A stretch of 64,000 bases of DNA, from the NCBI GenBank assembly GCA_937899835.1, contig CALCCE010000138.1:1-64000 (forward strand), written 5' to 3'. Positions within the stretch are counted from its first letter, which is position 1; each line of letters starts with the position of its first letter. The translations under genes and the position numbers were made by a program. Positions 1 to 64,000 of the stretch are shown here, one piece after another. The notes under the pieces are model-generated. The model made no database searches, was not told where the DNA came from, and was given only the letters and a program-made list of their open reading frames with translations. This DNA comes from an uncultured Flavobacteriales bacterium (GTDB taxonomy: Bacteria > Bacteroidota > Bacteroidia > Flavobacteriales_G > Salibacteraceae).

Positions 1-1
1 T

Positions 2-52
2 GAAGGCTCGCAATCCATCCGCATTGTACGGTTTGCGTATGAGTTTTATTGA
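2..52 (+). CDS. C-terminal tail of a plus-strand protein, cut by the left edge
   Basis: A 16-codon open stretch enters from the left edge and stops at TGA 50-52. The visible residues read EGSQSIRIVRFAYEFY. The alternating polar/hydrophobic pattern ending in an aromatic residue is what the last strand of an outer-membrane beta-barrel looks like, but 16 residues cannot prove this. It is the only plus-strand reading that could use the plus-strand terminator at 449-482. It may be a chance open frame. Confidence 0.35.
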   Translation, partial: EGSQSIRIVRFAYEFY

Positions 53-93
53 TTTAAAGTCTTGGCTACTTTTCCGATCGTCTTGACTCAATT

Positions 94-196
94 AATTCGT
101 TGAGCATTTCTTTTTTATCCGGGCGTTTCGACTTCGCTCAACGACCGGCATTGTGATGCCCCTGGTCCCCGAGCGGAGCCGAGGGGCCCGGGGGAT
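94..196. repeat. GC-rich palindromic repeat, copy 1
   Basis: First of two related ~100-bp elements. It opens with AATTCGTTGAGCATTTC, continues with a TTTCGACTTCGCTCAACGACCGG block, and ends with CCCCGAGCGGAGCCGAGGGG followed by CCCGGGGG. The block TCGACTTCGCTC pairs with GAGCGGAGCCGA downstream with one mismatch, and an alternative stem CCCCtGGtCCCC / GGGGcCCgGGGG can form around the loop. The core resembles short palindromes dispersed in many Bacteroidota genomes. It is non-coding. Confidence 0.7.
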
Positions 197-257
197 GAGA
201 ATATTCAAAGACCAGTACTTTATAATGCGTAAAGCAGGTAACAGCCGATGGATACCG

Positions 258-280
258 GATCGTAGTGGCAAACTACGATC
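258..280. other. Perfect 9-bp hairpin between the repeats
   Basis: GATCGTAGT at 258-266 and ACTACGATC at 272-280 form a perfect stem with the 5-base loop GGCAA. There is no adjacent T-tract on either strand, so it does not look like an intrinsic terminator. It sits in the spacer between the two GC-rich repeat copies. Confidence 0.4.
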
Positions 281-314
281 AGACTTCAAGGCTATCCTTC
301 TTTTACACGCAACC

Positions 315-412
315 AATTCGTTGAGCATTTCGACTCTTAATCCGGGCGTTTCGACTCCGCTCAACGACCGGCACCCCCGGTCCCCGAGCGGAGTCGAGGG
401 GCCCGGGGGATG
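315..412. repeat. GC-rich palindromic repeat, copy 2
   Basis: Second copy of the element at 94-196, in the same orientation, sharing AATTCGTTGAGCATTTC, the TTTCGACTCCGCTCAACGACC block and the GC-rich end. Here TCGACTCCGCTC and GAGCGGAGTCGA are a perfect 12-bp inverted repeat, and CCCCCGGtCCCC / GGGGcCCGGGGG gives a long stem with one mismatch. Differences from copy 1 largely keep both stems pairable, which suggests structure is maintained. No open reading frame here is credible. Confidence 0.7.
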
Positions 413-448
413 GCAGTACTCAATAAGCTACTGGTCTCTTTTTTACTA

Positions 449-482
449 CCCTACTTTCGCAAGAAGTAGGGCAGCTTTTTTT
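449..482 (+). terminator. Intrinsic terminator (plus strand)
   Basis: CCCTACTT (449-456) pairs with AAGTAGGG (464-471) around a 7-base loop and is followed by a run of seven T at 476-482. The T-tract is on the plus strand only, so it would stop transcription entering from the left, not tsaB, whose stop codon overlaps the T-tract on the other strand. Confidence 0.55.
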
Positions 483-1170
483 AGAGCAATTTCTTGGGCT
501 TGGTGGCGATGAAGTCCTTCAGGTAAAAGGGCTCAAAATAGGCGAGGTCTTCGAATTCGCCGGCTTGATAGCGCTCAAAAGCCAACTGACCGGCTTCCCG
601 TGCAGAAGGAAAAATATCGGGTAAGAAAACTGCCTTTTCCTGATCACCTACCACAGGCTGAAATTTGGCAGCACCATCGCCAAAAAAAGCTACCCGAAAA
701 TCGCCTAAAAGGGAGGCAAAAGAAGTTTCATCCAAAATTTGCGCTTCAGTCTCACTCACCATCCGATTTTCTGCATCGAAAATGGCGGTGTATACCTCCA
801 TCCTGCGGGCATCGATCATGGGTACCCAGCGGTCGATGTTTTCGTGACCTTGAGTGGAAATTTGCAAGGCCATGCTTTGCAACGTGGAAATGGCGATGAG
901 CGGAAGGTCCAACGAAAAGGCCAACCCTTTTGCGGTGGAAACCCCAATGCGCAAACCCGTGTAGGAGCCCGGCCCTTTGCTTACCGCTACGGCATTCAAG
1001 TCACGGGCAGTAATATGGGCGGTTTTCAGGCAGTCTTCCACCAACAACGTTAGGTTCTCAGCATGCGAATACCCGTTGTTGATTTCTCTAAGGGCCTTCA
1101 ACTCACCTGAATGGTGCAAGGCCACCGAACACGCAGTGGTCGCGGTTTCCAGACTTAAGATCCAAGCCAT
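481..1170 (-). CDS. tsaB: tRNA threonylcarbamoyladenosine biosynthesis protein TsaB
   Basis: 229 aa, the usual size for TsaB. TsaB is the inactive Gcp/YgjD-like partner that scaffolds TsaD and TsaE in making t6A37 on ANN-decoding tRNAs in the cytoplasm. Hallmarks visible are the N-terminal ASKHA strand (ILSLETATTACSVAL), SHAENL at residues 35-40, and KGPGSYTGLRIG from residue 65. The TsaD-type metal histidines are absent, as expected. It is the last gene of a minus-strand run, 9 bases after the membrane-fusion protein gene, so it is probably co-transcribed with tolC. No minus-strand T-rich terminator was found after it. Confidence 0.93.
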   Translation of the reverse strand: MAWILSLETATTACSVALHHSGELKALREINNGYSHAENLTLLVEDCLKTAHITARDLNAVAVSKGPGSYTGLRIGVSTAKGLAFSLDLPLIAISTLQSMALQISTQGHENIDRWVPMIDARRMEVYTAIFDAENRMVSETEAQILDETSFASLLGDFRVAFFGDGAAKFQPVVGDQEKAVFLPDIFPSAREAGQLAFERYQAGEFEDLAYFEPFYLKDFIATKPKKLL

Positions 1171-1179
1171 GTCGTTTAA

Positions 1180-2577
1180 TTATCTCCCGCCAGTATCGCC
1201 GTAGAGTTCGTCTTTGGCCACCTGTTCTACCTCATCCCCATTTTCCAGCTTTTTGGCAATCACGGTATAAGGTCCGGCAACTACCTCTTCGCCTTCGGAG
1301 AGGCCCTCGAGAATTTGGATGTATTTGTTGTCTTGCACTCCGGTAGAAACCAGGCGTTTCACCACTTTGTTTCCATCCAATAGAAAGAGGCATTCTTCGG
1401 GTTCAGCATCTTCATCTTCTTCGGCCGCCTTAGAAGGATTTTTCACCTTCTCTTCCTTTTCCTCTTCGCTTTCTTTAAGGCGCTTTTTCTTCCAGGGCTT
1501 GTCGTTGTAGCGGTTCTTTTCCGAATTCTTTTCACGCACGGTCACCGCCTGGATGGGTACCGACAAGGCATTTTCTACCCGCTCGGTTTCAATCTCTACA
1601 GTGGCCGACATGCCCGGCCGAAAGGGCGAAAGGTGCGGCTTACTGGGATCGATCAGGTCTTCGTAAGAACTCCGCTCAATGCGGATCATCACATTGAATG
1701 TCGTGACCTGATCAATGCCGTCATGCGGGGTGTCCAAAGCGGTGTTGGCAATTTCGTTTACCGTTCCCATAAATTTCCGATCGAGGTAAGCATCTACTTC
1801 AATTTCTACCGGATCGCCCACCGATACGCGCACAATGTCGTTTTCGTTGACTTCAACGTTCACTTCCATGCGGGTGAGGTCGGCGATGCGCATCACCTCA
1901 GTACCTTCCATTTGAGCCGTACCAACCACCCGTTCTCCCTTTTCTATTTGCAAAAGCGAAACCGTGCCGTCCATGGGAGCAAAGAGGTTGGTGCGGGTCA
2001 GCTGATCGCGTGCTTCTTTTACCGTAGCCTGAGCGCTGCGCACCGAAAAATCACTGGCGTTGACGCTTTGTTCGGCCGCCTCTACTTCCGATTGGGCTAC
2101 CTCAAAGGCAGCAGTGGAGGCGTCCATATCAGCTTGTGAAATGGCTCCTTGCTTAAAAATACTTTTGTTGCGCTCAAAGTTGGCTTTCTCATTGATGAGC
2201 CTTGATTTTGCTTGCGCCAACCGCGCCCGGGAATTGGCCAGGTTGGCACGCTGCGTATTGAGGGCCGCTTCAGCCCGCTCTACGGCGGCCAGTGTAAGGT
2301 CTGGATTGATCTTGGCCAGAAAATCCCCCATTTTCACTTGTTGACCTTCTACCACGACCAGCTCAATGACCTCGCCCGACACATCGGCACTCATCTTTAC
2401 TTCGGTTTCCGGCTGTACTTTGCCGTTGGCCGAAACTACCTCTACAATCGTTCTTGATTTGGCCACTCCGGCATATACCCTTTCGGCTTCGCCCCGGTTT
2501 TGACTTTTGACCACCACCAAGATCAACAGCACTGCCGTAACGGCACCAAGAATGAGGTAAAGGCGTGATCTTTTCAT
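1180..2577 (-). CDS. Efflux periplasmic adaptor (HlyD/MacA-type membrane-fusion protein)
   Basis: 465 aa with one N-terminal membrane anchor (about residues 6-24). A biotinyl-lipoyl-like half motif (VVEGQQVKMGDFLAKI) is followed by a long alpha-helical hairpin (about 95-190), the second lipoyl half (FAPMDGTVSLLQIEKGERV) and beta-barrel and MP domains. Such adaptors link an inner-membrane pump to a TolC channel. A charged insert of roughly 50 residues (about 340-390, KKKRLKESEEEKEEK) interrupts the C-terminal domain, which is common in Bacteroidota homologues. The gene starts 9 bases after the tolC-type gene. No MacB-type ABC or RND pump follows, so the inner-membrane partner is elsewhere or outside the window. 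Confidence 0.88.
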   Translation of the reverse strand: MKRSRLYLILGAVTAVLLILVVVKSQNRGEAERVYAGVAKSRTIVEVVSANGKVQPETEVKMSADVSGEVIELVVVEGQQVKMGDFLAKINPDLTLAAVERAEAALNTQRANLANSRARLAQAKSRLINEKANFERNKSIFKQGAISQADMDASTAAFEVAQSEVEAAEQSVNASDFSVRSAQATVKEARDQLTRTNLFAPMDGTVSLLQIEKGERVVGTAQMEGTEVMRIADLTRMEVNVEVNENDIVRVSVGDPVEIEVDAYLDRKFMGTVNEIANTALDTPHDGIDQVTTFNVMIRIERSSYEDLIDPSKPHLSPFRPGMSATVEIETERVENALSVPIQAVTVREKNSEKNRYNDKPWKKKRLKESEEEKEEKVKNPSKAAEEDEDAEPEECLFLLDGNKVVKRLVSTGVQDNKYIQILEGLSEGEEVVAGPYTVIAKKLENGDEVEQVAKDELYGDTGGR

Positions 2578-2586
2578 GGAGCAAGC

Positions 2587-4002
2587 TTAAAAACTAAGGG
2601 CTTTGCCCTGGTAAAAGTCAAGCACTTTAACCTTGTATACGTAATCGAATTTCGCTCGAAGCAGATCGGACTGGGCCCGGAGCAAGTTGTTTTTGGCCAG
2701 GTTGTAGTCTACTGCATTCAGCAAGCCAACATCAAAACGCTGCTGGGCATACTTGAACGATTCTTCCAAAGCTTCCACCGATTTGAGGGTGGCGCGGTAG
2801 TTTTTGGCAGCCGCCACCGCATCGGCATAAGCCGACTCAATGTTTTGCCGCACGTTGTTCTTGGTCAACTCCAGGTCTTTGGCCGCCACCTCCATGTTCA
2901 ATCGGGCCCGGCTGATGTTGGTATGGGTATTCAAACCGTTGAAAATGGGTACCGAAAGGGTAAACCCAATGGAGCGGTTGAGGTTGTCCTCAATTTGATC
3001 CCCAAAAGATTTGGTGCGCAAGGTGGTACTGGCCGAGGGCGCAATCACTTGTTCGTTCCCATTTTCCGTCACTCCGATGACCTGTGTAGTTGCCGTAACG
3101 GACTCTATTTCCTGAGCCGCACCAGAATAACCCGTACCGTAAGAACCGGAAAGTACCAGGCGAGGACTCCGCCCACCTTTGGCAATGGAGTAGTTCACCG
3201 CAGAGCTTTCGAGGCGGGTTTCCGCACCTTTAATATCGGGCAGTTGGGTCAAGGCCATGTCATATACCTGCCCGGGACGGGCTTCTACGCCCACTTGCTC
3301 GGGCAATTGCACGTTGGGCACTTCCACTTTCATGTCGGTGTTGGGCTCCAATTGCATCACCTGCTTCAGGGCGAGATAAGAAAGATCAAGGTTGTTTTGT
3401 GCCGTAATCACGTTCAATTCTTCGCCTGCCAGCTGGGCTTCCAAATCGTAAAGGTTTCCTTTGGGCAGGCTACCGGCATCCACCAATTTGCGGGTCCGCT
3501 CCACTTGCTGTGCAGTGATGTCGCGCTGGGCCTGGGCAATGCTCAACAACTCTTGATTGAACAATACCTGAATATAAAACCCTGCCACTTGCAGCGAAAT
3601 ATCGTTTCGGGCTTTGTCCAGATCGTATTGACTGGCTTGCAAATTGAGTTGACTTTGCTTGATGCTGTTGGTGGTCTGAAATCCGTTAAAAACCACCACA
3701 CTCGAATTCAGTGAGAAATTGTTGGAGCGCACCCGGGAAGTGGCAAACTCGTTGGTGAAAGGATCAATGGTTTGTCCAAAGCGGTAAAAGTTAGTGGCCG
3801 TTCCGTTAATGGTCGGTAGCGTATTCGCTTTGGCGTTCAGCAACCAGGCTTCATTGATTTGAGTAGTTAAGGCGCTGCGCTGAATGTTGAGGTTGCTTTC
3901 CATCGAGTACTCGATGCACCTTTCCAAACTCCAGGTTTCCTGGGCACAAAGCGGTGTCAAGAAGCCCCCAAAGGCCAAAAAGAAGAAAACGATTTTTTGC
4001 AT
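2587..4002 (-). CDS. TolC-family outer-membrane efflux protein
   Basis: 471 aa with a cleavable signal peptide (residues 1-20, ending LCAQ before ETWSL). The two-fold repeated helical arrangement of the OEP family is visible: WSLERCIEYSMESNLNIQ opens the first repeat, and a second helical region (NISRARLNMEVAAKDLELTKNNVRQNIESAYADA) follows a stretch of polar insert around residues 270-330. It would form the outer-membrane exit duct for the adaptor encoded next. It is first in the minus-strand run tolC-adaptor-tsaB. A TAGTTTTG box 35 bases upstream is the likely promoter. Confidence 0.9.
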   Translation of the reverse strand: MQKIVFFFLAFGGFLTPLCAQETWSLERCIEYSMESNLNIQRSALTTQINEAWLLNAKANTLPTINGTATNFYRFGQTIDPFTNEFATSRVRSNNFSLNSSVVVFNGFQTTNSIKQSQLNLQASQYDLDKARNDISLQVAGFYIQVLFNQELLSIAQAQRDITAQQVERTRKLVDAGSLPKGNLYDLEAQLAGEELNVITAQNNLDLSYLALKQVMQLEPNTDMKVEVPNVQLPEQVGVEARPGQVYDMALTQLPDIKGAETRLESSAVNYSIAKGGRSPRLVLSGSYGTGYSGAAQEIESVTATTQVIGVTENGNEQVIAPSASTTLRTKSFGDQIEDNLNRSIGFTLSVPIFNGLNTHTNISRARLNMEVAAKDLELTKNNVRQNIESAYADAVAAAKNYRATLKSVEALEESFKYAQQRFDVGLLNAVDYNLAKNNLLRAQSDLLRAKFDYVYKVKVLDFYQGKALSF

Positions 4003-4036
4003 TGTGGTTGGATTTCCGCCCAGGTTAAGGAACTTA

Positions 4037-4044
4037 CAAAACTA
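4037..4044 (-). promoter_or_regulatory. Candidate -7 box for the tolC-adaptor-tsaB operon
   Basis: The minus strand reads TAGTTTTG, a full match to the Bacteroidota -7 consensus TAnnTTTG, 35 bases before the tolC start. A weak -33-like GTTTTA lies 20 bases upstream of it. The predicted leader is about 28 bases. Confidence 0.5.
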
Positions 4045-4171
4045 ATACTTCGATTCATATACCGTAAAACCTTTCAATAATTGGTTGAGAAGGGGGTTGA
4101 CCGGTTGTGCAGCGGGAGGAAAGGTAAACTTCCAATGCCCTACATTTCTCACCCAAACAATCTCGAATTCC

Positions 4172-4179
4172 TACCTTTG
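4172..4179 (+). promoter_or_regulatory. Candidate -7 box for the cyclophilin gene
   Basis: TACCTTTG matches TAnnTTTG. Transcription would begin around 4185-4187, only a few bases before the GTG start at 4191, so the mRNA would be almost leaderless. No good -33 TTG was found upstream. Confidence 0.4.
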
Positions 4180-4190
4180 AACTCTTTCAA

Positions 4191-5003
4191 GTGGGATTTT
4201 CAACACAATACCGCATCTTTCTTTGTGCTGCTACATGGCTTTTTTGGTGCATGGCATGCAACACACCGACTGAAAAAGCGGCCACCACTTCTGAAAAGTC
4301 TGCCGCCCCATCCACCGAAGCACCTGCTGCAAAGCCCTCGAAGAAAAAGCCTAAAAAAGCATCGTTCGAGAAGCTCACCTACAAAAATGCCGCTCAACAA
4401 CTCAAGGCCCTGGCCCAAGAGCATCCCGAAACCATGGTGGAGATCAGCACCGAGTACGGCAACATTACCTTGCGTTTGTTTGAGGAAACACCCTTGCACC
4501 GCACCAACTTCATCCGTTTGGTGAAAGCCGGTTACTATGACCAAACCCAGTTTTACCGCGTGGTAAAAGAGTTCATGATTCAGGGCGGCAATTCCGACGA
4601 CCTCGAGATTCAATCGGTGAAAGGCAAACTCGGCATCTATCAAATCCCCGCCGAATTCAATCCAAAGTTCTACCACCGCCGGGGCGCGGTAGCCATGGCG
4701 CGGGTCCGGGAAAACAATCCGAAAAAAAAATCGGCTCCCTACAGCTTCTACATTGTGCAAGGCAAGAAATACACTCCTGGCGAATTGCGCGGAGTAGAAG
4801 AAACCTACGAGCTAAAATTCAATGCGGAGCAAACCGAAGTGTACACCACCGTTGGGGGCGCGCCTTACCTGGATTACGACCACACGGTTTTTGGCGAAGT
4901 GGTAGAAGGCATGGATGTCGTAGATAAAATTGCCGAGGTGGAAACCGATAAGCGGGAATGGCCACTCCAGCTGATCCACACTAAAATGAAGGTGCTCCGC
5001 TAA
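4191..5003 (+). CDS. Cyclophilin-type peptidyl-prolyl isomerase, probable lipoprotein
   Basis: 270 aa. The N-terminus is a short hydrophobic signal ending in WCMAC, a non-ideal lipobox whose Cys would be lipidated, followed by an Ala/Pro/Lys-rich linker (about 24-60). The cyclophilin domain occupies about 75-270, with FEETPLHRTNFIRLVKAGYY, the active-site region FYRVVKEFMIQGG, and a long insert before FGEVVEGMDVVDKIA. It would speed proline isomerisation of envelope proteins in the periplasm. The only upstream start is GTG 4191; the in-frame ATG near 4245 would remove the signal peptide. Its 3' end overlaps the convergent T9SS gene by 23 bases. Confidence 0.85.
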   Translation: MGFSTQYRIFLCAATWLFWCMACNTPTEKAATTSEKSAAPSTEAPAAKPSKKKPKKASFEKLTYKNAAQQLKALAQEHPETMVEISTEYGNITLRLFEETPLHRTNFIRLVKAGYYDQTQFYRVVKEFMIQGGNSDDLEIQSVKGKLGIYQIPAEFNPKFYHRRGAVAMARVRENNPKKKSAPYSFYIVQGKKYTPGELRGVEETYELKFNAEQTEVYTTVGGAPYLDYDHTVFGEVVEGMDVVDKIAEVETDKREWPLQLIHTKMKVLR

Positions 5004-8000
5004 CCTGTCCCGGTCGCAACAAGACTACTGTCCCACTTTCTTGTTTTTGTGTCCCACTTTTCCGGTAACGGATGCGCCACGCGTAATTGCCTTCCTCCAT
5101 GGGCTTTCCACCCATGTTGCCGTTCCAGCTTCCAAATCCACTGGCTTGATACACCACCCGGCCCCACCGGTCGAATACCACAAACTCTTCTACTGCTACC
5201 GGTCCGTCCAGCACCGGTTCAAACACATCGTTCAGTCCATCGCCATTGGGGGTGAAAGCCTCCGGCAAGTAAAGCGACCGACGACAATCGTTCAACGCTA
5301 CGGCAAAAGTGAGTTCATAAGGGCAATGAAACTCTGGCTCAAAGGCTTGCACTACTACTTCAGCATCACCATCCACGGAGTAGCTCTCCCACGAACTCCC
5401 ATCTGGCCAGATCACCTCCCGCCCTTCTGCGCTAATCTCTAAAGGTTGGCCCAAACACAGCGTACGAGCAACCAAACTATCTTGCAACGGAACAGTTTCC
5501 ACCGCAAAGCGAGTCTCCCTTGGGCAACCTACTTCAGGCGTGGTCCATACGGAATACCTTCCTGGCGTTTTCACCATTAAACTGGCGCCCTCCGATCGGT
5601 CGGACCACCAATAGCTTTGTCCCACTTCGCCTCGCAACTCCAACGTTCCACCCGGGCAGAGGTGTTTTTCAATTTCCAGTGGCGGCCCACCGGTTTTTAC
5701 CGTCACGGCAACCACATCACTCCAGGCACAGCCGGTCACTGTATCCAGGGCATGCAACACATACCGCTGATTGCGAAGTGGGACAAGCACCGGGTGCGCA
5801 TTGGTGGTATTGGAAAAGCCCCAAGAGAAACTACTTCCCGGAGCCACCGGCGGATTTCCGCCCAAGGTCACCGAATCGCCCCGGCAAATCACCGTATCGC
5901 GGCCGGCATTGACCAAAGGCGCAGGCAACACGGTAATGGCCACTTGATCTTGATGGCTACATCCGTTGGCGTCCCACACCTGAACACCATAGTTCCCGGA
6001 GCTTCGAGGAAGAAACTTACCTACTGCTGTTGCTCCCCCTTGAGGAAACCACCGGTAGCGGTAGGGCGCCATGCCTCCCGTTGCAGTTGGAAAACCTTCG
6101 AGCAACAAACTGTCACCATAGCAAATCGTATCCTGCTGACCGGCCGAGGCGGCAGGTTGGTCCCACAATTGAACCGAGTAGCTGCCGTTGGCACTGCCGC
6201 AACGGTTGCTGGCTTGAAGCAACTCCAAACTCACTGTTCCGGTAGAAGGCGGCTCCCATTTCACACCAACTTGATCGCCACCGCCCGGCACCACCAATTG
6301 CCCAACACTGCCATTTCCCAACGCCCACTGATAATTGGTGTAGGGTTGGGCAGCCGTATTGAACCACAAAGTATCGCCCAAACAACCTCTCGCCGGCCCA
6401 CTGATCGTGCCCAATGGCGCTTCCAAAACCGCTATATCCAACGGATTCGAGCGTTGTCCCAAACAGCCAAAATGACTCTCTTGCACCTGAAACCCGTAAT
6501 TACCACTGGCGCCATTGAACTCGACCGTCAATGGATGTTGGGGTTCGTTGGGTGGAAACGGCTGACCGTTCAAATACCACTGATAATCCGCACCGACCTG
6601 CGCGTTGACCACCGAAAAAATCACTTGATCTCCCGCACCAAAACAAGCAGCCGAATCGGTTGACAAGATAGAAGGGCTGCCACTTGCCGGTGCCCCCAAC
6701 TGCACCGTGATCATGGAACTGAAGCGATGCTCGGGCAACACCGGAGCACTGGCCTGCACACGTGCGTAATAACGCCCGGGACTCAAACCAAGATTGGACA
6801 GCGCCACCAAATCGGGAATACTCCAATTGATCGTTCCGCTACCGACTCCTGAAAGACTGGCAAAATTACTGGCCAACACCTGCCCCGAAACGGGATCCAA
6901 AATTTCCAGGTCAAAGCTATTGGTGCTTCCGTAAGCAGCCGGGTTGCTCACCGTTACCGGAAAGTCCAGCGAAACCGCTGCATTGCCCGAAAAACAGCCC
7001 TGCAAACTTTGTCCTGCATTGATCGACACCGGCACTTGTTGCAAACAGAAAGGCCCCCAGGGCCGACTAAGGGTTTGTGGTGCGGTGCTCCGAAGGCGCA
7101 AATAATAATTACATCCCGCCGAAATTGGTGGTAAAAAGCAGTGCACCTGTCCTGGCAGGCTGCCGGCAATGGGATCAAAAGTGGCTTCAGCATCCAATTG
7201 GCCAATCAACGTTGGATTGGCGAAACTGCCGTTGGCATTGGACAGCTCTACCTCATAGCGATTGCCGTTCGAAAAAGTTCCCGTCGACCAAAGTGGGACA
7301 TCGAGGCCACTTGCCACCGGGAATGCAGTGTTGGGGCTTCCACCCAATGTAACCATTGTTGGAGTAGCCACCGAAACCGTAGTGGGACAAGCCGAAATGG
7401 CAAAACAAGCCGAGACTTGGCCGGTGACGACCGGTCCGGGCCCTTGTCGGTCCAGGCGCAAGCGGTAGCAATTGGCTGCTGCCAATGTAGTGGGCAAGGG
7501 CACCTGGAGATAACCTTGGTGGGCATCCAGATCAAATGGCCAGGAAGCCACCGAGGTATTTCCATTGAGCAGGTGCAATTCATAATTCCCGGCACAGGCA
7601 TTTCCAGTTTGTTGATAGGACAACAACAAATTTTCGCCAGCACATACGGCCCCTTGCACCGGTGGTATTTGTAAGGTGATGGGATGGATGGCCGGGTTGT
7701 AATTTCCGACAACTTGAATGTCGTCGATTCCGAAAGAAGGGAGGGCGGGTGGGGCCGCGCTGCTGTTGGTCCATCGGAGACCCAACCGCAACGCATCCGC
7801 ATGATCAAAGTCGGGATGGCTGATGCTTACCGTATCCCACTGCCCGGAGGGATTAAGGTTCGAAGGTCCTACAGGTGACCAGGCTCCCTGGTTGATTTGG
7901 TACCACACTTGTGCCTGTGCATTCGATGCCCCTCCATTCAAGCAATGAAAACGCAGGCGCACGCCGGTCATGCTTCGGGTGCAAATGGGATCGCTCAACG

Positions 8001-8334
8001 ATACAAAAGCATCAGAAGCCAGTGCGGGATGAAAATTGGTATTGGCTACGCCGGGCAAACCGCCAAGGTTGTGGATGTGAAGGTAGTGACCATTGGGCGT
8101 AGAAATGGGCCCGCCAATACTGGAAGACTGCAGCGGGGTGGCGGGGTAAAACACATCCCCGGAATAGGCATTGTTGATGGTCCACTGGTTGTTGCCGGTG
8201 GTGGCTACGGGCCCGCCACTGTTCAAGGTCCAGGCGCTGTTGCCTCCTTCAAAGTCTTCTTGAAACAACACCTGATTGGACTGCCCGAAAAGGGACACCT
8301 GAAAGAAGAGGAGACACAGGAAGCCAAGAAACAT
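4981..8334 (-). CDS. Large secreted protein with T9SS type-B (gliding-motility-associated CHU_C) sorting domain
   Basis: 1117 aa. The start is set at ATG 8334 because it opens a clear signal peptide (MFLGFLCLLFFQVSLFGQ) and has GGGAGG just upstream; the frame is open further upstream but without signal character. After cleavage comes a jelly-roll-like segment (FQEDFEGGNSAWTLN), then several PKD/Ig-like modules with YQW or WFP cores and CxGD motifs (for example CYGDSLLLEG, CRGDSVTLGG). The C-terminal ~95 residues carry LYLPEAFTPNGDGLNDVFEP...FDRWGRVVY, the type-B sorting signal. The product is probably exported by the SprA system encoded at 32936-40333 and attached at the surface or released. 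The gene holds five exact copies of the AAGTGGGACA 10-mer. Confidence 0.85.
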   Translation of the reverse strand: MFLGFLCLLFFQVSLFGQSNQVLFQEDFEGGNSAWTLNSGGPVATTGNNQWTINNAYSGDVFYPATPLQSSSIGGPISTPNGHYLHIHNLGGLPGVANTNFHPALASDAFVSLSDPICTRSMTGVRLRFHCLNGGASNAQAQVWYQINQGAWSPVGPSNLNPSGQWDTVSISHPDFDHADALRLGLRWTNSSAAPPALPSFGIDDIQVVGNYNPAIHPITLQIPPVQGAVCAGENLLLSYQQTGNACAGNYELHLLNGNTSVASWPFDLDAHQGYLQVPLPTTLAAANCYRLRLDRQGPGPVVTGQVSACFAISACPTTVSVATPTMVTLGGSPNTAFPVASGLDVPLWSTGTFSNGNRYEVELSNANGSFANPTLIGQLDAEATFDPIAGSLPGQVHCFLPPISAGCNYYLRLRSTAPQTLSRPWGPFCLQQVPVSINAGQSLQGCFSGNAAVSLDFPVTVSNPAAYGSTNSFDLEILDPVSGQVLASNFASLSGVGSGTINWSIPDLVALSNLGLSPGRYYARVQASAPVLPEHRFSSMITVQLGAPASGSPSILSTDSAACFGAGDQVIFSVVNAQVGADYQWYLNGQPFPPNEPQHPLTVEFNGASGNYGFQVQESHFGCLGQRSNPLDIAVLEAPLGTISGPARGCLGDTLWFNTAAQPYTNYQWALGNGSVGQLVVPGGGDQVGVKWEPPSTGTVSLELLQASNRCGSANGSYSVQLWDQPAASAGQQDTICYGDSLLLEGFPTATGGMAPYRYRWFPQGGATAVGKFLPRSSGNYGVQVWDANGCSHQDQVAITVLPAPLVNAGRDTVICRGDSVTLGGNPPVAPGSSFSWGFSNTTNAHPVLVPLRNQRYVLHALDTVTGCAWSDVVAVTVKTGGPPLEIEKHLCPGGTLELRGEVGQSYWWSDRSEGASLMVKTPGRYSVWTTPEVGCPRETRFAVETVPLQDSLVARTLCLGQPLEISAEGREVIWPDGSSWESYSVDGDAEVVVQAFEPEFHCPYELTFAVALNDCRRSLYLPEAFTPNGDGLNDVFEPVLDGPVAVEEFVVFDRWGRVVYQASGFGSWNGNMGGKPMEEGNYAWRIRYRKSGTQKQESGTVVLLRPGQVSGAPSF

Positions 8335-8630
8335 AGACCTCCCATTGCCCAAGCCATAAGCTTGCGCTTTTTCTCGGTTATCAACACCCGTGAATATCCC
8401 GAAAACCCAACCGCGAGTGGAGCCAAAATGCCTCAATGTCACGCGTTTGGGGCAAAATACCAGAGATTTAGAGGGGAAACGCGCGGCTCTCGCCGAACTT
8501 TTAAACAAGCGAATATTGATATCCAAGCCTACTGCTGTTGAAAACTACCACGCTTCCTGTCCGAAACAGGCAAGGCATGGCACAAGCATCAACAAATGAA
8601 AATCAAAAGGAAAACAGGGCGGTTTACCTA
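8335..8630. other. Intergenic region with one weak hairpin
   Basis: About 296 bases between the T9SS gene start and the metH C-terminal gene stop, both on the minus strand. A CCTGT/ACAGG hairpin at about 8556-8571 has no T-tract on either strand, so it is a poor terminator. A near-match to the -7 consensus (minus strand GTATTTTG at about 8453-8460) is one base off. Nothing else recognisable was seen. Confidence 0.4.
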
Positions 8631-11315
8631 CTAAGCATAGTGCAAATTCGGTGACAACCAGCGCTCGGCCGCTTCCAACGCAATGCCTTTGCGTTCCGCA
8701 TATTCGGCCACCTGATCGCGCTCAATCTTGCCCAAACCAAAATATTTCGACTCAGGATGTGAAAAGTAGAGCCCGGAAACCGAGGCAGTGGGCAACATGG
8801 CCATGCTCTCTGTCAGGCTGATGCCAGTTGCCGCTTCCGCATTCAATACCTTCCAGAGGGTTTCCTTCTCGGTATGATCAGGACAAGCCGGATACCCGGG
8901 AGCAGGGCGAATGCCTTGGTACGATTCTTTGATCAATTGCTCGTTGCTCCAGTTCTCGGAATTGGCGTAGCCCCACAATTTTTTGCGCACCCGTTCGTGC
9001 ATCATTTCGGTGTAGGCTTCTGCGAGGCGATCGGCCAGCGCTTTCAGTAAAATGCTGTTATAATCGTCATGATCGGCTTCGAACTCAGCGATTTTTTCAT
9101 CGATGTTCAATCCGGCGGTCACCGCAAAGCCACCAAGGTAATCGGCAATGCCGCTATCTTTTGCCGCAATGAAATCGGCCAGGGCTAAGTTGGAAGACTT
9201 CGCTGGCTTTTGCATTTGCTGCCGCAGGGTATGAAAACGCGCGCGCACTTCCTGGCGCGAGTCGTCGGTGTAAATTTCAATGTCGTCCCCTACCCGATTG
9301 GCGGGCCAAAACCCAACTACTGCCCGGCAAGACAGCCAATTTTCTGCAATGATCTGATCGAGCATTTGGTTGGCATCTTCGTAAAGCTTGGTCGCTGACT
9401 CCCCTACCACCTTGTCCGTCAATATCCGGGGGAACCTTCCGGCCAATTCCCAAGCCTGGAAAAATGGGGTCCAATCAATGTATTGCCGTACATCTTCCAG
9501 CGAATGATCGGTAAAACTGCGTTCGCCCAAGAAAGAAGGTTGCACTGGAGAAGTTTCCCAGGAGAGTTGTGGCGCGTTAGCACGTGCCGCCTCAATGCCT
9601 ACCAGGCGTTTGGCTTGCTTGTGTTTTTGATGGTTTTCGCGCATGCGGGCGTAGTCCTCCCGCACTTCTTGCACGTATTGTCCTTTCGTTTCTCCCAACA
9701 ACTGGCTTACTACCGTTACCGAACGCGAGGCATCCAAAACATGAATGGCGTGTCCGCTGGGATAATGCTCTTCAATTTTTACGGCCGTGTGTACCTTGGA
9801 AGTGGTCGCACCACCAATTAGCAACGGAAGCTTAAAATGTTGCCGCTCCATTTCTTTGGCTACATATACCATCTCGTCCAGCGAGGGCGTGATCAAACCA
9901 CTGAGTCCAATTACGTCCACCTGATGTTCTCTGGCTGCCTTGAGAATGTCTTCGGCCGGTACCATGACCCCAAGGTCGACTACTTCGTAATTGTTGCAGC
10001 CCAACACCACGCCAACAATGTTTTTTCCAATGTCGTGCACATCGCCTTTTACGGTGGCCATCAGCACCTTGCCCGCTGACTGCTGACCGCCTTCGGCTTT
10101 TTCAGCTTCGAGATAGGGAGTGAGGTAAGCCACGGCTTTTTTCATTACCCGGGCACTTTTTACCACTTGTGGCAAAAACATCTTGCCGCTTCCAAACAGG
10201 TCGCCTACCACGTTCATACCGTCCATCAACGGGCCTTCAATCACGTGCAGTGGTTTGTCAAATTGTTGCCGGGCCTCTTCGGTATCTACTTCTATGTATT
10301 CGGTAATGCCTTTGACCAAGGCATGTCCCAGCCGCTCAGCCACCGTTCCGTTGCGCCATTTCTCGTCTTTCTCGCGGGTTTTGCTGCCGCTTTTCACCGT
10401 TTCGGCAAAATCGAGCAGGCGCTCGGTAGCATCATCCCTCCGATCGAGCAGCACATCTTCTACCCGGTCCAGCAGGTCGGCTGGAATATCGTCGTATACC
10501 TCCAACATAGAGGGGTTCACAATGCCCATGTCCATCCCGGCTTTGATGCCGTGGTAAAGAAAAGCCGAGTGCATGGCTTCCCTTACGGCATTGTTGCCCC
10601 GAAAACTGAAAGAAACATTGCTCACACCACCACTCACCTTGGCGCCCGGCAGGTTGTTTTTGATCCAGTTGGTCGCTTCAAAAAAGTCTACGGCATTTTT
10701 TCGGTGCTCTTCTATACCGGTAGCCACCGGAAAAATGTTAGGATCAAAGATGATGTCGCCCGGATTAAACCGCACTTTCTCCACCAGAGTGCGGTAAGAG
10801 CGTTCGCAAATCTCAATCCGCCGTTGATAGGTATCGGCTTGCCCTTGCTCGTCAAATGCCATGACGATCACAGCTGCCCCGTAGCGTTTCACCAACTTGG
10901 CCTGACGCAAAAATTCTTCTTCTCCTGCCTTGAGGCTGATGGAGTTGACAATGGCCTTTCCCTGAACACACTTCAATCCGGCCTCGATGATTTCCCATTT
11001 CGAAGAATCGATCATAATGGGAATACGCGCAATGTCGGGCTCAGCGGCAATCAGGTTGAGAAAACGAACCATGGCTTCTTTGCCATCCAGCATGCCCTCG
11101 TCCATGTTGACGTCCAACACCTGCGCTCCTCCTTCGACCTGATCGAGGGCTACCGCTAATGCTTCTTCGTAGGCATCTTCTTTGATGAGGCGCAAAAACT
11201 TGCGCGAACCGGTTACATTGGTCCGTTCTCCAACGTTCACAAAATTCGACTCCGGGGTGACCACCAGCGGCTCCAATCCACTCAAGCGCATCAAGCGTTG
11301 TCTTTGCTCTTTCAT
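8631..11315 (-). CDS. metH: Cobalamin-dependent methionine synthase, C-terminal part (folate, B12 and activation domains)
   Basis: 894 aa. It holds the three C-terminal modules of MetH: a pterin-binding barrel (about 20-290, starting [16 protein letters not shown]), the cap and B12-binding Rossmann domain with [12 protein letters not shown] (the cobalt-ligand His is residue 427), and a SAM-binding reactivation domain (about 560-894) with [15 protein letters not shown]. The homocysteine-binding barrel is encoded separately 11 bases upstream. Together they transfer a methyl group from methyl-tetrahydrofolate to homocysteine. The clean start ([13 protein letters not shown]) and short spacing indicate two cooperating polypeptides, not a frameshift. 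Control is likely through the SAM riboswitch at 12414-12515. Confidence 0.93.
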
Positions 11316-11326
11316 CGATTACTCAA

Positions 11327-12334
11327 TCAAACTGTAGCGGAGGAAGAAATGTTACGTGGGGAGTAATTGGATGCCAATTCAGCAATCTCGGTGATGTGTT
11401 CCGGAGTTGTTCCACAACAACCACCAATGATATTGATAAGCCCCAAATCCAGAAATTCCTTGATTTGCGAGGCCATTAACTCTGGCGTTTCATCGTATTC
11501 CCCAAACTCGTTGGGCAAGCCCGCATTGGGATGGGCCGAAACCAAAAAATCTGACTTATCGGATAACACTTGAAGGTAGGGCCGCAATTGACTGGCCCCT
11601 AAAGCACAGTTCAACCCAATACTCAGCAAGGGAGCATGCGACACAGAAATGAGAAAGGCCTCAGCGGTTTGGCCGCTCAGCGTGCGTCCGCTGGCATCGG
11701 TGATGGTGCCACTTACCATGATGGGCCACTCTTTTTCGTAATCTTCAAACAGCTGTGTGATGGCAAAGAGCGCAGCTTTGGCATTGAGGGTATCGAACAC
11801 CGTTTCCACCAACAAGATGTCGGCCCCGCCATCGATCAAACCCTTGGACTGCTCGTAGTAGGCTTCTACCAATTCATCAAACGTGACGGCACGAAACCCG
11901 GGATCGTTTACATCCGGTGAAATGGAAGCGGTCCGGTTGGTGGGTCCAATGGCACCGGCAACAAAGCGTGGTTTATTCGGCTCTTTGGCAGTAAACTCAT
12001 CGGCTACCTCACGCGCCAGACGCGCTCCTTCCTTGTTGAGCTCATATACAACCGACTCCAGGCCATAATCGGCCTGGGCAATGGTAGTTCCACTAAAGGT
12101 ATTGGTTTCCACAATATCGGCCCCAGCAGCAAAATAAGCACGGTGAATGTCTTTTACAATGTCTGGACGGGTAAGGATCAACAAATCGTTGTTGCCCTTC
12201 AATGGCATAGCGTGATCTTTAAAACGATCGCCCCGAAAGTCTTCTTCCTCCAGCTTGTGTCGCTGGATCATGGTGCCCATCGCTCCGTCTAAAACGAGGA
12301 TGCGTTGGTCTAATATCGCACGAATATCCGTCAT
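11327..12334 (-). CDS. metH: Methionine synthase, homocysteine S-methyltransferase domain
   Basis: 335 aa, matching the N-terminal module of MetH. It opens with [25 protein letters not shown] and carries the zinc ligands Cys243 (GLNCALG) and Cys306-Cys307 ([11 protein letters not shown]), which bind and activate homocysteine. It lacks folate and B12 modules, which are on the next gene. A split MetH is frequent in Bacteroidota. The ATG at 12334 lies 17 bases after the terminator of the SAM-I riboswitch, so expression should fall when S-adenosylmethionine is plentiful. Confidence 0.93.
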
Positions 12335-12351
12335 GACTATCTCTCTACAAA

Positions 12352-12383
12352 CAAAAAAATCCCTCCTGAGGTCAGAAGAGATT
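12352..12383 (-). terminator. Riboswitch-controlled intrinsic terminator before metH
   Basis: On the minus strand an 11-bp stem with two G-U pairs (AATCTCTTCTG / CAGGAGGGATT) closes a 4-base ACCU loop and runs into seven T. It lies between the SAM-I aptamer and the first metH start codon, the usual position of the expression platform. When SAM holds P1 closed, this hairpin would form and end transcription. Confidence 0.8.
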
Positions 12384-12413
12384 GCAGTAGATGTTGCTTA
12401 TGGAGATCCTTCT

Positions 12414-12515
12414 TCACTCATCGGTCCGCTTTAGCGGTAGGTATTGGCACCTTCTAAAAATAGTGGTTGCCAAGGTTTCAACGGGCCTAATCCCTCCACC
12501 TTTCTGGATAAGTAA
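12414..12515 (-). ncRNA. SAM-I (S-box) riboswitch aptamer
   Basis: On the minus strand the conserved S-box blocks appear in order: CTTATCCAGAAAGGTGGAGGG, then GGCCCGTTGAAACC, then TTGGCAACC and GGTGCCAATACC, closing with GATGAGTGA. The 5' TTACTTATC and 3' GATGAGTGA strands form a 9-bp P1 with two wobble pairs. The aptamer is followed by an intrinsic terminator and the split methionine synthase genes, so binding of S-adenosylmethionine is expected to switch methionine synthesis off. Confidence 0.93.
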
Positions 12516-12581
12516 TTGATTATTAAGAACGTTTAGTAAAAGTAAGGAAGAATCCTGGGAAACAAAACCAGGCTACAGACC

Positions 12582-12797
12582 TCAACTTTTAGGCTTGCGA
12601 AACAAATAGATCGCAGAGCCTATCAACAGCATGTAAGGAATGCCCATCAGGTATAAGATACCGTTGTTCAATCCTTCAGCAAGACTGTTGTACTGTGATT
12701 CGGCTACTGCACGACACATGGAACACTGCGCGGTAGCATCAGCTGCTATCAAACATCCCACGATCAGCAAAAACACTAGTTTTCCTAAGCCTTTCAT
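12582..12797 (-). CDS. Small CxxC membrane protein of the oxidase assembly cluster
   Basis: 71 aa, unrecognised family. The start at 12797 gives MKGLGKLVFLLIVGCLIAADATAQ, a good signal peptide; an earlier in-frame start would add 18 unlike residues. The mature part begins CSMC, a CxxC that could bind a metal or act as a thiol pair, and ends with a transmembrane segment (LYLMGIPYMLLIGSAIYLF) and a basic tail. It is the last gene of the heme-O-synthase/coxIII/coxIV/sco/DUF420 run, 61 bases after DUF420. Its position suggests a role in oxidase maturation, but that is inference from context. Confidence 0.65.
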   Translation of the reverse strand: MKGLGKLVFLLIVGCLIAADATAQCSMCRAVAESQYNSLAEGLNNGILYLMGIPYMLLIGSAIYLFRKPKS

Positions 12798-12858
12798 TTT
12801 ACAAAAATACGGATTGCACGCGAAATTACAGGTACGTTCCACTCCTTTCAAGATAGAA

Positions 12859-13398
12859 TCAGTGCACGTAGTAGTCTTTGATCATGAGGTAAACGATGAC
12901 ACCCGTGATCGTAACGTATAGCCAGATAGGATAGGTGATGCGGGCCAGTTTGCGGTGTTTATCAAACCGTTTGGACAAGGCTCGCACGTAAGTGAACAAC
13001 ACCAGTGGAATGATGCCTACCGAAAGCACAATGTGTGAGATGAGCAAAGTGAAATAAATCGGCCGGATGATGCCCGTTCCTCCAAATTTGGTCGATTCGC
13101 TGGTCATGTGGTACGAAACGTACATGAGCAGGAAGGCAACGGACAACCCGATCGCCGTTTTCATGAGCTTTTCGTGCAGTTTGCGCCTCCCACTTTTGAT
13201 CGCCCAAAGGGCAAAGATCAGAACGATGGCAGTGAGTCCGTTGGTAGAAGCGTATACAGGTGGTAAAAAGGTGAGGTCTACCCCATCAATTTTTACCCCA
13301 AACAGCACCGCGACCGCAACGGGGATAACAATAGAAACAGCAACGATTAATTTTCGGTAGCGAAGCTCAGCGTTCGCATCGGCTTGCAATTCAGACAT
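12859..13398 (-). CDS. DUF420 (YozB-like) membrane protein
   Basis: 179 aa from ATG 13398, which lies one base after the sco stop codon (TGAGATG). At least five transmembrane segments are visible (LIVAVSIVIPVAVAVLFGV, GLTAIVLIFALWAI, TAIGLSVAFLLMYVSYHMT, YFTLLISHIVLSVGIIPLVLF, WLYVTITGVIVYLM). The histidines in SYHMTSES and LLISHIVLS are characteristic of the DUF420 family, which is almost always found next to cytochrome oxidase or Sco genes. The exact role is unknown; copper delivery or oxidase assembly in the inner membrane is the usual suggestion. Confidence 0.85.
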   Translation of the reverse strand: MSELQADANAELRYRKLIVAVSIVIPVAVAVLFGVKIDGVDLTFLPPVYASTNGLTAIVLIFALWAIKSGRRKLHEKLMKTAIGLSVAFLLMYVSYHMTSESTKFGGTGIIRPIYFTLLISHIVLSVGIIPLVLFTYVRALSKRFDKHRKLARITYPIWLYVTITGVIVYLMIKDYYVH

Positions 13399-13399
13399 C

Positions 13400-14110
13400 T
13401 CAAATCTTCTTTTTCCTATTTTTCTTAGATAAGTAAGCATCGAATTCGAGGGCTCTGATATCTTCGGTTAAACGCACCACAGCAGAGGCGTCAGTCCCGT
13501 CATACATTCCACGAATGCGACCTTCCGTATCTGTAAGCACCAAACGATTGCTGTGAAAGAATTGTTCTGCACCACCGTCACCTTTTTCAGCTTGAATAAG
13601 GAAACCTTGGGCCGCAAGCTTGAAGATTTCTTGCTGATCACCGGTAAGAAACTGCCACTGTGGATGCTTGGCTTTCAACCTAATGGCATATCGAGCCAAC
13701 ACCTCAGGGGTATCATTAGCAGGATCGATGGTAAAAGAATAGAAGGCGACTTTGTCTTGTCGCTCCACAAAACGGTGTTGCACCTGTGCCATGCTTTCAC
13801 TCATTGCCGGACATATCGTTTGGCAATTGGTGAATATGAAGTTGCTCACACAAATCCTGCCCTCCATCGTCGACCGGTCGACCGGTTGATTGTCCTGATT
13901 GACAAAGGCAAACTCAGGGATGCTGTGGTAAATGGTATCTACCAGTGTATCTCCTTCAGCCGTGGTTTCATAGGTGGGCACGCGCTTACCATATACTGGC
14001 AATACAGCAAACTTTTCCTTGCCTGTGGCCAGGATGACATAAATCAAGGAAGGGATTACAAGGATTGTAAGCAGTATAAAGACCTTTCGGTTGTTGCTGC
14101 TATTGGCCAA
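13400..14110 (-). CDS. SCO1/SenC copper chaperone for cytochrome oxidase
   Basis: 236 aa. One N-terminal membrane anchor (about 10-28) precedes a thioredoxin-fold domain facing the periplasm. The copper site is visible: Cys96 and Cys100 in FTNCQTICPAM and His186 in QFFHSNRLVL. Sco proteins load or reduce the CuA site of oxidase subunit II. Its start overlaps the end of the subunit IV gene by 11 bases, so the two are translationally coupled. The tail is strongly basic (KKNRKKKI). Confidence 0.92.
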   Translation of the reverse strand: MANSSNNRKVFILLTILVIPSLIYVILATGKEKFAVLPVYGKRVPTYETTAEGDTLVDTIYHSIPEFAFVNQDNQPVDRSTMEGRICVSNFIFTNCQTICPAMSESMAQVQHRFVERQDKVAFYSFTIDPANDTPEVLARYAIRLKAKHPQWQFLTGDQQEIFKLAAQGFLIQAEKGDGGAEQFFHSNRLVLTDTEGRIRGMYDGTDASAVVRLTEDIRALEFDAYLSKKNRKKKI

Positions 14111-14477
14111 TTCCAGTTTCGTTTACTCCATCTGCAATCGCGAGGGCTTCGGTAAGGCAAATGAATGATAAATAGAGGATAAACATAGCGTAGGGAGCAA
14201 GGATGAGCCAACGCAATGCTTTGCGCTCGTCTCCAAGGTGCATGAATACCATCACAATATAACCGGCTTTCACCAGGGTCATTACAATAAAGGACCACTT
14301 TACCAATTCCCATTTCACACCAACCCAACCGCTGGCGATTATACCCAGGCCTACCTCAACGGCAGTTACTATGGTAAGCAGCGCGGTAACGAAGATGATC
14401 TTTTTGCGAATCTTACGGCCTTCGTCCTCACTGTGGTGAGCGTCTAAGGAATATTCTATGATGTCGTCTCTTTCCAT
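14100..14477 (-). CDS. Cytochrome c oxidase subunit IV
   Basis: 125 aa from ATG 14477 (MERDDIIEYSLDAHHSEDE). Three transmembrane segments follow a polar basic N-terminus: IIFVTALLTIVTAVEVGLGI, SFIVMTLVKAGYIVMVFMHL and LILAPYAMFILYLSFICL. The MVFMHLGDE motif is typical of the bacterial COX4/CyoD family, a small non-catalytic subunit stabilising the oxidase. It sits 25 bases after coxIII and overlaps sco. Confidence 0.85.
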   Translation of the reverse strand: MERDDIIEYSLDAHHSEDEGRKIRKKIIFVTALLTIVTAVEVGLGIIASGWVGVKWELVKWSFIVMTLVKAGYIVMVFMHLGDERKALRWLILAPYAMFILYLSFICLTEALAIADGVNETGIGQ

Positions 14478-14502
14478 GATGTCGATTCTTTTACGGGATG
14501 AG

Positions 14503-15696
14503 TTAGATAAGATAGAAGAAGGTAAACACAAATACCCATACCAAATCCACAAAGTGCCAATAGAGGCCAACCTTCTCCACCATTTCATAGTGACCGCGGT
14601 TATGGTAAGTGCCTTTCAATACACCCAATAAGATGATGAAATTGAGGATTACACCACTCAAAACGTGCGTACCGTGAAAACCGGTGATGAAGAAAAAGAA
14701 GTTAGCATATAAAGTATGACCGTATTCGTTCCGCGAAAGGCTTGCGCCTCGAACGTGTTCGTTCGTGTGCATCACTTCGGCAACAAGTTCTGCCTCTTTA
14801 ATGGTGTCGGTTCTTTCGAGGACCAACGCCCAAGCGTATTTTTCTTGATTTGGAATTTCTAATGGATTTTCCCAATCTACCGCTTCTTCGTGTCCGTGGG
14901 CATCACCATGATCATGGCCATGGTCATTCCCATAGTGTCCACTTTCATTGTCGTGTTGGGCATGGCTTTCTGCGTGGTCATCACTATGGTCCGCATGGTC
15001 ATCACCGTGGCCGGTGTGAGCATCACCATGTTCGGCATGAGCATCACCATGGCTGGCATGTTCATCACCGTGATTGGCATGGCTGTCACCATGGTTCGCG
15101 TGAGCATCACCGTGATGCTCACCATCGTGTGCATGTTCTTCACCTTCTGCCAATGCAGGGGCCGCAGCTTCATGACCTCCACCGTGACCATGATCATCGT
15201 TCATGTTGATCAAAGTAGCCATTCGGCCGTCGGCCATACGGTAAGCTCCATAATCAGAACCTTTAATGAAGGAACTCCACTCCCATACTTGAGACCCTAA
15301 GAATATAGCTCCGCCTACAACGGTCCATGCCATCCATCTGGTCACTGCTTTACGGTCCATCCGGTGACCCGCTTCCACAGCGAGAACCATGGTTACCGAA
15401 CTTACAATGAGGATAAAAGTCATGAGCGCCACATACATCAGTGGCAAGAAAGCATGAGTGAAAGGAAAGTGCCAAAAAACATTTTCACTTACCGGCCACG
15501 CTATTTCACCAACCATCGCATCGGTTTCATAACGGTGCTTGGCAAAACCGAGGGACACCAACAGTCCTCCAAAAGTGAGGGCATCCGAGATGAGGAAAAA
15601 CCACATCATCATTTTACCATAGCTTACGCTAAAGGGTGAACGGCCGCCTTCCCAGAGGACTTTAGTAGGAATAGATTTTGATGCTTCTCCAGACAT
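14503..15696 (-). CDS. Cytochrome c oxidase subunit III with a large His-rich insert
   Basis: 397 aa from ATG 15696 (MSGEASKSIPTKVLWEGG); the open frame extends 13 codons further up without conservation. The COX3 fold is recognisable before and after the insert: MMMWFFLISDALTFGGLL, LMYVALMTFILIVSSVTM, and after it FFFITGFHGTHVLSGVILN and GLYWHFVDLVWVFVFTFF. Between them, about residues 168-270, lies a segment with 28 histidines in ~103 residues, built partly of HGDxHAx heptads. The insert is likely extramembrane and could bind Cu, Zn or Ni ions; that is inference. A second, shorter subunit III gene lies just upstream. Confidence 0.88.
   Translation of the reverse strand: MSGEASKSIPTKVLWEGGRSPFSVSYGKMMMWFFLISDALTFGGLLVSLGFAKHRYETDAMVGEIAWPVSENVFWHFPFTHAFLPLMYVALMTFILIVSSVTMVLAVEAGHRMDRKAVTRWMAWTVVGGAIFLGSQVWEWSSFIKGSDYGAYRMADGRMATLINMNDDHGHGGGHEAAAPALAEGEEHAHDGEHHGDAHANHGDSHANHGDEHASHGDAHAEHGDAHTGHGDDHADHSDDHAESHAQHDNESGHYGNDHGHDHGDAHGHEEAVDWENPLEIPNQEKYAWALVLERTDTIKEAELVAEVMHTNEHVRGASLSRNEYGHTLYANFFFFITGFHGTHVLSGVILNFIILLGVLKGTYHNRGHYEMVEKVGLYWHFVDLVWVFVFTFFYLI
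14985..15130 (-). repeat. In-frame 21-bp tandem repeat coding for His-rich heptads
   Basis: Inside the subunit III gene about six or seven imperfect 21-bp units encode successive HGDAHAN, HGDSHAN, HGDEHAS, HGDAHAE, HGDAHTG and HGDDHAD heptads. The unit keeps the reading frame, so copy-number change would lengthen or shorten the metal-binding-like insert without breaking the protein. Confidence 0.75.
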
Positions 15697-15732
15697 GTAG
15701 ATTCCAGTTGCTTGGATCGAAATATATCGAAC

Positions 15733-15740
15733 CAAAAATA
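15733..15740 (-). promoter_or_regulatory. Candidate -7 box before coxIII-coxIV-sco
   Basis: The minus strand reads TATTTTTG, matching TAnnTTTG, 37 bases before the subunit III start. A TTG lies 15 bases upstream, which is shorter than the usual spacing. It may provide an internal promoter in the 106-base gap between the two subunit III genes. Confidence 0.4.
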
Positions 15741-15802
15741 AAAATTAATGGGATACAACCCGACAACCGCCCTATTGTGCCGGTCGTGTACCCTTGATTC
15801 TC

Positions 15803-16435
15803 CTATACAATGTCGAAACCGTGCATGAAGCCAAAGAAACCGGCAAGATAGATCCATAGCAGACCCATAAAATGCCAGTACATCGCGCAAAGATTGACTC
15901 CAGTACGATTATCTGAATTGTATTTTCCTAAAAACGCTTTAATCGTAGTAATAATCAAGGCAATGAACCCACCTGCAAGGTGTGCCATGTGCAATACGGT
16001 AATGATGTAGAGGAAAGAACCCGAAGCATTGGATTTTCTACCTGCAGCATAAACGCCCATTTCATACAGTTGATCGTATCCCTGGAACTGAGACCAGGTG
16101 AACAATACTCCAAAAACCATCGTTCCCAACAGGCCGATGTAGAGTAGAATGTTGTTGCTTTTGCGCACTGCAAACTGCGCTAAGAACAGCGTCAAACTAC
16201 TAAGGATAATGAATAAAGTGCTGTTGTAAATGAAGATTCCCGGCAGGGAAAATTCCATCCAGTCACTGGACGACTGCCGCACCACATAACCACTCGTAAA
16301 AGCAGCAAAAAGCATTACAATGGCTACCATTGCTACCCAAAGGAGGCTTTTGGCAACCCGAGCATTAAGCGCTTTTTTAGCCCTTAGCTCTTCGTCTTCT
16401 GAACCATCCAAGGCCCCCATCGCTAAATCAGTCAT
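15803..16435 (-). CDS. Cytochrome c oxidase subunit III family protein (short copy)
   Basis: 210 aa with five transmembrane segments and the COX3 core (WVAMVAIVMLFAAFTSGYVVRQ, LHMAHLAGGFIALIITTIKAF, NLCAMYWHFMGLLWIYLAGFF). It lacks the long insert of its downstream neighbour. Two adjacent subunit III-type genes are usual in Bacteroidota oxidase clusters. The start codon overlaps the heme O synthase stop (ATGA), indicating translational coupling. It would be a structural, proton-supporting subunit of the inner-membrane oxidase. Confidence 0.88.
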   Translation of the reverse strand: MTDLAMGALDGSEDEELRAKKALNARVAKSLLWVAMVAIVMLFAAFTSGYVVRQSSSDWMEFSLPGIFIYNSTLFIILSSLTLFLAQFAVRKSNNILLYIGLLGTMVFGVLFTWSQFQGYDQLYEMGVYAAGRKSNASGSFLYIITVLHMAHLAGGFIALIITTIKAFLGKYNSDNRTGVNLCAMYWHFMGLLWIYLAGFFGFMHGFDIV

Positions 16436-17340
16436 AATCCCAGCAACAATTTATCGGCCACCCAGGCCAGTTGAACAATGGGTAGATAGATGAAGGAGGC
16501 AAACATTAACTTGGTTGCGTCTTTTTCGTCGTTCGATTTGTAGAGTTGAATTGCTTTGGTAAGGAACCAAAGCCCCATCACGAGGGAAACCATGGCGGCA
16601 AAATAATCCATGAAGCCGAAAAAGGTGGGCAGCAAGCTCACCGGAATCAAAAAGAGGCTGTATACCAAAATTTGAAAGGCACTGCCTTTGTCTTTTCCTC
16701 CGCGAGAAGGCAACAAGCGAAAACCGCCTTTGGCATAGTCGTCATCCAATTTCCAGGCAATGGCCCAAAAATGAGGAAATTGCCAAATGAACTGAATGGC
16801 AAACAAGACTCCGGGAATCAAACCAAACTCACCGGTTACGGCTACATAACCCAACATGGGAGGAATGGCTCCGGGAAAAGCTCCTACAAAAACTGCAAAA
16901 GGCGTGACGCGCTTGAGCGGTGTATAAATAGCGGTATAAGAAACCAATGCCATCACTCCCAGCCAGCCACTAAAGGCATTGAGGCCAAAGAAGAGCATGC
17001 TTATCCCTACTGCACCGAGAATAATGGAAAGCAAAATACCTTCCATCACCGTCATCCGGTTGGCCGGTAGCGGCCGGTCAAGGGTTCGTTTCATTTTGGC
17101 ATCCAGGTCGCGTTCTAAGATTTGATTAATTCCATTAGAAGCAGCAGTAACCAAAAATCCACCAACGATGAGGTAGAACATTTTGTCCCACTCAATAACG
17201 GTAGCTCCAAACCAATAGGTAATTACGGCAGAGAATACCACCAAAGTGGCCAGCCTTAACTTGGCAAACTGTGCATAGTCTTTCAACTTGGCAGCAGTGA
17301 GTGTAAAAAATCCGGTTTTCTGAACGCGCTCTGTAAACAC
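16432..17340 (-). CDS. ctaB: Heme O synthase (protoheme IX farnesyltransferase)
   Basis: 302 aa when started at GTG 17340, the normal family length. A longer reading to ATG 17430 adds 30 residues that do not resemble the family and would contain a TAGTTTTG promoter box, so the shorter start is preferred. The UbiA-type prenyltransferase motif NGINQILERDLDAKMKRT (NxxxDxxxD) binds the polyprenyl diphosphate, and the second motif YTPLKRVTPFAVFVGAFPGAIPP is present; eight or nine membrane helices are visible. It farnesylates heme B to heme O for the aa3-type oxidase. It overlaps the following subunit III gene by ATGA. Confidence 0.9.
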   Translation of the reverse strand: MFTERVQKTGFFTLTAAKLKDYAQFAKLRLATLVVFSAVITYWFGATVIEWDKMFYLIVGGFLVTAASNGINQILERDLDAKMKRTLDRPLPANRMTVMEGILLSIILGAVGISMLFFGLNAFSGWLGVMALVSYTAIYTPLKRVTPFAVFVGAFPGAIPPMLGYVAVTGEFGLIPGVLFAIQFIWQFPHFWAIAWKLDDDYAKGGFRLLPSRGGKDKGSAFQILVYSLFLIPVSLLPTFFGFMDYFAAMVSLVMGLWFLTKAIQLYKSNDEKDATKLMFASFIYLPIVQLAWVADKLLLGL

Positions 17341-17364
17341 TTGCGGGCAGGTGTTAATACATTG

Positions 17365-17372
17365 CAAAACTA
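17365..17372 (-). promoter_or_regulatory. Candidate -7 box for the heme-O-synthase/cox operon
   Basis: The minus strand reads TAGTTTTG (TAnnTTTG), predicting a start of transcription near 17358 and an 18-base leader to GTG 17340. No clear -33 element was found. This box lies inside the longer alternative reading of the heme O synthase gene and argues against it. Confidence 0.5.
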
Positions 17373-17436
17373 CTGAACTTTTGGAATTTGATAGATGTAA
17401 AAACCCGACTTTCGGCACCTCAAAGGCCACTAAAAA

Positions 17437-19029
17437 TCAAAAATCGGTATAACGGTTCCAAAGTGCCGTTCGAATGCCCAACGAAACGATATAATGGTTG
17501 GTTCGGGAGGTACCTAAAAGCTGGTTGCGCCAGGTAAAATCGGCTTCCAGTCTCAGGTTGGTGGGCGCATAAATCAAATAGCCCCAACGGAGCCCAAGGG
17601 TGAGTACATCGTAGGCCGTGCCTTGTCCCGTTTCGTGACCATACTCCCGGTTACGCGTGATGTTGCTCAAATACAGGTCATCGCCCTGATTGATGGTATC
17701 GCTCAAGCCACCCTGAGCCAACTGAAAACGAGCTTCAACCGTTACCTCTTCTTTTTGGTAGGTGAGGAAGGACAACACTTCGTTAAAATTCGCACCCATT
17801 GGATGGGCCAATGGCTGGTTGTAATGGGCATAATTTTGTTCAATACTACCGTGTGTGTAGGTAAACGGACGAACGGTATTGAATTCACCTTGCCAAACGA
17901 GGCCTTCTACACCCAAGGCATCAAAATATTTCATTCCAAGTTGTGCACCCTGCTTGTTGCCCCACCAACCGGTACGCGCCCGAAACTCGGCCAGCAGAAA
18001 CTCATCTAAAATCACCTGACCGTAGAATTGAATTTGCGGACTAACCCTTGCCTTGAGGTTGAGGCCAATGAGGGAATTATCGGCCGAGCCGGTGGAAAAT
18101 TCTACTGGCCGAAAGAATATCACCGGATTCAGATAATTGATGTCGAAACCCCGATCGACCAAGGTATCCGAACCCTGCCACATCACCGTTTCGAACAAAC
18201 CGATCGTTAGCCAGTTGGTGGCTTTGTAGCTCAGGTAGTGTAGGGTGCCATATTTGTCGACAAAGCGACTGGGATCGCCTCCGCTAAAGCGTACGTCCTG
18301 CAAATTGGTGAACAGGTTGACGTACCGAATCTTCCAGAAATTGGTAGAAATACGGCCATAACCGTAATTGTGTGCAACATCCGATAGCAACAACGACCGG
18401 TAGCCATCGCCCCAAAAGTGGCGCCCATAGCCCAATTGAAAATCAAACGTGGAATTGGGCTGGTAAGCCACATAACCCGAGTTGTTCTTAAAATGAACCC
18501 CGTTTTCCGTCCCGTAAGCGTAGCCACCGCCCGACACACTGCTCCGCACGGCATTTTGATTTTGCACAAAATCGGGGAAAGTAGCCTGAAAGCTTTGTAC
18601 GTTGAGGTTTAGAAACAGCTTTTTGCGATAACTCCCTTGAAACCCTGCGCCCAGGGAGCTTTCATTCAAGACCTCAGAGCGCGGCTCGGCCTGATACCCT
18701 CCTGCCAGTGAAAACAAGGGATACAAACGCCATTGAAAATCAGTTGTCGGTTCGCCACTTTCTGGGTTGTTGTTGGCAAAGCGGTTTCTAAAGAGGAAAC
18801 TCTTTTGGAAATGAGGAATGCTGTAATCCTCCATCACCTGCTGTACCTGATCTGCCCGATATGGACGAATGGCGGTGTGCAACTCCGGTGAAGGATTTTT
18901 TTGCACGCTACGCTCTACCGCAAAGTTGAGGTCGCGGTGCAACAAAAGGTATCCCTCTTGCGCTAAAACGGGACCACCCAACATCAAGAGACTGGTCCAC
19001 ACCACCACAAACCGGCTCCAGGGTTTCAT
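17437..19029 (-). CDS. RemB/Wzi-like outer-membrane beta-barrel protein 1
   Basis: 530 aa with a signal peptide (MKPWSRFVVVWTSLLMLGGPVLAQ). The segment FQLGYGRHFWGDGYRSLLLSD at about residues 200-220 is a signature of the capsule-assembly Wzi-like family, which in Bacteroidota includes the gliding protein RemB. The rest is amphipathic strands ending in an aromatic residue (NRYTDF), consistent with an outer-membrane barrel. It overlaps the WecA-type gene by ATGA and has a paralogue on the other side (20142-21719). A role in holding surface polysaccharide or in gliding is inferred from family and context. Confidence 0.78.
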   Translation of the reverse strand: MKPWSRFVVVWTSLLMLGGPVLAQEGYLLLHRDLNFAVERSVQKNPSPELHTAIRPYRADQVQQVMEDYSIPHFQKSFLFRNRFANNNPESGEPTTDFQWRLYPLFSLAGGYQAEPRSEVLNESSLGAGFQGSYRKKLFLNLNVQSFQATFPDFVQNQNAVRSSVSGGGYAYGTENGVHFKNNSGYVAYQPNSTFDFQLGYGRHFWGDGYRSLLLSDVAHNYGYGRISTNFWKIRYVNLFTNLQDVRFSGGDPSRFVDKYGTLHYLSYKATNWLTIGLFETVMWQGSDTLVDRGFDINYLNPVIFFRPVEFSTGSADNSLIGLNLKARVSPQIQFYGQVILDEFLLAEFRARTGWWGNKQGAQLGMKYFDALGVEGLVWQGEFNTVRPFTYTHGSIEQNYAHYNQPLAHPMGANFNEVLSFLTYQKEEVTVEARFQLAQGGLSDTINQGDDLYLSNITRNREYGHETGQGTAYDVLTLGLRWGYLIYAPTNLRLEADFTWRNQLLGTSRTNHYIVSLGIRTALWNRYTDF

Positions 19030-20123
19030 CGCAGGGCGCGCTTTTTGGCTTTTCGTTTTAAAAAGAAGATCGGAATCTGAGTAGCGACCACGGCAATTAC
19101 CAAAATGAGTCCAAATGCCAAGGTAGGATCATCTGGTACCAAAAACGCGGCACAGAATATCATGAAAAGGTTGTAGGCATAGATGCACATCACCGTTTGC
19201 TTGTGGTTGAACCCACCGGCATCGAGCAAAATGTGGTGCATGTGGTTGCGGTCGGCCGAAAATGGCGATACCCCGCGAGCGGCCCGGTAGATGAATATGC
19301 GCAAGGTGTCCATCAAGGGATAACTCAACACAGCCATGGCAAATACCGGCGTGCTGATGTTACTAAAGTTGCCCGGTAAATTCTGGTGGTCGAACTCGAT
19401 GAGCTTGATGCAAAGCACCGAAACGATCAAACCGATGGTGAGGGAACCCGAGTCACCCATGAAAATCTTGGCTGGATTGAAGTTAAAGACCAAAAAGCCT
19501 ATCAGGGAGCCGGCCAGCGCAAAAGCTAAAATGCTGTGTTGAATGCCCCCGGCGTAGAAAAACCAAATGCCGCAAGCCAGGCAAACAATGCTACCTACTC
19601 CTGCTGCCAAACCATCTACTCCGTCAATCAGGTTAAACGCATTCACAATCACCGTGTAAGTAAAAACCGAAAGGAAAATACTCGCCCACTCGTTCAGGCC
19701 TTCCAAGCCCAGCAAGCCGTGCATGCTGGTGATTTTAATGTCGCCCATGATCACCAGGATGAAAGCCACAATGAGGTGCCCCACCAGTTTTTTGAGCGGT
19801 GCCGTACCGATGATGTCATCTTTTACGCCCACAAAAAACAAGATGATCATAGACGCCCCAATGTATTTGAAATCGCGGAAAGCCGCTTCCAGCTTCAGAA
19901 TGTCCAGTTTCGTATCCAGGGGATACCACATGAGGTAGGAAAAAAGAGTAGCTGCAAAAATCATGATGCCCCCAATGGTGGGCACCCGCCGTTTGTGCAA
20001 CTTGCGTTCCTCGCCAGGTTCGTCTACCAAACGTTTGAGGTAAGAAACCTTGATCAAGGCTGGCGTGGCCAGGATCACAATCACCAGGCTGGTGAGAAAG
20101 GTCAATGCAATGGTTCCTTGCAT
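19026..20123 (-). CDS. WecA/MraY-family undecaprenyl-phosphate sugar-1-phosphate transferase
   Basis: 365 aa, a polytopic inner-membrane protein with about ten helices. The family motifs are present: FVGVKDDIIGTAPLKK (the Asp pair for Mg), NAFNLIDGVDGLAAG, and MGDSGSLTIG, followed by HMHHILLDAGG, the His motif of the WecA/TagO branch. It lacks the muropeptide-specific context of MraY (no murein genes nearby). It likely transfers a HexNAc-1-phosphate to the lipid carrier to start a surface polysaccharide. It is sandwiched between the two RemB/Wzi-like genes and overlaps the downstream one. Confidence 0.9.
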   Translation of the reverse strand: MQGTIALTFLTSLVIVILATPALIKVSYLKRLVDEPGEERKLHKRRVPTIGGIMIFAATLFSYLMWYPLDTKLDILKLEAAFRDFKYIGASMIILFFVGVKDDIIGTAPLKKLVGHLIVAFILVIMGDIKITSMHGLLGLEGLNEWASIFLSVFTYTVIVNAFNLIDGVDGLAAGVGSIVCLACGIWFFYAGGIQHSILAFALAGSLIGFLVFNFNPAKIFMGDSGSLTIGLIVSVLCIKLIEFDHQNLPGNFSNISTPVFAMAVLSYPLMDTLRIFIYRAARGVSPFSADRNHMHHILLDAGGFNHKQTVMCIYAYNLFMIFCAAFLVPDDPTLAFGLILVIAVVATQIPIFFLKRKAKKRALR

Positions 20124-20141
20124 GTTCAGTTCAAATCTAAC

Positions 20142-21719
20142 TTAAAAATCGTAATAGATATTCCGTAGAGCGGTGCTCCAGGTGAGGTAAACCATTCGGG
20201 TACTTTGATCACTGGTACCACTCCCCGACTCCAGGTCGCGGTTCACCATCCCTAAAGCCAAATGCATGTTGGTGGCCGGGTTCACCAAATAGCCTATTTC
20301 CACTGAAGTGTATCGAATCGTTCGCGTGGTGGCCGGCAGGATCGTAAAATCAGCCACCACCGGATTTTGTCCCACTTGGACGCCATCTGCATCAAATTCT
20401 TGCCGCACATTGGTGTATTGTACCCGGGTAAACATCCGCTTGTAACGGTAATTGGCTTTTACCAAAACTTCTCTAAAACCGCCCCCTTGTGGGTGCGCCA
20501 AAGGTTGGTTGTAGTGATCAAAACGCTGAAGGGGCAACGCATTGTCGTAGGCCTGGCCGGCTACTGAATTCCATTCAGCTTGTAAAAACAATCCTTCTAC
20601 GCCTACCGGCTCCAACAGTCGAAGTCCTCCTTGATAGCCGGTTTCCGAACTTTCATCCATCATCCACTGGCCATACACCTGCAGCCAATTGAGCGGCAAC
20701 ACTTTCAAGTTCAGGCCAATGATTGCGTTGACTTGCGGGTCGTCCAGGCCGTGCACCAGCGTATTGGCGCCAATGACCGGATTCACAAAGTTGGCATCGA
20801 AATCTGTAGTACCAGTGCTGTCCCACCGTTGCCACATCACTCCTTCAAACAAACCGATGGCCAATCGACGGTGCGGCATCCAATTCAGGTAATGAAAACT
20901 TCCCGCTTTGCGCTGAAAAGAAGCTTCGGGCGTAGAGCTGCGTGGCACCCGATTCACACTTTGCAACCACGCCCAAATACTGGTGTATTGAAATTTACCT
21001 TTACCAAACGTGATGCCCGAACGGAAAAAGGGATAGTTGAATGCATTATCCGACAACAGCAACGACCGGTAACCGTCTCCAATAAAGTTTTTGCCATGCC
21101 CAAACCGAAAGTTGAAATGGGTGTTGGGCGTGTAGGAGATCAAACCCGACGACATACTGTAGTCAAAACCGGTTTCCTGAAATACTTTGTGTCTTCCCGA
21201 CCCGGGAATGACACCAGTACGGTTGGCAAACTCGCGTTGGTAGGTCGGCAAAAAACTTTGGTTTTCGTAGAAAGAGGATTCAAAGGTCACTTGCTGTCCG
21301 ATACTGCCCCTCACCAAAAAGCCGCGGGTATTTTTTCGTAAAAAAACGTCTGAAGTGTCCTCACTATCGTTGCCGCCTTCGAAGCGAAAGAGCGGATCGA
21401 TGGTAAAATGAAAAGGCATCTCCGCATCCGGACGTTGGATATCTACCAGGTGTTCGTGCCACAGCTTTCGTCGAAACCAGGAATAACTTCCGTACTCGGA
21501 GCCCGCATAAAACTCCTTGGATTTCACCCGGGGTGCAGCCTTCCATTCCAGCATCGGTCGGGCCGAAGTATGCACGGTAGAGTCTGAACGAACGATTTCT
21601 GCCTCAGACTCCTGATTGCCCCAATGGTTGAGGAATTGTAGATTTTGCTGAGCGTTCGTACCCAACGAAGCCAGCAGCAACACGCCAAAAAAGCAATGAC
21701 GGATCAATTGCATCCGCAC
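20142..21719 (-). CDS. RemB/Wzi-like outer-membrane beta-barrel protein 2
   Basis: 525 aa with a signal peptide (MRMQLIRHCFFGVLLLASLGTNAQ). It shares with its neighbour (17437-19029) the motif FRFGHGKNFIGDGYRSLLLSDN, the phrases FEGVMWQRWD and RFDHYNQPLAHPQGGGF, and the aromatic C-terminus (NIYYDF), so the two are diverged paralogues. The family places it in the outer membrane with capsule-assembly/gliding proteins. It lies 14 bases after the fucose synthase gene, and 18 bases before the WecA-type gene. It contains one AAGTGGGACA word encoding QVGQ. Confidence 0.78.
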   Translation of the reverse strand: MRMQLIRHCFFGVLLLASLGTNAQQNLQFLNHWGNQESEAEIVRSDSTVHTSARPMLEWKAAPRVKSKEFYAGSEYGSYSWFRRKLWHEHLVDIQRPDAEMPFHFTIDPLFRFEGGNDSEDTSDVFLRKNTRGFLVRGSIGQQVTFESSFYENQSFLPTYQREFANRTGVIPGSGRHKVFQETGFDYSMSSGLISYTPNTHFNFRFGHGKNFIGDGYRSLLLSDNAFNYPFFRSGITFGKGKFQYTSIWAWLQSVNRVPRSSTPEASFQRKAGSFHYLNWMPHRRLAIGLFEGVMWQRWDSTGTTDFDANFVNPVIGANTLVHGLDDPQVNAIIGLNLKVLPLNWLQVYGQWMMDESSETGYQGGLRLLEPVGVEGLFLQAEWNSVAGQAYDNALPLQRFDHYNQPLAHPQGGGFREVLVKANYRYKRMFTRVQYTNVRQEFDADGVQVGQNPVVADFTILPATTRTIRYTSVEIGYLVNPATNMHLALGMVNRDLESGSGTSDQSTRMVYLTWSTALRNIYYDF

Positions 21720-21733
21720 AAGGTAAAGAAAAC

Positions 21734-22666
21734 CTAAAAGTCCATGTGCTGCACATGGTTGCGGTACACCGTATCAATTCCCTCGTAGAGTGGAATTTTA
21801 TGGCGCCAACCCATGGCATGAATTCGACTCACGTCCATCAGCTTGCGGGGCGCTCCGTCGGCACGAGTAGTGTTGAAAATCAGTCGCCCTTCGTAGCCTA
21901 CGATCTTTTTGATCATTTCGGCGAGTTCTTTGATCGACACCTCAGTGCCCGTACCCACATTTACAAAAGGCTTGTCGTTGTAGCGCTCCATCAAAAATAC
22001 GCTGGCCGAGGCCATGTCGTCTACGTGCATGAATTCCCGCATCGGCTTTCCGGTACCCCAAATTTCTACGTTGGGTGCCTTTTCCATCTTGGCCGTGTGA
22101 AACTTACGCAGCAAGGCGGGCAACACGTGCGAGTTGTTCAGGTCGTAATTGTCGTTCGGGCCATAGAGGTTGGTGGGCATGGCAGAAATAAACGCCATGT
22201 CGTACTGATCGCGGTAGCTTTCGCACATTTTGATGCCCGCAATCTTGGCAATGGCGTAGGGCTCGTTGGTCGGTTCCAGCTTGCCAGTAAGCAAGTGCTC
22301 CTCTTTCAACGGTTGGGGCGCAAACTTGGGATAAATGCAAGAAGAACCCAAAAAAAGCAACTTCTTGGCACCATGAGCATACGACTGGTGAATGAGGTTG
22401 TTTTGAATGCTCAGGTTGTCGTAAATGAATTCGGCCCGATACACGTTGTTGGCGTAAATACCTCCCACTTTGGCGGCCGCCAGAAAAACGTATTCCGGCT
22501 TTTCAGCTTGAAAGAATTCAATCACCTTGGCCTGATCGCGCAGGTCCAATTCTGAGGAAGTACGGGTGATGATGGTGGTATAGCCTTTTTGTTCCAATAA
22601 GCGAACAATGGCTGAGCCAACCATACCCCGATGGCCGGCAACGTAGATTCGTGCGTTCTTCTCCAT
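21734..22666 (-). CDS. fcl: GDP-L-fucose synthase
   Basis: 310 aa. Short-chain dehydrogenase of the extended type: the NADP-binding motif is [10 protein letters not shown] near the N-terminus, the catalytic triad includes Ser in LGSSCIYP and YAIAK (Tyr-x-x-x-Lys), and the substrate region reads [14 protein letters not shown]. It epimerises and reduces GDP-4-keto-6-deoxymannose to GDP-L-fucose in the cytoplasm. It begins 3 bases after gmd, whose product it uses. The end product would feed fucosylation of a surface polysaccharide. Confidence 0.95.
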
Positions 22667-22669
22667 GTC

Positions 22670-23758
22670 TTATTCGTGGAAGTTCAAGACTCCGTGTCCA
22701 CCTTCTTTCAGGTACACATCTTTCTTAAACAGTTCGTAGTCGGCCTTCACCATTTCTTTCACCAAATCCTGGAAAGTGTAGGAAGGCACCCAGCCCAACT
22801 CTTTGCGGGCTTTCGAAGCGTCTCCGATGAGCAAATCCACCTCTGTAGGACGAAAATAGCGGGAATCGATCTCAATCACCACATTGCCGTTGGCCTTATC
22901 AATGGCTTTTTCTTCCACTCCTTCACCGTTAAACTCCAGCTCCACGCCCAATTCTTTAAAAGCCAGGGAACAGAAATCGCGCACCGATTGGGTTTCGCCC
23001 GTGGCCAATACAAAGTCGTCGGCTTTCTCCTGTTGGAGCATCAACCACATACCTTGCACGTAATCTTTGGCGTGCCCCCAGTCGCGTTTGGCGTCCAGGT
23101 TGCCCAAATACATTTTCTTTTGCAGTCCCAGTTTGTAGCGGGCGGCAGCGCGGGTTATTTTACGGGTGACGAAAGTTTCTCCCCGCAAAGGGCTCTCGTG
23201 GTTGAACAAAATGCCGTTGCAGGCATACATGTTGTAAGCTTCACGGTAGTTTTTGGTGATCCAAAAGCCATATAGTTTCGCTGCGGCATAAGGGCTCCGA
23301 GGATAAAAAGGCGTGGTTTCGCTTTGCGGCACCTCTTGCACTTTTCCATAGAGCTCCGAAGTAGAAGCCTGGTAGAAACGGGTTTTGTTTTCCAATTTCA
23401 GGATGCGAATGGCTTCCAAAATCCGAAGGGTACCGAGGGCATCCGAATTGGCGGTGTATTCTGGCGTTTCGAACGATACCTTCACGTGCGATTGAGCCGC
23501 GAGGTTGTAAATTTCGTCCGGTTGCGTTTCCTGGATGATCCGAATCAGGTTGGTCGAATCCGTTAGATCGCCATAGTGCAGAAAGAAATTCAGGTTTTCT
23601 TCGTGCGGATCGGCGTACAGGTGATCCACCCGTTGGGTGTTGAACAACGAGCTACGGCGTTTGATGCCGTGCACCTCATATCCCTTTTCCAACAGATATT
23701 CCGCCAAATAGGCGCCATCCTGGCCCGTAATACCAGTAATCAAAGCAACTTTACTCAT
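22670..23758 (-). CDS. gmd: GDP-mannose 4,6-dehydratase
   Basis: 362 aa, full length. The NAD(P)-binding motif [23 protein letters not shown] is followed by RRSS, the catalytic [17 protein letters not shown] segment and [11 protein letters not shown] (Tyr-x-x-x-Lys). It converts GDP-mannose to GDP-4-keto-6-deoxymannose, the first step to GDP-L-fucose. A TACTTTTG promoter box lies 18 bases upstream, so gmd probably heads its own transcript with fcl and the RemB/WecA genes. Confidence 0.96.
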
Positions 23759-23775
23759 CAGGGAAAAAATTTTGG

Positions 23776-23783
23776 CAAAAGTA
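23776..23783 (-). promoter_or_regulatory. Candidate -7 box for gmd-fcl
   Basis: The minus strand reads TACTTTTG (TAnnTTTG), 18 bases before the gmd start, predicting a leader of about 12 bases. A clear -33 TTG at the usual spacing was not seen. Confidence 0.4.
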
Positions 23784-23791
23784 CAAAGAAT

Positions 23792-24631
23792 TTAATCGAA
23801 GGGCACCGAACCGGCAATAAACCAGGGGTTACCCAAATTGGGCTTGTTGTAAGTCAATGCCTCACGGGTTTCAAAGTGGACCAAGGGTTTCCCCACGGCT
23901 TCTAACAGGGCCTGCCCGGCGGCCGTGTCCCACTCCATGGTGGGTCCCAAACGCGGAAAAATGTCTGCACTGCCTTCGGCTACCAAGCACAGTTTCACTG
24001 CACTCCCCAGGTACCATATTTCAGCTTCCGGGTAGTGTTCTCGCACTTGCGCCAAGAAGCGATCGGCATCGCCACTGCGATGCGATTGGCTGGTGGCTAC
24101 TACGTAATGCTCTTTTTCAACCGATAAGGGTAAACGTTTCGCCCGCTGCTGAAGCTCGGCAAATGTTTGGGGCACTGCTGCACCGTGCTGGATGTCACTT
24201 ACTTTATAAGCTCCCTTACCGGGAATGTTGTAGTACAGGTCGTGTTTGGCCGGTACATAAATGATGCCCATCAGCGGAGCCTCACGGTGCATCAGTGCAA
24301 TGTTGACCGTAAAGTTCTCAAGGCCACGCACAAACTCTTTGGTGCCGTCCAACGGATCGACCAACCAATAATAGTCCCAGCCTTTGCGCTCTTCGTAAGG
24401 AATATCGATGCCCTCTTCGCTAAGTACCGGAAAGTTAAGTGGGACAAGCGCAGCAGAAATCAGATCGTGCGCCCTGCGGTCGGCAATGGTCACCGGACTG
24501 GAATCGGCCTTGTGCTCTACCTCAAAATCGGACCGAAATACTTCCATGATGGCCGCTCCGGCTTCTAAAGAAACCTTGAGTGCTGGCCACAAAAGGACCT
24601 CCCAATCTGGCGTTCCAGGGTTGTTGTTCAT
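23792..24631 (-). CDS. cysQ: 3'(2'),5'-bisphosphate nucleotidase CysQ
   Basis: 279 aa, inositol monophosphatase superfamily. Metal-binding motifs are visible: the Glu pair in VLSEEGIDIPYEER, DPLDGTKEFVRG (residues about 94-105), and the C-terminal MEWDTAAGQALLEA. The DGTKEF variant is characteristic of CysQ, which removes the 3'-phosphate of adenosine 3',5'-bisphosphate formed during sulfate activation. It lies 33 bases before gmd and 62 bases after the degenerate aldehyde dehydrogenase. It contains one AAGTGGGACA word. Confidence 0.93.
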   Translation of the reverse strand: MNNNPGTPDWEVLLWPALKVSLEAGAAIMEVFRSDFEVEHKADSSPVTIADRRAHDLISAALVPLNFPVLSEEGIDIPYEERKGWDYYWLVDPLDGTKEFVRGLENFTVNIALMHREAPLMGIIYVPAKHDLYYNIPGKGAYKVSDIQHGAAVPQTFAELQQRAKRLPLSVEKEHYVVATSQSHRSGDADRFLAQVREHYPEAEIWYLGSAVKLCLVAEGSADIFPRLGPTMEWDTAAGQALLEAVGKPLVHFETREALTYNKPNLGNPWFIAGSVPFD

Positions 24632-24693
24632 AATTGGTTGTGTCGTTAATGGTTCCGGGCAATCGTTCTACCCGGGTGCAAAAAGCAGGGCAA

Positions 24694-25578
24694 TCAGTAT
24701 CCGCTGGCGCTTCCTCCTACTTTTTCTATCGGATGCCAGGTCGTTTTCACTTCCTGGGTATTTAAAATCAAATAGGGATCGTGAGCTTCAGCTTCCAACC
24801 AATTGCGGTCGCCGAGCAAGCTTACCCGTTTCACGTTTTCGGCAGCGCCACGTTGCAGTGCTTCGATCTGATCGGCACCCTGGCGGCCATATATCACCGC
24901 ATTGATGTCCATGTGGCCCGCAAAATGTGGGAGCAATTCGGAATCAAAACCGGTCAGCACGTTGACTACTCCACCCGGCACATCGGAGGTTTGCAACACT
25001 TCGGCCAGGGTAATGGAGCACAGCGGCTTCGATTGCGAAGCCAGCAAAACCACGACATTGCCACCCGCCAGCGCAGGAGCCAGCGTACTGATCAAGCCAA
25101 CAAGGGAACTTTCTTCAGGGGCCACGATGGCCACCACACCCATAGGCTCGTAGATGGAAAAGTTGAAATGGTTGCTGGCCACCGGATTCACTGCACTAAA
25201 CACCTGCTGGTATTTGTCGCACCATCCAGCGTAATACACGAGACGGTCTACCGATAGCTCTACTTCTTTTGTTGCGGCCTTGGCAGTACTGCCTTGCGCC
25301 ACCAATTCAGCTACGAATTGATCCGTACGGCCTTCCAACACTTCGGCAATGCGGTAAAGAATCTGTCCGCGATTGAAGGCCGGACGGCTGCTCCAACCGG
25401 GAAAAGCGGCCCGGGCCGCTACCACGGCATTGCGCAAATCTTTGCGGCTACTGCGGCACAAATTGCCAAGGGAATTGCCTTTAGCGTCTTCTGGCTGGTA
25501 AAATCGCCCGGATTCGGTGCGCGGAAACTTACCGCCGATGTAAATCTTGTATGTCTTGAGAACGGGAATTCTGCTCAT
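24694..25578 (-). CDS. Aldehyde dehydrogenase-like protein without catalytic domain
   Basis: 294 aa instead of about 480-500. It aligns by eye with the N-terminal NAD-binding half of aldehyde dehydrogenases (YIGGKFPRTESGRFYQPED at the start, EPMGVVAIVAPEESSLVGLISTLAPALAGGNVVV in the middle) and then jumps to a C-terminal EKVGGSASGY. The Asn of the PWN motif and the Lys of KPAE are replaced (APEESS, LLASQSKP), and no active-site Cys/Glu region is present. It is therefore probably a non-catalytic partner of the normal ALDH encoded 9 bases upstream. The reading frame is clean, so it is not a recent pseudogene. Confidence 0.8.
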   Translation of the reverse strand: MSRIPVLKTYKIYIGGKFPRTESGRFYQPEDAKGNSLGNLCRSSRKDLRNAVVAARAAFPGWSSRPAFNRGQILYRIAEVLEGRTDQFVAELVAQGSTAKAATKEVELSVDRLVYYAGWCDKYQQVFSAVNPVASNHFNFSIYEPMGVVAIVAPEESSLVGLISTLAPALAGGNVVVLLASQSKPLCSITLAEVLQTSDVPGGVVNVLTGFDSELLPHFAGHMDINAVIYGRQGADQIEALQRGAAENVKRVSLLGDRNWLEAEAHDPYLILNTQEVKTTWHPIEKVGGSASGY

Positions 25579-25587
25579 AACCTTCAG

Positions 25588-27069
25588 TTAATCGAATTGG
25601 AGGTAAGGGGCCAACCCTTGCAAACCGCCTTCGCGGCCAAAGCCACTTTCTTTGTAGCCTCCAAAAGGAGAAGTAGGGTCGAATTTATTGTAGGTGTTGG
25701 CCCACACCACACCTGCGCGCATTTGCTGTCCCAAATTGAAGATTTTGGAACCCTTGTCGGTCCAAATGCCCGCCGACAAGCCGTAAGGCGTGTTGTTGGC
25801 CTTGTCGATCACCTCACTTACTGTGCGGAAGGTTTGAATGCTCAATACCGGACCAAAAATTTCTTCCTGCGCAATGCGGTGCGATTGCGAAACGCCGGTG
25901 AACAACGTGGGACGGCACCAATAGCCCGCTTGGGGCAAAGCGCAAGGGCTTTCGTAAAACTCCGCGCCTTCCGATTTGCCCAGGGCAATATAATCACGAA
26001 TGGTTTTGAGCTGACCAGCGGAGTTGATGGCTCCTACATCGGTGTTTTTGTCCAGTGGATCGCCTACAATCAAAGTTTTCAAGCGGTCTTTCAATTTCCT
26101 GACTACCGTATGGGCCACCGATTCTTGCACAAACAATCGGGAACCGGCACAACATACGTGCCCTTGGTTAAAGTAAATGCCATTGACAATACCTTCTACT
26201 GCCTGATCGAGGGGCGCGTCTTCAAAAATGATGTTGGCGGCTTTTCCACCGAGCTCCAGGGTCACCTTTTTGTTGGTTCCGGCCACGGCCCGTTGAATCA
26301 TTTTTCCCACTTCGGTAGATCCGGTAAAAGCAATTTTGTCTACATCAGGATGGCTCACCAAAGCAGCACCGGTAGCACCGGCACCGGTTACGATGTTCAC
26401 TACACCGGGCGGTAAGCCCGAATCGCGGATCAATTCGGCCAGTTTCAAAGCGGTGAGCGGAGTGGTCTCCGCCGGCTTTAATACTACGGTGTTGCCCGTA
26501 GCCAGGGCAGGTGCCAATTTCCAGGCGGCCATCAACAAGGGAAAATTCCAGGGGATGATCTGGCCTGCAACACCCACCGGGCGGGGCCGTCGGTTGGGAA
26601 AAGCATAGCTGAGCTTATCGGCCCAGCCGGCGTAGTAGAAAAAATGGTTGGCCGCCAGTGGAATATCCACATCGCGCGATTCGCGAATGGGCTTTCCTCC
26701 GTCCATCGATTCGATGACGGCAAATTCACGGGCCCGCTCCTGAATCAACCGTGCTATCCGGAAAATATATTTCCCACGCTCACTGGCAGGCATTTTCGAC
26801 CAAACTTCGTCGTAGGCTTTGCGGGCGGCTTTCACCGCTTTGTCCACATCTTTTTTTCCGGCTTCGGCTACTTCGGCAATCACCTGTTCGGTAGCCGGAT
26901 TCACCGTGGGAAAATATTTTTTGCTGGAAGGGGCTACAAACTTACCGTCGATAAAGAGGGAGTAGCGTTCCTGCAACTGTACATGGTCGGTGCTCTCGGG
27001 AGCGGGGGCATACGACCAGCCCTGGCTGAATTCGAGGGCAAGGCGTTCTTGTTCCTTGTTTTTGAGCAT
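25588..27069 (-). CDS. NAD(P)-dependent aldehyde dehydrogenase
   Basis: 493 aa from ATG 27069 (MLKNKEQERLALEF), 2 bases after the deoC stop; an upstream extension inside deoC is unlikely. All ALDH signatures are present: VAGQIIPWNFPLLMAAWKLAPALATGNTVVLKPAE, FTGSTEVGKMIQ, ELGGKAANIIF with the general-base Glu, and QGHVCCAGSRLFV with the nucleophilic Cys. With deoC upstream, the likely substrate is acetaldehyde released from deoxyribose 5-phosphate, oxidised to acetate. Pairing with a truncated ALDH suggests a hetero-oligomer. Confidence 0.92.
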   Translation of the reverse strand: MLKNKEQERLALEFSQGWSYAPAPESTDHVQLQERYSLFIDGKFVAPSSKKYFPTVNPATEQVIAEVAEAGKKDVDKAVKAARKAYDEVWSKMPASERGKYIFRIARLIQERAREFAVIESMDGGKPIRESRDVDIPLAANHFFYYAGWADKLSYAFPNRRPRPVGVAGQIIPWNFPLLMAAWKLAPALATGNTVVLKPAETTPLTALKLAELIRDSGLPPGVVNIVTGAGATGAALVSHPDVDKIAFTGSTEVGKMIQRAVAGTNKKVTLELGGKAANIIFEDAPLDQAVEGIVNGIYFNQGHVCCAGSRLFVQESVAHTVVRKLKDRLKTLIVGDPLDKNTDVGAINSAGQLKTIRDYIALGKSEGAEFYESPCALPQAGYWCRPTLFTGVSQSHRIAQEEIFGPVLSIQTFRTVSEVIDKANNTPYGLSAGIWTDKGSKIFNLGQQMRAGVVWANTYNKFDPTSPFGGYKESGFGREGGLQGLAPYLQFD

Positions 27070-27071
27070 GC

Positions 27072-27989
27072 TTAGTCTTTTGAAAAGTAGTCGGATGATT
27101 GGTAGCGGCCGGTTTGTTGCTTCACCAGTTGCATCAATACATCGTTGGCCAGGCGGCTGGCGCCAAAGCGGAACCAATGGTTGTTCATCCAGGCGTTGCC
27201 CAAGGTTTCTTTCAGCATCACCAGGTAATGAAGGGCAGGCTTGGCGGCCGAAATTCCTCCAGCGGGTTTCATGCCGACCATTTTTCCGGTTTGGAAATAA
27301 AAATCGCGGATGGCTTCCAACATCACCAGGGTGACGGGCATGGTAGCCGCTGGTTTTATTTTTCCGGTGGAAGTTTTGATGAAATCTGCACCGGCATGCA
27401 TCGCGATCTCACTGGCCCGTCGAACACTGTCTAAGGTACCCAACTCGCCAGTCTCTAAAATCACTTTAAGCCGGGCCTCGCCACAGGCGGCTTTTACTGC
27501 CGCAATTTCGTCGTATACGTAGTTGTATTCTCCCTGATGAAAGCGACCTCTGGAAATCACCATGTCTACTTCGTCGGCCCCTTCGGCTACCGCAAACCGG
27601 GTATCGTCCAGCTTCACCGGCATCGGAGCCTGCCCGCTGGGAAAAGCGGTGGCTACAGAAGCTACCCGGATACCACTATCGCCCAAGGCTTGTTTGGCTA
27701 CCCGCACCAAAGACGGGTACACACAAACGGCCGCCACGGTAGGCAGGCCATCGTAGGCATCGTGTAGGTGGCGGGCTTTGTAGCACAATTGTCGCACCTT
27801 GTTTTCGGTGTCTTGCCCCTCCAGGGTAGTGAGGTCGATCATGCTCAAGGCCAATTTCAAACCGGCTACTTTCGCTTCTTTTTTGATGCTTCGGGTTCGA
27901 AAACGAGCGGCCCGCTCTTCTACGCCCACCTGATCTATGGTAGGCGTTAGTCGAAAATCGGGTATGGTGGTTGGTACACTGGAACTCAT
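27072..27989 (-). CDS. deoC: Deoxyribose-phosphate aldolase
   Basis: 305 aa, the longer class of DeoC. The Schiff-base lysine is K205 in ADFIKTSTGK and the second essential lysine is K241 in VGMKPAGGIS; the Asp in EVDMVIS lies upstream. It cleaves 2-deoxyribose 5-phosphate to acetaldehyde and glyceraldehyde 3-phosphate, in deoxynucleoside breakdown. It is followed directly by two ALDH genes, which fits disposal of the acetaldehyde. Its upstream region is unusual: a nine-unit palindrome array begins about 170 bases before the start codon. Confidence 0.94.
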   Translation of the reverse strand: MSSSVPTTIPDFRLTPTIDQVGVEERAARFRTRSIKKEAKVAGLKLALSMIDLTTLEGQDTENKVRQLCYKARHLHDAYDGLPTVAAVCVYPSLVRVAKQALGDSGIRVASVATAFPSGQAPMPVKLDDTRFAVAEGADEVDMVISRGRFHQGEYNYVYDEIAAVKAACGEARLKVILETGELGTLDSVRRASEIAMHAGADFIKTSTGKIKPAATMPVTLVMLEAIRDFYFQTGKMVGMKPAGGISAAKPALHYLVMLKETLGNAWMNNHWFRFGASRLANDVLMQLVKQQTGRYQSSDYFSKD

Positions 27990-28162
27990 GGTTCGGAAAT
28001 AAGGCGATAAAGATACAAATTCGGGCCGAGGCCTTTAAGGACTTGATAGGTAGCACATTTGGAAGGAGCCCTCATAAAAATGGCGTCTCCTCAACAAGCA
28101 GCTTTTCTTTTGGGTTAAACAGCTCGTCCTTTGACTGGCGATTGGGCAACACGCGCCTTATT
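27990..28162. other. deoC upstream region
   Basis: No full TAnnTTTG box was found on the minus strand; GATACAAATTCGG (28011-28023) gives a partial CGAATTTG. The segment 28143-28162 (GGGCAACACGCGCCTTATTG) looks like the degenerate end of an additional array unit. No gene is supported here. Confidence 0.4.
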
Positions 28163-28612
28163 GGTTTGACTCAAAGCGTTGCATGAAATTTTACCGTGCA
28201 ACGTTTTCCGTTTCGGTTTGATTCAAAGCGTTGCATAAAATTTTACCATGCAACGTCTCTCTTTCGGTTTGACTCAAAGCGTTGCATGAAATTTTACCGT
28301 GCAACGTCTCCCTTTCGGTTTGATTCAAAGCGTTGCATGAAATTTTCCTGTGCACCGTTTTCCGTTTCGGTTGGATTCAGAGTGTTGCGTAAAGTTTTAC
28401 CACGCAACGTCTCCCTTTTGATTCGATTCCAAGTGTTGCGTGAAATTTTACCACGCAACGTTTTTCGGTTTGGTTTGATTCGAAGTGTTGCGTGAAATTT
28501 TGCCGCGCAACTTCTCCCTTTAAGTTTCTTTCAAAGCGTTGCGTAAAATTTTGCCGTGCAACGTCCCCCTTTGGGTTCGACTCAAAGCATTGCGTGAAAT
28601 TTTGCTGCGCAA
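28163..28612. repeat. Nine-unit 51-52-bp array of covarying inverted repeats
   Basis: Nine head-to-tail units; the landmark TCAAAGCGTTGC (or variants) begins at 28171, 28223, 28274, 28325, 28377, 28428, 28480, 28531 and 28582, giving spacings of 51 or 52 bases. Each unit holds an inverted repeat around AAATTTTACC. In units 1-3 the arms are GTTGCA / TGCAAC; in units 5-7 they are GTTGCG / CGCAAC. Unit 2 has a perfect 8-bp pair (CGTTGCAT / ATGCAACG) and unit 6 another (GTTGCGTG / CACGCAAC), so arm bases changed together. Unit 4 has one broken pair and unit 9 is shortened. The 51/52 alternation breaks any reading frame, and there are no unique spacers, so it is neither coding nor CRISPR. Confidence 0.85.
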
Positions 28613-28753
28613 ACACTTTATGCCTGGCAATACCTTTGTTGCCCATTCGGTACGTAAGTAGGATGACTACCATCAGCGCTTTGGCCCTGCCTTTGAAGTG
28701 CACCAGCATCGGCATCAATTCTCCAGAGCGATTTGACTTGCACCAGTAGCAAC
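28613..28753. other. Spacer between the array and the TonB cluster
   Basis: A short inverted repeat GGCAA / TTGCC (28625-28642) is the only structure seen. It may be a decayed array unit. No gene or promoter was recognised. Confidence 0.3.
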
Positions 28754-28787
28754 GAAAAGAGGCCGAATCTGTTAAGAAACGGCCTCT
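28754..28787 (-). terminator. Intrinsic terminator of the TonB cluster
   Basis: AGAGGCCG (28758-28765) and CGGCCTCT (28780-28787) form an 8-bp GC-rich stem with a 14-base loop. On the minus strand it is followed by TTTT, immediately downstream of the last TonB gene. Confidence 0.7.
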
Positions 28788-28813
28788 GACTATATGCTTT
28801 TAGTGTAAATGTC

Positions 28814-29482
28814 TTACTGAAGCGTAAACTTGATGGGCAGGTTGTACTGCACACGCACGGGCTTACCCCGCTGCTTCCCTGGCGCCCAGGTAGGCATGGA
28901 TTTTACTACCCGGATGGCTTCTTCGTCACAACCTCCACCGATACCACGGAGGAGTTTCACGTTGGCGATTTTACCGTTTTCCATCACTACGAAGGTGACA
29001 AACACCCGACCCTGTATGCCGGCCTCTTTGGCCATTTGAGGGTATTTGATGGATTTACCAAGGTATTTGAACAATTCGGCTTCTCCCCCAGGGAAAGAAG
29101 GCATGTCTTCTACAATGGTGAAAATTTCGGGTTCTTCTACTACTTCCTCTTGCACTTCCACGATCTCGATTTCCATGTCTTCTGTCGCTTCCATGTCTTC
29201 GATTTCCAGTTCCTCTTCAATCTCCTCGTCGTCTTCCACGATTTCGATGACTTGTTGCTGAACGGGTGGCGGAGGTGGCGGTGGAACTTCTTGCTGGGTA
29301 ATGGGAATCATTTCTTCTTCCTCTACTTCCATTTCGAGTTTTCCCAGGTCCTTGACTTCGTTTTCAATTTGTGCTGCTTCCAACAAAATGAGTACAAAGG
29401 CCAGGGAAAAAGCAAAGCCGGTCCAGAACAACAGACCACGCTTTCTCTCCAAATCAACTTCCTGACTCTTCTTAACGTCCAT
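28814..29482 (-). CDS. TonB-family energy transducer with acidic linker
   Basis: 222 aa. A short cytoplasmic basic start (KKSQEVDLERKRG) leads into one membrane anchor (about 18-36). A periplasmic linker with a PPPPPPP run and a very acidic stretch (EDDEEIEEELEIEDMEATED, about 83-103) follows, then the TonB C-terminal domain (about 125-222) with MPSFPGGEAELFKYLGKSIKYP and WAPGKQRGKPVRVQYNLPI. TonB proteins carry proton-motive energy from ExbB/ExbD to outer-membrane TonB-dependent receptors. An acidic linker is unusual compared with the common Lys/Pro-rich linker. It is the last of five TonB-domain genes in a row; no ExbB/ExbD is in view. Confidence 0.88.
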   Translation of the reverse strand: MDVKKSQEVDLERKRGLLFWTGFAFSLAFVLILLEAAQIENEVKDLGKLEMEVEEEEMIPITQQEVPPPPPPPVQQQVIEIVEDDEEIEEELEIEDMEATEDMEIEIVEVQEEVVEEPEIFTIVEDMPSFPGGEAELFKYLGKSIKYPQMAKEAGIQGRVFVTFVVMENGKIANVKLLRGIGGGCDEEAIRVVKSMPTWAPGKQRGKPVRVQYNLPIKFTLQ

Positions 29483-29547
29483 CAGGGAGTTTATTTAGAG
29501 TGGCTAAAAATCACAAGATTTTCGGGATATGCCCCGAATAAAAACTT

Positions 29548-30120
29548 TTAGAATCGAACAGGTATTATCATTTGCATGGGCAAGGTCTCGCCTCGATTTC
29601 GGGCCGGTTTCCAATCGGGCATGTTTCGAACAACCTCCAGGGCGGCTTCATTGAATTCGCGGGCACATCCTCGCATTACACTGGGCTGGGTTACCTTCCC
29701 GCTTTCATTTACGATCATGCGCACATATACTAGCTCACAAGGATTTGGACCATCGTTGGAAACCTTTTTGAGGTTCCGGGCAATGTAATTACGAACCCCT
29801 TCATCACCTCCGGGAAAGGAGGGCATTTCTTCTATGACCCTAAATTGAAGGCTATCAGTAGAATCCGTTGGTGCCTGTGTGCTGCTTTGTAAATTTTGAG
29901 TCACGATTTTCCTCATTGGTGGCGCCACTAACTCAAACGGCAACATGGAGGCCATTGCTACGTGGCTTTGGTGTGCCAATTGGCCCGATTGTTCTTTGCT
30001 GGGCTTCCCCTCGCCAGGCAGCACCAAAATCTGCCATTCCAATGCCAAGAGGATGATTCCGAGGGCAACACCAAGGCCCAAGACTGCAATTTTAAATTCT
30101 GAAAAGTGAAAACGCGGCAT
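29548..30120 (-). CDS. TonB-family protein, short
   Basis: 190 aa. One N-terminal membrane segment (about 10-28, KIAVLGLGVALGIILLALEW) is followed by a linker lacking Pro/Lys repeats and a C-terminal TonB-like domain with MPSFPGGDEGVRNYIARNL and NMPDWKPARNRGETLPMQMIIPV. Two cysteines (CELVYV and MRGCAREF) could form a disulfide in the periplasm. It starts 6 bases after the stop of the secreted TonB-domain gene, in the same probable operon. A partner receptor cannot be named. Confidence 0.8.
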   Translation of the reverse strand: MPRFHFSEFKIAVLGLGVALGIILLALEWQILVLPGEGKPSKEQSGQLAHQSHVAMASMLPFELVAPPMRKIVTQNLQSSTQAPTDSTDSLQFRVIEEMPSFPGGDEGVRNYIARNLKKVSNDGPNPCELVYVRMIVNESGKVTQPSVMRGCAREFNEAALEVVRNMPDWKPARNRGETLPMQMIIPVRF

Positions 30121-30126
30121 GGCGGA

Positions 30127-30558
30127 TCATTTGAGGTGAAATCGAATGGGACAAAATTGTTTTACCGAAACCGGGACACCGCCCATAGTTGCCGGTTCCC
30201 AGTTGGGCATCTTGCGAAAAGCAGCCACCACTGCTTCGCTAAAAGCCGGGTGAGGACTCCTGGTAATTTCCAACTCAGTAACAGCACCCGTTTCACTGAT
30301 GGTGTACTGAATGATCACTGTTCCCGTAACGTAATTGTTCCGCAAGGTGTCCGGGTATATTAAGTTGTTTCTCAAAAAAAGATACATGGCGGCCTCGCCA
30401 CCTGGAAATTGGCACGCTGTCGACACACGTGGCACATCACTTGCCTCTTGGTTTGCCGTATCGGCGGGAGCTAATTTTTCATCCTGACCCAATGCCCAGG
30501 ATGAAAACAAGATCGCACCCAACAACACCAGGATCCGGTATTGCACCCATGCGGTCAC
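30127..30558 (-). CDS. Secreted protein with TonB C-terminal-like domain, no membrane anchor
   Basis: 143 aa. The N-terminus (MTAWVQYRILVLLGAILFSSWALGQ) looks like a cleavable signal peptide ending ALG-Q and not like a retained anchor. The mature part is almost only the TonB C-terminal fold (FPGGEAAMYLFLRNNLIYP, GTVIIQYTISETGAVTELE, MPNWEPATMGGVPVSVKQFCPIRF). Without an anchor it cannot take energy from ExbBD in the usual way, so it may be a periplasmic accessory or competitor; this is inference. Its start overlaps the upstream TonB gene by 4 bases. Confidence 0.75.
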   Translation of the reverse strand: MTAWVQYRILVLLGAILFSSWALGQDEKLAPADTANQEASDVPRVSTACQFPGGEAAMYLFLRNNLIYPDTLRNNYVTGTVIIQYTISETGAVTELEITRSPHPAFSEAVVAAFRKMPNWEPATMGGVPVSVKQFCPIRFHLK

Positions 30559-31235
30559 TTCAATTGGAAATGGATCGGTACCACATAAAAAACCGGCACT
30601 TTTTTACCACGCTGTTCACCGGGTATCCAGTCGGGGAAACTTTTGACTACTCTTTTGGCTTCCGCATCGAGGTAAGGGTTCGTCTTACCCACCACTTCAA
30701 CGTCGGTTACTTTTCCCGTTTCACGTACAACGAATTGCACATGTACTTTCCCTTGAATATTCTCGCTCTTGGCAATGTGTGGGTACTTCAAGTGCTTCCC
30801 CATGTAACGCATCAGGGCTGACTCCCCGCCAACAAATTCTGGCATTTGTTCCACAATCCTAAAAGGCTCTATCACGGTATCCGCTACTTCGGGGGTAAAC
30901 CAGGCAGAATCGTTGTCAAAGATACTGGGGTCCGGTTCTACGGGAGGATCGATCGGCGAAATTGGCATTACCACTACTGGTGGATTCGGATTGGGCTTGG
31001 GCGCGGCTTTGGAGACCTTTGGCTTGGGTTTCTTAGGCACTTTTTTCAAGACAACAATGGGAGGTAATGGATCTACTATAGGATCAATTAATGTCAAATC
31101 TTCGTCGATTTCGGGAATTTCGAAGGGCGTTTGCCATTCAAAGGCTAAGAGGGTGCTGGCGGAGGCGATGGCCAGGCCGATGAGGAAGTTGCGGCCACGG
31201 TGGTTTTGGCGAGAGCGTTGAGTAAATAAGTTCAT
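30555..31235 (-). CDS. TonB-family energy transducer
   Basis: 226 aa with the classical layout: basic cytoplasmic start (TQRSRQNHRGRN), one membrane anchor (about 17-31), a Pro/Lys-rich linker (VPKKPKPKVSKAAPKPNPNP, about 65-85), and the C-terminal TonB domain with MPEFVGGESALMRYMGKHLKYP and WIPGEQRGKKVPVFYVVPIHF. It is the first gene after the bidirectional terminator at 31262-31321, and it overlaps the next gene by 4 bases, so it heads a four-gene run to 28814. No good TAnnTTTG box was found upstream; read-through from gcvH is possible. Confidence 0.9.
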   Translation of the reverse strand: MNLFTQRSRQNHRGRNFLIGLAIASASTLLAFEWQTPFEIPEIDEDLTLIDPIVDPLPPIVVLKKVPKKPKPKVSKAAPKPNPNPPVVVMPISPIDPPVEPDPSIFDNDSAWFTPEVADTVIEPFRIVEQMPEFVGGESALMRYMGKHLKYPHIAKSENIQGKVHVQFVVRETGKVTDVEVVGKTNPYLDAEAKRVVKSFPDWIPGEQRGKKVPVFYVVPIHFQLK

Positions 31236-31261
31236 GGTAGTATCAGGTTTAGCGCTTAGTG

Positions 31262-31320
31262 AAGAAAAAAAGGTGCTCTTCGAATGCTGTGGGAGTTCAA
31301 ACCAAGCAAAAGCACCTTTT
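31262..31320 (-). terminator. Terminator between the first and second TonB genes
   Basis: AAAAGGTGCT (31268-31277) pairs perfectly with AGCACCTTTT (31311-31320) across a 33-base loop. On the minus strand the stem ends in an extended T run (complement of 31265-31271), so it should end or reduce transcription after the gcvH-vanZ-tonB genes. Confidence 0.7.
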
Positions 31321-31360
31321 CATTCAACCTAAACAATGATCGTTGTGTACGTCTGAGCGC

Positions 31361-32062
31361 CTAGTTTTTCAGCTTAAATTTTACGGGGATGCGAATGCCA
31401 ACCGGCACCGGGTTGTTGCGCTGCTTCCCGGGGCTCCATTTGGGAAACATCTTTACCACCCGCTCGGCTTCTTTGTCGAGGTAAACATTTTTGCCGCGTG
31501 CGGTGGTCACCTTGGTCACGTTGCCATCTTTATCAATGATGAACTGAATGAAAACAGTGCCTTGAATGCCTGCCTCCCGCGCAATGGCTGGATATTTCAA
31601 GTGCTTGGCGAGAAAAGCGTAGAGGGCTTTTTCCCCTCCGGGATATTGCGGCATTTCTTCTACCGGCACAAAAATGTTGTCGCGGTCGTCCACAAAGGTT
31701 GGCTCGGCTCCAAAAAGCAGTTCGTCGTCCATGGAAGCCATGTTAAAATCATCGATCACCGGATCGGTCGTGGTGGTAATTTGAGTCATTACCGTTACTT
31801 CCACCGGTTGGGTAATCACTTGCGTGGAAACCTTGGGTTTAAAAATGGGCTTTGGTTTTTCTACGTTGGTGTAGGTGATGGGAGGCAATTCTTCTTCGTC
31901 GAGCTCCAGGTTGGCCATGTTGGCCAAGTCATCGTTAAAAGGGTCGAGGGGGGCTCGCCATTCGAAGGCCAACAAGGTTAAAGAACAAGCAAAGACTAAT
32001 CCTGTGAGAAAAAAACGGGTGCGCTTTTTCTCCAGGTTCGCAAAGTCGGATTTGGGGTTCAT
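31361..32062 (-). CDS. TonB-family energy transducer of the gcvH-vanZ operon
   Basis: 233 aa from ATG 32062 (MNPKSDFANLEKKRTRFF), 5 bases after the vanZ stop; the frame is open upstream but overlaps vanZ without TonB character. A membrane anchor (about 17-33) is followed by a moderately acidic linker with a short VEKPKPIFKPKVS motif, and the C-terminal domain with MPQYPGGEKALYAFLAKHLKYP and WSPGKQRNNPVPVGIRIPVKF. The order gcvH-vanZ-tonB is conserved in many Bacteroidota. It is followed by a terminator that separates it from the other four TonB-domain genes. Confidence 0.9.
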   Translation of the reverse strand: MNPKSDFANLEKKRTRFFLTGLVFACSLTLLAFEWRAPLDPFNDDLANMANLELDEEELPPITYTNVEKPKPIFKPKVSTQVITQPVEVTVMTQITTTTDPVIDDFNMASMDDELLFGAEPTFVDDRDNIFVPVEEMPQYPGGEKALYAFLAKHLKYPAIAREAGIQGTVFIQFIIDKDGNVTKVTTARGKNVYLDKEAERVVKMFPKWSPGKQRNNPVPVGIRIPVKFKLKN

Positions 32063-32067
32063 GGCAA

Positions 32068-32448
32068 TTAGGTATTTAGTTTTCCATAGATGAGTCGGAA
32101 GAAAAGGACGCCGACAAAAGAGCCGGCAGTGTTGGCCAACATGTCCAAAACTTCTGCACTCCTGGAAACAAAAACCGTGCCTTGAAGAAATTCTAAGAAA
32201 ATACCGTAAACAATTGCGAGCGAAACGGCCCACCAAATGGGAGATTGGCGCAAAGGTGCCAAACGGGTTTTCCGTTGAAATCCGAAGATCAACAGTGCGC
32301 TCAAAACGCTGTAGAGGAAAAAATGAACGAGTTTATCTGCCCCTTCAAACAAAAAACCAGGCTGTGGTACCTGGTTGCGGGGAATAACGGAGAGGAAAAA
32401 AATAAACCCGGCCCACAAAAGACCGGGTAGATTCTTTATCAAAAACAT
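32068..32448 (-). CDS. VanZ-family membrane protein
   Basis: 126 aa from ATG 32448 (MFLIKNLPGLLWAGFIFFLS), 22 bases after gcvH. Upstream in-frame starts would overlap gcvH. Four membrane segments and the VanZ-like signature are visible: DKLVHFFLYSVLSALLIFGF and FLEFLQGTVFVSRSAEVLDMLANTAGSFVG. The family is named for a teicoplanin-resistance gene, but its general biochemical role is not known. It is co-directional and probably co-transcribed with gcvH and tonB. Confidence 0.85.
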   Translation of the reverse strand: MFLIKNLPGLLWAGFIFFLSVIPRNQVPQPGFLFEGADKLVHFFLYSVLSALLIFGFQRKTRLAPLRQSPIWWAVSLAIVYGIFLEFLQGTVFVSRSAEVLDMLANTAGSFVGVLFFRLIYGKLNT

Positions 32449-32470
32449 GAATTGGGTAGTCGAAATCGAC

Positions 32471-32860
32471 TTAGCCAACCAATTCAGCATACTGTGCGGC
32501 CGAAAGGGTAGCGCCTTCCAGGGCAGCAGCATCGGTAAGCGATACTTTGATCATCCAACCTGCACCGTATGGGTCATTGTTGACTAATGATGGATCCTCT
32601 TCCAATTTTTCATTGAATTGATCTACCGTTGCACCGGTTGGCATAAACAAATCAGAAACCGTTTTTACCGCTTCAATTGTGCCGAATACTTCTCCACCTT
32701 CGATGGTTTCACCTTCAGTTTCGATTTCAACAAACACAATGTCGCCCAATTCAGATTGTGCGAAATCGGTAATACCAATGGTTGCGGAGTCGCCGTCTAC
32801 TTTGATCCACTCGTGATCTTCGGTATAGCGTAAGTTATCAGGGATGTTGTGATCAGCCAT
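32471..32860 (-). CDS. gcvH: Glycine cleavage system H protein
   Basis: 129 aa, the normal length. The lipoyl-accepting lysine is K66 in GTIEAVKTVSDLFMP, and the flanking conserved blocks LRYTEDHEWI and VSLTD are present. GcvH shuttles the aminomethyl group between the P, T and L proteins of glycine cleavage. None of those partners is in the window. A well-formed promoter (TTTTG - 18 bases - TATATTTG) lies just upstream. Confidence 0.96.
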   Translation of the reverse strand: MADHNIPDNLRYTEDHEWIKVDGDSATIGITDFAQSELGDIVFVEIETEGETIEGGEVFGTIEAVKTVSDLFMPTGATVDQFNEKLEEDPSLVNNDPYGAGWMIKVSLTDAAALEGATLSAAQYAELVG

Positions 32861-32879
32861 TTTAGCGTAAGATTTGCCA

Positions 32880-32910
32880 CAAATATAGGTGCATTCCTAC
32901 AAAAACAAAA
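32880..32910 (-). promoter_or_regulatory. Promoter of gcvH-vanZ-tonB
   Basis: On the minus strand a -33 TTTTG (32910-32906) is followed by an 18-base spacer and the -7 box TATATTTG (32887-32880), which matches the Bacteroidota consensus in both elements and near the usual spacing. The predicted leader to ATG 32860 is about 12 bases. This is the best promoter in the window. Confidence 0.65.
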
Positions 32911-32935
32911 TGCCGTTTTGAGGCCCTGAATAACC

Positions 32936-35900
32936 TTAGGAAGACAGGGTGAAGCGGATACTGATCCCTGCGTTGGTATTGGAAGTAGGGAAGGCAGTGG
33001 AAAGGAAGGGCCGGTTGGCCGTGCGGTCGTAAAACAACCTTACGTTCAAGTTGGTGCCCACCTGATAATCAGCGGTAAACTTAATGGCGATGATGCGTTG
33101 TCCCGCGGTAATTTGATCGGGTACTTCCTGGGTTACCCGACGGATGATGGTGCGGTTGTTGCGCACCGAAACGTCGGCCCGTAGTTTCAAATCACTTCTA
33201 ATAGGAGTCCCCCTTCTAAGTTCAAAAGGTAGTTTCACACCTTCAAAAGTATAGCCGGCTCCGGCCACGTATTCGTTGCCCTTCACTTCGGTCAGCTGGT
33301 TGTTGGCAAAACTCATGGAGAGGTTGCGGTCTTTTTTCACTTCGAACCGTGTGGTCAAGCGGTTTTGCCAGGTAACGTCAAAGTTCACCAGTGGACTGAA
33401 TTGCTCGGAAATGGTTACTGTGGCAATTTGGTACTCCGGAATGAAGTTGCCATTCTGATCGATGCCCGCGCCTCCGTTTTCATCTGGTAAGCCGTCGTTG
33501 TTGCGGTCGCTGTACAGTAAGTTGGAGTTGTAGCCAGCTACGTTGAAGGTACTTCGGTAAGCGTGGTTCACCGTGAAGGTTTGCACGTACTTTTTGAAGA
33601 ATTCGATTTTGGACAATCCGTTGTAAGTCACCCGCCAGTTCGGAGCGGGCAACTTGGAGAACGTTTTCAAGCCAATGGCAGAAGCCGGGGTGCCGGTGTA
33701 AGCCGAGAGGAAAGCAGGAATCAGTACATCCTGCGAAGTAGCGCCATAACCAAAACTGTAACCGGCCTGGTTTTCGGTATCGTTGTGTGCCCCATCAGAA
33801 TCTTCGTTTTGCTCGCTCAAGCGCGAAGAAATGGTTTGCCGGTTGTCGAGGAAATTCTGGAACAGGTTGGATTCTTCTTCCGATTCGCCGGGTCGGAATG
33901 CCGTTTGCCACGTGATGATCGAAACGCTGTAACTACCCGTTTCCAATGGACTTTCCGAGAAGAATTGCCCTACGTTTGGATCGTTGGCCAGACTATCCGG
34001 CACCCACCGGTAGAATTGGGTAAAGTTTTGCGACTGCGTTCGATTGGCGGTCAGCTCAATGCGCAAGTCTTTCGCCGGTTCCAGCGATGCCCGAATGTTC
34101 AGGTTTTCGGTAAACGTGGTGTTGTAGGGGTTGTTCACATTGGTGTTGCGCACCAGCCACCCCCTATCGCCGGCATATTCTGCAAAGTTGGTGGTATCGT
34201 CTCGCCAACCGGATTGCTGTCCAAAGATAAATCCGACACCCGGTGCTGAAAACTGATCATTTAAGCCAAGCACCGTGGTGCTTTCGGTGTAGCCCGGCAT
34301 GTATATACCGCGGTTTTGCGAAAAGGTGACCGATACGTTTTTCACCATCATCAACGCTTTGGCCGAATTTTCCAATATTTTTTTGGCCCACTCACTTTTC
34401 TCCTTATCCTCTTTGCCATTGGCAGTATCGCCAGTTTGTTGGCTCTTCAGCAACGGCTCGGCTTTTTTCGGCTTGGGTCGCCTGCGGTTTTGGTTGATCT
34501 TCTTCAAATAACCCACCTTGTTGTACAAGGTCAGCATGTTGAAGGTGGTGTTCATGTTCACCTGTTGGGTGTTTTGAATCGTTCCTCCGAGGGTTTCGTC
34601 GGCCAGCGGAGCCCGATCCCAGGTGTAAGAAGACGAATACCTTGCCGTAGAGTTAATCCAGTTGGTCAACGGAAACTTATTGAAAGGCAAGGTGTAGTTC
34701 ATGTTGGCCGTATGGCGATACTGTGAGGTCTCCCCAAAGTTTCGCAAGCTAAACAATACCGTATCTACAAACTGTTGGTAGTCGTCCCGTGCTTCTTCCG
34801 TGTCGATGTCACGGTTGATGCGGGTACCTTGCTCCTCCCCGATGAAGGCCGCATTTTGCGCGTTGAAATCAAACTTCAACGAACGGGTTAGGTCGTATTT
34901 CAGGTCATAAGTACGGGTCCAGTTGAATTGTTTGTCAACAAACACCTGCACCGGAGCGGCAAATCCGGGGTTGTTGTTTCGGGCCTGGCTCTCTTTGTAG
35001 TTCCGGGTAATGTCGGTACGGAAGCCCAGCTGTTTGGGCGAAGTATAAAGGTTGAAGTCGCGAATGGGCTGCAATAATTTCGATTTACGCACCAACTTCA
35101 CCTTGCTAAACGGTCGGTAGTTTTTAGGCCTTGGTGCATAGTTGTAGTTCAAACCGCCCCGATAGTCTTTGGTAGATTCAAACTCGGTATTAATGTCCCG
35201 GCGGAACACCTCCGAATAGGAGTAGGTTCCCGAAAGGTTGGAAATATCGTAGAAGTGTGATTCTTTCTGCTGCGGATTTTTCTCCTTGCGAACGTTGGTA
35301 AAGTTGATACTTCGTCGTTTCGTGTAAGACTGCGATCGTTTCTTCACTGCCGCAGCTTCCTCGTTTTCTAATATGTCTAACTCATCCGCTAACTCAATAT
35401 CGGGGTTGAGCGGATCGAACTGTGGAGTGCTCACCGCTTCGGAGAATCCGAGGTACATCGGCACTTGCAAGCCTGCCTTTTCGGGGAGAAGTTTGCCCAG
35501 CTGAATGGTGGTAGAAGCATCAAAGGTGGTTATGGTTTCCTGTTGCCGCTCACTCACTTTTTTCTCGATACTTCCCCAACCTGGTGTAGAAATACTACCG
35601 GCCAACGATACCGTGGCAAAGTCGGCCAACCGGGCGGTTACCCGGCTAATGGCCGCCCATCCTCCGTTTTCATTGAAATCGGTGAGGCGCAATTCGTTGA
35701 ACCATACCTCCGCACATTTGGCCAATCCATCGTCCATTGTCTCGCCCAAGGTAGCGGCAGGATTGCGCACGCCAAGCATAATGGTTTTCACCGTACTCAG
35801 GTTAGGGTTTCCTACAACGTATATCTTGGCCCGGCCATCGCTTTCTACGTACCGGCTCTGCAATCGGGCAATGTCGATCACTCCTCCATCGGATCCCAGG

Positions 35901-38900
35901 GCGGAATTTCGCCTTAGCTTGGCCTCCTTCAATTTGCTAAACACAATTTCAATGGAGTTGGCATCGGGCCACACTTGCCGCTGCGCGTCTTCGTTTTCGC
36001 CATCATAGTTACCCGGAAGCGTCACCTGTAGCGGAATTTCGTATTCGTAGTAGTTTTCGTCAAAGTCGGTGCCCAAACGGATGAAGGCACGGAGATCACC
36101 GTTGTTGAGTGGAATTTCGTTGGCTTCCTCTGCGTGAATGAACATTTTCAGCTTCCGGTACATCCGAACATCCAGATCGAGGTTCCGGTAGGCAGCCTTG
36201 GCTTTACCATCTTCGAGGTTGCACACCTGCACGCCCAACGACTGCTCGTTCAATTGCTGGAGGTTGGTGGTTCCAATGTTGATCTCACGGGCAATGTCTG
36301 GCGGCAACACATAGTTGACCGGTGTCTTGCGCGAGTTTTCTTCAATATTAACCGCAATAATGTTGAATTCGGTTTCGTCTTCTGTTTCCAAAATTTCGTT
36401 GCCCACGTCCAAACTACGATCGTAGCGCCTCCACTCTCCACGTAAAAGTTCCAAGCGGGCAAAACGCAGGTAAATGGGCTTCTCAAATCCTCGTACGTAA
36501 ATCCGCATGAAACGAATGGCACGGAAGTCGCTGATAGAACCGTAGATTTCTTCAGGGTCACGAATCGGAATTTTGAACTGATACCACTTGATGTTCCGCT
36601 TGTCGCCACTGGATACGGTTGGTGAGGCGTTCAACACGTTGGTGATGTGGTTTTGCCCCACCACCATTTGGTTGGGATTGATCCGTACCCGGTACTGGTA
36701 GTAGCTCTCTACTTCGTCCAGCGTATTGTCGTTGGTGATGTCCTCTACGTTGGGTCGTGGATTGGCCAAAGTAGGAAATCCGTCATTGTTTTCCTGCTGA
36801 CTTTGCTCTGCCGTTGGCGAGTTGCCTTCCAAACCGTTGAAGAGTTTGTAGCGCTCCAGCACGTTCAATTCGGCAGCATCATAATCATCGTCCCGGTGAA
36901 AATTGTAATTGTCGGCCGATGGATCGGCAACACCTTGTTGGTAAGCTTGAGAACCCGTTCCAAAAGTATTTTCCAATCGATCGATGAAAGATTCCTGAAA
37001 GAAAATCCGTTCTTCTTCATCACGCAAGCCATCGAGTCCCACGTCCTGGAATTCACGTGATTCGTTGTTGAGATCAAAAGCATTTACAATCGCCTGCGTC
37101 AACACCACCCGTCCCCATTGGCTTAGGGTATCATTCGTAAGGTCCGCCGAAGCAGCCGCAGTGGTAGGCAAACTGTTTTCAAAACTCTTGTACCCATCGC
37201 GCAAAATATCCTCAGAAATGTTCCCTAAGTTGAAGATCAATTCCCCGTTGACGGTTTCTGGGTCAATGTAATCTTCATTGAATGGGTCCATCAACCAAAA
37301 CTGAATGAACTCGATGTTGGCCGCTTCAAAATCGCTCGATTCGATGCTCCGCATGATCCCACCCCAGCGACTCTCCGGATCACGCAACTCTCCATTGGCA
37401 TTTTGCCCGGCAGAATAAGTTCCTCCCTCCACATCGTAGTTATATGGCCCCCTTTCAGTAGGATAGAACGCCATATCAAACATCCGAATGTTGTTGGGCG
37501 TTCCGTTGGGCAACTGGCGGGTTGGGAAAACCTCGCTTTCGAATACTTCGCGCTGAAAGTGATTGGACTGAATGTTATCGTTGCCGTTGATGTGCCCTGG
37601 GGTAATGGCGATATTTCTAAAATAAAGTGGATCAATTACATACCATGCGAGTCGGGCGCGGTTGTAGTTGAAGGCCAGATCGTTGGCCAGGTTTCCTTCC
37701 GGGAAAAGGTTGCGCTGGCCTTGTGGGGTACTCGCCAACACCCAGGTTTGCCACGCCCGCAGGTCGATGGCAGTTTGGCTGCCTTCAAAATCGTCGATGT
37801 AGGAAGTACCATCGCGACCGATGGCCCGGGAGTGCCCGGGAATCAAACGAGCATATTCACCAGTGAAAGTAATACTTGATTTTTCCTTGGTTTCAATCAA
37901 TGGCAGTTTGTCCACCAGGTTGGTCAGCAGGCGCGAATCTTTTTTATAATTCCAATCGAAACCCACCATGGTATTGGAGATCGGCTCATTGCCCACGTTG
38001 ATTTTTTGTGTCAGTGGCCGCTCAGAGAGGTTCATGATTGTTCCACCCAAGGTGAAATCGTCGTTTACCTTATAATCGAACCGGGTGGCAAATAGGGTCT
38101 TGGTCTGTATGTTGAATAGCGAATTGCTTTCCAGCGATACTTTTACTGGTGTGCCAGACTCCAACACTCCCTGGTTCAGAATGGTTACTCGACCCAGCGT
38201 GTAGTCCACCGTATAGTCAACATTCTCTACCAGTTTCTGGCCACCGGCGGTTACCGTTACCGATCCCCGGGGCACGTTGAGTGCATTCAGCGAGATTTGC
38301 GAGCTCGACGACGATTCATAGCGCCCCTTGAGGGTGAAGCGGTTTTGCCGCGGAAACTGCACCTGTGCGTTGGGCTGAGTGTTGGTATACAACGAGTCGA
38401 AGGCATAGATGTCTGCCTCACTCTGGAAGTTGGGACCAAATGCATCCCTGAGCCCGGAACCAAACGGTTCGAGCTTGGTAAAGTATATCCTACCGTTGGC
38501 CGGATTAATCGTTATTCGGGTAGGGTTGTCGAGGAAATCGAACAATCCATCCGGCACGGCGGCCCCGTTGGTGTTCACCCGGTCCATGCCCATCACCTGA
38601 ATCAGCGGCAAGCCTTTCACGGTTTCTGGCCCGCTGGGTAAAAAGTTGATGTCTACACCCGTTTCGCGACTGAGGTACCACACGTCCAGTTTAAAACCTT
38701 CTTGCTTCACCTGATAAGCTCCGATGGAGTAGACGTTTTTCATCATCAGGTCCCACATAGGGATCCGCGTATTCAACTCGGTGCTGCGGAGCATTTTGGC
38801 GTAGATGGCATCTGTTCCGGTTACCCCGTCAGTGCTCAACTCTCCTACCTGATACCGACGACCATTAACGGTGTATTCGTAGGCTACCGCCAGCACCTGG

Positions 38901-40333
38901 TTTTGATTCAACTGCTGGTTGAGCGAGATGTACCCCAATTGGCGGTGTACGTAGTATTCGGATTCGGACAGCTTCCGGGCAATTTCAATCTTTTGATAGT
39001 CAATGCGGTTTTCGTAGTTCAAAGCGTTGAGTCGCGCAATAGAACTAATGAACCCTCTAATCTGCGCGTCTTGCGACATGAGACTATAGAGGTTGTTGGC
39101 ATTGTTGTCGGTTGGTGAGCTGTTGGGCGAAGTAGCCGTCACATTGGGACTGTGAATGTGCGGTTCGGCTTCGCCAAGGTCTTGAAATGCGAGAATGTTT
39201 CGGGTATCGTTGAAAGCCGTTCGGGTGTTGGTCACCCATACTTCAATTCGAGTAATGTTCACCGAGGTCCTCAAGATGGGAGGATTGGCTACCGCTTCTT
39301 CGTATTGATCGCGGAAAAAGTGGCCCAGGAAGAAGTGCCGGTTCACTTCATAGTTATCGGCTTTTACTTCAAATTCGCTCACCTGTGCACCGCCCTTGGT
39401 TTCAATCTCGGTTTTCTTACCCCGTTGCTGCGAGTAAACACTCGTCACCAACAAACGGCCGAATTTCAACTGTGTCTTTACCCCGAAAAGACTTTGACTA
39501 CCAGTAATTAAAGAGCCTTCCAAGGGTAGGTTCACGTTCCCCAGTTCAATCTTTTGAATGATCTCGTCATCATAGCCGGTGTATTCCAACTTCATTTGGT
39601 TTTCGAAGTCGAAGGTGGCTTCCGTATTATAGTTGGTGGTGATTTTGAGCTTTTCGCCAACGTTACCAATCACGTTGAGCTGAATTTTTTCGTCGAAATC
39701 AAAGGTGGTCACCCGTTGTTGACGCACGGGAATCACCGGGTTTTGCGTACGCGAAACGTTGATGCCAAAAATCAGTTCGGCTGACCCACTGGGGCGGATG
39801 TCGATGGTATTGCCCCCGAAGATATCGCTGAACTTCTCATTCTCAATTTTAATCTCAGGCGCAAATCCATTCTTTTTGTCTTCTTTTCGCTTGGAGTTTT
39901 CTTTGGCCTGCGCATCCGACTTTTCTTTCCAATACTCTTGCAATCCCTGGTCGGCGTTGTAATCCAGGTATTCTTCGAAAGACATTTTGGTCGGAGCCCG
40001 GAATTGTAACGAGTCGCCAATGGTTTGTTTTACCTGATAGGTGCCCGTAGCAGGATCGTATTCAACATCTTCTTGCAGGTTGGAAGGAGGTTCCAAATAA
40101 AGTCCGCCTTTTGGATTATTTTCAAAAGGAGAATAACTGCCGTCTTTGAATTTGAATTTTAGAGAATCTGAAACCGGTGGGGTATCCACTGGATTGACGA
40201 CCTGCGCAACTTCCAGGTAATTTTCCCAAGGGTTATGGGAACCTGTGAGTTCGGCAGGGAGGTCGCTTGCCAAAAGTGGTGAGGCAAGGAGCCAACAAAG
40301 CATTAGCCCAATATAGTTGCGTGTCGAATTCAA
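32936..40333 (-). CDS. sprA: Type IX secretion / gliding motility translocon protein SprA (Sov)
   Basis: 2465 aa, the size expected for SprA, the giant 36-strand outer-membrane barrel that forms the T9SS exit pore. A signal peptide (about 1-23, LMLCWLLASPLLAS) is followed by the family N-terminus (FDEKIQLNVIGNVGEKLKI, TNYNTEATFDFENQMKLEY) and long stretches of amphipathic strands to the last residues (SIRFTLSS). Recognisable family phrases include GHSRAIGRDGTSYIDDFEGSQT and RLEWRAW-type Trp-rich segments near residue 840. It would export the type A and B cargo proteins encoded in this window. It lies 31 bases after ruvA; the maeB-ruvA-sprA-gcvH order is typical of the phylum. Confidence 0.95.
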   Translation of the reverse strand: MNSTRNYIGLMLCWLLASPLLASDLPAELTGSHNPWENYLEVAQVVNPVDTPPVSDSLKFKFKDGSYSPFENNPKGGLYLEPPSNLQEDVEYDPATGTYQVKQTIGDSLQFRAPTKMSFEEYLDYNADQGLQEYWKEKSDAQAKENSKRKEDKKNGFAPEIKIENEKFSDIFGGNTIDIRPSGSAELIFGINVSRTQNPVIPVRQQRVTTFDFDEKIQLNVIGNVGEKLKITTNYNTEATFDFENQMKLEYTGYDDEIIQKIELGNVNLPLEGSLITGSQSLFGVKTQLKFGRLLVTSVYSQQRGKKTEIETKGGAQVSEFEVKADNYEVNRHFFLGHFFRDQYEEAVANPPILRTSVNITRIEVWVTNTRTAFNDTRNILAFQDLGEAEPHIHSPNVTATSPNSSPTDNNANNLYSLMSQDAQIRGFISSIARLNALNYENRIDYQKIEIARKLSESEYYVHRQLGYISLNQQLNQNQVLAVAYEYTVNGRRYQVGELSTDGVTGTDAIYAKMLRSTELNTRIPMWDLMMKNVYSIGAYQVKQEGFKLDVWYLSRETGVDINFLPSGPETVKGLPLIQVMGMDRVNTNGAAVPDGLFDFLDNPTRITINPANGRIYFTKLEPFGSGLRDAFGPNFQSEADIYAFDSLYTNTQPNAQVQFPRQNRFTLKGRYESSSSSQISLNALNVPRGSVTVTAGGQKLVENVDYTVDYTLGRVTILNQGVLESGTPVKVSLESNSLFNIQTKTLFATRFDYKVNDDFTLGGTIMNLSERPLTQKINVGNEPISNTMVGFDWNYKKDSRLLTNLVDKLPLIETKEKSSITFTGEYARLIPGHSRAIGRDGTSYIDDFEGSQTAIDLRAWQTWVLASTPQGQRNLFPEGNLANDLAFNYNRARLAWYVIDPLYFRNIAITPGHINGNDNIQSNHFQREVFESEVFPTRQLPNGTPNNIRMFDMAFYPTERGPYNYDVEGGTYSAGQNANGELRDPESRWGGIMRSIESSDFEAANIEFIQFWLMDPFNEDYIDPETVNGELIFNLGNISEDILRDGYKSFENSLPTTAAASADLTNDTLSQWGRVVLTQAIVNAFDLNNESREFQDVGLDGLRDEEERIFFQESFIDRLENTFGTGSQAYQQGVADPSADNYNFHRDDDYDAAELNVLERYKLFNGLEGNSPTAEQSQQENNDGFPTLANPRPNVEDITNDNTLDEVESYYQYRVRINPNQMVVGQNHITNVLNASPTVSSGDKRNIKWYQFKIPIRDPEEIYGSISDFRAIRFMRIYVRGFEKPIYLRFARLELLRGEWRRYDRSLDVGNEILETEDETEFNIIAVNIEENSRKTPVNYVLPPDIAREINIGTTNLQQLNEQSLGVQVCNLEDGKAKAAYRNLDLDVRMYRKLKMFIHAEEANEIPLNNGDLRAFIRLGTDFDENYYEYEIPLQVTLPGNYDGENEDAQRQVWPDANSIEIVFSKLKEAKLRRNSALGSDGGVIDIARLQSRYVESDGRAKIYVVGNPNLSTVKTIMLGVRNPAATLGETMDDGLAKCAEVWFNELRLTDFNENGGWAAISRVTARLADFATVSLAGSISTPGWGSIEKKVSERQQETITTFDASTTIQLGKLLPEKAGLQVPMYLGFSEAVSTPQFDPLNPDIELADELDILENEEAAAVKKRSQSYTKRRSINFTNVRKEKNPQQKESHFYDISNLSGTYSYSEVFRRDINTEFESTKDYRGGLNYNYAPRPKNYRPFSKVKLVRKSKLLQPIRDFNLYTSPKQLGFRTDITRNYKESQARNNNPGFAAPVQVFVDKQFNWTRTYDLKYDLTRSLKFDFNAQNAAFIGEEQGTRINRDIDTEEARDDYQQFVDTVLFSLRNFGETSQYRHTANMNYTLPFNKFPLTNWINSTARYSSSYTWDRAPLADETLGGTIQNTQQVNMNTTFNMLTLYNKVGYLKKINQNRRRPKPKKAEPLLKSQQTGDTANGKEDKEKSEWAKKILENSAKALMMVKNVSVTFSQNRGIYMPGYTESTTVLGLNDQFSAPGVGFIFGQQSGWRDDTTNFAEYAGDRGWLVRNTNVNNPYNTTFTENLNIRASLEPAKDLRIELTANRTQSQNFTQFYRWVPDSLANDPNVGQFFSESPLETGSYSVSIITWQTAFRPGESEEESNLFQNFLDNRQTISSRLSEQNEDSDGAHNDTENQAGYSFGYGATSQDVLIPAFLSAYTGTPASAIGLKTFSKLPAPNWRVTYNGLSKIEFFKKYVQTFTVNHAYRSTFNVAGYNSNLLYSDRNNDGLPDENGGAGIDQNGNFIPEYQIATVTISEQFSPLVNFDVTWQNRLTTRFEVKKDRNLSMSFANNQLTEVKGNEYVAGAGYTFEGVKLPFELRRGTPIRSDLKLRADVSVRNNRTIIRRVTQEVPDQITAGQRIIAIKFTADYQVGTNLNVRLFYDRTANRPFLSTAFPTSNTNAGISIRFTLSS

Positions 40334-40364
40334 GTCTAAAAAAAAGCTGAAGCTTCCCTCCTGC

Positions 40365-40949
40365 TTACAGTTTCTTCAATGCTGTTTTGATGATTTCTTC
40401 GACCGACATATCCTCTCCTGAAACCATGATGTTTTTGATCAGTTTTCCTGAAGTGGATTTATCGAATCCTAACGCAACCAGAGCAGATAACGCTTCATCC
40501 CGAACAGTATTGTTAACGGGGGCAGAAATATTCTCAAGATCAAGTCCATCCTGAGGCAACTTGTCTTTCAGATCGAGGATGATCCGCTGAGCAGATTTTG
40601 CCCCAATGCCTTTGACCGATTGCAGCGCGCGCACATCGCCTTCTACGATAGCACGCTGAGTTTCAGCCGGTTGAAGCGAAGAAAGCACCAACAAGGCAGT
40701 ATTGGGGCCTACTCCGGAAACGGAGATCAGGTGCCGAAACAATTGGCGCTCGTTGGTCTCTGAAAAACCATATAAAATATGTGCATCTTCCCGCACGACT
40801 AGGTGCGTAAAGAGCTTGCAATTTTCATCGTTTCCCAAACGGGAATAGGTGTGTAACGAAATGTTGAGGTAATAACCAACCCCGCCACATTCAATAATGG
40901 CATAGGCCGGGTTCTTTTCCACCATTTTACCGTTCACATGGGCGATCAT
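40365..40949 (-). CDS. ruvA: Holliday junction helicase subunit RuvA
   Basis: 194 aa, full length. Domain I (OB fold) starts MIAHVNGKMVEKNPAYAIIE; domain II carries the tandem helix-hairpin-helix motifs LISVSGVGPNTALLVLS and LQSVKGIGAKSAQRIILDLKDK; domain III is the small RuvB-binding helical end (ALVALGFDKSTSGKLI). RuvA tetramers bind four-way junctions and load RuvB, which is encoded at 53817-54839. It starts 12 bases after maeB. Confidence 0.96.
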   Translation of the reverse strand: MIAHVNGKMVEKNPAYAIIECGGVGYYLNISLHTYSRLGNDENCKLFTHLVVREDAHILYGFSETNERQLFRHLISVSGVGPNTALLVLSSLQPAETQRAIVEGDVRALQSVKGIGAKSAQRIILDLKDKLPQDGLDLENISAPVNNTVRDEALSALVALGFDKSTSGKLIKNIMVSGEDMSVEEIIKTALKKL

Positions 40950-40961
40950 AGCAACTAAAGG

Positions 40962-43226
40962 TTATCGGGTTTGGGCGTCTACCACCGAAATGGCCACCAT
41001 ATTAACAATTTCACGAACCGAGCTACCCAATTGTAGGATGTGCACCGGTTTTTTCATTCCCAGCAGGATTGGACCAATAGTATCTGCCTCCGTCATTTGC
41101 TGCAACAGCTTGTAGGCAATATTTCCGGCGGCCAAATTAGGAAATATCAAAGCGTTGGTTTCCGTTTGAGCCAGCTGTGAAAAGGGAAATATCTCGTTGA
41201 GCAGGTCGTTGTTGAGCGCAAAGTTAGCTTGCAGGTCGCCGTCTACTACTAAATCAGGATAATCCTGGTGTAATTTAGCTACTGCGTCCCTTACTTTTCG
41301 GGCATCTTCTCCCTCAGAAGAGCCAAAATTCGAATAAGAAAGCAAAGCTATTCGCGGCTTAATGCGAAACCGACGAATCGCTTCTGCGGTCATCAAAGTG
41401 ATCTCTACCAACTCGTCTACCGTTGGGTTGTAGTTGATGGTCGTATCTGCGAGAAAAAGCGGACCATTCTTGGTCACCAATACATACATGCCACCAATGA
41501 GGCGGGTGTTGGGGTCGGTACCAATGATTTGCAACGCCGGACGAATGGTATCCGGATAGTTGCGCGTGAGGCCGGAGATCAACGCATCGGCATGACCGGT
41601 TTCTACCATGGCCGAGCCAAAGTAGTTGCGCTCCCGCATTATTTTTTCGGCTTCCCGCAAGGTATAACCTCGGCGTTTGCGCTTTTCGAAAAGCAATTTG
41701 CCGTAGCGCTTGCGCATTTCGTCCGAATCTGGATGCCTTGGATTGATGATGGTTACATCTTCGATCTCAATGTTGTATTCCTCCATCATGGAACGGATGA
41801 CCGACTCTTTGCCCAGCAAAATGGGCTCGGCAATGCCTTCGTCCTTCACGATTTGGGCCGCCTTTAGAATTTTCCGATGGTCGGCTTCCGCAAACACTAC
41901 CCTTTTAGGATTCATGCAAGCCCGGTGCTGTACGCTCTTGATGAGCTTGTTGTCCAGCCCTAATCGCTTGTCCAACTCTGTTTTATATGCTTCCCAATCG
42001 GTGATCTCGTACCGCGCTACGCCCGATTCGATGGCTGCCTTGGCTACCGCCGGTGCAACGGTAGTGATGAGTCGGAAATCGAGTGGTTTTGGAATGATGA
42101 AGTCACGTCCAAACGTGAGGCTCTTTTCGCCATAGGCAATGTTCACCTCATCGGGTACTGTTTCTTTAGCCAGCTCCGCCAGGGCTTTTACCGCAGCCAG
42201 TTTCATGGCTTCGTTGATGGCGGTAGCTCGCACGTCCAATGCTCCTCTAAAAATGTAGGGGAAACCGAGCACGTTGTTTACCTGGTTGGGGTGATCGCTT
42301 CGCCCGGTAGCCATAATGATGTCGTCTCGCGAAGCCATGGCTGTATCGTAGGCAATCTCAGGATCGGGATTGGCCAAGGCAAACACAATTGGATCGGGTG
42401 CCATCGATTGCAGCATTTCGGCAGAAACGATGTTGCCTTTGGAGAGGCCCAGAAAAAGGTCGGCTCCCACCATGGCTTCTTCCAAGGTGCGTGGCCCGGA
42501 ATCATTGACAAACCGTTTTTTAGTGGGGGTTAGGTGCTCCCGATCGGAAGTAATCACTCCTTTGCTGTCGAGCATAAGAATGTTTTCAACCTTGGCTCCG
42601 AGCGACAGATAAAGGTTGACGGTACTTACAGCCGCGGCTCCCGCTCCACTCACCACTATTTTAATGTCCTCTATCTTCTTGTCGCAGAGTTCTAAAGCAT
42701 TGAGCAACGCGGCTGCCGAAATAATGGCGGTTCCGTGTTGATCGTCGTGCATGATGGGTATGTCCAGCTCAGATTTGAGGCGTTCTTCGATTTCGAAAGC
42801 TTCCGGTGCTTTGATGTCTTCGAGGTTAATACCACCAAATGTGGGCGAAATGGCTTTCACAGTGGCAATAAACTGATCGACATCGGTGGCATCAACTTCA
42901 ATGTCGAACACATCGATATCGGCAAAAATTTTGAACAGTAATCCTTTGCCCTCCATCACTGGCTTGGAAGCTTCCGGGCCAATATTGCCCAAACCAAGCA
43001 CAGCAGTTCCGTTAGAGATAACCGCTACCAGATTGCCCTTGGTGGTGTATTTATATACATCGTCCTTATTTTCAGAAATGGCGATGCAAGGCTGTGCTAC
43101 TCCAGGAGAATACGCCAGAGATAGATCACGTTGCGAAGAATAAGGTTTGGAAGGGATTACCTCGATCTTGCCTTTTCGGCCCTGGGAGTGGTAGTCCAAA
43201 GCCTCTTGTTTCCTGATCTTTACCAT
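40962..43226 (-). CDS. maeB: NADP-dependent malic enzyme with phosphotransacetylase-like domain
   Basis: 754 aa, the two-domain MaeB type. The malic enzyme part (about 1-430) shows [38 protein letters not shown], the metal-binding HDDQHGTA and the dinucleotide motif [12 protein letters not shown]. The C-terminal part (about 430-754) resembles phosphotransacetylase ([35 protein letters not shown]), which in this family is thought to be regulatory, sensing acetyl-CoA. It decarboxylates malate to pyruvate, giving NADPH. It heads the maeB-ruvA-sprA run; a TTG-19-TATTTTCC promoter-like pair lies upstream at about 43266-43293. Confidence 0.94.
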
Positions 43227-43332
43227 AGGTACCTGAGGGTGAAAAAAGAGCGTAAAATTAGGAAAATAGCCGGTTTTTGAGGAAAAGCAATCGTTAAATT
43301 GAACCTCCTCCCATCTCTATGCGTTTAAGTGC

Positions 43333-43340
43333 TATTTTTG
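43333..43340 (+). promoter_or_regulatory. Candidate -7 box for the sirtuin gene
   Basis: TATTTTTG matches TAnnTTTG 21 bases before the start codon. No -33 TTG at the usual distance was found. A GGAG at 43351-43354 lies 7 bases before the ATG and supports that start. Confidence 0.45.
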
Positions 43341-43361
43341 AGCCGTTCAAGGAGTTGAACT

Positions 43362-44045
43362 ATGCAAAAATTGGTGGTATTCTCTGGTGCTGGAATCAGT
43401 GCCGAAAGTGGGTTGCGAACCTTCCGCGACAGCGATGGGCTGTGGGAAGAATATCGCGTAGAAGATGTAGCCACCCCCGAGGCTTGGGACAGTGATCCTG
43501 AACTGGTACAGCACTTTTACAACCTTCGGCGGAAACAAATCATGGAAGCAACACCCAACGCGGCCCACATTGCACTGGCCGACCTGGAATCGCGCTTCGA
43601 CACCACCATCATTACCCAAAACATCGACGACTTGCACGAGCGTGCAGGCTGCAAAAATGTGCTGCACCTTCACGGTGAAATCATGAAAGCCCGCAGTACG
43701 GAAGATCCTGATTTGCTGTATGAGCTCAATGACTGGGAACTAAAGATTGGGAACAAAAACCAGCAAGGACATCAACTCAGGCCCCATGTAGTTTGGTTTG
43801 GCGAAGCAGTTCCAATGATTCCAATAGCACAGTCGGTGATTGCTCAAGCCGAGATTCTGATTATTGTTGGCACCTCTCTCAACGTTTATCCTGCGGCTGG
43901 CCTCATTCACTATGCTCCTTCACACAGCTTGAAATACCTGGTAGATCCTGGCGACCTTCGCCTTCCTGACATTAACAACCTTACTGTTTTGCGGGAAAAA
44001 GCAGGAACTGGTGTTCCAATGGTTGTTAAAGCCTTGTTGAATTAA
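43362..44045 (+). CDS. cobB: Sir2-family NAD-dependent protein deacylase lacking zinc cysteines
   Basis: 227 aa. The NAD-binding and catalytic motifs are intact: GAGISAESGLRTFRDSDGLW, TQNIDDLHERAG and the catalytic His in LHLHGEIM, plus GTSLNVYPAAGL. The usual four zinc-binding cysteines between HGE and the FGE segment are missing; that region reads KARSTEDPDLLYELNDWELK. Some Bacteroidota and proteobacterial sirtuins share this loss. It would remove acyl groups from lysines of cytoplasmic proteins using NAD. It is a lone plus-strand gene divergent from maeB. Confidence 0.9.
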   Translation: MQKLVVFSGAGISAESGLRTFRDSDGLWEEYRVEDVATPEAWDSDPELVQHFYNLRRKQIMEATPNAAHIALADLESRFDTTIITQNIDDLHERAGCKNVLHLHGEIMKARSTEDPDLLYELNDWELKIGNKNQQGHQLRPHVVWFGEAVPMIPIAQSVIAQAEILIIVGTSLNVYPAAGLIHYAPSHSLKYLVDPGDLRLPDINNLTVLREKAGTGVPMVVKALLN

Positions 44046-44195
44046 GGATTATTACAAGGCATTTTCCACTTGGTTTTCCAACCTTCCATCGAAAGATGAT
44101 TCCGGATTTGTAGTGCTCCATATTGGGCATTACTGGAAACTAAAAACAGACAATTCCCTGCCTTTTAAGTAATGAGGTTCTGGAAATTTGACCAA

Positions 44196-44230
44196 TAAAA
44201 AAGGGTGACTTCTTATAGAAATCACCCTTT
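44196..44230 (-). terminator. Terminator of the small T9SS cargo gene
   Basis: AAAGGGTGA (44200-44208) and TCACCCTTT (44222-44230) form a perfect 9-bp stem with a 13-base loop. On the minus strand it runs into TTTTTT, 24 bases after the stop codon of the gene at 44254-44967. Confidence 0.8.
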
Positions 44231-44253
44231 GCAATATTGTTTTCGAGGTAGTG

Positions 44254-44967
44254 TTAATGGGCGACTACCAATCGACGAGTAACTACAGTATCACCTGCTG
44301 TTTCAAGGCTGTAGAGATAAATTCCGTTTTCCATGTTGCTGGTTGGCATTACCACGGTCCCGTGGTTGTTGCGCAACACACGACGTGCTACCTCAGCACC
44401 CAATACATTGCGAATAACCAAGTAAGAGTTTCCTGGTTGATCGGTATCATATTGGAAACTTACAATGCTGGAAGCAGGATTTGGAAACGCATTGGAAAGC
44501 GCCACTTTCTGAAGATCATCGGCAGCGTCAATACCCACTGGCGGTGTAATTGCTTCAAATACCAAATCAAAGCAAGTGCTATCTCCAGCGTTCAACGAAT
44601 CGTAAAAGCAGTAACGAATGGTAGAAAAACCAGGAGTTCCCAATGGGGAGTACTGTGCCTTAAAGGTAGAATCTGAACCATTAGGCGTAAGAAATACGGA
44701 TGAGGTGGACTCACTAACGAAGTCAGGATAGCATAAAGGACCCCAGCAAAAATTGTTCTTAGATCCGGTGATAAGCGACTTTTCTTTCCGAACCACGTGA
44801 ATGTAGACATTACTATTACCAGAATTTATAATGTCGATTTGATTATTAATCGTTAGCTCAGTGGTAGAGCCACGCAGTGTATCAGAATATGTTCCAGGGG
44901 TAATACTTTGCGCTGCAAGGCCCAAAGTTCCGCCGATGAACATGATAACAAGTAGAAATTTTTTCAT
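44254..44967 (-). CDS. Secreted protein with T9SS type-A sorting domain
   Basis: 237 aa with a signal peptide (MKKFLLVIMFIGGTLGLAAQ). The middle (about 21-150) is an unrecognised beta-rich domain with four cysteines (NNFCWGPLCYP, YCFYDSLNAGDSTCF), which may form disulfides. The last ~80 residues carry the type-A signal: SNAFPNPASSIVSFQYDTD, then VRNVLGAEVARRV-like and NGIYLYSL, ending RRLVVAH. The sorting domain would be cleaved by PorU after export. A TATATTTG box lies 23 bases upstream and a terminator follows, so it is a single-gene transcript. Confidence 0.85.
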   Translation of the reverse strand: MKKFLLVIMFIGGTLGLAAQSITPGTYSDTLRGSTTELTINNQIDIINSGNSNVYIHVVRKEKSLITGSKNNFCWGPLCYPDFVSESTSSVFLTPNGSDSTFKAQYSPLGTPGFSTIRYCFYDSLNAGDSTCFDLVFEAITPPVGIDAADDLQKVALSNAFPNPASSIVSFQYDTDQPGNSYLVIRNVLGAEVARRVLRNNHGTVVMPTSNMENGIYLYSLETAGDTVVTRRLVVAH

Positions 44968-44989
44968 GGGTTGGAGTTTATGTCAGATA

Positions 44990-44997
44990 CAAATATA
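44990..44997 (-). promoter_or_regulatory. Candidate -7 box for the small T9SS cargo gene
   Basis: The minus strand reads TATATTTG (TAnnTTTG) 23 bases before ATG 44967. A TTTTG lies 14 bases upstream, closer than the usual 18-20, so the -33 element is uncertain. Confidence 0.45.
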
Positions 44998-45123
44998 ATG
45001 AAAGGTAGGACCAAAATGACTGGCTCGGGGCCTACCTCAGGGACAACCCCTATATAGGATTCCAATAGTTTATTGGAGGTTTCTAACGAGACCACTTACA
45101 AGAATCCCTAATTTAGTTTTAAC

Positions 45124-45139
45124 GTAACATTGATGTTAC
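45124..45139. promoter_or_regulatory. Operator-like palindrome upstream of the 639-aa cargo gene
   Basis: GTAACA (45124-45129) and TGTTAC (45134-45139) form a perfect inverted repeat with the 4-base spacer TTGA, 38 bases before ATG 45178. It has no T-tract, so it is not a terminator. A transcription-factor binding site is possible but unproven. Confidence 0.35.
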
Positions 45140-45177
45140 TTGTTCGGGTTTCTTAATTTTTTTCAAAACAACTTTAC

Positions 45178-47097
45178 ATGAAGAAGAATTTACTCTTAGC
45201 CGGAATGATCGGTTTGGCCTTTGGAGCAATGAGCCAGACGACTGTCATATCCGAAGACTTTGAAGGACTTTCTGCACTGCCTACAAACTGGACGCAAGTA
45301 ACTGCGGCTACCGATGGAGGTTGGTTAGCAGGAACAGCGGGATCACTTTCCAGTGCCAACTGGGCGGTTAGCGCTAGTAATGCCACCGGCATGTTGGTAA
45401 CAAACGACGACGGTTGCAATTGCGACAAAGCGAATGACTTTTTAATGACTCCTTCGTTCGACCTCTCTACGGTGGCTTCTGCCCACATGTCGATCGATGT
45501 ATTTTTTAATGGAGGCACCTACCAAGGGAATTCAGAATCTGCATCAATTGAGATTTCAACCGATGGTGGTACTTCCTGGACTTTACTGGAGACACTTGCT
45601 GGCGCAGCAGACTGGTCGTCTTACATTTATGATCTAACCTCCTACGTTGGCAACAACAACGTAATGATCGGCTTCCGCTTCAATGATGGTGGTGGATGGC
45701 TTTTCGGAATGGGTGTAGACAACTTTAGCGTGTATGAGCCGGTTGATCGTGACCTTTCGGTTACTTCGGTGGTTATTCCAGGCTACATCGACATTAACCA
45801 AGGAGCGGTTTCCATTTCTGGTGGAATCTTCAACTTAGGTGCTGCGGCTGTTACTTCTATGGACCTTTATTATCAGGTAGGTGCCGGTGGTACTCCGGTA
45901 ATGGAGTCGCTGCAAAACCTCAACATCGCGCCTTTGACGGATTATCCATTTACACACAGCACCAGCTGGACTCCTGCTGCTACCGGAGATGTAGAAATCT
46001 TTGTATGGGCAGACAACATCAATGGAATGGCCGATCAGAATACCGCTAATGATCAAAACTCTGCTACGGCTCTGGTTTATGATCAAGCAGTACCCCGCTT
46101 ACCACTGGTAGAATCTTTCACCAGTTCTACCTGCCCTCCATGTGTACAGGGCAACATCAATATGGCAGGTCTTTTCAATGCTTTCCCTGACAAGCAAAAT
46201 GTATTGAAATACCAAATGAGCTGGCCAGGTTCCGGTGATCCTTACTACACCGATGAAGGTGGTGATCGTCGTGGTTATTATGGTATTAACTCGGTACCCA
46301 ACGTATGGGTAGATGCTGGTTTAGGAATCAACTCTCAGAGCTTGACGCAAGCCAACATCGATGACGCTGCCGCAGTTCCTTCTTTTGTAGAGATCATTGC
46401 TACGCATACTCAGGATGATAAAGACTTCTCGATTGAAATCACGCTCAATCCGCTGGTAGATTTTGCAGGAAGCAACGTGTTGATGGCTGCTATCTACGAA
46501 AACGAAACCGATCAAAACGTAGGGACCAACGGTGAAACTACTTTTGATTACGTGATGAAAAAGATGTTGCCAGATGCTAATGGTAGTGCCATTGGTCCAC
46601 TTACTGCAGGCACTCCTTACACCACTACTTTGACTTATACTTTCAATGGTGATTTTCGCCTTCCAGCCAATGCGAGTTCCCCGATCTCTCACGCTACTGA
46701 GCATTCAGTAGAAGGATGGGACGATTTAAGTGTAATTGTTTGGGTAGAGAATCAGGCAAACATGGAAATCTTCCAATCCGCTATCTCTACTCAAGTAGAT
46801 GAAAACGGAAACCCAGTAGGTATTGAAGACGTCAACAATGGTGCAATTGTGAGCATGTTCCCCAATCCTTCGAATGATCAAACCACGGTTTGGTACAACG
46901 TTGAGAACACCGCTGATGTACGTCTCGAAGTTTACAACACCATTGGAGAGTTGGTACAGTCCACCGCAATGGGCACACAAACCACCGGACAATACAATAC
47001 GGAATTCGGAACTGAGGAACTCCCAGCCGGCATCTATTTTGTAAAACTGCACTTAGGTAACCAGACTCTGGTAGAAAAACTGATGGTCAATCACTAA
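45178..47097 (+). CDS. Secreted multidomain protein: choice-of-anchor J, Omp28-like thioredoxin fold, T9SS type-A signal
   Basis: 639 aa with a signal peptide (MKKNLLLAGMIGLAFGAMSQ). Domains in order: a jelly-roll choice-of-anchor domain (about 22-190; SEDFEGLSALPTNWTQ, EISTDGGTSWTLLETL), a CARDB-like module (about 195-300; AVSISGGIFNLGAAAVTSMDL), and an Omp28/thioredoxin-like domain (about 310-545) with Cys319-Pro-Pro-Cys322 in FTSSTCPPCVQG and GINSVPNVWVDAG. The end is a type-A sorting signal (SMFPNPSNDQTTVWYNVEN, PAGIYFVKLHLGN). It is probably exported by SprA. It is followed by a strong terminator and by genes for further Omp28-type lipoproteins and a TlpA protein, pointing to a shared envelope redox or folding function. 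Confidence 0.85.
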   Translation: MKKNLLLAGMIGLAFGAMSQTTVISEDFEGLSALPTNWTQVTAATDGGWLAGTAGSLSSANWAVSASNATGMLVTNDDGCNCDKANDFLMTPSFDLSTVASAHMSIDVFFNGGTYQGNSESASIEISTDGGTSWTLLETLAGAADWSSYIYDLTSYVGNNNVMIGFRFNDGGGWLFGMGVDNFSVYEPVDRDLSVTSVVIPGYIDINQGAVSISGGIFNLGAAAVTSMDLYYQVGAGGTPVMESLQNLNIAPLTDYPFTHSTSWTPAATGDVEIFVWADNINGMADQNTANDQNSATALVYDQAVPRLPLVESFTSSTCPPCVQGNINMAGLFNAFPDKQNVLKYQMSWPGSGDPYYTDEGGDRRGYYGINSVPNVWVDAGLGINSQSLTQANIDDAAAVPSFVEIIATHTQDDKDFSIEITLNPLVDFAGSNVLMAAIYENETDQNVGTNGETTFDYVMKKMLPDANGSAIGPLTAGTPYTTTLTYTFNGDFRLPANASSPISHATEHSVEGWDDLSVIVWVENQANMEIFQSAISTQVDENGNPVGIEDVNNGAIVSMFPNPSNDQTTVWYNVENTADVRLEVYNTIGELVQSTAMGTQTTGQYNTEFGTEELPAGIYFVKLHLGNQTLVEKLMVNH

Positions 47098-47130
47098 TCA
47101 ATATCGACTTGATTAGTAATAACTTTCGTG

Positions 47131-47182
47131 AAGAAACAACTTCCGGTATGGCATTTGCCTACCGGAAGTTGTTTCTTTAATT
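47131..47182 (+). terminator. Strong intrinsic terminator after the 639-aa cargo gene
   Basis: AAGAAACAACTTCCGGTA (47131-47148) is perfectly complementary to 47160-47177, an 18-bp stem extended by an inner GGC/GCC pair. TTTAATTT follows. It isolates the cargo gene from the TlpA gene 20 bases further on. Confidence 0.85.
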
Positions 47183-47201
47183 TCTATTCAATCAAATTCA
47201 C

Positions 47202-47720
47202 ATGAAAAAGAACTTGTTTACGTTCATCGGACTGTTCGCGATGGTAGCCATTTTGTTTGGCTTCGATAGTGATTCTAAGCGCAAGATACCCGCTGCTACC
47301 GTTAAGACCCTTGATCTGAAAACCTTTGATACCAGCACCATCTCCAACGATGGTAAACCAATCGTTATCAGCTTTTGGGCTACCTGGTGCAGCCCGTGTA
47401 AGAAAGAATTGAATGCCATTGCAGAGGTATACGAAGATTGGCAAGACGAAACGGGTGTAAAAGTGGTCGCCATTTCTATCGACGATGCTCGTAACATGAA
47501 CAAGGTGCGCCCATACGTTGACGGCCAAGGCTGGGAATACGATGTATACCTCGATCCCAATGCGGATTTCAAGCGGGCAATGAACGTAAATAATGTTCCT
47601 CACACATTTTTAGTGGATGGCAACGGCCACATTGTCTGGCAACACAATTCTTATTCTCCCGGAGACGAAGAGGAGCTGTATGAGTTGGTAAAAAAATTGT
47701 CCGAAGGTAAAGACATCTAA
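47202..47720 (+). CDS. TlpA/ResA-like thioredoxin-fold protein
   Basis: 172 aa. An N-terminal hydrophobic segment (about 5-20) is either a signal peptide or a membrane anchor. The thioredoxin domain shows ISFWATWCSPCKKELNAIAEVYEDW with Cys63 and Cys66, and the cis-proline motif VNNVPHTFLVDGNGHIVW. Such proteins reduce disulfides or resolve thiols in the periplasm, for example in cytochrome c maturation or oxidative repair. The gene is immediately followed by the DUF6029 gene and two Omp28-type lipoprotein genes, all on the plus strand with gaps of 23-28 bases. Confidence 0.88.
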   Translation: MKKNLFTFIGLFAMVAILFGFDSDSKRKIPAATVKTLDLKTFDTSTISNDGKPIVISFWATWCSPCKKELNAIAEVYEDWQDETGVKVVAISIDDARNMNKVRPYVDGQGWEYDVYLDPNADFKRAMNVNNVPHTFLVDGNGHIVWQHNSYSPGDEEELYELVKKLSEGKDI

Positions 47721-47743
47721 TTTTCAGCAACGCATAACCACCC

Positions 47744-49516
47744 GTGGTTTTGAAACATCATATCTACAACTACATAGCAGGAATTTCACTTTCGTTGGTT
47801 TGCCTTGGTGCATTCGGACAAGAAAATGCGCCTCCTGCCCCAGATTTAGGCCAGCTTCACGGCAATTTTGAAATCACGGCCCAGTATTACAACGAAGATA
47901 GTCTGATCGGTGCTCCTGATTTCCCGGAAAGGGTGGGAGCCAACGCTTTCTTAAACCTGATTTATGTGAAAGGTAATTTCGAGTCGGGTGTTCGTTTTGA
48001 AAGCTACGAGCCGGTTCTACAAGGTTATCCTACCAACTTTGAAGGCAGTGGAGTGGGATTGCGCTATGCTCGGTACCGTAAAGACGAATTGGACATTACG
48101 GCGGGCCACTTCTATGAGCAGTTTGGCTCGGGTCTTATCCTTAGGACGTATGAGGAGCGAGCGCTGGGTGTAGACAATGCTATTGATGGGATACGGGTAA
48201 AGTACAAACCCTTCCGCGGAGTTTACCTGACGGGTTTAATGGGTAAGCAGCGGTTTCGATTCGAAAATCGGGTTCAAAATGGTGATGGTCGAGTGCGCGG
48301 TTTCGATGCAGAATTGAACATCAACGAGTTGATTCCTTCCTTGGCCGAAAGTCGCACTCAAATGACTGTGGGCGGAAGCTTTGTGAGTAAGTTCCAAGCG
48401 GATAGAGATCCGCTGTTGGTGCTGCCAGAAAATGTTTCCTCGTATGGTGGGCGGTTTTCGCTAACACGGGGTAAATTTTCCTTCCTGGGAGAATATGCCT
48501 ACAAAATCAATGATCCCTCGGCCGACAACAACTTTATTTTCAAAGATGGTCAAGCGGTATTTGTTTCGGGCTCTTATTCCAAAAAAGGACTCGGAATTAC
48601 TTTAGCGGCCAAAACCATCGATAACATGAGCTTTCGCTCCGATCGTTCAGAAACGGTGAACAACCTGACGATCAACTACCTGCCTGCTCTGACCAGACAA
48701 CACACCTACAATTTGGCGGCTACACTTTATCCCTACGCCACACAGCCAACCGGCGAAGTAGGCTATCAGGCAGACCTGATTTACAAGATTCCCAAGAAAA
48801 CCTATTTTGGAGGTAGGTATGGTACTACCGTTAGCATCAATTACAGCGGAGTAAATTCATTAGACACTACCCAAATTCCAGAGAACAATGTGTCGGATTC
48901 TTTGAAGACTTTGCAAGGCTACACCACCAACTTTTTTAGTCTTGGATCGCAAACCTTTTTCAAAGACTTTAACATTGAGGTGACGCGCAAACTGAGCAAG
49001 AAAACTAAAATCACGGCCAGTTATGTCAATTTTGTGTTCAACAATGATGTGGTGAAGCTCTCCCCCAACAAGGGTACTTTCTTTACAGACATTGCTATTC
49101 TGGATGTAACGTATAAGATTCGTCCCAAGCACACGCTGCGGGTAGAAGCACAACACCTTTGGATCAACAGTGTGCCCACTAAAGTGGATTCGACCAACTT
49201 GAATGTGCTTTCGGAAGGCGAATTGGGAGAAACCATTTCGGCCGAACGCGACAACGGAGACTGGGCTGCTGCTATTGTAGAATATACTTTTTCTCCCCAC
49301 TGGATCGTTTCGGTCATCGATCAATACAACTATAACAACAACAACAAGGACCTGCGGATTCACTACGTTACCGGTTCGGTGGTTTATGTGAACAAAGGTA
49401 CCCGCATCATGTTGAGCTATGGCCGGCAACGTGCCGGGGTATTTTGTGTGGGAGGCGTTTGCCGGAACGTACCTGCTTCGAACGGCTTAACCTTGTCCTT
49501 GACCAGCAGCTTTTAA
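47744..49516 (+). CDS. DUF6029-type outer-membrane beta-barrel protein
   Basis: 590 aa at most. There is no ATG near the start: GTG 47744 and TTG 47750 are both possible, and either gives a good signal peptide (HHIYNYIAGISLSLVCLGAFGQ). The mature protein is made of amphipathic strands with family-like phrases GQLHGNFEITAQYYNEDS, AGHFYEQFGSGLILRTYEER and NAIDGIRVKYKPFRGVYLTG, and ends LTLSLTSSF with a terminal Phe, as outer-membrane barrels do. The function of the family is unknown. It lies between tlpA and the Omp28-type lipoproteins, an arrangement I recall as recurrent in Bacteroidota. Confidence 0.8.
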   Translation: MVLKHHIYNYIAGISLSLVCLGAFGQENAPPAPDLGQLHGNFEITAQYYNEDSLIGAPDFPERVGANAFLNLIYVKGNFESGVRFESYEPVLQGYPTNFEGSGVGLRYARYRKDELDITAGHFYEQFGSGLILRTYEERALGVDNAIDGIRVKYKPFRGVYLTGLMGKQRFRFENRVQNGDGRVRGFDAELNINELIPSLAESRTQMTVGGSFVSKFQADRDPLLVLPENVSSYGGRFSLTRGKFSFLGEYAYKINDPSADNNFIFKDGQAVFVSGSYSKKGLGITLAAKTIDNMSFRSDRSETVNNLTINYLPALTRQHTYNLAATLYPYATQPTGEVGYQADLIYKIPKKTYFGGRYGTTVSINYSGVNSLDTTQIPENNVSDSLKTLQGYTTNFFSLGSQTFFKDFNIEVTRKLSKKTKITASYVNFVFNNDVVKLSPNKGTFFTDIAILDVTYKIRPKHTLRVEAQHLWINSVPTKVDSTNLNVLSEGELGETISAERDNGDWAAAIVEYTFSPHWIVSVIDQYNYNNNNKDLRIHYVTGSVVYVNKGTRIMLSYGRQRAGVFCVGGVCRNVPASNGLTLSLTSSF

Positions 49517-49543
49517 TTGAATAACTTTAAGCAAAGAACGCTT

Positions 49544-50395
49544 ATGAAACGCTTTTTTCTCTTTTTCATCGCCTTTGCCTTCGTTTCCCTTGTGGGTTGT
49601 GATGATGTAGATTATCCCAAACGAACTGATACCGAACAACGGACCGACCCCGGCAGTGGCGGAGGTAATGTAAACACAACGGTCACTAAAATTTTGATCG
49701 AAGACTTTACTGGTCCTGGATGCCAGGGATGCCCGGCTGCGGCTGTTAGGGCTGAGGAATTAAAGGGGCTCTACGGCGATCAATTGGTTGTAGTTGGTAT
49801 TCATGCCGGTTACTTTGCTTCTCCTCCCGGAAATCCCCACGTTGGGTTTGACTTTTCCACTCCTGATGGGGAAGAATATACCAAGCTCGAAACGCCACTT
49901 ACAGAATTTCCAAGTGGATATGTAAACCGCAGGGAACGCAACGGTAGTATCATCCTTAAGTTCGGTGCCTGGGGTGGATTCATCGAAGACTTTCGCTTTG
50001 AAGCTCCATCCATGTCAATTGATTTAAATGTAAGCTATACCGACGGAGACCGAAAAGTAGACATCACCACGACCACTACTGCACTTCAAGACATTCCAAA
50101 CGCTACCAATCTGGTGGTTTATCTGGTAGAAGACAACATTGAATCGCCTCAGACCTTTCCCAACAACGTAACCCAAAACGATTATCTACAGCGGCACGTA
50201 ATGCGTGAAGTGGTTACGAATACCTGGGGTGAGCCACTGTTTACTACAGCTGCTACCATTGGAGAATCGGTGGACAAGGAATTTAATTTTACGATTCCCA
50301 ACGATTGGAACGTGGATAATATGACGGTGATCGCCTACGTTCGAGATACTGATTCTGAAGTGATTTTGCAGGTAGAGGAAGTATATGTAAAGTAA
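49544..50395 (+). CDS. Omp28-related outer-membrane lipoprotein 1
   Basis: 283 aa from ATG 49544, chosen because MKRFFLFFIAFAFVSLVGC is a textbook lipoprotein signal with the lipobox LVGC. The mature part has a thioredoxin-like Omp28 domain: ILIEDFTGPGCQGCPAAAVRAEELKGLYGDQLVVVGIHAG with a CxxC, and TEFPSGYVNRRE. Omp28 of oral Bacteroidota is a surface lipoprotein; the CxxC suggests redox activity, which is inference. It shares about the same layout and many motifs with the next gene, so the two are tandem paralogues. Confidence 0.85.
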   Translation: MKRFFLFFIAFAFVSLVGCDDVDYPKRTDTEQRTDPGSGGGNVNTTVTKILIEDFTGPGCQGCPAAAVRAEELKGLYGDQLVVVGIHAGYFASPPGNPHVGFDFSTPDGEEYTKLETPLTEFPSGYVNRRERNGSIILKFGAWGGFIEDFRFEAPSMSIDLNVSYTDGDRKVDITTTTTALQDIPNATNLVVYLVEDNIESPQTFPNNVTQNDYLQRHVMREVVTNTWGEPLFTTAATIGESVDKEFNFTIPNDWNVDNMTVIAYVRDTDSEVILQVEEVYVK

Positions 50396-50400
50396 TTTTG
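50393..50400 (+). promoter_or_regulatory. Candidate -7 box for the second Omp28-type gene
   Basis: TAATTTTG (TAnnTTTG) overlaps the TAA stop of the preceding gene and lies 21 bases before ATG 50421. No TTG at the usual spacing was seen upstream. Confidence 0.35.
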
Positions 50401-50420
50401 AACGTTTTCATCCGCTGCTC

Positions 50421-51254
50421 ATGCTTCGTTTTTTAGGATTGTTTTTGCTTTCTTCCTCGCTACTGCTTCACAGCTGCGATGAAGTCACCTACCCAAAAGT
50501 TAACTCAACGGTTGACCCCACCAATCCCGTGGTTCAGGGCAACAAAAAAGTGTTGATTGAAAAGTTTACCGGGCTTGGCTGTGGCGGTTGTGTAACAGCC
50601 ACCAAGCGTGGCGAAGAACTGAAGGCGATTTATGGGGATCAGATGATTTTGGTTGAAGTACATACCGGTCCTTTTGCCACCCACAACAATCCTTATTGGC
50701 AGTATGATTTTACCACTCCTGCGGGTGACGAGTACAAGGATATTTTATCTGAAGTACCCGGTTATCCCAACAGCTTTGTCAATAGGCGCTCCGTAGGTCC
50801 AAACAACCTGTTCATATCCTATTCTACCTGGGCACAACGCGTGGAAGAGATCATTCAGGAGAAAAGCCCGTTTTCCATAGGGCTGGATGTTCTGAAAGAA
50901 AATAACGAACGGAAGCTCACGATCAAAGTCAACACCACGGTAACGGAGGCTTTAGCAGGTGAACACAACCTGGTAGTCTACATCACAGAGAACGGAATAA
51001 TTGCACCGCAAACGCAACCAGACAATTCTACCGAAAATGAGTACGTGCACAATCACGTACTGCGCAAGGCCATTGAAAGTCCTTGGGGAGAATTGCTCTT
51101 TGCAGAAAGTGCATCACCGGGGGAAACGTTTGAGAACAGTTATGAGATCACCGTTCCAGATAAATGGAACATCGATAACCTGGATATAGTTGCCTACGTT
51201 CGAAGTGTCGATACTCAGGAGATTCTCCAAGTCGAATCCATTGGAGTAGAATAA
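50421..51254 (+). CDS. Omp28-related outer-membrane lipoprotein 2
   Basis: 277 aa with a lipoprotein signal (MLRFLGLFLLSSSLLLHSC). It parallels its neighbour: CDEVTYPK after the lipid Cys (CDDVDYPK in paralogue 1), VLIEKFTGLGCGGCVTATKRGEELKAIYGDQMILVEVHTG with the CxxC, GYPNSFVNRRS, and a C-terminal domain ending in WNIDNLDIVAYVRSVDTQEILQVE (WNVDNMTVIAYVRDTDSEVILQVE in paralogue 1). The duplication is old enough for many substitutions but both CxxC motifs are kept. Probable periplasmic or surface location. Confidence 0.85.
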   Translation: MLRFLGLFLLSSSLLLHSCDEVTYPKVNSTVDPTNPVVQGNKKVLIEKFTGLGCGGCVTATKRGEELKAIYGDQMILVEVHTGPFATHNNPYWQYDFTTPAGDEYKDILSEVPGYPNSFVNRRSVGPNNLFISYSTWAQRVEEIIQEKSPFSIGLDVLKENNERKLTIKVNTTVTEALAGEHNLVVYITENGIIAPQTQPDNSTENEYVHNHVLRKAIESPWGELLFAESASPGETFENSYEITVPDKWNIDNLDIVAYVRSVDTQEILQVESIGVE

Positions 51255-51332
51255 TCCTTTTATTTCTTTAAGCCGGGATTTGCCGGTATGCTGTATCTTC
51301 GGTTGTCTTCTCACCGAACCGAGGAAAGTATC

Positions 51333-51965
51333 ATGAAATTGTATTGGCTACTTTTTGGCTTCTTGTTATTGCCTTTTGGAGGATGGAGCCAAGAAGACAA
51401 CGCATCTCGTAAGTTTAAAGGTGGTCTTCTTTTAGGGCTGTCTACCAGCCAGATTGATGGAGACGGCTATGAAGGATGGAACAAGGTTGGCCCATGGGGC
51501 GGTGCCTACGTCAATACCTTCTTATCAGAGAAAGTTAATTTTCAATTGGAGATGTCTTACATCGGCAAGGGGAGCCGCCAACCCAGCGATCCGGACAACG
51601 GAATTTTCAACTTTCAAACCATTGGTCTCTCCTATGTTGAGGTACCAATGTTGTTTCAATTCAAAAAAGGTCGCTTTACCTATGAACTAGGTCCGTCCTT
51701 TGGTGTTCTAATCAACGACAGAGAAGAAGACCAAAACGGAGAGCGCGTGGGTGAGCAGCGATTATTTTCCTTTCATAGTACAGAGATCGCCGGACATGTA
51801 GGATTGAACTTTTTACTCCTTGACAATTTGATTGCCAATGTGAGGGTAAGCCGATCCATTTTGCCGGTAAGTGAACGCACTCAATTCAGCACCCGTTTTG
51901 GCATCAACGGAGGTGCCTACAGTTCTGTAGTGGCCTTTTCACTGAGATACCAAATCCTGAAATGA
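51333..51965 (+). CDS. PorT-like small outer-membrane beta-barrel protein
   Basis: 210 aa from ATG 51333 (MKLYWLLFGFLLLPFGGWSQ, a signal peptide, with GAGG 9-12 bases upstream). An eight-strand barrel is suggested by GGLLLGLSTSQIDGDGYEGWNKVG, FQLEMSYIGKGSR, LSYVEVPMLFQFKKGRFTYELGPSFGVLI and the aromatic-rich C-terminus (AFSLRYQILK). The pattern is that of the PorT/outer-membrane-beta-barrel family, some of whose members assist the T9SS. Its stop overlaps the ubiX start by 4 bases, which is a coupling of convenience and not a functional clue. Confidence 0.75.
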   Translation: MKLYWLLFGFLLLPFGGWSQEDNASRKFKGGLLLGLSTSQIDGDGYEGWNKVGPWGGAYVNTFLSEKVNFQLEMSYIGKGSRQPSDPDNGIFNFQTIGLSYVEVPMLFQFKKGRFTYELGPSFGVLINDREEDQNGERVGEQRLFSFHSTEIAGHVGLNFLLLDNLIANVRVSRSILPVSERTQFSTRFGINGGAYSSVVAFSLRYQILK

Positions 51966-52534
51966 CGAAGAAGCACAAATTGGTGGTTGGCGTCACCGGA
52001 GCCAGCGGCTCCATCTATGCCAAAGTGTTGTTGGAGAAGCTGCACGCAATGCAAGATCAGCTGGAAGCGGTGGGCATGGTTATGTCCAACAATGCCAAAG
52101 ATGTATGGGAGTACGAATTGGGTAACCGGAATTTCGAAGACCTTACTTTTCCCATCTATGATCGCAAAGACTTTATGGCACCTTTTGCCTCAGGGTCGGC
52201 CAAATACGAAACCTTGATTGTAGTGCCTTGCTCTATGGGAACCATGGGGCGAATTGCAAATGGAATTTCTGACGATTTAATTACACGAGCAGCTGACGTG
52301 ATGCTCAAAGAACGTAGAAATCTCATTTTGGTCGTACGAGACACTCCAATTAATTTGATACATATCAACAACATGAAGACCATCACCGAAGCTGGTGGTA
52401 TCATTTGTCCTGCTTCCCCTTCGTTCTACAGCCGACCACAAACATTCGACGAACTTGCAGCAACGGTCGTTGATCGTGTTTTGGACCTTGCAGGGCTAAA
52501 CCACAAAAGCTATCGGTGGAGCGAAGCAGAGTGA
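51962..52534 (+). CDS. ubiX: UbiX-family flavin prenyltransferase
   Basis: 190 aa, normal length. It has the flavoprotein-family motif VGVTGASGSIYAKVLLEKL, YETLIVVPCSMGTMGRIANGISDDLITRAADVMLKERRNLILVVRDTP and PASPSFYSRPQTFDEL. UbiX attaches a dimethylallyl group to FMN, making the cofactor for UbiD-type decarboxylases; in a menaquinone-using organism it may serve a UbiD-like enzyme elsewhere. It overlaps the barrel gene by ATGA. Confidence 0.93.
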   Translation: MTKKHKLVVGVTGASGSIYAKVLLEKLHAMQDQLEAVGMVMSNNAKDVWEYELGNRNFEDLTFPIYDRKDFMAPFASGSAKYETLIVVPCSMGTMGRIANGISDDLITRAADVMLKERRNLILVVRDTPINLIHINNMKTITEAGGIICPASPSFYSRPQTFDELAATVVDRVLDLAGLNHKSYRWSEAE

Positions 52535-52645
52535 GGCACCCCCCAAAGTGTTGATAAAATCACAAACCAATTCCGCTCAATTTCCCCAGTTTTATTGTAA
52601 TTTCCAGCCCCGTTTCCCGTTGAACTTTTAAACCCAGGAGTGACC

Positions 52646-52822
52646 ATGTTGGAAATGACAAAAACTGTTCTTCGTAAGGTAAGTTTCGACCGGAATTTGT
52701 TCCGTAAAGAACTGACCAAAGCCAAAAAATGGCTTGAAAAAGAAGATTTAGTCCTGTTGAAGGCATGGTGTTTAGCCACCTTCGCCGGGACCTATGATGA
52801 CCTGATATTAGAGGTCATCTGA
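52646..52822 (+). CDS. Conserved-looking 58-aa protein of unknown function
   Basis: 58 aa from ATG 52646, with AGGAG 8 bases upstream and a strong terminator downstream, so it is a complete single-gene unit. The sequence (MLEMTKTVLRKVSFDRNLF then RKELTKAKKWLEKEDLVLLK) predicts two amphipathic helices, basic in the first half and acidic at the end (YDDLILEVI). No membrane segment or signal peptide. I recall similar ~60-aa proteins in other Flavobacteriia but cannot assign a function. Confidence 0.7.
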   Translation: MLEMTKTVLRKVSFDRNLFRKELTKAKKWLEKEDLVLLKAWCLATFAGTYDDLILEVI

Positions 52823-52850
52823 TCTCGAAAAATTTTATTTGTCTCTAATC

Positions 52851-52886
52851 ATCCCCTTGTGCGAACCACAAGGGGATTTATTTTTT
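52851..52886 (+). terminator. Terminator after the 58-aa gene, overlapping the queG stop
   Basis: ATCCCCTTGTG (52851-52861) and CACAAGGGGAT (52867-52877) form a perfect 11-bp stem with a 5-base loop, followed by TTATTTTTT. It serves the plus-strand gene; the queG stop codon on the other strand lies inside the T-tract. Confidence 0.88.
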
Positions 52887-53807
52887 AAGGAAAGCCAAAT
52901 TGCGCTTTAAGCCTTTGAAGCCGGTTCGCTTTACGGCCGACTTGCGGAAGAATTCTCGAAAGACTTCTTCCGTTAAATCATGCCAATCGGAAGTAGACAT
53001 TTCGAGCAAGCCGGAAGCTGGTTTGAGCAATGGTTCTTGGTGTGGTTTCGAAAAACGGTTCCAGGGGCACACCTCCTGGCATACATCGCAACCGAAGGCC
53101 CAATTGTCAAACTGGCCCGCCATCGCTTCTGGAATTGCCTCTTTCAGCTCGATTGTGAAATAGGAAATACACTTGCTGCCGTTTACATGGTAAGGTTCTT
53201 CGATAGCACCAGTAGGGCAAGCATCGATGCAGGCTGTACAAGAACCACAATAGTCTCTGATAGGGCCATCCTCAGGCAATTCAAGATCGAGTATTAACTC
53301 GGCAATAAAATAAAAAGAGCCTTCGCGTGGACTTATGAGGTTCGAATTTTTACCGATCCACCCCAAGCCACTTTTTTTGGCCCATGCGCGGTCCAACACC
53401 GGTGCAGAATCCACGAAAACCCGTCCATCCACCTCGCCGATTTCCTCCTGAATGTAACGCACCAGATCTTTCAGTTTGTGCTTGATGACGAAGTGATAAT
53501 CCTGGCCGTAAGCATAACGCGAGATCTTGGGAGCCTCCTCGTCTTGTTGTTTTTGCTCTGGATAATAATTGAACAGCAAGGAGATGACCGATTTTGCACC
53601 GGGAACCAACAAACGGGGGTCGAGGCGCTTGTCGAAGTAATTCTCCATGTAGTGCATTTTCCCGTGCTTGCCTGCCTTTAGCCAAGCCTCTAAACGAGGA
53701 GCTTCTTCCTCCAGGAATTCTGCTTTAGAGAAACCACAGTGTTGGAATCCAAGCCGCAACGACTCTTGACGAATCATCCGTGCATACCGCTCCTGCTGGG
53801 TATCCAT
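52878..53807 (-). CDS. queG: Epoxyqueuosine reductase
   Basis: 309 aa from ATG 53807. The cobalamin- and [4Fe-4S]-dependent QueG family is recognised by [44 protein letters not shown], and two cluster motifs [18 protein letters not shown] and [11 protein letters not shown]. It carries out the last step of queuosine synthesis on tRNA wobble position 34. It begins 10 bases after the ruvB stop, so both are probably on one transcript. Confidence 0.95.
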
Positions 53808-53816
53808 GCTCAACAA

Positions 53817-54839
53817 TCAAAAAAGTTTGCCTTGGTCTTCAAAGGGCATTTTGCCCAAATGACGGTAGGTGCGATCAGTGGCCTCCCGACCACGTGGAGT
53901 GCGCGCCAAATATCCTTCCTGAATTAGGAAGGGCTCGTATACCTCTTCAATGGTTCCTGGCTGCTCCCCTACTGCTGTAGCAATGGTATTCAAACCCACA
54001 GGCCCTCCCTTGAACTTCTCTACGATAGTAGAAAGAATTCGATTGTCCATCTCATCAAGGCCATTTCGATCCACGTTGAGCGCATCTAACGCATAGTGGG
54101 CAATTTCCAGGTCAATGGAACCATTTCCTTTGATTTGGGCAAAATCACGTACCCTTCGCAGCAAGGCATTGGCAATACGAGGGGTGCCTCTGCTACGCCC
54201 AGCAATTTCACGAGCAGCGGTAGGCTGAATCGGAATTTTGAGGATGAGGGCCGATCGGTGTACAATGGAAGTGAGCAACTCGGTATCGTAATAGGCTAAT
54301 CGCGAGTTGATCCCAAAACGAGCCCTAAGCGGAGAGGTTAACAGACCAGAGCGCGTGGTAGCCCCCACCAACGTAAACGGAGCCAAGGTGATTTGAACAC
54401 TACGGGCATTCGGTCCGGAGTCGATCATGATGTCGATGCAGTAATCCTCCATCGCCGAGTAAAGGAACTCCTCAACCACTGGGCTCAACCGATGGATTTC
54501 ATCAATGAACAATACATCGTTTTCTTCCAGATTGGTCAACAGCCCTGCCAGGTCGCCCGGCTTGTCCAACACCGGCCCTGAAGTAACCCGTATGTTTACT
54601 CCCAACTCATTGGCAATGATGTGCGCCAGGGTGGTTTTGCCAAGCCCAGGGGGGCCGTGCAGCAGTACATGGTCCAATGCCTCACCACGTTGCAATGCGG
54701 CCTCAACAAAGACTTTGAGGTTGTCCGTTACTTTGTGCTGACCCGTGAAGTCATCAAAGGCACTAGGACGCAAGACTTTTTCAATGTCGCGGTCTACCTG
54801 AGAGAGTTTCTCCGCTTCCGGATCGAGGTTTTCATTCAT
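53817..54839 (-). CDS. ruvB: Holliday junction branch-migration helicase RuvB
   Basis: 340 aa, full length. AAA+ motifs are present: Walker [13 protein letters not shown], Walker [10 protein letters not shown], sensor 1 GATTRSG, and the Arg-finger/sensor 2 region [17 protein letters not shown], plus the C-terminal winged-helix DNA-binding domain ([20 protein letters not shown]). It drives branch migration with RuvA (encoded 13 kb away). A TATTTTTG box 17 bases upstream is a likely promoter. Confidence 0.97.
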
Positions 54840-54855
54840 TTTTTGAGTGCCTTAT

Positions 54856-54863
54856 CAAAAATA
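54856..54863 (-). promoter_or_regulatory. Candidate -7 box for ruvB-queG
   Basis: The minus strand reads TATTTTTG (TAnnTTTG), 17 bases before the ruvB start, predicting a leader of about 10 bases. No -33 TTG at the normal spacing was seen. Confidence 0.4.
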
Positions 54864-54878
54864 GGAAAATCTATCTGC

Positions 54879-55544
54879 TCATTCGCGATCGGCCAACCGG
54901 CGGTAGGTAGCATATATTTCCGTTGGAAACACGTTGAACTTCAAAACATACATGGGCGAATTAAAGTTTTCGTCAGTTGCTGAATTTCCTACCAATAACA
55001 AGCGGTATCCCACTCCTAAGCCCGCTCCAAACCATGGCGTAATACGGTATTGACTGATCATGTAGGGCTCGTACATAAAGAGGAAACGCCAAGGTGTTTG
55101 GTGCGTTGTCCCATTTCGGTCATCATAACGGTATAACGCCCTTCCAAATCCTAACAATACGGGAATGCTGATTTCCCATTTTGGGTCACGATAAAATACA
55201 TATTCAAAATAGGGCGACAGGTAGGCAAACTTTAGCTTGGCTTCGATTCTTTCTAAAGAACCATCTCCATAGCGGTGTACTACCGTTGTAAAGCGGTCAT
55301 TCATCAACCGATTATATCCCAACCCCATCCGCACCGTCCGGTTAAAATTCAGGCCTAACTTAATGCCAAGAATACGTGCAAACTGATTGGTGATAAAAGA
55401 ATTGCGGCTATCAATTCTAAAGTCCAACTTGGGCGTGTGCTTCAGCGCCAACTTAATTGAATCAGTAAATTCCGTTTGCGCTTGTGACACCACAGGTCGC
55501 AAGGACAGAATCAGGAAGATGCTAAGCCGTAAAAATGTCTTCAC
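54879..55544 (-). CDS. Small envelope protein, probable outer-membrane barrel, unknown family
   Basis: 221 aa with a signal peptide (MKTFLRLSIFLILSLRPVVSQAQ). I do not recognise the family. The mature part alternates hydrophobic and polar residues in strands rich in Tyr/Phe/Arg (AYLSPYFEYVFYRDPKWEISIPVLLGFGRALYRYDD, WFGAGLGVGYRLLL), which fits a small beta-barrel. Its start codon lies directly at the foot of the coxA terminator, so it needs its own promoter; TAAATTTG at 55586-55579 on the minus strand, within the terminator stem, is a candidate. Confidence 0.65.
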   Translation of the reverse strand: MKTFLRLSIFLILSLRPVVSQAQTEFTDSIKLALKHTPKLDFRIDSRNSFITNQFARILGIKLGLNFNRTVRMGLGYNRLMNDRFTTVVHRYGDGSLERIEAKLKFAYLSPYFEYVFYRDPKWEISIPVLLGFGRALYRYDDRNGTTHQTPWRFLFMYEPYMISQYRITPWFGAGLGVGYRLLLVGNSATDENFNSPMYVLKFNVFPTEIYATYRRLADRE

Positions 55545-55591
55545 AAAAAAAGTCCTTAAACCTGTCTTTCAGTCAAGACAAATTTAAGGAC
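55545..55591 (-). terminator. Terminator of the act-cox respiratory operon
   Basis: On the plus strand GTCCTTAAA (55552-55560) pairs with TTTAAGGAC (55583-55591), and an inner TGTCTT/AAGACA adds 6 bp. On the minus strand the stem is followed by seven T (complement of 55545-55551), 27 bases after the coxA stop codon. Confidence 0.85.
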
Positions 55592-55617
55592 ATTCTAAAT
55601 TCTATTTGAGTGGTGGC

Positions 55618-57423
55618 TTAATGACCTTCGTCGGTCTCTCCCTCTTCGAGCGGAACTGTTTGTGGGACAAAATCCACGTCTTTTCCTGGCTTGCTGTAAT
55701 CATACGCCCAACGGTGTACCGTAGGCAATGGTCCGGGCCAGTTTCCATGGATATGCTCTACCGGAGTAGTCCATTCCAAGGTATTGGATTTCCAGGGATT
55801 TTGCTCCGCTTTCTGCCCTCTAAAAATGCTGTAAAAGAAGTTGAAGGCAAACAAGAATTGAGCAATAGCTCCCAAAATAGCAAAGGCTGAGATCAACTGA
55901 GCTAAGTCAGTAAACTCGGCTAACATTGGGAAATCAGTATACTGATAATAACGTCTCGGCATACCTGCCAAACCGGTGAAGTGCATCGGGAAAAACACTC
56001 CGTATCCAGAAGCGAAAGTCAACCAGAAATGGATGTAACCAAGTTTTTTGTTCATCATTCGACCAAACATCTTGGGGAACCAGTGATACACTCCTCCAAA
56101 CATCGCAAGTACCGCTGAGAGCCCCATCACAATGTGGAAGTGGGCTACTACGAAGTAGGTATCGTGGATATTGATGTCCAACGCATTGTCTGCGAGAATA
56201 ATCCCGGTCAAACCACCCGATATAAAGGTGGAGACCATTCCCACACAGAACATCATGGCCGGTGTGAACTGGATATTGCCTTTAAACAAAGTAGAGATGA
56301 AGTTGAACGCCTTAACCGCAGATGGAATAGCAATCAACAAAGTAGTAAAGGTGAATACTGCTCCTACGAACGGGTTCATTCCTGTTACAAACATGTGGTG
56401 TCCCCACACGATGAAAGAAAGAAAACCGATAGCCAAAATGGAAGCTACCATCGCCCGATAACCGAAGATTGGTTTTCTGGAATTTACTGCAATTACCTCA
56501 GAGGTGATTCCAAGCGCTGGCAAGAGAATGATGTATACCTCAGGGTGACCTAAGAACCAAAAAAGGTGTTGATAAAGCAAAGGACTTCCACCCGTTTGCT
56601 CTAAAGCCATGCCTCCGATGTTAATATCTGAAAGATAGAAACTCGTTCCAAATGACCGGTCGAATACCAACAGCAGAACACCTGCAAACAGCACTGGGAA
56701 AGAAAGCACACCCAAAATCGCCGTAACAAACAAAGCCCAAACGGTGAGTGGTAAACGGGTCATGGTCATTCCCTTGGTTCGCAAGTTAATGATGGTCACA
56801 ATGTAATTAAGGCCGCCTATCAGTGAGGAAGCAACGAAAAGGGTCATTGAAACCAACCAGAGGGTCATACCAATACCAGAACCCGGCATTGCTTCTTCTA
56901 AGGCGCTGAGTGGTGGATAGATCGTCCATCCAGCCGCAGCAGGACCGGTTTCCACAAAGAGAGAACCAATCATAATTGCAGAAGAGAGAAAGAAGAGCCA
57001 ATACGAGAGCATGTTCATAAACCCTGAAGCCATGTCGCGTGCTCCAATTTGCAACGGAATAAGCAGGTTGGCAAAAGTACCACTCAAACCTGCGGTGAGC
57101 AGGAAGAATACCATGATGGTACCGTGGATGGTTACCAATGCGAGGTACATGTTGGGATCCAAAACACCTTCGGGAGCCCATTTATCGCCCAGGAAAAAAT
57201 TCAGAATGGCAAATTTTTCCCCTGGCCAACCCAACTGCAGCCGGAAGAAAATTGAAAGCATCATTCCTACAAAAGCCATGAAGGTTCCTGTAATCAGGAA
57301 CTGCTTGCCAATCATTTTATGATCCTGGCTGAAAAGGTACTTCGTAAAGAAGTTTTCCTCGTGGTGGTGGTCGGCCGCGTGAGCGGATGCGGGTGCGTGT
57401 GCGGTTGCTGCGTGCGATGCCAT
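55618..57423 (-). CDS. ctaD: Cytochrome c oxidase subunit I
   Basis: 601 aa with about twelve helices. Heme and CuB ligands are in the expected motifs: HGTIMVFFLLTAGLSGTFANLLIPLQIGARDMASG, WFLGHPEVYIILLPALG (with His and cross-linked Tyr), WGHHMFVTGM and HDTYFVVAHFHIVMG. It contains the A-family YI signature after HPEVY. The N-terminus has a His-rich cytoplasmic stretch (HHHEEN). It reduces oxygen to water and pumps protons, receiving electrons via subunit II. It is last in the operon actB-C-D-E-F-coxB-coxA and is followed by a terminator. Confidence 0.96.
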   Translation of the reverse strand: MASHAATAHAPASAHAADHHHEENFFTKYLFSQDHKMIGKQFLITGTFMAFVGMMLSIFFRLQLGWPGEKFAILNFFLGDKWAPEGVLDPNMYLALVTIHGTIMVFFLLTAGLSGTFANLLIPLQIGARDMASGFMNMLSYWLFFLSSAIMIGSLFVETGPAAAGWTIYPPLSALEEAMPGSGIGMTLWLVSMTLFVASSLIGGLNYIVTIINLRTKGMTMTRLPLTVWALFVTAILGVLSFPVLFAGVLLLVFDRSFGTSFYLSDINIGGMALEQTGGSPLLYQHLFWFLGHPEVYIILLPALGITSEVIAVNSRKPIFGYRAMVASILAIGFLSFIVWGHHMFVTGMNPFVGAVFTFTTLLIAIPSAVKAFNFISTLFKGNIQFTPAMMFCVGMVSTFISGGLTGIILADNALDINIHDTYFVVAHFHIVMGLSAVLAMFGGVYHWFPKMFGRMMNKKLGYIHFWLTFASGYGVFFPMHFTGLAGMPRRYYQYTDFPMLAEFTDLAQLISAFAILGAIAQFLFAFNFFYSIFRGQKAEQNPWKSNTLEWTTPVEHIHGNWPGPLPTVHRWAYDYSKPGKDVDFVPQTVPLEEGETDEGH

Positions 57424-57451
57424 GTTTCTTTCTTTTAAGATCTTTCTACAA

Positions 57452-58705
57452 TCAGTTCATTTGGGCAACCTCATCTTCAGTTGCCTCTTGCTTATCCTCT
57501 TCGTTCTCAGGTGTAGATTTGAGATGGTGAAAGCCAGTGGCTAATTCACCCGCCGGTTCTCCATTGTAAGTTGTTTGCTCAGCAAGCCATTCAGCATATG
57601 ATGCTTCATCTTCCACGATGATGATCATTTTCATGTTGTAGTGGGAAGAACCACAAATCTTGTTGCAGTACAGGTAGTAGTTGAATTCTTCATCGCCAGT
57701 CTTTTCTCGCATTTCCTCTGTGGTGACGATCGGCTTGAAATGAAATTCAGTCGGAGTACCTGGAACCGTGTTCATTTGCGCCCGAAAATGAGGCATGTAA
57801 GCACTGTGGATTACATCTCTTGAACGAAACACAAAATGCACCGGTTTGTTTACTGGAATGTGGAAGGTATCAGCGATCATAATATCGTCTCCTGCATCTT
57901 GGTATTCCAGCTGTTGTAATTTCTGAATCCGTTTCTTGTGGCGCTCCAGGCGATTGATCTCCTTGGTGTATTGCTTACCCATTGTACTGCTGGGGTCGAT
58001 CTCTGGATATCCTTCAGGCTTGAGTTTTGCTGTTTCCAAAGCAATGTCGCCTTCCAACTCCACGATCTTTTCGTCCAAAAATTTAGGCGTCATTACCCCC
58101 ATATCGTTGGTAGATGAGACCAGATTGTAGTTCGCATCACCTAAGATGCCGTCTTGCCCCGGGTATCGGGCCCTCCAGGCAAACTGGAAGGAGTAGAGTT
58201 CAATCTGGTGTGCATCCTCAGGTGCATCAGCAGTAATATCATTCCAGGCATTCAAACCATAAATGATGATTACGGCCATGAAAGCAGCGGGAATAATGGT
58301 CCAAACCAACTCTAAGCGGTTGTCGTGCGACATGTAGACCGCTTTGTGGCCGCGGTGTCCCGAATAGCGATAAGCGAAGTAAAACAACGCAATATGGGTT
58401 AGCACAAATGCGATGGTAATGATCAAAAAGTTAAAGTTCAGCAGCCAATCAAGGCCCACTCCATGTTCAGAGGCAGACTCTGGAAGCAACTTATCTTTCG
58501 TCACCCAAAAGCACCATGCGAAAAAGGCAAAGTAGCCAAAGAGGAAAACCATCATCATACGGGACTGGAATCGATTTTCCCGGTTGGTTACCTGATCGTC
58601 TCGATGACCACGAATTTTACGGGCCAACTCAAACACACGTATCAACTGCACGACTGCGAGAACTCCCAGTACGCCAACAAACAGTATTAATAAGGTCAAC
58701 ATCAT
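57452..58705 (-). CDS. ctaC: Cytochrome c oxidase subunit II with extended N-terminus
   Basis: 417 aa, longer than the usual ~250-350. Four hydrophobic segments are visible (about 3-25, 52-70, 92-112, 131-150), two more than in typical subunit II. A charged helical insert (about 215-265, KQYTKEINRLERHKKRIQKL) precedes the cupredoxin domain. CuA ligands are present in DVIHSAYMPHF and YCNKICGSSHYNMKMII. No CxxCH follows, so this is not a caa3-type fusion and needs a separate cytochrome c donor, likely ActE/ActA or a small c. It lies 28 bases before coxA. Confidence 0.92.
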   Translation of the reverse strand: MMLTLLILFVGVLGVLAVVQLIRVFELARKIRGHRDDQVTNRENRFQSRMMMVFLFGYFAFFAWCFWVTKDKLLPESASEHGVGLDWLLNFNFLIITIAFVLTHIALFYFAYRYSGHRGHKAVYMSHDNRLELVWTIIPAAFMAVIIIYGLNAWNDITADAPEDAHQIELYSFQFAWRARYPGQDGILGDANYNLVSSTNDMGVMTPKFLDEKIVELEGDIALETAKLKPEGYPEIDPSSTMGKQYTKEINRLERHKKRIQKLQQLEYQDAGDDIMIADTFHIPVNKPVHFVFRSRDVIHSAYMPHFRAQMNTVPGTPTEFHFKPIVTTEEMREKTGDEEFNYYLYCNKICGSSHYNMKMIIIVEDEASYAEWLAEQTTYNGEPAGELATGFHHLKSTPENEEDKQEATEDEVAQMN

Positions 58706-58747
58706 AGCTTACTCACAATTATATATCCAATCTTCTCAATGTAGACT

Positions 58748-60052
58748 TTAGATGGAGTGATGTACACTTTCTTCCAAATAGGGATGGTTTTTCACCATCA
58801 CAGGTGCTTTGGAAAGGCTTCTTAAAATCATGTAAATAAATATTCCAAGATACACCAAAGCCATTCCTACCTCAAAAAAGCCCAACTGGCCTTCGGCTTT
58901 CATGGTACCTGGGGTAACCAACAAGTAGGTATCTACCCAATGGCCTGCAAAAATGATGAGCCCTACCAGGGTTAGGAAAGCCGAGTTGCGCTTGGTGTCA
59001 CGAGACATCAGCAACAGCATCGGAAAAATGAAGTTGATGAAGAAGGTGGGCCAAATAATGTATTTGTAGTCTTCAAACCTTACCTGATAGTAGGTAACTT
59101 CCTCAGGAATGTTGGAATACCAGATCAACAAGAACTGGCAGAAAAACAAGTAACTCCACAAAAAGCTGGTAGCAAACATCCATTTTCCAAGGTCGTGGAT
59201 GTGGCTGTCGTTCACTGCCTTTAGCAATCCCATATTCTTAAGGTGAATCGTAAGTAGGGTAACGACAATCATGGCCCCTGCCCACATGCCTGAGAACACA
59301 TACCAACCAAAGAGGGTGGAGAACCAGTGCGTATCGATACTCATGATCCAATCCCAAGAGAACACCATGCTGGTGAAGCCAAAGAACACCAGGAAGATGG
59401 CGGCATCTACCACGTTTTTGCGGAAGATGTTGGTTCCACCCGAAATGTCTTCTTCCAAGGAGCGCTTGCGGAAACGATTGGCAAAAAAGATGTATACACC
59501 AACAAATACAATCGCTCTGATCCAAAAGAATGGCTTGTTGAGGTAAGCCTTTTTACCAACAATAATCGTATCGTAACTGGGATTCATTACCGCACCTTCT
59601 CGAAACTCCTCGCCTGTCATTCCATCGGTGTACAAATACATTTCATAAACCGAACTATCCATCCAGTGATAAAGGTGGTGCAAATCGAAGGTTCCAGCCA
59701 GGAAAACCACAAACAACATGATAGCTCCAATTGGAAGATAACTCCCAACGGCTTCGAACAGACGCTTGAAAACCACACTCCATCCAGCGTGTGCAGCATA
59801 TTGCACGGCCATGAAGAAAACAGCCGCTATAGCAATTCCAAAGTAGAAGAAACCATTGATCAGCATGTTGGCCCAAACCCGTTGGCCCCAACCTGCATGA
59901 TGTCCATGGCCACCCTCGGCATGCTCAGCGTGTTCCGCTCCTCCTCCAGAAACAAGCGAAATGATGATATCTGCAGCCATAGCCAATACACCAATGCCAA
60001 TCAGGATGAACACAAAGCGTTTGACTTTATCAGAAATTGTATACTGTTCCAT
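58748..60052 (-). CDS. actF: Alternative complex III subunit ActF (quinol:cytochrome c oxidoreductase)
   Basis: 434 aa, polytopic with about ten helices and no cofactor motif, as expected of ActF, a membrane partner of ActC in menaquinol oxidation. A His/Glu-rich loop (AEHAEHAEGGHGHHAGWG, about 38-56) lies between the first two helices. FDLHHLYHWMDSSVYEMYL and VFSWDWIMSIDTHWFSTLFGWYVFSGMWAG are typical of the family. It lies 42 bases before coxB and 39 bases after actE. Confidence 0.88.
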   Translation of the reverse strand: MEQYTISDKVKRFVFILIGIGVLAMAADIIISLVSGGGAEHAEHAEGGHGHHAGWGQRVWANMLINGFFYFGIAIAAVFFMAVQYAAHAGWSVVFKRLFEAVGSYLPIGAIMLFVVFLAGTFDLHHLYHWMDSSVYEMYLYTDGMTGEEFREGAVMNPSYDTIIVGKKAYLNKPFFWIRAIVFVGVYIFFANRFRKRSLEEDISGGTNIFRKNVVDAAIFLVFFGFTSMVFSWDWIMSIDTHWFSTLFGWYVFSGMWAGAMIVVTLLTIHLKNMGLLKAVNDSHIHDLGKWMFATSFLWSYLFFCQFLLIWYSNIPEEVTYYQVRFEDYKYIIWPTFFINFIFPMLLLMSRDTKRNSAFLTLVGLIIFAGHWVDTYLLVTPGTMKAEGQLGFFEVGMALVYLGIFIYMILRSLSKAPVMVKNHPYLEESVHHSI

Positions 60053-60091
60053 CAGGATTATACTCTTGTAGATTTTGCTGAGGTTTCCTCG

Positions 60092-60865
60092 TTATTCGTT
60101 AGTCGCTTCTGCCGTTTCATCTCCGTTGGGTGTAGCCACCGTTTCAGCGTCTTTTTCCGCTGATTCTGCTTCGCTCACTGCTTCTTGTGGTTGGGCCACT
60201 TCTGCTTCAACATCACCCTCTTCTGCTGCATTCAATGCCAACAAACTATCACCCAACTCCTTTTGCATGAACTTGTATTTCACATAGGTCACCACCTTCC
60301 AGCGGTCTTCCCAGGAAATTTGACCGGCATGTGAGCCCATTTTGTTTTTACCGTAATGGATGGAGTGGAACATCTTTCCTTGTTCCAGGTTTTTCAATTC
60401 ATCGCTATCGTAGGCGGGAGGTACTGCATTGTACTTGGCGTTTTTAGCTACTTTACCATCACCTTTTCCTCCTGTCCCGTGACAGTGAACACAGAATTTC
60501 CCATACACTACTTTTCCTTCCTCCATTACTTCTTTGGTAAGCACTAAAGGATTCATCAATTCTTCACCGGCTGCTTCATATCCTTCCAAGTTGTTGTCAT
60601 AAGGATAAACGTTCCATCCACGAGGAACCGTGTTGGGAGCCGGAAGCCTGGCCGATTGTGTGTTCACCAATTCTGTGCTGGTAGAATCACCAACTACGCC
60701 ATAGTCAACATAAGTTTCGATGGAAGGCGAGCGGTACATGTCGGGCATGTATTCCACACCCGGGCTATTGGGATCAGAAGTACAAGACTGAGCCAATACC
60801 AACAGCGCACCGGCTACAAACGTCCCGAACAAACGGATAAATCGATTTGACTGTGTGTTTTTCAT
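60092..60865 (-). CDS. actE: Alternative complex III subunit ActE, mono-heme cytochrome c lipoprotein
   Basis: 257 aa from ATG 60865, chosen because it gives a lipoprotein signal (FVAGALLVLAQSC, lipid Cys28). One heme c site, Cys125-x-x-Cys128-His129 in GKFCVHCHGTGGKGDG, is present, with the axial Met probably in NKMGSHAGQISW. After the cytochrome domain comes a ~50-residue Ala/Glu-rich acidic tail (EAEVAQPQEAVSEAE), an extension of unknown role that could help dock a basic electron acceptor. It passes electrons from Act toward the oxidase. It lies 25 bases after actD. Confidence 0.88.
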   Translation of the reverse strand: MKNTQSNRFIRLFGTFVAGALLVLAQSCTSDPNSPGVEYMPDMYRSPSIETYVDYGVVGDSTSTELVNTQSARLPAPNTVPRGWNVYPYDNNLEGYEAAGEELMNPLVLTKEVMEEGKVVYGKFCVHCHGTGGKGDGKVAKNAKYNAVPPAYDSDELKNLEQGKMFHSIHYGKNKMGSHAGQISWEDRWKVVTYVKYKFMQKELGDSLLALNAAEEGDVEAEVAQPQEAVSEAESAEKDAETVATPNGDETAEATNE

Positions 60866-60890
60866 CGTTGGTTGCGTTGCTTCCGCCGTA

Positions 60891-61421
60891 TTACTTTTCA
60901 AAAATTTCAACTGCACCGGTATCTTTCAAAGCACTTTCCAGGTCTTCCTTACTGAAGGTAGCATTGTTCCAGGGTTCTAATTCTACCGCAAAGTGATCGT
61001 CAGTAGTTTTAGGGTGTGGATTCCTTGCTGAAACACCGGGGAAAGTCCAATTGCGAAAAAAGTAAGTGATAGCCATTCCATGCGCTGCACAGAGCACCGT
61101 AAACTCAAATGTGACCGGAATAAAAGAGGTGACGTTCTCATAGTAAGAGAAGCTTGGTTTACCTCCAATGTTCATCGGCCAGTCAGAGACCATGAAATAC
61201 CAAATTCCAATAACGGCCAATGTAAGTCCAGTTATGCCGAACATGAAAGAACAAATCGCCAACCTGGTCCATTTCACTCCCAGCACTTTGTCCAGGCCGT
61301 GAACCGGAAAAGGCGTGTAGACTTCCTTGATCTGAATGCCCTTGTTCTGAATCGAACCGCAGGCATCCATCAGGATGTCATCGTCATTATAAAGTCCGTA
61401 CAATTTCTTTGGTGCAGCCAT
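60891..61421 (-). CDS. actD: Alternative complex III subunit ActD (DUF3341)
   Basis: 176 aa. It has two transmembrane helices (about 56-76 and 98-118) separated by WPMNIGGKPSFSYYENVTSFIPVTFE, the DUF3341 signature, and a periplasmic or cytoplasmic C-terminal part with DDHFAVELEP. ActD has no cofactor and is a structural subunit of the menaquinol:cytochrome c oxidoreductase. It starts 10 bases after actC and is in the same operon. Confidence 0.92.
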   Translation of the reverse strand: MAAPKKLYGLYNDDDILMDACGSIQNKGIQIKEVYTPFPVHGLDKVLGVKWTRLAICSFMFGITGLTLAVIGIWYFMVSDWPMNIGGKPSFSYYENVTSFIPVTFEFTVLCAAHGMAITYFFRNWTFPGVSARNPHPKTTDDHFAVELEPWNNATFSKEDLESALKDTGAVEIFEK

Positions 61422-61431
61422 ACATCTATAG

Positions 61432-62847
61432 TTATGCTACGTTAGCAGTATCGTCAGACGACACTGCCGCCTTGGCTTTATACTGTTTCTTGTATCCTTC
61501 TCCGGATACCTTCAGAATGGTTTTCAACTCGTTCAATGCAATAACCGGGAAGAACCGGCTGAAGAGCAAGAACAGGACGAAGAACAAACCAATGGTTCCC
61601 AGGAAAATACCGATGTCAACAAAAGTTGGGTGAAACATAGACCAGTTTCCTGGAATGTAATCTCGGTGCAATGAGGTAACAATAATTACAAACCGTTCGA
61701 ACCACATACCAATGTTTACTACAATGGAGAGCAGGAATGCTGTAATCAAGTTGGTACGAATCTTTTCGAACCAGAAAAGCTGTGGAGTAATTACGTTACA
61801 GGTCATCATGGCCCAGTAAGACCACCAATACTCACCAGTAACCCGGTTGAAGAAGGCGTAACCCTCGTACTCTACTCCGGAATACCAGGAGATAAAGAGC
61901 TCCGAGAGGTAAGCCACCCCTACCATAGAACCGGTAATAATGATCACTACATTCATCAACTCCACGTGCTTGATGGTAATGTAGGTTTCGAGGTTGAGCA
62001 CTTTCCGGGTAATGATCAGCAGGGTGTTTACCATAGCAAAACCGGAGAATACCGCTCCCGCTACGAAGTAGGGCGGAAAGATCGTGGTGTGCCATCCTGG
62101 AATCACCGAGGTGGCAAAGTCCATGGATACAATGGAGTGTACTGAGAATACCAAAGGAGTAGCCAATCCAGCCAACACCAGTGATACTTCTTCAAAACGC
62201 ACCCATGCTTTTACATCTCCGGTCCAACCGAAGGCCAAAATGGAATAGACTTGCTTGACCACAGGTTTCACAGCCCGGTCGCGGATGGTAGCAAAATCAG
62301 GAATGAGCCCGATGTACCAGAAAACGAGCGATACCGAGAAATAAGTAGAAATAGCAAATACGTCCCAAAGCAGTGGAGAGTTGAAGTTTACCCACAGCGA
62401 ACCCCACGTGTTGGGAAGTGGCAATACCCAATAGGCCATCCAAATACGTCCCATGTGGATTCCCGGGAAGAGGGCTGCCATCATTACCGCAAAAATGGTC
62501 ATCGCTTCTGCCGCACGGTTGATCGCCATCCGCCAACGCTGGCGAAAGAGCAACAACACCGCGGAAATCAAAGTACCAGCGTGGCCGATACCTACCCACC
62601 ATACAAAATTGGTAATGTCCCATGCCCAACCTACAGTGGTATTCAAACCCCAGGTACCAATACCGGTACCAATGGTGTAAGTAATACAACCGAGGCCCCA
62701 CATCCCAAGAACGAGGGCCAGGCCAAAAACAGCATACCAATACTTATTCGCTTTCCCCTCAACCGGGGCGCAGACCTCCTCGGTGATCTGGTGATAAGTC
62801 TTCTCACCCAGAATCAGCGGAGTTCTAATGTCAGCTTCTTTATGCAT
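61432..62847 (-). CDS. actC: Alternative complex III subunit ActC (NrfD/polysulfide-reductase-like)
   Basis: 471 aa with about ten transmembrane helices. NrfD-like quinol-binding features include TNFVWWVGIGHAGTLISAVLLLFRQRWRMAINRAAEAMT and HSIVSMDFATSVIPGWHTTIFPPYFVAGAVFSGFAMV. It is the integral-membrane quinol-oxidising subunit paired with ActF. The C-terminus ends in a short charged tail. It lies 27 bases after actB. Confidence 0.94.
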   Translation of the reverse strand: MHKEADIRTPLILGEKTYHQITEEVCAPVEGKANKYWYAVFGLALVLGMWGLGCITYTIGTGIGTWGLNTTVGWAWDITNFVWWVGIGHAGTLISAVLLLFRQRWRMAINRAAEAMTIFAVMMAALFPGIHMGRIWMAYWVLPLPNTWGSLWVNFNSPLLWDVFAISTYFSVSLVFWYIGLIPDFATIRDRAVKPVVKQVYSILAFGWTGDVKAWVRFEEVSLVLAGLATPLVFSVHSIVSMDFATSVIPGWHTTIFPPYFVAGAVFSGFAMVNTLLIITRKVLNLETYITIKHVELMNVVIIITGSMVGVAYLSELFISWYSGVEYEGYAFFNRVTGEYWWSYWAMMTCNVITPQLFWFEKIRTNLITAFLLSIVVNIGMWFERFVIIVTSLHRDYIPGNWSMFHPTFVDIGIFLGTIGLFFVLFLLFSRFFPVIALNELKTILKVSGEGYKKQYKAKAAVSSDDTANVA

Positions 62848-62874
62848 TCTGTCGGTCTTTTGCTGTAAAGAATA

Positions 62875-64000
62875 TTATACTTCTGCTGCTGCCTCGTCTT
62901 TTTTACGAGTCGGCATGTTCTCTTCTTTCGTTCTGTTTCGAATCTTGGTTTGGTACCAAATGTTCGGTTGAACACCAATTTCTTCCAACAAGTGGTAAGA
63001 ACGGGCGTCTTTCGACCATTTGTAAACTGCTGATTCCGGATCGTTCACGTCTCCAAATGCAATAGCATCAGTTGGACAGCTATCGGAGCAAGCAGCGTTC
63101 AGCATCTCATCAGTTACTTTGCGCTTTTCTTTCTTCGCCTGCAGTTTAGCCGCCTGAATGCGTTGCACACACATACTGCATTTTTCCATCACCCCACGTG
63201 AACGTACTACAACGTCTGGGTTCAATACCATCCGTCCTAAAGTATCCTGACTTGGGTTGATGTCTTTGAATTTCGCATAGCCCATGTAGTTGAACCAGTT
63301 GAACCGTCTTACTTTATAAGGACAGTTGTTGGCACAGTAACGGGTACCTACACAACGGTTATACGTCATTTGGTTCAAGCCTTCATCACTGTGAGTGGTC
63401 GCTGCTACCGGACATACCGTTTCACAAGGAGCATGGTTACAGTGCTGGCACATGACCGGCTGGAAAGTAACATCCGGATAAACCGAAGGTGTTTCCATTG
63501 CTACATAACCATCTTCTTCTTTGGTGGCATCGGAAGTAAAATAACGGTCGATGCGCATCCAGAACATGGAGCGCGTACGACGAATTTCGTCTTTGCCTAC
63601 TACAGGAATGTTGTTTTCAGCAGCACAAGCAGTCACACAAGCTCCGCATCCAAAACAAGTATTCAAATCAATGGCCATTCCCCAGCGGTGTCCCAACCCA
63701 ATTGCGTGGTCGTCCCAAAGGTTAAGTTCCTCTGTGGTTTTGTCTTGGCCGTATGCGTCTTTCAGGGTAATCTTTTGATTCCAACCTTGAAACTGACCCT
63801 GAGCACCAGGCACTGAAGCCGGCTCATTCTTGTAAGTTTCCATGTCGGTCTCGTTGATGATCTTACGACCCATCATGGTGCTGTGCGTCTGCAAAGAAGC
63901 CATAGGATAGGTACCTTCCGACTTCTCTACTTTGGCATCAAATAGCGCCATTGACAGCGAACCCGCTACTTCCTGCATCAGCGGAAAGACGTTTTTACCA
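62875..64000 (-). CDS. actB: Alternative complex III subunit ActB, C-terminal iron-sulfur part (5' end beyond the window)
   Basis: The frame stays open through the right edge (reading GKNVFPLMQEV across 63978), so the Met at 63978 is internal and the gene is partial. The visible ~375 residues are the ferredoxin-like domain of ActB with cluster motifs NTCFGCGACVTACAAENN, VMCQHCNHAPCETVCPVAAT, GTRYCANNCPYKVRRFNW and EKCSMCVQRI followed by CSDSCPTDAIAFG, enough for three or four Fe-S clusters. The upstream molybdopterin-enzyme-like but cofactor-free half lies outside. It collects electrons from menaquinol for transfer to the cytochrome subunits. Confidence 0.93.
   Translation of the reverse strand, partial: GKNVFPLMQEVAGSLSMALFDAKVEKSEGTYPMASLQTHSTMMGRKIINETDMETYKNEPASVPGAQGQFQGWNQKITLKDAYGQDKTTEELNLWDDHAIGLGHRWGMAIDLNTCFGCGACVTACAAENNIPVVGKDEIRRTRSMFWMRIDRYFTSDATKEEDGYVAMETPSVYPDVTFQPVMCQHCNHAPCETVCPVAATTHSDEGLNQMTYNRCVGTRYCANNCPYKVRRFNWFNYMGYAKFKDINPSQDTLGRMVLNPDVVVRSRGVMEKCSMCVQRIQAAKLQAKKEKRKVTDEMLNAACSDSCPTDAIAFGDVNDPESAVYKWSKDARSYHLLEEIGVQPNIWYQTKIRNRTKEENMPTRKKDEAAAEV

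Follow-up and report, generated by a model that had tools for sequence, protein, structure and literature searches.

Intergenic palindrome arrays as candidate binding sites of a lineage-specific XRE-HTH/coiled-coil family in an uncultured Flavobacteriales bacterium

The array between deoC and a TonB gene

The window, meaning the whole 64,000-nucleotide stretch analysed here, contains an array of palindromes at 28163..28613, in the gap between two minus-strand genes. On one side lies deoC (27072..27989; PF01791), whose start faces the array, and on the other a TonB C-terminal-domain gene (28814..29482; PF03544, TonB_C), whose end faces it. The latter is the nearest to the array in a tandem run of five consecutive TonB C-terminal-domain genes on the minus strand (28814-32236). 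Between its stop codon and the array, a separate inverted repeat (AGAGGCCG..CGGCCTCT, then TTTT) lies at 28758..28787 on the minus strand, outside the array; judged by eye, it looks like the terminator of the TonB gene. A scan of genome contigs based on deoC returned distant loci only, mostly from Chitinophagaceae. Elsewhere in the window, a SAM riboswitch was found at 12415-12514 on the minus strand (RF00162, 84.2 bits), and a tandem repeat of 21/42 bp at 14972-15116 apparently codes for a histidine-rich stretch.

Nine palindromes of 25 bp each (tile A; 28178-28613) alternate with linkers of 26 or 27 bp (tile B), the first of which occupies 28203..28229 between palindromes 1 and 2. The spacings are 52, 51, 51, 52, 51, 52, 51, and 51 bp, and the array has a TRF score of about 500. 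An initial annotation, made from the sequence letters, had placed nine units with 51/52-bp spacing at 28163-28612 between the TonB gene and deoC, and the measurements agree with it. Palindrome 1 (28178..28202) reads GTTGCATGAAATTTTACCGTGCAAC and palindrome 2 (28230..28254) reads GTTGCATAAAATTTTACCATGCAAC; palindrome 3 (28281..28305) is identical to palindrome 1, and palindrome 4 (28332..28356) has one mismatch, its right arm being TGCACC. Palindromes 5 (28384..28408), 6 (28435..28459), and 7 (28487..28511) belong to the G6-C class. Palindrome 8 (28538..28562) is an uncompensated G6.T case (GTTGCG/TGCAAC), and the outer pair of palindrome 9 (28589..28613) has decayed to a mismatch (ATTGCG..CGCAAA). 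The arms GTTGCR/YGCAAC therefore match fully in six of the nine units, with units 4, 8, and 9 as exceptions. Covarying arms had been described as GTTGCA/TGCAAC in units 1-3 and GTTGCG/CGCAAC in units 5-7; this is correct for those units but passes over the three exceptions. Within the window the covariation is weak, being essentially a single change, with A-T in units 1-4 and G-C in units 5-9, and the strong evidence for it is genome-wide. The description of the array as free of any continuous reading frame was inexact: ORFs of 99, 113, and 85 aa run across it, although none passes the hexamer score by which genes were called. A CRISPR array was rejected because the linkers within the array resemble each other instead of being unique. 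Integron attC sites were rejected on the same ground and because the arm order GTT..AAC differs from that of attC core sites.

Distribution, tiling and covariation of the palindromes

The genome searched is a fragmented, 98%-complete assembly of 6.9 Mb in 307 contigs. Genome-wide counts were obtained from pattern searches and fetched regions, and per-cluster counts from fetched regions. Comparison of the array DNA with its own genome revealed three further arrays with the same 51-bp unit (C227, C74, and C255; about 80% identical) and many further short matches confined to the palindrome. The pattern GTTGCRTRN{6,16}YGCAAC occurred 99 times in this genome, against four matches for the reversed pattern, and the stricter YGTTGCRYN{9,12}RYGCAACR 98 times, against none for its reversed control. 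The strict count was 0-1 in each of 41 other genomes of the order and 0-4 in each of 394 sampled genomes of the class; the genus is represented in this comparison by the present genome, and restriction was judged at the level of order and class sampling. Direct comparison thus established a repeat family that is abundant, among the bacterial genomes examined, in this one only. The initial annotation had proposed such a search of the genome and its relatives for the unit consensus, and had named a one-off recent duplication as evidence against a structural role; that condition does not apply, since the genome has some thirty other clusters, and the pattern is rare elsewhere. Searches of plasmids and phages at the DNA level, of viral contigs with the palindrome pattern, and of all three with the HTH protein described below gave no match, and a plasmid, phage, or viral origin was rejected. 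The isolated half-site AAGYGTTGCRTR occurred 60 times against 6 for its control, and the idea of an uptake sequence was rejected because most of these copies sit within palindromes already listed. No description of these arrays was found in the open-access literature, though one may still exist.

The DNA examined contained 33 intergenic clusters with at least two palindromes. None of the 33 lies wholly within a called gene, though 78% of this DNA is coding. Fifteen clusters are located between two called genes, in five tandem, six convergent, and four divergent gaps; the remaining gaps with a length of 100 bp or more (n=74) comprise 46 tandem, 8 convergent, and 20 divergent ones. Convergent gaps are thus enriched for arrays (6/15 versus 8/74, p 0.012), and the placement fits neither ordinary operators nor, strictly, terminators. 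Apart from the HTH family, the search for genes common to array flanks gave only one further homologous pair, L015:276-1298 and L143:3126-3977, whose products are 28% identical and match no Pfam family.

The palindromes in the fetched regions are 25, 26, or up to 28 bp long, with variable centres and locus-specific linkers. The greatest length is reached by a second stem class, GGTGCR..YGCACC, which forms arrays with 53-56-bp units at L142:5260-5382, L145:1-240, L143:4406-4594, and L144:4600-4930, without a nearby HTH-family gene. Across arrays, the spacings fall into groups of 25-26, 46-55, 66-77, 93-94, 103-108, and 126-127 bp. A period of 25 bp is strong (Rayleigh R 0.735, n=56 locus/spacing values), whereas no concentration was found at 10.5 bp (R 0.118, p 0.46). 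The spacings therefore step by about 25 bp, which is one palindrome length, rather than by helical turns, and this quantisation was directly established. The helical phasing that had been proposed for the window array is not supported: spacings there average 51.4 bp (4.9 turns), and other arrays are spaced differently.

In some arrays (e.g. L013), the gap is occupied by a second palindrome of 25-27 bp, GTYKCCC..GGGCAAC, which abuts tile A. Several window linkers start with GTCTCCC, the left arm of this palindrome, and the window aligns with L013 at the linker (77% over 70 bp). For this reason, the window linkers may be read as a decayed second tile, in which case 25 plus 26 or 27 bp would make up the 51/52-bp unit. 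Between L019 and L020, which are similar loci, the difference is exactly one 25-bp tile. Contig ends fall inside arrays in many cases, and therefore true array lengths may exceed those seen. Two pairs of contig ends, L022 (C267 end) with L131 (C264 start) and L021 (C149 end) with L018 (C50 start), have a 93- or 94-bp unit in common, and because of this each pair probably represents the two ends of one collapsed array.

Covariation was assessed in 114 sites in clusters, with expectations taken from column make-up and with 5000 shuffles. Position 6 pairs in 100 of the 114 sites against 52 expected, and position 2 in 107 against 82; neither count was reached by any of the 5000 shuffles. The two positions also covary across loci (p 2e-13), and position 6 retained p 8e-7 when each state was counted once per cluster; the kinship of copies within arrays weakens these contrasts without removing them. 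The compensated arm changes described for the window thus hold across the genome at stem positions 2 and 6, and this pattern is a direct observation. At positions 7 and -1, 108 and 105 of the 114 sites, respectively, combine a left-hand pyrimidine with a right-hand purine, yet these positions do not covary: 49 pairs against 54 expected at position 7 and 54 against 52 at position -1, with C.A combinations at both as frequent as chance. Since these positions have the same pyrimidine-purine step context as positions 2 and 6, they serve as an internal control, and mutation bias alone therefore does not explain the coupling at 2 and 6. A constraint on base class without pairing suits half-sites read in the duplex better than a longer hairpin.

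Genes that follow the palindromes

A gene that recurs beside the clusters came to light when the cluster flanks were compared with one another. The proteins it encodes, about 295 aa long and 28-66% identical to the first member, have an N-terminal XRE/HTH_3 domain (E 9e-14 to 4e-10, with four proteins at 4e-10 or better and the C293 protein at 3e-11) followed by a coiled coil. An AlphaFold model from only six sequences, with a mean pLDDT of 73.8 and a pTM of 0.41, predicted the HTH domain together with a pair of long helices at 91-149 and 154-232. Foldseek matches (P22 c2, C.BclI, and ClgR; none below E 0.001) fall essentially in the HTH part, as do the PDB sequence matches of the family. Full-length members were found only in this genome among 395 genomes of the class, 42 of the order, and 396 of the phylum, and one other sampled genome matched over the HTH alone.

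A whole-genome protein search with one member, independent of the palindromes, returned seven paralogs. One of them (C218) has lost its 5' end at a contig end; the other six, which have upstream DNA, all carry palindromes ahead of the start codon, at a distance of about 55-420 bp. Three palindromes precede the paralogs on C97 (about -296 to -199), C112, and C161, two precede those on C305 and C155 (about -416 to -365), and one precedes the divergent member on C293 (about -81 to -56). A random gene has a cluster so near in about 0.4% of cases; the six genes are not six independent events, since the paralogs share ancestry. The paralog loci are similar in DNA over the genes and for no more than about 75 bp ahead of them, indicating that the distal palindromes were kept or regained. 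A palindrome also lies inside the 3' coding end in three of the six genes. The sites of the C293 gene are A6-T, and those of the other paralogs are mainly G6-C. An XRE/HTH_3 gene adjoining such sites was thus observed directly for 6/6 testable paralogs. The window array is an exception, being a solitary cluster without an adjoining family gene, as are most of the 33 clusters. At L125, upstream of a minus-strand HTH gene starting at 3001, a tandem repeat (GGGGACACGATTGGCATTCCAGCGG) lies between the gene start and the palindromes. The C161 gene (L126:5404-6321) is apparently frameshifted near its 3' end, where the homologous C-terminus matches in another frame.

Proposed function, rival explanations and known systems

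Because this genome, alone among those sampled, has a family whose genes follow such palindromes, the association suggests that the palindromes are binding sites of the XRE-HTH/coiled-coil family. A cluster of DNA-binding sites was among the options raised by the initial annotation, and it gains real support from a family of candidate proteins with palindromes upstream of their genes, to which we infer binding. We consider it somewhat probable that the window array consists of operator-like sites of this lineage-specific family, amplified as tiles of about 25 bp. Each palindrome of 25-28 bp would consist of two inverted half-sites, roughly AARYGKTGCRYR, around a centre that varies; a dimer of one family member, with its XRE/HTH_3 domain and long two-helix coiled coil, would bind it. 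The family genes would be autoregulated through the palindromes upstream of their own starts; this autoregulation is likely because members have such sites in front of their own genes. Local tandem duplication and dispersal may have multiplied the sites as tiles, so that arrays came to occupy many gaps between genes. Where an array stands alone, like that in the window, coiled-coil protein bound to as many as nine sites could bridge, compact, or organise the DNA; alternatively, the sites may merely titrate the protein. If paralogs with differing preferences at positions 2 and 6 bind as homodimers, both half-sites would be expected to change together. The match of the A6 and G6 classes to paralogs comes from a single divergent gene (C293), and the two classes occur together in the window array. 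Several observations do not favour operators. Site length varies (25, 26, and 28 bp), which is unusual for one rigid dimer, and the clusters are mostly away from family genes, many of them in convergent gaps without an obvious operator target; the arrays of the GGTGC class likewise have no family gene nearby. A broader proposal, that the expanded protein family and about 100 cognate 25-bp palindromes coevolve and organise or mark the chromosome, with positions 2 and 6 as a paralog address code, would match no described family that we found; we regard it as speculative and rather unlikely. Since the linked protein is repressor-like with diverged paralogs and the sites differ at two coupled positions, a single genome here provides a natural test of how such a family and its sites across the chromosome co-expand and diverge in specificity. 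Arrays that might have been dismissed as junk also gain a concrete candidate protein.

For extragenic palindromes of bacteria, the usual explanation is a transposase (RAYT), if one is offered at all. The present palindromes could likewise be selfish elements, similar to REP/BIME or MITE, which dispersed, later underwent tandem amplification, and serve no function in the host, the HTH genes being either an autonomous partner or merely near the repeats. High copy number, lineage restriction, intergenic position, tandem arrangement with locus-specific linkers (93-, 94-, 118-, and 126-bp units), and the single-tile difference between L019 and L020 are all consistent with this, and some HTH genes are flanked by palindromes on both sides, like rayt genes between REPs (PMC2817692). 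REP elements are physically linked to RAYT transposases and correlate with them (PMC2817692), have GTAG/CGTC tags (PMC3733652), and are known to bind proteins (PMC2817692, PMC3733652). The 98 strict copies, 25-26 bp long and intergenic, agree with the size and abundance of REP/BIME elements (20-40 bp, extragenic, high copy), and the resemblance extends to tandem clusters and a linked protein gene. However, a GTAG or CGTC tag was found beside 0/108 palindromes on either strand, and no match to the Y1 transposase (RAYT, PF01797) was found in the 98%-complete genome; membership of the RAYT-type REP/BIME group was therefore rejected. The partner here is instead an XRE-HTH/coiled-coil protein in which no nuclease or transposase domain was found; its genes are preceded by palindromes and in some cases contain one at the 3' end. 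Positions 2 and 6 have also kept compensated changes whereas positions 7 and -1 vary freely, which is not neutral decay. A selfish origin thus appears unlikely, though with an appreciable chance.

Transcription of the array into a multi-hairpin RNA, with the hairpins acting in protein binding, stability, or processing, is less probable still. The covarying stem positions would fit it, as would the folding of the window array relative to shuffles (RNA z -5.4 and -4.5 on the two strands; DNA z -7.1 on the plus strand), although such folding is expected of any inverted-repeat array. The 51-bp subfamily is oriented, and T.G predominates among its non-Watson-Crick pairs on the window plus strand; this pattern may reflect one ancestral state, since any single transition from T.G yields a Watson-Crick pair. 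Positions 7 and -1, directly beside the stem, do not covary genome-wide. The array matches no Rfam family, its plus strand is antisense to both neighbouring genes, and a scan for sites of terminator type and for promoters of sigma-70 type, which does not cover Bacteroidota promoters, returned none in the array region; the gene contexts of the arrays are mixed and include divergent gaps. Bidirectional transcription termination would be in keeping with the enrichment in convergent gaps and with the AAAAAGT..ACTTTTT frame around many palindromes, but the stem of just 6 bp with a loop of 13 nt speaks against it, and no site resembling an intrinsic terminator (GC-rich stem, short loop, T-tract) was found at the window array. 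Moreover, 4/15 arrays lie in divergent gaps, and conventional GC-rich terminators are present separately beside several arrays, which makes this explanation very improbable.

As putative sites of the XRE-HTH/coiled-coil family, the palindromes may be compared with those of autoregulated repressors of the XRE/Cro-CI type (P22 c2 and restriction-modification C proteins), which likewise combine an HTH_3 domain with palindromes upstream of their own gene. The present family differs from them in its long coiled-coil C-terminus, its seven paralogs, its about 100 sites genome-wide, and the wide spacing of its half-sites (19-22 bp centre to centre). The arrays also resemble MIRU and other intergenic minisatellites, which are dispersed tandem repeats whose units measure about 50-100 bp; here, however, a palindromic core is common to the loci and the linkers are locus-specific. 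BrickBuilt of Porphyromonas gingivalis is a MITE/minisatellite of 19 copies with 23-nt tandem units, no spacers between the repeats, and leader and tail ends with small inverted repeats (PMC4596501). It is the nearest tandem intergenic element found within the phylum and, like the present arrays, is species-restricted, always intergenic, and composed of short tandem units in a member of the Bacteroidota. The two are differently built, the tile here being a palindrome with compensated changes and a partner protein family.
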